NCBI GenBank assembly: GCA_937901055.1
Contig: CALCGO010000136.1
Span: 1 to 40,308 of the forward strand
Length of the DNA stretch: 40,308 nucleotides
Source of the DNA: an uncultured Rhodobacterales bacterium
GTDB taxonomy: Bacteria; Pseudomonadota; Alphaproteobacteria; Rhodobacterales; Rhodobacteraceae
Reading direction: 5' to 3'
Below the pieces are notes generated by a model. The model did no database searches and was not told the origin of the DNA. It saw only the letters and a list, made by a program, of their open reading frames with translations. Position 1 is the first letter of the stretch. Every line of letters begins with the position of its first letter. This document shows, piece after piece, positions 1 to 40,308 of this stretch. A program made the position numbers and the translations under genes.

Positions 1-548
1 CTATCGGGAATATCCTGATCTGGCACCAGTGGTACATTTGCCGCCCTAATTCCTTGATAAGCCAAATATATGCACGTCGGTGTCTTGGATGTACGGCTAA
101 CTCCAACGAGAATGACATCGGCTTGTCGCAGATATTCAGCACTTAGACCATCGTCATGCGAGATAGCGTAATCAATCGCGGATACCCGTTCCAGATAATC
201 CTTATCAACTTTGTACTGTTTACCAGGCTGGCCAGTTGGTTGAAGTCCATCAAGATCTTCGAACGCCTTCATAACAGGACCAAGTAAGGAGATTGCCTTG
301 AAGCCCAGTTTCTGACTTGCGGCCTCAATCAATTTGGTGATTTCCGCACTGACAATCGTATAAATAACTAAATCTACGCTTCCGAAGTCAGATACCAGTG
401 ATTTCGCACGCTCAATACTTCGGACAAACGGGTACATAGTGATTTCGACCGGCATCGCGACGAACTGGCTAGCGACCGCGTCTGCCGCTGCAGTAACAGT
501 TTCGCCAGTAGCGTCTGACATTAGTACTATTTGATAGGTTTTCGACAA
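1..548 (-). CDS. PPSR-type kinase/pyrophosphorylase (DUF299 family), truncated at window edge
   Basis: Reverse-strand reading frame open to position 1; translation (TTG)[43 protein letters not shown]...[38 protein letters not shown] has the SDxTGET and [18 protein letters not shown] motifs of DUF299. TTG at 546-548 has a CGGAG upstream. Not in the supplied ORF track because it runs off the window. Confidence 0.88.
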
Positions 549-877
549 TGCGATGCTCCGAAATCTGCTTGTGGATTATTTAGGGGGTAACTTATGGAGA
601 AGTCCATCTAGTCCACAGGAGAATTTTCTTATGAAAGTTTTACACACCATTTGATTTTCTATTCACATTTTTATACTTGGGGACAGAAGATTTTGCCGCT
701 TGTGGATAAAAACTGCGCTTTTCACAAAACAATTTACAAAATAACGCATATAGGCGCAGATGTCGCTATGGATAACCCTGTGCAAAACTATCTAAACGCG
801 GTAATCCACATTATTCAGACTATCTACTATCAACCACCACTTCTCTTAAATATTTATATTATAAGAGGGAGAACAAA
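549..877. other. oriC: Candidate chromosomal replication origin (oriC) with DnaA-box cluster
   Basis: AT-rich ~330-bp intergenic region between DUF299 and hemE. Perfect DnaA box TGTGGATAA at 701-709; one-mismatch boxes at 570-578 (TGTGGATTA), 638-646 (TTTTACACA), 659-667 (CTATTCACA), 767-775 (TATGGATAA), 802-810 (TAATCCACA), 811-819 (TTATTCAGA). Location next to hemE matches known alphaproteobacterial origins (Caulobacter, Rickettsia). Confidence 0.8.
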
Positions 878-1915
878 ATGACCGGATCGCCAAAGAAAAC
901 TTTGCTTCGCGCACTAGCTGGGGAAACGCTAAATACGCCTCCTGTTTGGATGATGCGTCAAGCTGGACGATATTTGCCAGAATATCGCGAGTTACGCGCC
1001 ACAGCAGGTGGGTTTTTAGACCTATGCTATAACCCGGAATTTGCTACAGAAGTTACAATGCAACCAATCCGTCGATATGGGTTTGATGGCGCGATCCTGT
1101 TTGCCGATATTTTGTTGCTACCCCAGGCATTGGGAATGGATCTTTGGTTTGAAACAGGTGAAGGACCACGGCTTAATCCGGTAACTTGTGCGGCTGATTT
1201 GGGTAAACTAAAGGGCAAAGATGACATTCATGATGTTCTAGGACCGGTTTATGAGACCGTTAAGCGTCTTTCAGGGGAACTTCCCAAGGAAACTACGTTG
1301 ATCGGCTTTGCTGGGGCTCCTTGGACGGTTGCGACCTATATGGTTGCTGGTCGAGGAACAGTTGATCAAGGGCCAGCGCGTGAATGGATGTACCGTGATC
1401 CGATCGGTTTCGGGCAGCTTATTGATCTTATCACAGAATCGACGATTGAATATCTAGCGAAGCAGGTCGAAGCGGGAGCGGAAGTTATCAAATTGTTTGA
1501 TAGCTGGGCCGGTGCGCTTGGCGGGTCTTGTTTTGAAGAATATGCATTGAAACCAGCGATTAGGATCGCGACAGAGCTGAAAGCCCGGTTCCCGGGACTG
1601 CCCGTAATCGGTTTTCCGCGCGGTGCGGGTGGTGGATATATCAAGTTCGCGGATGCTGGCGTTTTTGATGGTGTTGCGATTGATACGTCCGTACCAGCAG
1701 ATTGGGCACGAGATGTACTGCAAAATAAAGTTACCGTACAAGGCAACCTTGATCCAATGTTGCTAATCACTGGTGGGGAGTCTTTGGAACGCGAAACTAG
1801 GAGGCTGGTGGAAATTCTTGGTCAGGGACCATATATTTTTAACCTAGGACACGGAATTACACCACAAGGCGATCCCGCCAATGTTGAAAAAATGTTGAAA
1901 GTTATCAGAGGGTAA
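878..1915 (+). CDS. hemE: Uroporphyrinogen decarboxylase
   Basis: 345 aa; [38 protein letters not shown] motifs; SD-like GAGGGAG upstream. Confidence 0.97.
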
Positions 1916-1919
1916 CCGC

Positions 1920-2372
1920 GTGTCTGACTTTCTATTATCAGCTTATCCATGGATATTGTCCCTACACATTGTGTCGGTGATATCATGGATGGCCGGTATG
2001 TTTTATTTGCCGCGGCTGTTTGTATATCACGCAGAAACCGCACCCGTTGGCAGCGAGCAGTCCGAGATTTTCAAGGTTATGGAGCGTAAACTGCTGCGGG
2101 CGATCATCAATCCAGCGATGACAGCGACATGGGTATTTGGTCTGTGCCTTGTTTTCACTCCGGGTATTGTAGACTGGTCGTCAGTTTGGCCTTGGGTGAA
2201 AGCGGCTATGGTTATTAGTATGTCGGGATTTCACGGCTGGCTGTCAGCGCGACGTAAAGAATTTGAGCGGGACGAAAACACGCGAAGCGGGCGCACATAC
2301 CGTATATCGAACGAAATACCGACGGTATTGATGTTAATCATCGTATTTATGGTAATTCCAAAGCCATTTTGA
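1920..2372 (+). CDS. hemJ: HemJ-family protoporphyrinogen oxidase (UPF0093 membrane protein)
   Basis: 150 aa, GTG start; WILSLHIVSVISWMAGMFYLPRLFVYH, RKLLRAIINPAMTATW motifs; adjacent to hemE. Confidence 0.9.
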   Translation: MSDFLLSAYPWILSLHIVSVISWMAGMFYLPRLFVYHAETAPVGSEQSEIFKVMERKLLRAIINPAMTATWVFGLCLVFTPGIVDWSSVWPWVKAAMVISMSGFHGWLSARRKEFERDENTRSGRTYRISNEIPTVLMLIIVFMVIPKPF

Positions 2373-2374
2373 TC

Positions 2375-2391
2375 ACCAATTGACAATTGGT
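2375..2391. promoter_or_regulatory. Perfect 17-bp dyad ACCAATTG-A-CAATTGGT covering a TTGACA hexamer upstream of rho
   Basis: Direct sequence inspection: 8-bp arms, 1-nt centre; TTGACA at 2380-2385. Confidence 0.5.
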
Positions 2392-2506
2392 TGGAAAAAC
2401 CGATATGTAACTGCAAGCACGGGCGGTCCTCGCCCAAAATGTGCGCTCCCCAATTGAAAAGCTTTGCATGGCGGTTGCCGTGTGGACGCAGAACTATGGT
2501 AAATTT

Positions 2507-3778
2507 ATGGAAATCGAAAAACTATCTTTAGCCGAATTGAAGGCTAAAACTCCGGCGGACTTGTTGGCTACTGCCGAGGATCTGGATATCGAGAACGCAT
2601 CATCTATGCGCAAGGGCGATATGATGTTCGCGATCCTAAAGGAAATGGCCGAAGATGGCGTCGAGATTTCCGGTGACGGGGTGGTCGAGGTTCTAAAAGA
2701 CGGTTTCGGGTTCTTACGCTCACCAGCAGCAAACTATTTGGCTGGGCCAGAAGATATATACGTTAGCCCAGAACAAATCCGCAAATTCTCGCTTCGGACC
2801 GGAGATACTGTCGACGGCGTTATCAAGGCACCGGGCGAAGGTGAAAAGTATTTCGGCTTGGTGAACGTTTCGCTAATCAATTTCGAAGACCCGGAAAAGT
2901 CGAAGCATAAAATCAACTTTGACAATCTCACACCGCTTTATCCGGACGAACGACTGGTGATGGAGATCGAAGATCCCACCATCAAGGACAAGACTCCACG
3001 GATTATTGATCTAGTGGCGCCTATTGGTAAAGGACAGCGGTCATTGGTTGTAGCGCCACCTAGAACTGGTAAGACCATGATTTTGCAGAATATTGCGAAG
3101 TCTATTGCAGCGAACCACCCAGAATGTTTCTTGATTGTACTATTGGTGGACGAGCGACCCGAAGAAGTCACGGATATGCAGCGTAGTGTTAAGGGTGAGG
3201 TTGTAGCCTCCACGTTCGATGAACCTGCTTCGCGACACGTAGCGGTCGCGGAAATGGTTATCGAGAAAGCGAAACGGCTTGTTGAGCATAAACGTGATGT
3301 CGTGATCCTATTGGATTCCATCACGAGACTTGGCCGCGCATTTAACACTGTTGTCCCGTCATCTGGCAAGGTTTTGACCGGTGGTGTTGATGCGAACGCC
3401 CTGCAACGCCCAAAGCGTTTCTTTGGTGCGGCACGTAATATCGAAGAAGGCGGTTCGCTTACAATTATCGCGACTGCGCTGATTGATACAGGCAGCCGGA
3501 TGGACGAGGTTATTTTCGAGGAATTCAAAGGTACGGGTAACTCCGAGGTCGTGCTTGATCGTAAGATTGCGGATAAACGCGTGTTCCCGGCCATCGACAT
3601 TCTGAAATCCGGCACGCGGAAAGAGGAACTGCTCGTAGAAAAATCCGAGTTGTCCAAGATGTTCCTGCTTCGCCGCATTCTGAACCCGATGGGCACAACA
3701 GATGCTGCGGAATTCTTGCTTGGTAAGATGAAGCAAACGAAGACAAATTCGGAATTCTTCGATTCTATGAACAGCTAA
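2507..3778 (+). CDS. rho: Transcription termination factor Rho
   Basis: Track ORF begins at 2441, but Rho homology starts at [20 protein letters not shown] (ATG 2507); contains [21 protein letters not shown] and [13 protein letters not shown]. Confidence 0.97.
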
Positions 3779-3796
3779 TGCCTGTTTTATTTCGAT

Positions 3797-3826
3797 GAAA
3801 ACCCGGGCAAAGTCTCGGGTTTTTTC
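3797..3826 (+). terminator. Rho-independent-type terminator after rho
   Basis: AAAACCCG-ggcaaagtct-CGGGTTTTTT hairpin plus T-run. Confidence 0.75.
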
Positions 3827-3849
3827 ATTAATTACAGAGAGATACGGAT

Positions 3850-5148
3850 ATGCAAGACACAATTTTCGCATTGGCAACGGCGCGTGGCCGGGCAGGTGTT
3901 GCGGTTGTGCGGGTATCTGGCCCGTTAGCTTGGGATGCGGTGTCCGGGATGGTTAACGACTTACCAAAACCAAAGCGACCCGCGCTTCGTATCGTTCGGA
4001 AGTTGGACAGAGAGGCTCTTGACGAAGCCCTGATCTTGACCTTCGACTCTGGTGCTAGCTTTACAGGCGAGCGCGTGGTTGAGATACATTTGCATGGCTC
4101 TGCTGCTGTAGTGGCGGCGGTTTTGCGTGAGCTTTCGAATAGCGCCGGTGTGAGATTGGCGTCGGCTGGCGAGTTCACACGTCAGGCACTCGATAACGGG
4201 CGGATGGACTTGGCGCAGGTTGAAGGTTTGGCTGACTTGATCGACGCTGAAACCGAAGCGCAGCGACGCCAGGCACTTACCGTCATGCGCGGTGCGCTGA
4301 GTGAAAAAACCCGGGTTTGGCGGGAGACGTTGATACGTGCAGTGGCGCTGTTAGAGGTCACTATCGATTTCGCAGACGAAGAAGTACCGGTAGACGTCTC
4401 ACCAGAAGTACTAGAGCTGATCGATATTGCCCGGCGCGGGATGCAGACCGAAGCAGACGGTAGCAGCATTTCGGAGCGGATCCGAGACGGGTTTGAAGTC
4501 GCTATTATAGGGCGTCCAAATGTTGGAAAATCCACCCTTTTGAATACGTTAGCGAAAAAGGATGCAGCGATTACATCAGAGATCGCTGGTACTACACGTG
4601 ACGTTATCGAGGTTCGGATGGATCTAGGCGGTTTGCCAATCACGTTGCTGGATACCGCTGGGCTGCGTGAATCTAAAGATGAAATCGAAGTTCTGGGAGT
4701 AGAACGTGCAAGAACGCGTGCGGATGCGGCTGACATTCGTGTGTTTTTACTTGAAGCTGGCGAGATGCACGAAGACTTGGGTGTAACGCACAGGGGTGGT
4801 GATATAGTCGCGTATGGTAAGGCCGACATGTTCAGCACGGACAGCTTGTCCGTTTCCGGGTTAACGGGAGTTGGCGTTGAAAAGTTGTTGAACCTTCTAT
4901 CTGAGGAACTTTCAGGTAGGGCCATTGGCGCCAGTTCGGCGGTTAGGGAGCGGCATCGTATTGCCTTGGTAGACGGGATAGCGGCGCTGAACAGCGCGGA
5001 GGTGCATGTGAAAGCTGGTGGCGAATGGTCTGATTTGGCCGCTGAAGACATGCGGCAAGCCTTGCGATCTTTAGATTCTATGATAGGGCGTGTAGATGTG
5101 GAAAATGTGCTAGATGTGATATTTTCCAGCTTCTGTATCGGTAAATAG
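3850..5148 (+). CDS. mnmE: tRNA modification GTPase MnmE (TrmE)
   Basis: 432 aa; [22 protein letters not shown]-terminus, [13 protein letters not shown]-domain, C-terminal FCIGK. Confidence 0.97.
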
Positions 5149-5150
5149 GA

Positions 5151-7022
5151 GTGTTTCACGTGAAACATATGTTCGATGTAATCGTTATAGGCGGTGGTCA
5201 CGCAGGGTCAGAGGCGGCGCAGGCGGCGGCCCGAATGGGTGTGAAAACAGTCCTTATCACGTTGGCGTTCGATAAAATCGGTGAAATGTCCTGTAATCCC
5301 GCCATCGGCGGGCTTGGAAAAGGACATCTTGTTAGGGAAATCGATGCGCTTGATGGTGTGATGGGTCGAGTGGCGGATCAAGCTGGTATCCAATTTAGGC
5401 TGCTAAACCGCCGGAAGGGACCCGCAGTACAGGGTCCACGAGCACAAGCTGATCGTCGGATATACAAAACAGCGATGCAAGCCGAGTTCAAAAACCGACC
5501 AAACTTGGAAGTTTTACAAGCAGAAGTAGCGGACTTGATCGTTTCGCATGGACGCGTAGAGGGCGTGGTTCTGGTTGACGGCAGTGTAATAACCGCCGGC
5601 GCGGTAATCCTGACAGCAGGTACGTTCCTTCGCGGAGTAATCCATATAGGCGGTGAAACGCATACCGGTGGTCGGATGGGGGACAAGTCGTCGATAGCTT
5701 TGGCTGAGAGAATTGATGCGTTGGGCTTGCCTTTGGGGCGCCTGAAGACGGGGACACCACCTAGATTGGATGGGCGAACCATCAACTGGGATGGGCTGGA
5801 GATGCAAAAAGGCGATGACTCTCCCACGATGTTTTCGTTCATGTCAGACGAGCCGACAGCGCGGCAGGTTTCCTGTGGGATTACACACACTAATAGCCAA
5901 ACACATGATATTATTCGGAAAAATCTAGATAAATCAGCAATGTATAGCGGGAAGATCGAAGGGGTTGGACCTAGGTATTGCCCTTCGATAGAAGACAAAA
6001 TTGTTCGATTCGCCGATAAAGATAATCACCAAGTTTTTCTGGAACCGGAGGGCTTGAATAACCCGACTATATACCCGAATGGTATCTCGACCTCGTTACC
6101 ATTGGAGGTACAAGAAGCGTATGTCACTTCGATAAGAGGCCTGGAAAACGTTAAAATCTTGCAACCCGGCTATGCGATTGAATACGATTATATAGACCCG
6201 AGGGCGTTACGGTCGACATTGGAAGTTAAGACGGCCCCAGGGCTCTACTTCGCCGGTCAGGTAAACGGAACCACGGGATACGAGGAAGCGGCCGCACAGG
6301 GGCTTGTGGCTGGGTTGAATGCAGCGCTGGCTGTTAAGGACCGCGAGCCTTTGTTTTTTGACCGTGCTGATGGTTACATTGGGGTAATGATAGATGATTT
6401 GGTAACGCGCGGTGTTTCGGAGCCGTACCGGATGTTTACTTCCAGAGCAGAATATCGACTTTCTCTGCGCGCGGATAATGCAGATCAACGCCTAACGCCG
6501 ATTGGGGTGTCTATGGGATGTGTTTCAGACCAAAGAAAAAAGGTGTTTGACGAACGCATGGAGTCTTTGACAAAAGCCAAAACGAGTTGCGAGAACCTGT
6601 CAGTTTCGCCAAAGGAAGCAGGCGAATATGGCATCAAGGTAAACCAAGACGGAGTTCGGCGTACGGCTATTGATCTGCTGTCATATCAAGATGTGAGTAT
6701 ATCCAAACTATCGAATATTTGGGCTGAGCTATCAGACATGCCAGCAAAAATTGCACAACAAGTTGAGAACGACGCACGTTATGCGCATTATATTGAACGC
6801 CAAAAGAGAGATGTTGAAGCGATGCGACGGGACGAGGCGTTGAAAATTCCGGCGGATTTCAACTATGAAAATATAGTCGGGCTGTCGAATGAGCTACGAA
6901 GCAAATTATCGAGCATACAGCCATCAACGTTGGGGCAAGCTGGAAGGATTGATGGGATGACGCCCGCGGGGCTTACGCTAATACTAGCTAGTATACGCAA
7001 ACCGAAGAAGCGCTCGGCATGA
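5151..7022 (+). CDS. mnmG: tRNA uridine-5-carboxymethylaminomethyl modification enzyme MnmG (GidA)
   Basis: 623 aa; [48 protein letters not shown]. Start could be GTG 5151 or ATG 5169. Confidence 0.97.
5152..5167. other. parS: parS centromere site (perfect palindrome)
   Basis: TGTTTCACGTGAAACA, exact match to the widely conserved chromosomal ParB-binding palindrome; parAB 2.5 kb downstream. Confidence 0.93.
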
Positions 7023-7654
7023 GTGCTGTAGCGACCTCCCAAGCAAGCTTTGCTGGAATGTTTGATGTTTCACGTGAAACAATGGATCGGCTGCAAGCGT
7101 ATGCGGCTTTGTTGGTAAAGTGGAACCCGAAGATAAATTTAGTAGCGAAGTCGACAATACCAGATGTTTGGCACCGGCACATGGCAGATTCCGCACAACT
7201 TTGGTCGCTGGCGCCGCAAGGGGTGAAGACATGGATGGATATCGGATCGGGTGCCGGATTTCCAGGGCTAGTGATCGGCGCTATCGCAGCAGAAAAGGCG
7301 CCGGATTTGGCGGTTACACTTGTCGAAAGCGACAGAAGAAAAGCCATATTTCTTCAATCAGCCGCAAGAGAGATGGGAATCACAGTAAAAGTAGTAGCGA
7401 AGCGAATTGAACATCTGGAGCCACAGAATGCAGATATACTATCTGCACGGGCACTTTCTTCACTTCCACAACTTCTTGAATTTGCAACAAAACACAGAAA
7501 GCCAGACGGTGTCTGCTTGTTTCCCAAGGGCGCAAGGGTCGATTCGGAATTGACCGAAGCCTCATCATGTTGGCATATGGCATACGAGACATTTCCTAGT
7601 ATGACTGATCCCGACGCAGTTATACTCCGTATTGGAGAATTCAAGCGTGTCTAA
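7019..7654 (+). CDS. rsmG: 16S rRNA (guanine(527)-N7)-methyltransferase RsmG (GidB)
   Basis: 211 aa; [59 protein letters not shown]; overlaps mnmG stop. Confidence 0.96.
7066..7081. other. parS: parS centromere site (perfect palindrome)
   Basis: TGTTTCACGTGAAACA, second exact copy, inside the rsmG coding region (encodes ..DVSRET..). Confidence 0.93.
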
Positions 7655-8465
7655 AAGCACTATAACACCTAGTAAGAACCCAACAGTAATTGCCGTGGCC
7701 AATCAAAAAGGTGGGGTTGGAAAAACTACGACGGCAATAAATTTGGGTACTGCATTGGCGGCTGTTGGTCGGAAAGTTCTGCTCATCGACCTGGATTCTC
7801 AAGGAAATGCTTCGACTGGGTTGGGAATTTCGCTAGATATGCGCAAAATGACGACCTATGATTTGCTTGTCGGAGACACTACGCTTTCAGCAGTCATGCA
7901 GGAAACGATGATCCCGAATTTTTTCATTGCGCCTTCCACCAATGACTTAAGTTCGGCGGACGTGGATATGGTGAATGATCCAAATCGCGTGCTGCGGATG
8001 AGAAAAGCGCTGACATCTGATGATGCCCTAGCCTGCAAGTTCGATTACATATTGATTGATTGCCCACCCTCGCTGAATTTACTAACCGTAAATGCGATGG
8101 TTGCGGCGGACTCGGTTCTCGTTCCATTGCAGTGCGAATTTTTTGCGCTTGAAGGTCTGTCGCAACTGATGCTGACCATCCGCGAAGTCAAGCAATCTCT
8201 GAACCCCAAATTGAGTATCCAAGGTATCGTGCTTACTATGTATGATCGCCGGAATAACCTGTCGAAACAGGTTGAGGATGATGTGCGCGAAAACCTCGGA
8301 AATTTGGTTTACGACACCATTATTCCTCGTAATATCCGTCTTAGTGAGGCTCCCTCACATTCGGTACCGGCGTTGATTTACGATCACAGAAGTTCCGGCA
8401 GCATTGCATACCAGAAACTAGCTGCCGAGTTACTTCGGCGTATGAATGACAACGTAACAGATTGA
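7647..8465 (+). CDS. parA: Chromosome partitioning ATPase ParA
   Basis: IAVANQKGGVGKTTTAINLG Walker motif, LLIDLDSQGNASTGLG, IDCPPSLNLLTVNA. GTG 7647 preceded by GGAG; the track ORF starts at an in-frame TTG at 7632. Confidence 0.95.
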   Translation: MSKSTITPSKNPTVIAVANQKGGVGKTTTAINLGTALAAVGRKVLLIDLDSQGNASTGLGISLDMRKMTTYDLLVGDTTLSAVMQETMIPNFFIAPSTNDLSSADVDMVNDPNRVLRMRKALTSDDALACKFDYILIDCPPSLNLLTVNAMVAADSVLVPLQCEFFALEGLSQLMLTIREVKQSLNPKLSIQGIVLTMYDRRNNLSKQVEDDVRENLGNLVYDTIIPRNIRLSEAPSHSVPALIYDHRSSGSIAYQKLAAELLRRMNDNVTD

Positions 8466-8477
8466 AAATGTTGAAAA

Positions 8478-9368
8478 ATGGCAAAGAGAACTGAACGTAA
8501 AAGCTTAGGTCGCGGTCTTTCCGCATTATTGGCAGATGTGAATCTTGACGAGGGTGATGCCAGTCAAGCGATGACAGCCACTCGATCAAGCGACACAGAT
8601 ATGCCGATTGAAAAGGTTTTCGCGAATCCGGATCAGCCACGTCGAACATTTGCCGAAAAGGATCTAGAAGACCTGACAGCGTCGATCACCGAAAAAGGTG
8701 TTATTCAGCCGTTAATCGTCAGGCCCGATCCGAATAACCAAGGCGGTTATCAAATCGTTGCCGGCGAACGCCGTTGGCGCGCGGCGCAGCGGGCGAAATT
8801 GCACAAAATTCCTGTTCTGATCCGCAATTTGACCGATACAGAAGTGCTGGAACTCGCCATTATCGAAAATATCCAACGGGCAGATCTGAACGCTGTGGAG
8901 GAGGCGATGGGGTATCGCCAACTAATGGATAGGTTCGGACACACACAAGAGAAAATGGCGGAAGCCTTGGGCAAAAGCCGCAGCCATATCGCGAACCTTC
9001 TTCGGCTCTTAAGTTTGCCACCAAAAGTGCAAGAATATCTTCAAAATGGCCAGATTTCCGCAGGTCATGCGAGAGCACTGGTACCAGCGAGTGACCCGGT
9101 GGCGCTCGCACGCGAGATTATTTCGAAAGGGTTGTCTGTCCGACAGGCTGAGGCACTGGCGAAAGCAAAAAAGCCGGGCGAAAAGCAAAAACGGCAACTG
9201 AAACCAACTAAGGATGCAGACACACGGGCGATCGAAAATGACCTATCCACGCATCTTGGCGCGAAGGTAAGTATTGACCACAAAACTGGTGGTCAAAGCG
9301 GAGAGTTGCGGATCAAATACACGGATTTGGAACAGCTTGATGGACTATGTCGGCTTCTGTCACATTAA
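8478..9368 (+). CDS. parB: Chromosome partitioning protein ParB
   Basis: 296 aa; RKSLGRGLSALLAD, NPDQPRRTF, GERRWRAAQRAKL, AIIENIQRADLNAVEEA. Confidence 0.96.
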   Translation: MAKRTERKSLGRGLSALLADVNLDEGDASQAMTATRSSDTDMPIEKVFANPDQPRRTFAEKDLEDLTASITEKGVIQPLIVRPDPNNQGGYQIVAGERRWRAAQRAKLHKIPVLIRNLTDTEVLELAIIENIQRADLNAVEEAMGYRQLMDRFGHTQEKMAEALGKSRSHIANLLRLLSLPPKVQEYLQNGQISAGHARALVPASDPVALAREIISKGLSVRQAEALAKAKKPGEKQKRQLKPTKDADTRAIENDLSTHLGAKVSIDHKTGGQSGELRIKYTDLEQLDGLCRLLSH

Positions 9369-9722
9369 CTAAGTGCTCGGTCTCGTCCAAATGAAGTATG
9401 ACACCGAAAGGAGTATAACTATCTGAATTATCAGGATATATACAGGTATCCCGAATAGGATGGATATGGCGAAAACGATCACCATTGATACTGCAGAAAG
9501 ATATTTGGATTTACGGCTGATAGCGCCGTTTTCTTGCCAATCAACTATAGCAGGTCCGAGCCGTTTATGTGATAGCAACCAATCATGCGCCCTTTGCGAC
9601 GACTTTCCAAAAAAGAACGCAGCGAGCAGTAGAAACGGCACGGTTGGCAACAATGGTAAAAAAATACCTGCGAAGCCCGCCACCACGCTAAGTACACCAA
9701 AGAGTAGCCAAATAACCCGCAT
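9369..9722 (-). CDS. YbaN/DUF454 family inner membrane protein
   Basis: 117 aa; GFAGIFLPLLPTVPFLLLAAFFFGKSSQRAHDWLLSHKRLGPAIVDWQENGAI. Confidence 0.85.
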   Translation of the reverse strand: MRVIWLLFGVLSVVAGFAGIFLPLLPTVPFLLLAAFFFGKSSQRAHDWLLSHKRLGPAIVDWQENGAISRKSKYLSAVSMVIVFAISILFGIPVYILIIQIVILLSVSYFIWTRPST

Positions 9723-9725
9723 CGC

Positions 9726-10880
9726 TCAAGCCAACAACTGTCGAAGGACCGCGTTCAATAGCGGTTGACCCTTGGGTGTGGTTTTAATTTTATTGCCCTC
9801 ACGTGAAACAAACCCGCCAGACAGCATTTCTTCAAGGTTGGCAGCATCAAGATCACGGCCCTTCAAAGAGGCATACCGAGTTAGATCACTGCCCTCGGCC
9901 AATCTGAGGGACATCATTAGATATTCGTTTGCTTGATCTTCGGTGATCACCGCCTCGACGGATTTTCTTCCCCAACCGGTTTTGTGCACCTGCTCCAGCC
10001 ATTGCGTAGGATCTGAATATGCCTCGGTTGCAAGTTTTTGCTCATTCAGCGTGATACGCCCATGCGCCCCCGGTCCGATTCCGACGTAGTCACCATACCG
10101 CCAATATATCAGATTATGTTGGCTTTCGGCGCCAGCCTGCGCGTGGTTGGAGGTTTCATAGGCTGGCAAGCCGCGGCGGTCGCATACTTCCTGTGTTCGG
10201 AAGTACATATCTGTTGCCAATGTATCATCCGGAAGATTTCGCAGAGAGCCACGCGCGTGCATATCTCCAAAACGCGTGCCGTCTTCGATGGTTAGCTGAT
10301 ATAGGGAAAGGTGGTCAACGGCCATATCAATGGCTTCCGACAGCTCCAATTCCCAATCGTCAACCGTCTGGTTTTGGCGCGCGTAAATAAGATCAAAGCT
10401 AACACGGTCGAATTGCTTACGAGCGATATCAAACGCGGCGCGGGCTTCGGCAACCGAATGCATGCGGCCTAACGTTTTTAGGTCCGCGTCACGCAACGAC
10501 TGGATTCCCATAGAAATGCGGTTCACACCAGCGTCGGAATACCCAGCGAAACGCCCGGCCTCGACCGAAGTCGGATTGGCCTCCAGTGATATTTCCACAC
10601 TTGGGGCTAGCTGCCAAACTCGCCCGATCTCCTCGATCACCGCCGCAACGGTTTCGGGTGGCATCAGACTTGGGGTCCCGCCCCCGAAAAACACGGTATC
10701 GACTTGTCGATTTGGCAACTCTTCAGCGCTACGACGAATATCTGACAACAGCGCCTCGCGCCAAGTCAATTGATCAACTTGACGTGAAACATGGCTATTG
10801 AAGTCACAATACGGGCATTTGTGCATGCAAAAAGGCCAGTGGATGTAAACGCCAAAGCCCGCATTTTGCCAATCTTCCAT
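9726..10880 (-). CDS. hemW: HemW, radical SAM family heme chaperone / coproporphyrinogen III oxidase-like
   Basis: 384 aa; FGVYIHWPFCMHKCPYCDFNSH (CxxxCxxC), VFFGGGTPSLM, GVNRISMGIQSL. Confidence 0.92.
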   Translation of the reverse strand: MEDWQNAGFGVYIHWPFCMHKCPYCDFNSHVSRQVDQLTWREALLSDIRRSAEELPNRQVDTVFFGGGTPSLMPPETVAAVIEEIGRVWQLAPSVEISLEANPTSVEAGRFAGYSDAGVNRISMGIQSLRDADLKTLGRMHSVAEARAAFDIARKQFDRVSFDLIYARQNQTVDDWELELSEAIDMAVDHLSLYQLTIEDGTRFGDMHARGSLRNLPDDTLATDMYFRTQEVCDRRGLPAYETSNHAQAGAESQHNLIYWRYGDYVGIGPGAHGRITLNEQKLATEAYSDPTQWLEQVHKTGWGRKSVEAVITEDQANEYLMMSLRLAEGSDLTRYASLKGRDLDAANLEEMLSGGFVSREGNKIKTTPKGQPLLNAVLRQLLA

Positions 10881-10882
10881 AA

Positions 10883-11266
10883 CTACCCTTTGAACGCCGT
10901 GACTTCGATTTCCACCAACATTTCCGGCTTTATCAGGTCAGCGATAACCATGGTGGCAGCAGGGAGGATGTCCCCCATCATCTCCCCAAGGACTGGAACG
11001 ACCTCATCAACCAGATCAACATCTGTAACGGTATACTGAACACGCACGATGTCGGACATTTCAAAACCAGCTTCGGTTAAAACGGCGCTGATGGTCTCGA
11101 AACAATTCCTCGCTTGTTGAGCGATCCCGTCAGGCATTTCCATGGTGGTATAATCATACCCCGTTACGCCAGAAACAAAGCACCAGCCGCCTTTGACGAT
11201 GGCACGGCTATACCCGAATGCTTTTTCGAACGGGGATCCGGTTGAGATTTGTTTTACGTCACTCAT
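10883..11266 (-). CDS. RidA family protein (YjgF/YER057c/UK114)
   Basis: 127 aa; EKAFGYSRAIVKGGWCFVSGVTGYDY, IVRVQYTVTDVDLVDEVVPVLGE. Confidence 0.88.
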   Translation of the reverse strand: MSDVKQISTGSPFEKAFGYSRAIVKGGWCFVSGVTGYDYTTMEMPDGIAQQARNCFETISAVLTEAGFEMSDIVRVQYTVTDVDLVDEVVPVLGEMMGDILPAATMVIADLIKPEMLVEIEVTAFKG

Positions 11267-11871
11267 TCAAAGCACCCTTTGATCAACTTGTTGAATGCGT
11301 CAGCCCGGTGGCTGATCTTGTTTTTCTCCCAACGGTCCATTTCGCCGAAGGTAATGTCATATCCGTTGGGCATAAACATTGGATCATATCCGTGACCTTC
11401 TTCGCCGCGCATTGGCCAGACACATCGACCGTCAATTTTACCTTCAAAAACTTCGTCATGACCATCCGGCCATGCAAGAACCAACGTACTACAAAACCGT
11501 GCCGTTCGTGGCGCAGGCGCATTTAGTGCCTCTAGCTTTGTCCAAACCTTGGTCATTGCCATCGGAAAGTCTCGCCCATTAGGGGTTTCCGACCAGTCGG
11601 CGGTGTAAACTCCCGGTTCACCGCCCAAAGCATCTACAACAATCCCGCTGTCGTCAGCTAGAGCAGGTAGGCCGCTGGACTTCGCCGCCGCATGTGCCTT
11701 AATCCGCGCGTTACCGATGAAATTGTCCTCGGTTTCCTCTGGTTCTGGCAAACCAAGCTCTGCGTTTGAAGTGATCGCAATCCCGTAAGGCTCAAGCAGC
11801 CGGATGATCTCCTCCAGCTTGCCGTTGTTATGGGTTGCGACCAGCAGTTTGGGTTCAACGAACTTGCGCAT
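11263..11871 (-). CDS. rdgB: XTP/dITP diphosphatase (RdgB/HAM1 family)
   Basis: 202 aa; LLVATHNNGKLEEI, ETEDNFIGNARIKAHAAAKSSGLPALADDSGIVVDAL, GYDPMFMPNGYD. Confidence 0.95.
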   Translation of the reverse strand: MRKFVEPKLLVATHNNGKLEEIIRLLEPYGIAITSNAELGLPEPEETEDNFIGNARIKAHAAAKSSGLPALADDSGIVVDALGGEPGVYTADWSETPNGRDFPMAMTKVWTKLEALNAPAPRTARFCSTLVLAWPDGHDEVFEGKIDGRCVWPMRGEEGHGYDPMFMPNGYDITFGEMDRWEKNKISHRADAFNKLIKGCFE

Positions 11872-12584
11872 TAGGCGATGGCGGCTTTTTGTGCTGCGAC
11901 CAACTCTGCCACGCCTTTTTCTGCCAAATCCATCAAAATGTTGAATTCGTCACGTGAGAACGTCGCGCCCTCGGCAGATCCCTGGACTTCAACCAACCCG
12001 CTTGCGCCAGTCATTACGAAATTTGCATCTGTGCCTGCGTCGCTATCCTCAATGTAATCGAGGTCCAGCACTGGCTGTCCGCCATAAATCCCACAAGAAA
12101 CCGCCGCGATATGGTCGGTCAATGGATCTTCCTTGATATCACCAGCTTTTAGCAATTGGTTAACTGCTAGACGCAAGGCTACCCAGCCGCCGGTAATAGC
12201 AGCACATCGTGTGCCGCCGTCCGCTTGAATAACATCGCAATCTACCGTAATTTGACGCTCGCCCATGGCAACGCGGTCTACACCGGCGCGCAGGCTGCGG
12301 CCAATCAAGCGTTGGATTTCTTGCGTCCGCCCGGATTGCTTGCCAGCAGTTGCTTCGCGCCGCATACGCGAGCCCGTTGAACGAGGGAGCATCCCATATT
12401 CGGCAGTAACCCAGCCGAGACCAGAGTTACGCAAGAACGGCGGCACGCGGCTTTCAAGCGAGGCTGTGCAAAGCACATGTGTATCGCCCATTTTGATCAG
12501 GCAAGAGCCTTCGGCGTGTTTGGTGACGTTGGTTTCGATTACGATGTCACGCATGATGTCAGTATTACGGCCAGATGGGCGCAT
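11871..12584 (-). CDS. rph: Ribonuclease PH
   Basis: [66 protein letters not shown]. Start placed at MRPSGR with GGAGG upstream; the track ORF extends to 12644. Confidence 0.95.
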
Positions 12585-12676
12585 GGAAGCCTCCGTTGGG
12601 GTTGGTTTTCCTGCGTCATAAACAAAGTCACGCCTTGCGTCCATCCTTGCGATTGACCCAACAGGCCGGAATGCAT

Positions 12677-12692
12677 AGTTTCACGTGAACCA
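12677..12692. other. parS: Near-perfect parS site (2 mismatches)
   Basis: AGTTTCACGTGAACCA versus TGTTTCACGTGAAACA; intergenic between divergent rph and hrcA. Confidence 0.75.
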
Positions 12693-12704
12693 AGGTGCCC
12701 GATA

Positions 12705-13766
12705 ATGACGCAAACCACCCCGCTTTCAGAACTGACCGACCGCAGCCGCGAGGTTTTTCGGCAAGTCGTGGAGTCATATCTGGAGACGGGTGATCCTGTG
12801 GGCTCCAAAACGCTGACAGAAACGCTGACTGAGAAAGTGTCCCCCGCAACTATTCGGAACGTTATGAGTGACTTGGAGCAGTTGGGGTTGCTCGATTCCC
12901 CGCACACATCAGCAGGCCGGATACCGACGCAAGTAGGCTTGCGCATGTTTGTGGATGGTTTGCTGGAAGTCGGGTCGGTTTCCGGCAACGAACGATCAGA
13001 AATAGAGCGCTCGCTTGATACAAATGAGTCCGACATTGGTGGGATGATGGATAAGGTTGGCTCGATGCTGTCCGGTTTGACACAAGGAGCGAGCCTTGTT
13101 TTGACACCAAAAACGGAAAGCCCCATCAAACACCTCGAATTTGTTGCGTTGTCACCTGAAAAGGCATTGGTGGTTTTGGTTACTGCTGACGGGCAGGTCG
13201 AAAACCGCCTTTTCACACCTCCAATTGGCTTGACCCCGTCAGCCATGCGCGAGGCAGCGAACTTTCTGAATGCCATCCTTGAGGGCCACACAGTTTCGCA
13301 AATGCAAAGTGTGGTAACGCGGGAAATCGAACGGCACCGCCAAGAACTCGACCGTTTGGCGCAGAGCCTTATCAAGGACGGATTGGCGATTTGGGTTGAT
13401 GAACAGGATGGCCGTGACCGACTGATAGTTCGCGGAAGGGCGAATCTTGTTGAGGGGGACGCCTCGGAACTCGATTTGGATCGTATCCGCCAGCTGTTTG
13501 ATGACCTTGAACGGAAGCGGGATTTGGCTCAATTGCTCGATTTGACCGAAGAAGGCGACGGGGTACGCATTTTTATTGGCTCAGAGAACAAACTTTTCTC
13601 ACTTTCGGGTTCCTCTTTGGTGGTTTCCCCTTATATGAACGCTGAGCGAAAAATAATTGGCGCGGTAGGCGTGATTGGACCAACAAGGCTGAACTACGGC
13701 CGGATTGTCCCGATTGTTGACTACACCGCGCAGCTGGTAGGACGATTAGTGTCCCGCCGGACCTGA
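12705..13766 (+). CDS. hrcA: Heat-inducible transcription repressor HrcA
   Basis: 353 aa; LTDRSREVFRQVVESYLETGDPVGSKTL, SPATIRNVMSDLEQLGLLDSPHTSAGRIPT. Confidence 0.95.
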   Translation: MTQTTPLSELTDRSREVFRQVVESYLETGDPVGSKTLTETLTEKVSPATIRNVMSDLEQLGLLDSPHTSAGRIPTQVGLRMFVDGLLEVGSVSGNERSEIERSLDTNESDIGGMMDKVGSMLSGLTQGASLVLTPKTESPIKHLEFVALSPEKALVVLVTADGQVENRLFTPPIGLTPSAMREAANFLNAILEGHTVSQMQSVVTREIERHRQELDRLAQSLIKDGLAIWVDEQDGRDRLIVRGRANLVEGDASELDLDRIRQLFDDLERKRDLAQLLDLTEEGDGVRIFIGSENKLFSLSGSSLVVSPYMNAERKIIGAVGVIGPTRLNYGRIVPIVDYTAQLVGRLVSRRT

Positions 13767-13783
13767 CAAAGAAGGCAAGTAAG

Positions 13784-14368
13784 ATGACTGAAGAAAAAGA
13801 AAACGGTTTTCTGGACGATATCGATGAATCCGAGGAAGAACTGGAACTTGAAGAAGATGTTCTGAGCTTTCCGGACATTGACGTGGTTCTTAAAGAGCGC
13901 GACCAGTTGAAAGATCGTCTTTTGCGTGCATTTGCCGAAACTGAAAACCTGCGGAAACGTTCCGAGCGCGATCGTCGTGACGCAGAAGTTTACGGTGGCA
14001 CCAGGCTGGCCCGTGATTTGCTATCGGTTCAGGACAACCTAGAACGTGCACTCGAAAATATCGACGATGACTTACGTAAAGAGCACAGCTCTCTGACCGA
14101 AGGTCTTGAATTAACACTGCGCGAACTGTTGTCTGTCTTTGAAAAACACAAGATCGTTTCGGTTGCCCCGGCAATTGGCGACAAATTTAACCCAAAACTG
14201 CACCAAGCGATGTTCGAGGCACCTGTGCCGAACACTACAAAGGGTTCGATCATTCAGGTTATGGCTACTGGTTTCGCGATTGGTGATCGTCTGTTGCGCG
14301 CAGCGCAAGTTGGTGTTTCATCTAACCCAAGCAAAGTCGCGCCTATTAAGGAAGAAGCCGAAGGCTAA
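13784..14368 (+). CDS. grpE: Nucleotide exchange factor GrpE
   Basis: 194 aa; RLLRAFAETENLRKRSERDRRDAEVYGGTRLARDLLSVQDNLERAL; follows hrcA. Confidence 0.94.
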   Translation: MTEEKENGFLDDIDESEEELELEEDVLSFPDIDVVLKERDQLKDRLLRAFAETENLRKRSERDRRDAEVYGGTRLARDLLSVQDNLERALENIDDDLRKEHSSLTEGLELTLRELLSVFEKHKIVSVAPAIGDKFNPKLHQAMFEAPVPNTTKGSIIQVMATGFAIGDRLLRAAQVGVSSNPSKVAPIKEEAEG

Positions 14369-15201
14369 TTTTCTGCTTTGTCACCAGCCTTTAGTTCAGG
14401 AACCTTCAACGCGTCGGCGAGTCTCGATTTCGCCGAGCCGGGGCGCAGCGGTTTTTGTTGCGTCTCCGATGGGGCCCACCCTGTCAGGAATACGATCTCG
14501 AAAGTTGCAGGAATACGACCATCTGGTTCCGCGAAGTGCTCTGTATAAATATCCATTGCGCGCATCAATGTCTCACGCCGCATCGGCGTTTTGCGCCGTG
14601 CGTGCATGACATTGGTTTCACCCATTGCCCGCAGATCGCGCATCAAATGCAAAGGTGTCTCATAGGTTACCGTTAGGCTAACGGAATCAGCGACTGGTAA
14701 CGCCAATCCCGCACGCTGAATTAGCCCGCCAAGATCCCGAATTTCCCCCATTGGGGCGATGCGTGGCGAAAGGCCACCCTCAATTTCTGTTTCAGCCTCT
14801 GCGAGCGACGTTCGCAACTCATTAAGGGTTTGCCCCCCGAACATTGCAGTAATCATCAGCCCATCAGGCTTTAAGGCCCGGCGCATTTGCACCAACTGCC
14901 CGACGGGGTCATTGGCCCAATGCAGCGCTAATCCGTTAATAACCAGATCAAGCGAGCTTTCTTGTAAATCAAGCGTTTCTAGATCCTGAACAGCTTCTCC
15001 GCCAAGCATGTCGACCCACAAACCCGCCTTTGGGCCAATAATCGCCAAGTCTGTAAAGGTTTTATTAACCTCTTCCAGCCTTTCTGAAACTTGGTCAACG
15101 ATCTCGCGATGCAGGAACTCCCCCTCAACGCCAAAGTTGTCCGCCCGCGCGCGGCGTTGGGCTAGAAGTTCGTGATCAAAAAGGTCTGGTGGTGTCTGCA
15201 T
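14365..15201 (-). CDS. SAM-dependent methyltransferase (BioC/NDUFAF5-like)
   Basis: LFDHELLAQRRARADNFGVEGEFLHREIVDQVSERLEEV; DLVINGLALHWANDPVGQLVQMRRALKPDGLMITAMFGGQTLNELR. Start at MQTPPDLF (15201) chosen over the track start at 15261. Confidence 0.85.
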   Translation of the reverse strand: MQTPPDLFDHELLAQRRARADNFGVEGEFLHREIVDQVSERLEEVNKTFTDLAIIGPKAGLWVDMLGGEAVQDLETLDLQESSLDLVINGLALHWANDPVGQLVQMRRALKPDGLMITAMFGGQTLNELRTSLAEAETEIEGGLSPRIAPMGEIRDLGGLIQRAGLALPVADSVSLTVTYETPLHLMRDLRAMGETNVMHARRKTPMRRETLMRAMDIYTEHFAEPDGRIPATFEIVFLTGWAPSETQQKPLRPGSAKSRLADALKVPELKAGDKAEN

Positions 15202-15956
15202 ATTCCGAAAGCCCTCTGTGCAATCAAATAACCCGCCTCGCGGCCAAGGGAAAGGGCGCATTGCTAGATGTCATCTATCCGCCGCGTTGTTTGACGTGCA
15301 CGGAACCGACTGAACAGGGCGCCAGCCTGTGTGCCGATTGTTGGGCGGATACGACGTTCATCACCGGTGCGGTTTGCGATGTTTGTGGGACGCCGTTGCC
15401 CGGTGAAGCAGACGGAAAAATTATATGCGATAGCTGCATTTCTTGCCGTCCAGCATGGGATGGCGGACGAGCAGCCGTCGTTTACTCGGGCGGGGGGCGT
15501 CGAGCGGTACTTAGTTTGAAGCATGGTGATCGGCTGGATATGGCAAGGCCCTTGGCGAAATGGATGGCACGATCTGGCGGTGATTTGCTGAAGAATGCCG
15601 ATGTAATCGCGCCTGTCCCGCTGCATTGGCGGCGATTACTCAAGCGGCGGTTCAACCAGTCAGCGGAGCTGGCTTGGCAGATTTCCAGTATGTCCGGCAC
15701 GCCGTGCATACCGGATTTATTGGTGCGTGATACATTCACGCCCTCGCAGGACGGTTTGACCCGAGAAGAACGACACAAAAATCAGCAAGGTGTGTTTTCT
15801 GTACACAAACGCCGGCAAGTCCCAAAAAATGTTCTTCTAATTGACGATGTCATGACCACGGGCGCTACGCTTTCAGCGTGCGCTGAAACGCTGCGCGCTG
15901 CCGGGGTTGAACGAATTGACGCGCTTGTCCTCGCCCGCGTTGCACGAGACGCATGA
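15189..15956 (+). CDS. comF: ComF family phosphoribosyltransferase
   Basis: 255 aa; DVIYPPRCLTCTEP, CDVCGTPLPG, RFNQSAELAWQIS, VLLIDDVMTTGATLSACAETL (PRPP loop). Start may be GTG 15192. Confidence 0.9.
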   Translation: MVSAYSESPLCNQITRLAAKGKGALLDVIYPPRCLTCTEPTEQGASLCADCWADTTFITGAVCDVCGTPLPGEADGKIICDSCISCRPAWDGGRAAVVYSGGGRRAVLSLKHGDRLDMARPLAKWMARSGGDLLKNADVIAPVPLHWRRLLKRRFNQSAELAWQISSMSGTPCIPDLLVRDTFTPSQDGLTREERHKNQQGVFSVHKRRQVPKNVLLIDDVMTTGATLSACAETLRAAGVERIDALVLARVARDA

Positions 15957-15998
15957 AGCCCTATATATACAGGCGAAACATCTAATTGGAGCACCGGA

Positions 15999-16253
15999 AT
16001 GAAACCCGTCGAAATTTATACAACCCCGATCTGTGGCTACTGCACGGCCGCCAAGCGCCTTCTGAACAAAAAAGGCATTGAATATACGGAATACAACGTG
16101 ATGGTGCAGCCCGATTTGCGCGCGGAAATGACCCAACGAAGCAATGGCGGCCGCACGGTTCCGCAGATTTTCATCGACGGCAAACCAATTGGCGGGTGCG
16201 ATGAATTGTTTGGGCTTGAAGGCGATGATGTTCTCGACAAGATGCTGGCCTAG
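15999..16253 (+). CDS. grxC: Glutaredoxin 3
   Basis: 84 aa; YTTPICGYCTAAKRLLNKKGIEYTEYNV, GGRTVPQIFIDGKPIGGCDEL. Confidence 0.95.
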   Translation: MKPVEIYTTPICGYCTAAKRLLNKKGIEYTEYNVMVQPDLRAEMTQRSNGGRTVPQIFIDGKPIGGCDELFGLEGDDVLDKMLA

Positions 16254-16255
16254 CG

Positions 16256-17092
16256 ATGAAGGTTGCGCTGGTTCAGTTAACATCAAGTAACGACCCAATC
16301 GCAAACCTGCGTTTGACTGAAGCGTATATCCGCGAGGCACATGCGGGCGGTGCGAAATTCATTCTGACGCCTGAAACTACGAATATCATTTCGTCCAGCC
16401 GCAAACAGCAAGCGCAAGTTTTACACGTCGAGGTTGACGACCCGTCATTGGCAAAACTTCGGAATCTGGCACAAGAACTGAATATCTGGTTGCTGGTCGG
16501 CTCCCTCGGGTTGAAAACTGGCGATGCGGATGGACGTTTTGCCAACCGCTCGTTTCTTATTTCCCCGACAGGGGAGATGGCTGCCAAATACGACAAAATT
16601 CATATGTTTGATGTCGATTTGGGCAATGGCGAGGTTTATCGCGAGTCTTCCGCCTATCGACCGGGCACGAATGCTACACTGGCGAAAACCGATATCGGCA
16701 ACATCGGCATGACCATTTGTTACGACATGCGTTTTCCTAACCTTTATCGTCAATTGGCTCACGCAGGCGCAGAAATTTTGACGGCTCCGGCGGCGTTTAC
16801 CGTGCCAACTGGGCGCGCACACTGGCATGCATTGTTGCGGGCGAGAGCCATTGAAAACGGCTGTTTTGTGCTGGCCCCAGCGCAGTGCGGAACGCACGAT
16901 TGGGGTAAAGAGCCAAGGCGTGAAACCTACGGTCATTCGCTGGTGATTTCCCCGTGGGGCGAAGTTTTGGCCGATGGAGGCGAAACGCAAGGCGTGACTT
17001 TTGTTGATTTGGACCTTAACGATGTTGCCAAGGCGCGAGCGAAAATTCCTTCGCTCACCCATGACCGAGAATTTGAACCACCCGAGGCGTGA
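16256..17092 (+). CDS. Carbon-nitrogen hydrolase (nitrilase superfamily)
   Basis: 278 aa; E..K..C triad contexts: LTPETTN, AAKYDKIHMFDV, GMTICYDMRFPNLYRQL. Confidence 0.92.
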   Translation: MKVALVQLTSSNDPIANLRLTEAYIREAHAGGAKFILTPETTNIISSSRKQQAQVLHVEVDDPSLAKLRNLAQELNIWLLVGSLGLKTGDADGRFANRSFLISPTGEMAAKYDKIHMFDVDLGNGEVYRESSAYRPGTNATLAKTDIGNIGMTICYDMRFPNLYRQLAHAGAEILTAPAAFTVPTGRAHWHALLRARAIENGCFVLAPAQCGTHDWGKEPRRETYGHSLVISPWGEVLADGGETQGVTFVDLDLNDVAKARAKIPSLTHDREFEPPEA

Positions 17093-17541
17093 TGTCTGAT
17101 AAACTGTCAAACGACCCGTTAGCGATAGCCCTTTTCAGCGAGATTTCCGCCGTGGAACAAATGGCTAGGACGCGATTCAGCCGCGCCTTGCCGAAAGGGA
17201 TGGAGCTTTCTCACTTTGCCGTCCTCAACCATTTCGCCCGCTTGGGTGGTGAGAAAACGCCAGCTCAACTGGCACGAATTTTCCATGTGACGAAGGGAGC
17301 GATGACCAACACGCTTTCGAAACTGGAAACCGCTGGGTATGTCCATATTCGTCCAGACTGGGATGATGCGAGACGCAAGTTTGTGTCGATAAGCCCAGCA
17401 GGCCACACCGCCCGTGACGAAGCGGTTCGCGCGATAGCCCCGGTGTTTGACGATGCGGTGGAAAGCCTCGGATCGGATAAAATCCGCGCGGCTTTGCCGT
17501 TCCTGCGCGATCTTAGAATGCTTCTGGCAAGTGAAGAATAG
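17092..17541 (+). CDS. MarR family transcriptional regulator
   Basis: HFAVLNHFARLGGEKTPAQLARIFHVTKGAMTNTLSKLETAGYVHIRPDWDDARRKFVSISPAG winged HTH; ATG overlaps upstream TGA (GTGATG). Confidence 0.9.
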   Translation: MSDKLSNDPLAIALFSEISAVEQMARTRFSRALPKGMELSHFAVLNHFARLGGEKTPAQLARIFHVTKGAMTNTLSKLETAGYVHIRPDWDDARRKFVSISPAGHTARDEAVRAIAPVFDDAVESLGSDKIRAALPFLRDLRMLLASEE

Positions 17542-17543
17542 CT

Positions 17544-17999
17544 GTGCTTAAAATTCTTGTTAGTTCATGCTTGCTCGGTAAGCCTGTGCGATATGATGCG
17601 AAAGCCAAGACATTCGAAAGTGATATACTGGCGTTATGGCAATCAGAAGGCCGTTTAGTTTCGATGTGCCCAGAAATGTTAGGGGGTTTGCCAACACCGC
17701 GACCTCCTGCGGAAATTACGGGTGTTTCCAAAATTGTGGACGATACCGGTACGAATGTTACAGCGCCATTTTTGCTTGGGGCCAAGCGGGCACTAGAAAT
17801 TGCAAAAACAAGCGGCTGTAGTTTCGCATTGCTTACAGATGGAAGCCCTTCGAGCGGGTCGAGTTATATTTATGATGGCACATTGTCTGATCAACGGATT
17901 GATGGACAAGGCGTCGTTACTGCTTTGTTGCGAAAACACGGAATTCAGGTTTTTTCACCAACTCAAATTGACAGATTGGCGCAAATCATTCGGGCTTAA
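17544..17999 (+). CDS. DUF523 family protein
   Basis: 151 aa; [58 protein letters not shown]. Confidence 0.9.
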
Positions 18000-18738
18000 T
18001 GCTAGCCGTTACGTAATTCACTGACAAATCCTGATCCGAGATTGACCATGACCACAGCAGTGGATTGAAGACGAATCCCTTGCGGTCAACGGGCTTTAGA
18101 CCTGCGTTGGCAATCAGTTCAAACAACTCGTCCGGTGTGATGAATTTGTGCCATTCGTGTGTGCCGCGCGGAAGCCACCGCATAATCACCTCTGCACCGA
18201 TAATCGCAGCCATATAACTTTTGGGATTCCGGTTTAAGGTCGAACACAGCATCAATCCACCGGGTTTAAGCAACTGACGACAAGCGGTTAGATAGGCCAG
18301 TGGATCGGCCACGTGCTCGATTACTTCCATATTTAACACGATGTCGAATTGTTCGCCGGCCTCGGCTAACGCCTCTGCTGTTACGTGGCGATAATCAATG
18401 TCGAGCTCGGATTGTTCGGCATGAAGCTGCGCTATAGGGATATTTCCTGCTGCGGCATCCGCCCCAACGACGGTTGCACCAAGACGGGCCATAGGCTCGG
18501 AGAGCAACCCGCCACCACAGCCGATATCTAGCAATCGTAACCCGTCAAACGGGCGAAGTGAATTCGGGTCACGACCGAATTCTGCGCAAATCTGTTGCAC
18601 GATGTATTCCAGACGGATCGGGTTCATCTCGTGCAAGGGCTTAAACTTTCCCTTCGGGTCCCACCATTCGGCAGCCATGGCTTCAAACTTCGCGACCTCG
18701 GCCGGATCGACTGTAACAGTTGTTTGCGTTGCACTCAT
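17986..18738 (-). CDS. ubiG: Bifunctional 2-polyprenyl-6-hydroxyphenol methylase / 3-demethylubiquinol 3-O-methyltransferase
   Basis: 250 aa; [65 protein letters not shown]. Confidence 0.95.
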
Positions 18739-18786
18739 CTTTTCTACCTGCCATGTTGGGACGAATGATTAACTAATAGAGCATAT

Positions 18787-19754
18787 ATGCTGGAACATGC
18801 GAGCCATAAAGACGAGCAACCTCGTCGCAGCCTTTACCCTGCCCGCGATGCGTTTCACACGCAAACGCTGGAAGTGTCGGGTGGGCACACGATCTACATA
18901 GAACAATCTGGGCGCGAAGACGGTGAACCAGTAGTCGTTTTGCATGGCGGTCCAGGTGGTGGGTGCAGCCCTTCGATGCGACGCTTTTTTGACCCCGATC
19001 GCTATCGCGTTATCCTGTTTGATCAGCGTGGGTGTGGCCGCTCGACACCATATGCCAGCGTTGAAAATAACACGACATGGGATTTGGTCGAGGATATCGA
19101 GGCGATCCGAGAAACCCTCGACATTTCCAACTGGATTGTTTTCGGCGGTTCATGGGGCGCGACGCTGTCCCTGCTTTATGCGCAAGCGCACCCCACACGG
19201 GTTAACGCGTTGGTATTACGCGGTATTTTCACCATGACACAGGCAGAGCTGGATTGGTTTTATGGCGGCGGCGCTGGGCAGTTCTGGCCAGAAGCATGGG
19301 CATTGTTTTCGAACATGGTACCACCAGACGAGCGCCACGACTTGATTGCGGCTTATCGTAAACGTCTTTTCGGGAAGATAGACGCAGATGTCATCAAGTT
19401 CGCGCGCGCGTGGGCGGCATGGGAAAACACGCTAGCGACGCTCGATTCCAAGGGGCATGGCGGCCGAGTACCGGCCCACTATGCCAAGGCGTTTTCCCTG
19501 ATAGAAAATCACTATTTCACTTACAAAGGATTTTTGCGCGAAGACCGACAGATTTTTGCAGACATGGACAAGATTAGAAATATTCCCGGGTACATTGTTC
19601 AGGGCCGATACGACATGATTTGTCCCCCGCACACCGCGCATGAATTGCATAAACGGTGGCCAAAATCCAAATTGCGATTGGTCAGGGCGGGTCACGCGAT
19701 GTCAGAACCCGCAATTGCTGCTGAACTGGTCGGCATCATGAACGAGATGGACTA

Positions 19755-19755
<1 letters not shown>
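18787..19755 (+). CDS. pip: Prolyl (proline) iminopeptidase
   Basis: 322 aa alpha/beta hydrolase; VVVLHGGPGGGCSPSMRRFFDP, LFDQRGCGRSTPYA, VFGGSWGATLSLLYAQAHP. Confidence 0.94.
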
Positions 19756-22477
<2,722 letters not shown>

Positions 22478-22499
22478 TCACGGGCGACCCGACGGCAAG

Positions 22500-23249
22500 C
22501 TAAAGCGCACCAAGTCCACCGTCGATTGCGATGCTTTGGCCTGTGGTAAAACTGTTTGCAGGATCGGCGGCCCACAATATGGCTTGAACAACCTCGTTAA
22601 CCGTAGCCAACCGACGCATAGGAACGCCACGTGTCATGTGTGCTTCGACTTCTGGGTCGTCGACGGCCTCACCTGCCATCGCAGTGGCAGCGAAGCTGGG
22701 ACAAATTGCGTTAACCCGGATACCTTTGCGCGCATATTCTAGTGCGGCGGCGCGGGTAAGACCAACGACACCGTGTTTTGAGGCGCCATAGATCGAAAGC
22801 CATGGTGCGCCACCCAAGCCAGCGACCGATGCGAGGTTAACAATCGCGCAACTCTCTCCGGTTTTGGCGAATTGCGCCTCCATAGTGGGGAGTTGCGCTT
22901 GCAGCGCCCAAAATACGCCCAAAAGGTTAACATCTACAACTTTGCGACATTCCGCTTCGGTTAGATGGGGAATTTTGGCTGGGGTATGAACGATGCCTGC
23001 GTTGTTGATTGCGATGTCGAGCGAACCAAAGGTATCAACCGCAAGCTCAACCAACTCTTTACTATATGCTGGGTCGCTTACATCACCGACGAGTTTAACA
23101 ACATCCCCGAGCAAGCCCACACCAAGACCTTCCGCCGAAATATCGCCAAGCACCAGATTCGCCTCTGCGTCCGAAAACAGTTTAGCCGCAGCCGCGCCAA
23201 AGCCAGCAGAGGCGCCAGTAATCAGTACCGTTTTACCAGCAAAACTCAT
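22500..23249 (-). CDS. Short-chain dehydrogenase/reductase (SDR)
   Basis: 249 aa; VLITGASAGFGAAAAKLF, DIAINNAGI, YGASKHGVVGLTRAAALEYARKGIRVNAICP. Confidence 0.92.
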   Translation of the reverse strand: MSFAGKTVLITGASAGFGAAAAKLFSDAEANLVLGDISAEGLGVGLLGDVVKLVGDVSDPAYSKELVELAVDTFGSLDIAINNAGIVHTPAKIPHLTEAECRKVVDVNLLGVFWALQAQLPTMEAQFAKTGESCAIVNLASVAGLGGAPWLSIYGASKHGVVGLTRAAALEYARKGIRVNAICPSFAATAMAGEAVDDPEVEAHMTRGVPMRRLATVNEVVQAILWAADPANSFTTGQSIAIDGGLGAL

Positions 23250-24070
23250 GACATAGCGTTCGCGAACAGGTTTTCGGCGGCTTGAACGTTCATACCACCA
23301 TCAAGCGGGATGATTGCGCCGGAAGTGTAAGCGCCTCCGCGCCCGCATAAAAATAGCGTAGCACCAGCAATGTCCTCGGGCGTTCCAACGCGGCCAATAG
23401 GGACATTAGCACCAACTTTTGACTGGCCTTCATCGCTTCCGATTGCGAAGGCAGTCATTTTGGAAGGAAATGGACCGGGCGCAAAAGCGTTTACCGTTAT
23501 GTTCTTTGATGCCAGTTCCATAGCAAGGATCTTGGTTAGGTGGTGCACAGCACTTTTGGAAACGGCGTAGGAATAGGCTCCCTCCGCCAAAGGGATGGTT
23601 CCCATCACCGAGCCAATGTTAATAATTCGTGAAGGGTCACCATCGGTGGATGCGGTTTTCAACAAGCTGGTAAGGTTTCGCGTCAATGTAAACATGCCAG
23701 CGACGTTAATATTCATCACCTTTTCCCAAGCCTTATGCGGGAAAGAGTCATAGGGCTCCCCCCAAGTGATGCCTGCATTGTTCACCAGTATATCCAGCTT
23801 GCCGGTGCGGGCTTTGAAGTTGGCGGTCAATTCTTCAATGGCGGCTTCGGAGCCGACATCGCCTGCAAAACCGTCGGCTGATCCATCTGCACCCAAAGCG
23901 TTCAATTCAGCCGCGACGGCTTCACAAGCTTCACCCTTGCGGCTAGCGATCAGAACGCGCGCGCCGCCTTGGACCAATGCTTCGGCAATCATCCGGCCGA
24001 TGCCCGTCGCGCCACCTGTTACCAGCGCCGTTTTACCGGAAACACCGAAAATACTATTAAGATACGCCAT
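23246..24070 (-). CDS. Short-chain dehydrogenase/reductase (SDR)
   Basis: 274 aa; ALVTGGATGIGRMIAEAL, LDILVNNAGITWGEPYD, YAVSKSAVHHLTKILAMELASKNITVNAFAPGPFPSKM. Confidence 0.92.
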   Translation of the reverse strand: MAYLNSIFGVSGKTALVTGGATGIGRMIAEALVQGGARVLIASRKGEACEAVAAELNALGADGSADGFAGDVGSEAAIEELTANFKARTGKLDILVNNAGITWGEPYDSFPHKAWEKVMNINVAGMFTLTRNLTSLLKTASTDGDPSRIINIGSVMGTIPLAEGAYSYAVSKSAVHHLTKILAMELASKNITVNAFAPGPFPSKMTAFAIGSDEGQSKVGANVPIGRVGTPEDIAGATLFLCGRGGAYTSGAIIPLDGGMNVQAAENLFANAMS

Positions 24071-24240
24071 TATTCTCTCCTGAAAAGCTTTGAGAGAGAC
24101 TGCCTAATAGGCCGTCGCAAAGCAATTGCAAACGTTGCGTCCAGTCCGTTCAAATAAACCTTTAGGAGATTTTTCCGTTTTGCCGTATGTTTGGCGCGGG
24201 GCAAAAAAGTGACTAGAAACTAACACATAGGGGTTTGGAT

Positions 24241-24498
24241 ATGCTCTACTTTCTAATTAGCGCAATATGCGGAATTGGCGGCGGGATATTTTCGTCACAG
24301 TTTTTCAAGGAGTATTCGTTAGGTATAATTGGTAATCTGGTTACCGGATTTCTCGGTGGTGTTGCGACACATACGATTATTGTGTTGGTGGTGGGCGGAA
24401 CGGCCTTTTCACTAGCCATCGTCGGTGGATTTATTGGCGGCGTAATAGTTCGCGTCGCGTTTTCGATTATTCGTCAACGCATGTCGCCAGATTCCTAA
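24241..24498 (+). CDS. Small membrane protein, GlsB/YeaQ/YmgE-like glycine-rich
   Basis: [48 protein letters not shown]...[13 protein letters not shown]; periodic GxxGG TM helices. ATG 24241 (track start 24235 is a TTG). Confidence 0.6.
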
Positions 24499-25307
24499 TT
24501 TAGGCCAAGCACATCCAGCATAGTGTATTCGCCCGGTTTTTGTGACTGGCCCCAAATGGCCGCCTTAATTGCACCGCGTGCGAACAGCATTCTATCGCTG
24601 GCGATATGGCGCAAGATAATGCGTTCACCTTCGCCGGCGAAAATCACATCGTGTTCGCCAACAACATCGCCGCCGCGAAGCGAAACAAAACCGATGTCGC
24701 CGCGTTTGCGGGCACCGGTTTCGCCGTCTCGACCACGGTCTGAAACATCGGCCAAATCAACACCGCGCCCCTCAGCGGCGGCTTCGCCAAGCATTAAGGC
24801 AGTGCCAGAGGGGGCGTCGACCTTGTGGTGATGATGCATTTCAACGATCTCGATGTCGAAATCCATATCGAGGGCCGCCGCAACTTTGCGCGTTAGGACC
24901 GTTAACAAATTCACACCAAGGCTCATATTGCCGGCCCGTACCACAATCGCATGTCGCGCGGCTGCAGCGATTTTGGCAAGGTGGCTGTCTTCGAGGCCGG
25001 TCGTGCCAATCACGTGGGTAATCCGTGCCTGTGCCGCCAATTCAGAATGTAGAACCGTAGCTTTGGGAGAGGTGAAATCAACGACGGCTTGGGAGTGTGC
25101 CAGAACCTCCAACGGATCATCCGAAACAGTGATGCCGTTGGCCGCGCCGCCTAGGCACTCGCCAAGGTCGCGGTCGATCCAGTCGTGTCCAGCGCGCTCG
25201 GTCACGCCTGCTAGATGCGCATTTTCGTTTTCTTCGATGGCTTGGATTAGCATACGGCCCATACGGCCCGATGCGCCCATCACTGCAATGCCTGTAGTTT
25301 TGCTCAT
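24495..25307 (-). CDS. dapB: 4-hydroxy-tetrahydrodipicolinate reductase
   Basis: Start at [45 protein letters not shown]. The track ORF to 25520 adds a non-homologous upstream extension. Confidence 0.95.
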
Positions 25308-25409
25308 TTCGGCCCTCATTAGCTGTTTGTTGACAGGTTTAGCCTTCAATTCACGCAAAGCAAAGGGGGGATGGCTTGACTTAGGCGCAATCTGGGGGGA
25401 ATAGGGGCC

Positions 25410-25823
25410 ATGGCAAAGAAAAGATTCAACGCGGGCGCAGGCCCATCCCAACGACAGCTTCGCGTAGGCGAGCTGATCCGGCGCAAACTTTCCGACATTA
25501 TGTTGCGGGGCGAACTGCATGATGCGGAATTAGCACATGTGTCAGTCACCATTGGCGAGGTGCGTGTTTCACCAGATCTGCGTAACGCCATCGTTTTCGC
25601 GCTTCCGCTGGGCGGAATTAATACGGACACCGTAGTAGATGCGCTTAACCGCAATCAAGGCGAGCTTCGCCATTTGGTTACCAAAGGGTTAAAGCTGAAA
25701 CATGCCCCTGAGCTGAAATTTCTGGCGGACCGCAGTTTCGATCAAATCGAAGCAACCAACAAATTGCTGGATTCGCCAGCGGTGCGCCGCGACCTTGATC
25801 GTGATGAAGATGAAGGCGAATAA
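25410..25823 (+). CDS. rbfA: Ribosome-binding factor A
   Basis: 137 aa; [63 protein letters not shown]. Confidence 0.94.
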
Positions 25824-25829
25824 GCTGAT

Positions 25830-27342
25830 ATGATTAAGGGACTACTGCAAAAGTTCCGAAAGCCGAAAGCACGGACTCAAGCGCAGCGGATGCTGACATT
25901 GCGAAGCGCGCCGGTTTACTACTTGCCGGTTACAAAAAGCGGCAGCACATACCTGAAGAATCTATTCTACTATCTCGACCATTTGGGCGAACACGCGTCG
26001 GGGATTGATATACACTCAAACGCTGACGACTTGGTGCGCGCGAAAACGGGTGATGAGGAATCCATTCGTCACAGCCCGCATGCTTTTGCAGTTTTACGTG
26101 ACCCGATAGACCGGTTTTTGTCATTGTACTTTGACAAAATTTACGGCGATGGCCCGAACAACTTTGCAGACGTTCGTGGGTATCTAGCACAAGAAATTGA
26201 TCTAAATTTGACGCGTGGCATTACCGTTGACGCGCATCGCGATAATTGTATCAGGTTTATCGACTGGCTAGCGTTGAGCCTGTCTTTCAAAACCGATTTG
26301 TCCGTTAATCCTCATTGGCGACGGCAATCAAACCGATTGAAAAGAGTGGATACATTAGACCTTACGCACCTCACGCTGGACGGTCTGGATTGGCAGCTGC
26401 CGTTACTGTTGGGTGACATCGTGCCAAACATCAAACAAGCTATGATAGCAGTTAAGGCAGACAACCGGACGGAGAAACCTTTTACCCGGGCGGAAATTAT
26501 GGATGCGACGTTGTTGGGGAAGATAGAAGCAGTATATTCCACAGACAGGAAGCTTTATGAGCAAGCATCACGCAAATGGCAACCGTGGTTAGACGACCAC
26601 CCCGAAGTCGGCGAAGGCGAAACAATCCGGTGTTTCACAGCGACGGAACAGCCGATCAATTGTGTAGCGATTTCCAAGGTTGGCCGGACGTATCTGAGGA
26701 ACCTTTTGCATATTCTGGAACACGATAAAGAATATCACGACCCGCTGAAAATCCACACAAAAGGCGCTTCCTCAAATAGTGAATTGACCAAATCCGAAGC
26801 CGCGAATGAAATTTCCTTTTTTGTTATCCGGGACCCGGTCGAAAGATTTTTTTCGCTGTACTTCGATAAAATATACGGCACTGGGGGAACATTCATTTCC
26901 ATGGATTACGAAGCGTTTGGTGGAGCATCGAGGGTTTGTTAACGAAGGCAATCTTACACTAGAGCAACATCGAGCGAATAGTCTGGCCTTATTGGGGTAT
27001 ATAAATCGCAAGTTCAAAACCGAGGCTTTGCAGGACATTAACTCGCACTGGACTCCACAGGTTGAGGCGGCAAAAAAAGCAATTCGGTTTGGCTTGCGGC
27101 CATTGCTACTAGAGAACTTGGAAGAACAGCTGCTGTTTATTGCCGATGGACGCATCGAAGGGTTGGGAAATGCGATGCAAGAGCTACCACATCGAAATAA
27201 CTCGCCAAAACCATTCTCGAGCAAAGAAATCCTGACTCCCGAAATCGCCCAAAAAATATCTGACCTTTATAGCGATGACCAAGCGCTGTATGAGCGGGTT
27301 AAAACGGCCTGGAACGCAACCGGGCAACCTCCAAAACTGTAG
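25830..27342 (+). pseudogene. Tandem-duplicated sulfotransferase-like protein, interrupted by an apparent +1 frameshift (ORFs 25830-26942 and 26806-27342)
   Basis: Repeat 1 PVTKSGSTYLKNLFYYLDH...FAVLRDPIDRFLSLYFDKIYG; repeat 2 AISKVGRTYLRNLLHILEH...FFVIRDPVERFFSLYFDKIYG, resembling 5'-PSB and 3'-PB PAPS-binding motifs. Homology continues in another frame (GNLTLEQHRANSLALLGYIN...) after a G5 run at 26883-26887. Confidence 0.7.
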
Positions 27343-27349
27343 GAATATC

Positions 27350-28261
27350 ATGGCAAGACGTAAAAAAGGCCGCGCGATAAGTGGATGGCTGATTGTGGAT
27401 AAACCGCTCGGCGTAACGTCGAGTGCTGTTGTGAACAAAGCTAAATGGGCGTTCGACGCGCAAAAAGCCGGGCACGCTGGAACGCTTGACCCTGAAGCAA
27501 CGGGTGTGTTGGCGATTGCTTTTGGCGAAGCGACAAAGACGGTGCCATATGTGACAGATTCCATGAAAGCTTACCGGTTTACCGTGCGTTTGGGCCAAGC
27601 TACGAACACGGATGACGGTGAGGGCGAGGTGATTAGCGAAAGCGACAAGCGTCCGAAGGCCGATGAAATTCGTGCAGCGTTGTCAGATTTCACCGGCGAC
27701 ATAATGCAAGTTCCCCCACAGTACTCTGCCGTGAAAGTAGACGGTGAACGCGCATATAAACGTGCACGTGACGGTGAGGAGATGGAACTGGCCGCGCGTC
27801 CGCTGCTAGTGGAATCGCTCGAGCTTATCGAAATTCCAGATGCGGATCACGCGGTACTTGAGATGACCTGCGGCAAGGGCGGTTATGTGCGATCTATCGC
27901 GCGAGATTTGGGCCAGGCGCTGGGCTGTTTCGGCCATGTTGTGCAGTTGCGCCGTGTTTGGGCGGGGCCGTTTGAAGTGTCCGACGGTATCTCGTTTGAG
28001 GTGCTGGATAAGATGGCAAAGGATCGCAAGCTCGATGATTTTTTGCTCCCGCTTGAAGCCGGCCTTCATGATTTGCATGAACTGGCCTGCACGCCGGAAG
28101 GAGCCGCAAAATTACGCAATGGCAACCCCGGCATGGTGATAGCGTCTGATGTGGAATACGGAGAGGAATGCTGGACCTCGTTAAACGGCGTTCCGGTTGC
28201 AATCGGGGTTTACAAAAGCGGCGAATTGCATCCAAATCGGGTTTTCGTACTAGGGGAATAA
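27350..28261 (+). CDS. truB: tRNA pseudouridine(55) synthase
   Basis: Start [62 protein letters not shown]. Confidence 0.96.
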
Positions 28262-28262
28262 A

Positions 28263-28964
28263 ATGGCAGATCGTGTAAATCACCTAGGCCAGCGAATTGG
28301 CGAAGGTGTTGTTTGGACGGGCGCCAAGACGCCTCCACGGTCCAACATGGATGGCAAGTATTGCCGGCTGGAACCAATTAGCATTGACCGCCATGCGGCA
28401 GATTTGTTTGAGGCTTTCTCAGCCGACGAAACGGGCGGCATCTGGACATATCTATTCACCGACCCGTTTGAAACAGAAGCCGACTTGCGTGCATGGATGA
28501 GCAATGCTTGTCTGGGCGATGACCCGTTGTTTCACGCGGTCATCGACAAGCAAACGAATAAGGCGGTAGGCCTTGCCACGTTCATGCGTATTGATCCGGT
28601 CATGGGTGTGATTGAGGTGGGAAATATCAACTTCTCCCCCGCACTCCAACGCACGCCCGCCGCGACCGAAGCGATGTTCCTGATGATGCAGCGCGCTTTC
28701 AATGAACTGGGTTATCGCCGTTACGAGTGGAAATGTGACAACCTGAACGCGCCTTCGCATAAGGCGGCGAAACGGCTTGGCTTCACTTATGAGGGGTTGT
28801 TCCGTCAAGCGTTGGTTTACAAGGGCCGCAATCGCGATACAGCATGGTTCTCGATTATCGATTCTGAATGGCCAGCGCTAGAGAAGGCGTTCAAAGGTTG
28901 GTTGTCCGAAGGGAATTTCGACAGGTTCGGTAATCAGGTGCAAAAATTGGAAAAATTCCGATAA
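28263..28964 (+). CDS. GNAT family N-acetyltransferase
   Basis: 233 aa; YCRLEPISIDRHAADLFEA, VGLATFMRIDPVMGVIEVGNINFSPALQRTPAATEAMFLMMQRAFNELGYRRYEWKCDNLNAPSHKAAKRLGFTYEG. Confidence 0.92.
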   Translation: MADRVNHLGQRIGEGVVWTGAKTPPRSNMDGKYCRLEPISIDRHAADLFEAFSADETGGIWTYLFTDPFETEADLRAWMSNACLGDDPLFHAVIDKQTNKAVGLATFMRIDPVMGVIEVGNINFSPALQRTPAATEAMFLMMQRAFNELGYRRYEWKCDNLNAPSHKAAKRLGFTYEGLFRQALVYKGRNRDTAWFSIIDSEWPALEKAFKGWLSEGNFDRFGNQVQKLEKFR

Positions 28965-28973
28965 ATATCTGGA
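28957..28973. promoter_or_regulatory. Upstream dyad of a pair (TCCGATAAATATCTGGA), candidate Lrp-family operator
   Basis: Shares TCCG..ATAAATA..GGA with the second copy 31 bp downstream. Confidence 0.5.
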
Positions 28974-28987
28974 CGAATCGTGTTTAT

Positions 28988-29004
28988 TCCGGATAAATAC
29001 CGGA
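28988..29004. promoter_or_regulatory. Downstream dyad of a pair (TCCGG-ATAAATA-CCGGA), candidate Lrp-family operator
   Basis: Perfect 5-bp inverted arms around ATAAATA, ending 1 nt before the lrp-like ATG (29006). Confidence 0.55.
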
Positions 29005-29005
29005 T

Positions 29006-29464
29006 ATGGATAACATTGATCGAAATATCGCCAAAATACTTCAGAAAGATGGCCGGACTCCTAGCTCGGAGATTGCCGAAGCAGTCGGCACCTCCGTGTC
29101 TACGGCGAACGAGCGGGTTCGACGGCTCGTTTCTACCGAGAATATCACGGCCACACGTGCAATTCTTAACCCTGACGCATTGGGCGCAAGCCTGTGTGCT
29201 TTCATCTTGGTTGATATGGATTACACGGGCGAGGCAGCAGCAAAAGCCCATCTCGCTCAACGCCCAGAGGTAATGGAATTGCATCATGTCAGCGGCGGGC
29301 ATTCTTACCTTGTTAAGGTTCGGGTTGCCGACACCGCAGCAATGCAACGATTTTTGCAGATGGAGTTGAAGCCGCTAAAGGCGGTCACCCACACAGAGAC
29401 CCTGATTGTGCTGGAAACCGCTAAAGAGACGACAGAAATTCTGATATCTGACAAAGCCAAATGA
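29006..29464 (+). CDS. Lrp/AsnC family transcriptional regulator
   Basis: 152 aa; MDNIDRNIAKILQKDGRTPSSEIAEAVGTSVSTANERVRRLVSTENIT and RAM-like C-terminal domain (HHVSGGHSYLVKVRVADTAAMQRFL). Confidence 0.93.
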   Translation: MDNIDRNIAKILQKDGRTPSSEIAEAVGTSVSTANERVRRLVSTENITATRAILNPDALGASLCAFILVDMDYTGEAAAKAHLAQRPEVMELHHVSGGHSYLVKVRVADTAAMQRFLQMELKPLKAVTHTETLIVLETAKETTEILISDKAK

Positions 29465-30047
29465 TAGAGGCGCTATTGACAGGAATTGGCGTCGGCTTGG
29501 CCGTGGCTGCACCTGTCGGCCCGATCGGTATTCTGTGTATCCGCCGAACTCTAACCGAAGGCCGCGCCCAAGGGTTGGCGACTGGTTTCGGCGCGGCGAG
29601 TGCCGATTCTGTTTACGGTGTAGTTGCCGCAACGGGCCTTGCGGTCTCCGGCGTTCTGGTCAGCCATGCAGATATACTGCGCGTTGGTGGGGGTGCGTTA
29701 ATCGCCATACTCGGGATCTCGTCGTTGCGCACGTTTTTCTAAATCGCGCCACCGTTGAAATCGATGCAGGCAGCCGTGATCTTTTCGGGGCGTTTTTAAC
29801 GACCTTCGCCCTGACGTTAGGCAATCCAATGACAATATTGGCGTTCATCGGGCTGATAGCAGGTTTGGGCGCCGCCATCGACAACCCACTGGCCCCGTAT
29901 CTACTGGTCGTGGGTGTTTTCATCGAGTCGGCTGCTTGGTGGCTGTTTTTGGTGCATGTAGCACTGGTAGTGAAAACCCGCCTTTCACCGTCAGTCACAC
30001 GGTGGCTGGACTTGGTGTCCGGCAGTGTCTTGGTGATTTGGGGTTAG
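29461..30047 (+). pseudogene. LysE family amino-acid exporter, interrupted by an apparent -1 frameshift (ORFs 29461-29742 and 29535-30047)
   Basis: N-half LTGIGVGLAVAAPVGPIGILCIRRTLTEGRAQGLATGFGAASADSVYG; C-half FGAFLTTFALTLGNPMTILAFIGLIAGLG in another frame. Break at the T5 run 29734-29738; adding one T joins TFF-LNRATVEIDAG into a 195-aa LysE-length protein. Confidence 0.8.
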
Positions 30048-30100
30048 TGGATCGTGTTTGCCTAATTGCCAAGCGCATCGGTTTCTGCCATGCAAACCGG

Positions 30101-30607
30101 ATGATTACTCGTGAACATACCAAGGGCGACGCACCGTCGATTGCGAACTATTCGGACTGCGAGAAGTATCGTTATGACTTAACACGCGTTTGGGATGAAG
30201 ATGGCAAAAAGGTGATGTTCTTGATGCTGAACCCGTCAACGGCAACCGAGGTGCAGAACGATCCGACGGTGGAGCGTTGCGAACGCCGCGCCCGCACGTT
30301 GGGGTACGGAGCTTTTCGAGTCTGCAATATTTTTGCGTATCGCGCTACGGACCCAAAGGTGATGCGTTCGGCTGCTGACCCTGTTGGCCCGCTGAACGAT
30401 GAAATCATCCGCAAAGGCATCGAATGGGCAGACGATTTGGTCGCTGCGTGGGGTGCGAACGGCGAACATATGGATCGCGGTGCGCATGTGGAAGCCTTGC
30501 TGCGCAGCCTCCCGGTTTCCCCGAAAAATTTGGGGTTAACCAAGGCGGGGCATCCGAAACACCCGCTCTATATAGGGTATAAGGTGCAGCCTGAGGTGTG
30601 GTGGTGA
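30101..30607 (+). CDS. DUF1643 domain-containing protein
   Basis: MITREHTKGDAPSIANYSDCEKYRYDLTRVWDEDGKKVMFLMLNPSTATEVQNDPTVERCERRARTLGYGAFRVCNIFAYRATDP. Confidence 0.88.
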   Translation: MITREHTKGDAPSIANYSDCEKYRYDLTRVWDEDGKKVMFLMLNPSTATEVQNDPTVERCERRARTLGYGAFRVCNIFAYRATDPKVMRSAADPVGPLNDEIIRKGIEWADDLVAAWGANGEHMDRGAHVEALLRSLPVSPKNLGLTKAGHPKHPLYIGYKVQPEVWW

Positions 30608-31350
30608 AGAAAATAGCAATAATCACCGGCGGTAGCCGTGGGATCGGTGCCGCCACGGCAGAACTAGCTGCAAAGGCGGGCTTTGATGTCTGTATCAATT
30701 ACCTGTCCAATCATGAACGAGCTGCAAAAGTGGTTGAGGCCTGTAAATCTTACGGTGTGAACGCTATCGCGGTGGCAGGCGATGTCGCGAGCGCTGCCGA
30801 TGTGGCTGTCCTATTCGAAACCTGTGATCGAGAACTTGGTCCAGTGACATTTTTGGTGAACAACGCTGGTATCATCGGTCGGGCTTCGAAAGTCGAAGAC
30901 CTGTCAGCGGATGTTTTACATCAGACATTCGCCGTAAATTTCTTTGGCGCGGTTTATTGTGCACAGGAAGCCATTAAACGTATGTCCACCAACCACGGCG
31001 GGGCTGGGGGCACAATTGTTAATGTTTCCTCGGTCGCGGCGACTACTGGAAGCCCCGGAGAATACGTGCATTATGCGGCTTCCAAAGCAGCGATTGACGG
31101 TTTTACGATCGGTCTGGCTCGCGAGATTGGCCGTGAAGGCATTCGCGTGAATTCCGTTCAGGCCGGCACCGCGGACACCGAAATCCACGCACTGACTGGC
31201 AACCCTGATCGGCCAGCTATGGCTGCCGATAAATCTTCGTTAGGACGTGTTGCGACCGCGCAGGAAATCGGCGAGGCAATTATGTGGTTGGGATCGGAAA
31301 AATCCAGTTATGCCACCGGTGCTGTGCTGCGGGTTGGCGGCGGGCTGTAA
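30598..31350 (+). CDS. Short-chain dehydrogenase/reductase (SDR)
   Basis: 250 aa; IAIITGGSRGIGAATAELAAKAGFDVCINYLSN, FLVNNAGIIG, YAASKAAIDGFTIGLAREIGREGIRVNSVQAG. Overlaps DUF1643 stop; GTG start 30598/30601/30604 ambiguous. Confidence 0.93.
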   Translation: MVVKKIAIITGGSRGIGAATAELAAKAGFDVCINYLSNHERAAKVVEACKSYGVNAIAVAGDVASAADVAVLFETCDRELGPVTFLVNNAGIIGRASKVEDLSADVLHQTFAVNFFGAVYCAQEAIKRMSTNHGGAGGTIVNVSSVAATTGSPGEYVHYAASKAAIDGFTIGLAREIGREGIRVNSVQAGTADTEIHALTGNPDRPAMAADKSSLGRVATAQEIGEAIMWLGSEKSSYATGAVLRVGGGL

Positions 31351-31469
31351 GGAACGGAACGTCAGCGTGGGTGCAATATACTAAGGTATGACCCGACACT
31401 TTGTGGTGTTCTAATCGCCAACGAATCCCCTTCCCAAACCCATAAAAACCTTCTATACGCGCGGATGTC

Positions 31470-31497
31470 GCCAAGGGATTCCCTTTGGCGGCCCTTT
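31470..31497 (+). terminator. Hairpin plus T-run between SDR and rpsO
   Basis: GCCAAGGG-att-CCCTTTGGC followed by GGCCCTTTTTG. Confidence 0.6.
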
Positions 31498-31576
31498 TTG
31501 TTTTGACGTTGCTGGACGACATCTTGGCATCCGCCGGAACATCAAGGTTTATGAAACCGTTAAATATAAGGAATAT

Positions 31577-31849
31577 ATGATGTCGATTACGCCTGAAGAA
31601 AAAGAACGCCTGATCAAAGAATACGCAATCAAAGAGGGTGACACTGGTTCCCCCGAAGTACAAATTGCGATCCTTTCCAGCCGTATCAAAACCCTGACCG
31701 AGCACTTCAAGTCCCACAAAAAGGACAATCACTCGCGTCGTGGTCTACTCACAATGGTTGCGACACGTCGTAAACTGTTGGACTACACACGTTCCAAAGA
31801 CGAAGCGCGTTACAAGTCGCTTATCGAACGTCTCGGCATCCGCCGCTAA
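31577..31849 (+). CDS. rpsO: 30S ribosomal protein S15
   Basis: 90 aa; [57 protein letters not shown]. Start 31577 or 31580. Confidence 0.97.
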
Positions 31850-31860
31850 GAATACCAAAG

Positions 31861-31886
31861 CGCGCCTTCATGGGCGCGTTTTGCGT
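31861..31886 (+). terminator. Hairpin after rpsO (weak terminator/attenuator before pnp)
   Basis: CGCGCC-ttcatg-GGCGCG followed by TTTTGCGTTT. Confidence 0.5.
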
Positions 31887-31950
31887 TTAAGACCGTGGCA
31901 TCGGCCACATCGCGGGTTTTGTCCATGGGGGATGAACCGCAGATAGGAAA

Positions 31951-34077
31951 ATGAAAATGTTCAAAGAATTCAAACAATCAATCGAATGGGGCGGCGAAAC
32001 GCTAACCCTTGAGACAGGCAAAGTTGCCCGTCAAGCAGACGCATGCGTTATCGCCACTTTGGGTGAAACCAGCGTTCTGTGTGCTGTAGTGTTCGAAAAG
32101 AAACCGAAGGTTGGCTTCGACTTCTTCCCACTAACAGTGCATTACCAAGAGAAATACTACGCCGCCGGTAAAATCCCGGGTGGCTTCTTCAAACGCGAAG
32201 CTCGTCCTACTGAAAAAGAGACGCTGACTTCCCGTCTGATCGACCGTCCAATCCGCCCATTGTTCGTTCCGGGCTTCAAGCACGAAACTCAGGTTATCTG
32301 TACAGTTCTTTCGCACGATCTGGAAAATGATCCAGATGTAGTCGCAATGATCGCGGCATCTGCTGCGCTGACACTTTCCGGCGCTCCATTCCGCGGCCCA
32401 ATCGGCTGTGCCCGCGTTGGTTTCGTTGACGGCGAATACACATTGAACCCGTCTTGCGATGACATGCACAAACTGCGTGAAAATCCAGAGCAGCGTTTGG
32501 ACCTGATCGTTGCCGGTACTAAAGACGCCGTGATGATGGTTGAATCCGAAGCATACGAGCTTTCCGAAGCTGAAATGCTGGGTGCTGTTAAGTTTGGCCA
32601 TGACGCAATGCAGCCAGTTATCGACATGATCATCGATCTTGCCGAAGACGCGGCGAACGAGATGTTCGACTTCCAGCCTGCTGACTATTCCGAGCTTTAC
32701 GGCAAGGTAGAAGCTGCTGGCGAAGAAGCTGTACGTGCAGCATTCGCAATCACAGACAAGCAAGAGCGCACAACTGCGATTTCCGCAGCGCGTGACACTA
32801 TCAAAGCGGCGTTGAGCGAAGAAGATCGCGACGACAGCCAGCTTGGTAACTGCTTCAAGAAACTGGAATCTGCAGTTGTTCGTGGCGACGTTATCAAAAC
32901 CGGCAAACGGATTGATGGTCGTGACCTGACAACAGTTCGCCAGATTGTTTCCGAAGTAGGCATCCTGCCACGTACACACGGATCGTCCTTGTTCACACGC
33001 GGCGAAACACAAGGCTTGGTTGTTACCACGCTTGGTACGGGCGACGACGAACAGATGATCGACGCGTTGACTGGCACATACCGTTCCAACTTCATGCTGC
33101 ACTATAACTTCCCATCCTATTCGGTTGGTGAAGCTGGCCGCATGATGGGCCCTGGCCGTCGCGAAATCGGTCACGGTAAACTGGCATGGCGTGCGCTTCA
33201 GGCTGTTCTGCCTGCGGCAACCGACTTCCCGTATACTGTGCGTGTTGTTTCTGAAATCACTGAATCAAATGGTTCGTCTTCGATGGCGTCTGTTTGTGGT
33301 GGTTCTTTGTCGATGATGGATGCGGGCGTTCCGCTGAAATCTGCTGTTGCAGGTGTTGCGATGGGCTTGATCCTTGAGGGTGAAGATTATGCGATCCTGA
33401 CAGACATCCTTGGTGACGAAGATCACCTCGGTGATATGGACTTCAAAGTAGCTGGTACCGAAGCAGGTATCACGTCGCTTCAGATGGACATCAAGGTTGC
33501 CGGTATCACTGCCGACATCATGGAAAAAGCATTGGATCAGGCTAAAGCTGGCCGGATGACAATTCTTGCAGAAATGGGCACGGCGCTTACGGGTGCTGGC
33601 GATTTCTCGATCCACGCGCCTCGCGTTGAAACCATGAACGTTCCTGCGGATAAAATTCGCGAAGTGATCGGTTCAGGTGGTAAAGTGATCCGCGAAATCG
33701 TTGAAGTTTCCGGTGCTAAAGTTGACATCAACGACGACGGCGTAATCAAGATTGCCTCGGCCAACGGTGAAAGCATCGAAAAAGCCATGGCGATGATCAA
33801 CGAGATTGTTGCGGTTCCTGAAGCTGGTAAGATTTACACCGGTAAGGTTGTGAAACTGATGGACTTCGGTGCATTCGTTAACTTCTTTGGCAAGCGTGAC
33901 GGTCTTGTGCATGTAAGCCAGCTGGCGAACGAGCGCGTTAACCACCCGAAAGACATTCTGACTGAAGGTCAGGAAGTTAAGGTTAAGTTGATGGGCTTTG
34001 ACGATCGCGGCAAAGTTCGCCTGTCGATGAAAGTCGTTGATCAGGAAACTGGTGAAGAGATCAAAAACGAAGGCTAG
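31951..34077 (+). CDS. pnp: Polyribonucleotide nucleotidyltransferase (PNPase)
   Basis: 708 aa; two RNase PH domains, KH ([29 protein letters not shown]) and S1 ([29 protein letters not shown]). Confidence 0.97.
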
Positions 34078-34100
34078 TTCCGACGTTTAGATAAAAAGAA

Positions 34101-34129
34101 AGCCCCGATGGAAACGTCGGGGCTTTTTT
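34101..34129 (+). terminator. Rho-independent terminator after pnp
   Basis: AGCCCCGA-tggaaacg-TCGGGGCT plus TTTTTT. Confidence 0.85.
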
Positions 34130-34132
34130 CGT

Positions 34133-35794
34133 TTAGCGTTGGGCTTCTTCCCATCGTGGACTTATCCACGGCTCGGCGTTTGACTTTGCCAGCGGGGTTT
34201 TGCCCAAAATATGATCGCTGGCCTTTTCGCCAACCATGATCGAAGGGCCGTTCAAATTGCCGTTTGTTACGCGCGGGAAGATAGAGCTGTCGGCCAAACG
34301 CAACCCTTCAACCCCAATCACGCGGCATTCATGGTCAACAACGGCCAGTGGATCATCGGCGCGGCCCATTCTGGCGGTCCCGCAAGGGTGAAACGCACTC
34401 TCGGCATGTTTGCGGATGAAATTATCCAGTTCGTCGTCGGTTTGCACATCAGAACCCGGTTGGATTTCTTTACCAGCGTAAGGCGCGAATGCTTCTTGGC
34501 CGAAAATCTCACGAGTCAGTCGGATACAGTTGCGGAAGTCTTCCCAATCTTCGAGTTTGCTCATGTAGTTGAACTGAATTTTTGGTGCATCCAGTGGATC
34601 AGCAGATCGTAGTGTTACCGCCCCGCGAGAGGCCGACCGCATTGGCCCGACGTGCGCTTGATACCCGTGGCCTTCAGCGGCGGCTTGCCCGTCATAGCGA
34701 ACGGCGATGGGTAGGAAATGGTATTGGATGTCGGGGTATTCAACACCCGCTTTGGAGCGAATAAACGCCGCAGATTCGAACTGGTTGGATGCCCCGAGGC
34801 CGGTTTTTGTAAACAACCATTGCGCCCCAATTAGAGCCTTGGAAAATAGATTCCAATGTTTGAAAAGTGTGATTGGCTGCACGCAGGCTTGCTGGATGTA
34901 CAACTCCAAGTGGTCTTGAAGGTTTTGGCCAACACCGCCGCGATCAGCAACCACGTCAATGCCATGCTCCGCCAAATCCGCTGCAGGGCCAACGCCAGAC
35001 AACAGTAGTATTTTGGGGGAATTGATCGACCCTGCGGCCAAGACCACCTCGCGGTTGGCGCGGATAGTTTCGATTTTTCCGTTGAATTCTACTTCAACCC
35101 CGACGGCGCGACCATCCTCGATCACCACTTTACGTACTAAACCACGTTTCAAATCAACGTTCGGGCGCTTCAAAGCCGGCTTAAGATACGCATTCGCGGC
35201 AGACCAGCGTCGCCCTTTCCAGACGGTTTGCTCCATCGGGCCGAAGCCCTCTTGTTTCTCACCGTTGTAATCGTCTGTAACTTCGTAGCCAGCTTGGCGA
35301 CCCGCGTCGACAAATGCCTGAAATAACGGGTTTGCGCGTGGGCCACGAGTTACATGTAGTGGGCCATCTGTACCGCGCCATGTTGGATCACCGCCGTGCC
35401 CCCCGTCGTGCCAACTTTCCATGCGTTTGAAATACGGCAAAACATCGCCGTAGCCCCAACCTTTGGCGCCCTGTTCTTCCCAATAATCGTAATCTTTGGC
35501 ATGCCCACGCACATAAACCATGCCGTTTATCGACGATGACCCGCCGACAACTTTGCCGCGCGGTGTTACCAAGGACCGCCCATCAAGATGCGGTTCGGGT
35601 TCGGAACTGTAGCCCCAATCGTAGGTTTTCATGTTCATCGGATAGGAAAGCGCGGCTGGCATCTGGATCAAGGGTCCAGCGTCCATGCCACCGAATTCGA
35701 TTACCAATACGTTGTGTTGTCCGTCCTCAGAAAGGCGATACGCCATCGCGGAGCCAGCGGATCCACTGCCGACAATTATGTAATCTGGGTTCAA
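34133..35794 (-). CDS. betA: GMC family oxidoreductase, choline dehydrogenase-like
   Basis: [27 protein letters not shown] motif, [44 protein letters not shown] 35794 preceded by AGGAGG; the track start at 35974 adds non-homologous sequence. Confidence 0.85.
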
Positions 35795-35868
35795 GGGTGC
35801 CTCCTGCGTTGCAACGCACAAATTGTCGCGTACTTCTGGGTAAGGGTCAACAAAACCAACGACACTTT

Positions 35869-36795
35869 CTACGGCAATTGCGGTAGGAAGCTGCCCTTTT
35901 GCTCCGTGATGAAATCGAGAACTTTTTCTGTTACGGGTGGTAGTCCCGCGTTTACTGCACGAACGAGGTGCCACTGGCGAATAATCGGTAAGCCGGGCAT
36001 ATCAATTGTCGCTATTCGCCCGGCTGCGAGGGCATCCATAACGGTGTGAGCGGAAATCAGCGCGATGCCCAGCCCAGCGATGACGGCCTGTTTGATGGTT
36101 TCGTTAGTGTTGAACTCAATTTGGTCGTAGGTGCGGCCCTCGCCGACGCGATCCAAGAATCGCTCCATAAGGATTCGGGTGCCTGAACCGCTTTCCCGCA
36201 TGATGAAAGTTTCGGCCAGAAGGCGTTCGGGCGATATGTCGCGGGTGGTTACAAGCGGGTGTTTCGGTCCCGCGATCAGGATGTGCGGGTGGTCACCAAG
36301 AGCCACGGATTCTACTGCCGGATAGCGCGGCGGGCGACCCATAATCGCAAGATCAATGGACTGATCTTCGAGCGCGGAAACGATGCGCCGCCGGTTGCCG
36401 ATTATCAAGTCCACGCGGATGTCGGGCAGTTGTTTTTTGGCTCGCGCCACCAAAGAAGGTGCAAAGTACTTTCCAGTACTGACGACGCCCAGAGTTACCA
36501 AACCTGACTTGCCAGAATTGATGGAATCGATTGATTTTGCACAATTATCCAAGGCGGACTCGATCTGCGCGATTGTCGATAAAACCTGCCTCCCTTGCCG
36601 TGTGATAGACCCCTTACCATCGCTGGCGCGGACTAATAGTGTCGCCCCCATGTTGGCCTCTAGTTGTTTCAACTGTGTCGAGACCGCTGGAACCGTCAGG
36701 TTCAACATATCCGCCGCCGCCGTGACCGAGCCACGAACGTCCACCGCCGCCAGTGCGCGAAGCTGTTTTAGAGTTATTGCATTCATCTGTGCCAT
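35869..36795 (-). CDS. cbbR: LysR-type regulator, probably CbbR
   Basis: 308 aa; [44 protein letters not shown]; divergent from the cbbF-cbbP-cbbT cluster. Start may be 36786 (MNAITLKQL). Confidence 0.85.
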
Positions 36796-36856
36796 AAATT
36801 TAATTTAACACAAGACAGAAAAAATTCAATTTCCTTTTTCCAAATTTCTGCGAAAC

Positions 36857-36872
36857 ATTAGAACAACCTAAT
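36857..36872. promoter_or_regulatory. LysR-box-like dyad ATTAG-N6-CTAAT in the cbbR/cbbF intergenic region
   Basis: Perfect 5-bp inverted repeat containing a T-N11-A; lies between divergent genes. Confidence 0.5.
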
Positions 36873-36892
36873 ATGAGCGGAGAGCTGACTAC

Positions 36893-37900
36893 ATGGCCGA
36901 GCATACACTATTAAAAGATACCGCGGACATCCCGGCAGAGTTGATGCCTGTGATGCTGGCTTTGGCCAACGTGTCCGAAAAGCTGGCCCAAACCATTGCG
37001 GACGGACCCCTCGCTGGCGATTTGGCGGCGGCGGTTGGTACGAACCTTGGCGGCGATGGCCAAAAGGCGCTCGACCTGATTGCGGACGATGCATACATGG
37101 TCGCGCTGAAAGACACGCAGGTGCGGTGGTACGCGTCAGAGGAGCAAGACGAAGTTGTCGAGCTAAACGGTACTGGCAATTTGGCACTGGCGATTGATCC
37201 GCTAGACGGCTCTTCGAATATCGACGTCAACGTTTCTATCGGTATGATTTTTTCAATCTTCCCGGCGGTTGAAGACAAAGACGCCAGCTTTCTTCGCCAT
37301 GCGCGAGATCAAATCGCTGGCGGGTACTTCATTTTCGGGCCGCAAGGCGGGCTGGTTGTGACATTCGGTGATGGAACTATGCAGTTCACACTCGATACCC
37401 GTACTCGCGACTTCTTGCTGGTAGAACGCCGTGTTCAAATTCCTGTTGAATCATCCGAGTTTGCAATTAACGCTTCTAACTACCGCCATTGGCCGCGCCC
37501 TGTTCGCGCCTATATCGACGATATGGTGGATGGCACTGAAGGCCCACGCGGTCGCGAATTCAACATGCGTTGGGTCGCATCTTTGGTCGCCGAAACACAC
37601 CGAATTTTGTCACGCGGAGGTATTTTCCTGTACCCAGGTGATGACCGCAAGGGCTACAGACGTGGACGATTGCGGATGATCTATGAATGTGCGCCGATTG
37701 CGTTTCTGATTGAGCAGGCGGGCGGCAAGGCGACGGACGGGATCGACTCGATCCTTGACCAGCAGGCTGACGAACTGCACGGACGCACCCCCTTTGTTTT
37801 TGGCTCTGCCAGCAAAGTGGAAAAAGTAACAACTTACTACGACCTTCCAGAAAACGAGACCTCGGCCCTGTTCGGGAAACGTGGCCTCTTCCGCGGTTAA
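36893..37900 (+). CDS. cbbF: Class I fructose-1,6-bisphosphatase
   Basis: 335 aa; [67 protein letters not shown]. Confidence 0.95.
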
Positions 37901-37915
37901 TAAGGACCATTTGAC

Positions 37916-38788
37916 ATGAGCACCAAGCATCCAATCATCTCCGTTACTGGCTCCTCCGGCGCGGGTACTTCGACGGTCAAAGCAACATTTGACCAGATTT
38001 TCCGCCGCGAGGGCATTAAGGCCGTTTCGATCGAGGGCGACGCGTTTCACAGATACAATCGCGCCGACATGAAGGCAGAGCTGAACAAACGACTGGCCGC
38101 AGGCGACCACTCGTTTAGCCACTTCAGTCTTGATGCCAATGAGCTGGGCGAGCTGGAACGTGTATTTCGTGAATATGGCGAAACAGGTAACGGCAAGACA
38201 CGCTACTATGTGCACAGCGAGGAAGAGGCCAAAGTTTTGGGTACTCCTTCGGGCGAGTTCACTGATTGGGCGCCTTTTGAAGAAGGTTCCGATATCCTGT
38301 TTTACGAAGGTCTGCACGGTGCCGTTAATGCGGATGGCATAAACGTTGCAAAATACGCTGATCTGAAAGTTGGCGTTGTGCCGGTTATTAATCTGGAGTG
38401 GATCCAGAAAATGCACCGTGACCGTGACGTTCGCGGGTATTCCACGGAGGCAATCACCGATGTGATACTTCGGCGTATGGATGCATATGTGAAATGTATC
38501 ACGCCGCAGTTCAGCCAGACAGACATTAACTTTCAGCGTGTTCCTGTTGTTGATACATCGAACCCGTTCATCTCGCGGTCTATTCCGACTTTGGATGAAA
38601 GCCTTGTGGTTATCCGCTTCACAAATCCGCGTGGTATCGATTTCCCGTACCTGACCAACATGATCGAAGGCTCATGGATGAGCCGTGCGAATTCTATCGT
38701 TGTACCGGGCGGAAAAATGGATTTGGCGATGCAGCTGATCCTGACACCACTTATCTTGCGTCTCGCTGACAATTCCCGTCGCGCTTAA
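37916..38788 (+). CDS. cbbP: Phosphoribulokinase
   Basis: 290 aa; HPIISVTGSSGAGTSTVKATFDQIFRREGIKAVSIEGDAFHRY, DWAPFEEGSDILFYEGLHGAV. Confidence 0.96.
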   Translation: MSTKHPIISVTGSSGAGTSTVKATFDQIFRREGIKAVSIEGDAFHRYNRADMKAELNKRLAAGDHSFSHFSLDANELGELERVFREYGETGNGKTRYYVHSEEEAKVLGTPSGEFTDWAPFEEGSDILFYEGLHGAVNADGINVAKYADLKVGVVPVINLEWIQKMHRDRDVRGYSTEAITDVILRRMDAYVKCITPQFSQTDINFQRVPVVDTSNPFISRSIPTLDESLVVIRFTNPRGIDFPYLTNMIEGSWMSRANSIVVPGGKMDLAMQLILTPLILRLADNSRRA

Positions 38789-38800
38789 GGAGTTTCGAAA

Positions 38801-40308
38801 ATGACACAGAATAACGAAACAAACATGGCAAACGCCATCCGCGCCCTTTCAATGGACGCGATTCAAGCTGCGAATTCTGGTCACCCGGGCATGCCAATGG
38901 GTATGGCTGATGTGGCCGCAGTTCTGTTTAACCGCTTCATCAATATTGATCCCAGTGCACCAAAATGGGCTGATCGGGATCGTTTTGTTCTATCTGCGGG
39001 TCACGGTTCGATGTTGCTATATAGCATGCATCACCTGCTTGGGTTTGCAGATATGGACATGGACCAGATACGAAACTTCCGCCAACTGGGTTACCGCACC
39101 GCGGGTCACCCTGAATATGGTCATGCGGATGGTATAGAAACTACTACTGGCCCACTTGGTCAGGGTATCGCGACAGCGGTTGGTATGGCGTTGGCCGAGC
39201 GCATGCAGAACGCACGGTTTGGCGACAGTATGGTTGATCACTGGACGTACGTGATCGCTGGTGATGGCTGTCTGATGGAGGGCATTAGCCACGAAGCAAT
39301 TGATATGGCCGGGCACATGGGTCTGGGTAGGATGATTGTGATGTGGGATGACAACTCGATCACAATTGATGGGGCGACAGATATTTCAACATCAACCGAT
39401 CAGCCGGCGCGTTTTGCGGCGAGTGGTTGGCAAGTGATTTCTGTGGACGGCCACGACAAAGAAGCCATCGCGGCAGCTTTGACGGAAGCCCGTTCGGACG
39501 AAGCTCGCCCGACTTTGATCGCGTGTAAAACGATCATCGGGTATGGCGCACCAAATAAACAAGGCACCTCGGGAGTTCACGGCGCAGCGCTGGGTGATGA
39601 CGAAATCGTACTGGCACGTGAAGTTCTGAGCTGGCCACATGCTCCATTCACAATTCCTGACGATGTGTACGCTTCTTGGCATTCGGTTGCGGCACGCGGT
39701 GCTGCGGCGCGTGAAGCTTGGGAAGCGCGGGCAAAAGCAAGCTCCGCGTCCGACGATTTCTTTGCGGCGATGGGCGGCACTTCGCGAGGTGGTTTGACCG
39801 CAGCGATTGCGGCGTACAAGGCGGAGCTTTCGGCTGACAAGCCAAAGGTTGCGACACGCAAAGCTTCGCAGATGGCACTGGAGGTCGTTAATGCAACGGT
39901 TCCGAACATGGTGGGTGGCTCTGCTGACCTTACCGGTTCGAACCTGACGCTGACATCCGGTATGTCCGGCGTAACCAAAGACAATTACGGCGGTGACTAC
40001 ATCTATTACGGTGTGCGCGAACACGGCATGGCCGCAGCGATGAACGGTTTGTACTTGCACGGCGGGTTTATCCCTTACGGCGGAACATTCCTTGCGTTTG
40101 CAGATTACTGCCGCGGGTCAATCCGCTTGTCGGCACTGATGGGCGTTCCCGTGACATATGTTATGACGCATGACTCGATTGGTCTTGGTGAAGACGGGCC
40201 GACGCACCAACCTGTTGAACAAGTAGCTTCGCTTCGCGCTATGCCAAACGTTAACGTGTTCCGTCCTGCTGATGCTGTTGAAACGGCTGAAGCTTGGGAA
40301 ATTGCGGT
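38801..40308 (+). CDS. cbbT: Transketolase, truncated at window end
   Basis: [43 protein letters not shown]...[19 protein letters not shown]...[19 protein letters not shown]...[27 protein letters not shown]; open to the last base. Confidence 0.96.

Follow-up and report, generated by a model that had tools for sequence, protein, structure and literature searches.

The closest described systems are alphaproteobacterial origins of replication. The Caulobacter origin lies between hemE and a COG1806 (DUF299) gene, and the same two genes flank the Rickettsia one (PMC1914354). A first-pass annotation had placed established origins of this class beside hemE. The stretch of DNA analysed here (the window, a 40,308-nucleotide contig from an uncultured marine Rhodobacterales bacterium) opens with this Cori-type arrangement, hemE standing on one side of an intergenic gap and a COG1806/DUF299 gene on the other (Table 1). 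The gap runs from the start of the DUF299 gene (548, minus strand) to the hemE ATG (878), comprises exactly positions 549-877 (329 bp), and has a GC content of 36.5%, against about 44-57% in 1-kb windows. We consider it highly probable (about 95%), judging from sequence, that this gap is the oriC of the genome, as the first-pass annotation had proposed, because its enrichment in DnaA boxes, the selective conservation of those boxes, the hemE/COG1806 flanks, the nearby parS sites, and the position of the corresponding gap in a complete chromosome all favour this reading. The DUF299 gene itself is split by a contig break: a second contig, C118, ends in the remainder of the gene and extends the window leftward, and the two contigs appear to join through a 9-base overlap. 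From their translations, we take the ORFs of C118 to be maf, aroE, coaE, dnaQ, and secB.

Table 1. Features of the candidate origin and its surroundings (window coordinates)
Feature	Position	Strand	Basis or remark
DUF299 / Kinase-PPPase (PF03618, COG1806), N-terminal part	3..548	-	Pfam/NCBIfam; C-terminal part on contig C118
Candidate oriC, intergenic gap	549..877		36.5% GC
DnaA box TAATCCACA	570..578	-	Motif search; in conserved column set
DnaA box TTTTACACA	638..646	+	Motif search; in conserved column set
DnaA box CTATTCACA	659..667	+	Motif search; TTATTCACA in some relatives
Exact DnaA box TTATCCACA	701..709	-	Identity 0.99, 9 close homologues
DnaA box TTATCCATA	767..775	-	Identity 1.00, 9 close homologues
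DnaA box TTTTGCACA	779..787	-	Identity 0.98
DnaA box TAATCCACA	802..810	+	Abuts box 811; identity 0.99
DnaA box TTATTCAGA	811..819	+	Adjoins conserved tail
CTA repeats (CTA-T-CTA-CTA)	820..829	+	DnaA-trio-like; fails published strict rule
AT-rich stretch, candidate unwinding element	838..867		Conserved inverted repeat CTCTTAAATA...TATTATAAGAG
hemE, uroporphyrinogen decarboxylase	878..1915	+	Pfam; TIGR01464 above cut-off
hemJ	1920..2372	+	Pfam/NCBIfam
Perfect parS TGTTTCACGTGAAACA	5152..5167		At mnmG start (peptide MFHVKH)
Perfect parS TGTTTCACGTGAAACA	7066..7081		Within rsmG (VSRET)
parA	7632..8465	+	Pfam
parB	8478..9368	+	Pfam

A box was counted wherever the sequence departed from TTATNCACA at no more than one position, the strict form being TTATCCACA. 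By this definition the gap holds eight boxes, one of them exact, distributed over both strands as initially described; these make up 8 of the 31 matches in the whole window, where the runner-up 330-bp stretch has 2. The earlier count of one exact and at least six single-mismatch boxes stands for the degenerate TTATNCACA but not for the strict TTATCCACA, to which one box is exact (701), three have a single mismatch (570, 767, and 802), and the others have two. Elsewhere in the window, 27394-27438 holds another exact TTATCCACA and a near match 36 bp off.

The same box positions recur in relatives that keep the DUF299-hemE layout (L031-L041 and L048, from a hemE scan that yielded 19 loci, the nearest being from uncultured Rhodobacterales and Rhodobacteraceae genomes). 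Across nine sequences, the window and the eight relatives nearest to it, identity is 0.948 in the box columns versus 0.784 in the other columns of 549-819, and none of 5000 random placements of eight 9-mers equalled the box-column value; the boxes thus pass the alignment across relatives that had been suggested, in which a lack of box conservation was to count against an origin. While the AT-rich composition of the gap does raise the rate at which boxes arise by chance, dinucleotide shuffles of the gap itself carried a mean of only 0.5 boxes and none of 2000 reached eight. Taken with the box-column conservation, this refutes a chance cluster, the probability of which we regard as practically nil. 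The 76-residue ORF at 651-881 was rightly called spurious, because it has no Pfam match and stops break its frame in several relatives, and we discount it as a gene.

The tail of the gap (820-877) is also strongly conserved (identity 0.954 in the same nine sequences). Its CTA repeats start directly 3' of the abutting boxes at 802-819 and resemble DnaA-trios (basal unwinding system), for which the published rule calls for at least three contiguous trios no more than 16 bp from a box with up to two mismatches (PMC8287927). Among 13 homologues we found no conserved instance of this strict rule, just the CTA-T-CTA-CTA beside box 811. Farther along, a 27-bp stretch near 838-867 is 85% AT and adjoins the boxes as a candidate unwinding element; the inverted repeat it carries, CTCTTAAATA...TATTATAAGAG, sits just upstream of the hemE ribosome-binding site. 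Both arms of this repeat co-vary in relatives (e.g., L039 and L036). As a single-strand fold, the palindrome is weak (z -1.3). The tail may be an unwinding site, a hemE leader, or both.

This last point bears on a different reading, that the boxes belong to a divergent promoter through which DnaA controls DUF299 and hemE, and that the origin lies elsewhere, for example at dnaA. The gap does lie between divergently oriented genes, and conservation within it is highest just upstream of hemE, where the sequence could be a leader or promoter. Eight boxes would be many for a promoter, however, and in most Rhodobacteraceae sampled the cluster persists upstream of hemJ in spite of the loss of hemE and DUF299 there, so we hold this explanation to be very unlikely. 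DUF299 was present in just 9 of 199 sampled genomes of the family, and yet 23 of 30 hemJ loci, counted from a listing of survey loci L181-L210, had at least three boxes inside a 330-bp span immediately preceding hemJ (or hemE, at loci that have it), usually without hemE or DUF299. Because the clusters keep this place mostly without those two genes, it is the hemJ-rho-parAB side that the origin keeps to, with hemE as a flank in some lineages only. An origin "beside hemE" is therefore a description that suits this genome, Caulobacter, and Rickettsia but not most of the Rhodobacteraceae sampled, in which the stable anchor is hemJ-rho-mnmEG-rsmG-parAB.

Past the gap, the gene order includes rho, mnmE, mnmG, rsmG, and parAB, with rsmG, parA, and parB named by Pfam, in agreement with the first-pass annotation. 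Perfect parS sites number only two in the whole assembly, and both are here, 4.3-6.2 kb from the gap and beside parAB, giving the locus a parABS partition region near the candidate origin. Both sites fall in coding sequence. DnaA-titrating (datA-like) and DnaA-reactivating (DARS-like) sites also carry clustered DnaA boxes, and the cluster itself, though nothing further, would suit such a site in place of an origin. We judge this to be extremely unlikely given the parAB and parS context, the hemE/COG1806 flanks published for origins, and the location of the corresponding gap opposite the terminus in a complete chromosome (below). Nor is there a comparable second cluster in the 1.43 Mb read of a 2.35-Mb contig from a relative (G001), where the hemE gap is the top box cluster with six boxes and the next has three.

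With 635 contigs, the source assembly is too fragmented for whole-genome GC skew, and chromosomal position was approached through other genomes. The cumulative GC skew of G001 is low over a broad region, 110-300 kb, and reaches its minimum at 180 kb, which is about 118 kb away from hemE. In two further relatives (G002 and G003) and in our own contigs, skew taken over 5 kb changes sign at the gap, being negative before it and positive after; on a longer range, G002 and G003 have their minima to the left of hemE, at a distance of 15-17 kb. A further position came from G107, a complete 4.37-Mb chromosome of the same family in which DUF299 is also beside hemE. There, among the matches listed, the octamer GGGCAGGG, which we take to be a terminus-pointing (KOPS-like) motif, switches strand at 598-605 kb (~602 kb), marking the terminus, and the GC skew also drops at about 598-605 kb. 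Taking the origin as the point opposite, at ~2.79 Mb on the assumption of equal replichores, the DUF299-hemE gap at 2.738 Mb is within ~1% of the chromosome from that point and dnaA, at 2.233 Mb, is ~13% away, about ten times farther. The skew check proposed at the outset thus gave a mixed return: oligomer polarity in G107 fits the hemE gap, and the broad GC-skew minimum of G001, a closer relative, speaks neither for nor against it. It had also been allowed that a maximum at dnaA would count against the gap. In our genome dnaA is on a separate contig with merely scattered boxes, and the G107 geometry, under equal replichores, disfavours dnaA and favours the hemE gap; we accordingly rejected a dnaA-proximal origin.

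For the oriC reading, we infer DnaA binding, an unwinding site, and origin activity along the following lines. DnaA would bind the eight-box array on both strands, and a DnaA filament would grow from the abutting boxes at 802-819 into the CTA-repeat and AT-rich tail (820-867), where the duplex would open and the helicase would be loaded. ParB at the parS sites (5152 and 7066) would then segregate the copied origin.

Compared with Cori of Caulobacter crescentus (PMC1914354, PMC4285127), the gap is alike in its hemE-DUF299/COG1806 flanks, its several DnaA boxes of mixed quality, and its AT-richness. It differs from Cori in that its boxes resemble the E. coli type TTATCCACA more closely than they do the Caulobacter G-box TGATCCACA, and that 549-877 contains neither GANTC nor a CtrA site (TTAA-N7-TTAA with up to one mismatch). 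It also differs in lacking a convincing IHF site, the one match with one mismatch (at 630) being at chance level (0.38 expected). Because there is no such CtrA site, we do not file the gap as Cori type in regulation; this would fit the simpler CtrA circuit described for Rhodobacterales (PMC2877005). An unlikely extension is that the origin retains the ancestral hemE/DUF299 flanks, has lost the CtrA/GANTC control of Caulobacter, and has its AT-rich-tail palindrome before hemE, the most conserved part, bound by a regulator particular to Rhodobacterales, which would tie either initiation or the expression of hemE to the cell cycle. The predicted origin of Rickettsia prowazekii (PMC1914354) shares the hemE and COG1806 flanks, but the CtrA and IHF sites in published accounts of that type of origin were not convincingly found in the gap.

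This work assigns a very probable origin to the draft genome of an uncultured marine bacterium of the Rhodobacterales. The understanding of initiation is unchanged by the finding, and the observation that the origin across the family tracks hemJ-rho-mnmEG-rsmG-parAB, not hemE, is of use in predicting origins and in estimating growth rates from metagenomes. Unlike the locus described here, the corresponding place in most other Rhodobacteraceae sampled no longer has DUF299 and hemE, and Maf was the gene across the gap in all three hemJ loci examined. What our locus has in common with the other, computationally identified Rhodobacteraceae origins (PMC6699656) is a DnaA-box cluster upstream of hemJ-rho-mnmEG-rsmG-parAB, and with its known hemE/COG1806 setting it is an ordinary rather than a surprising origin candidate, and a well supported one.
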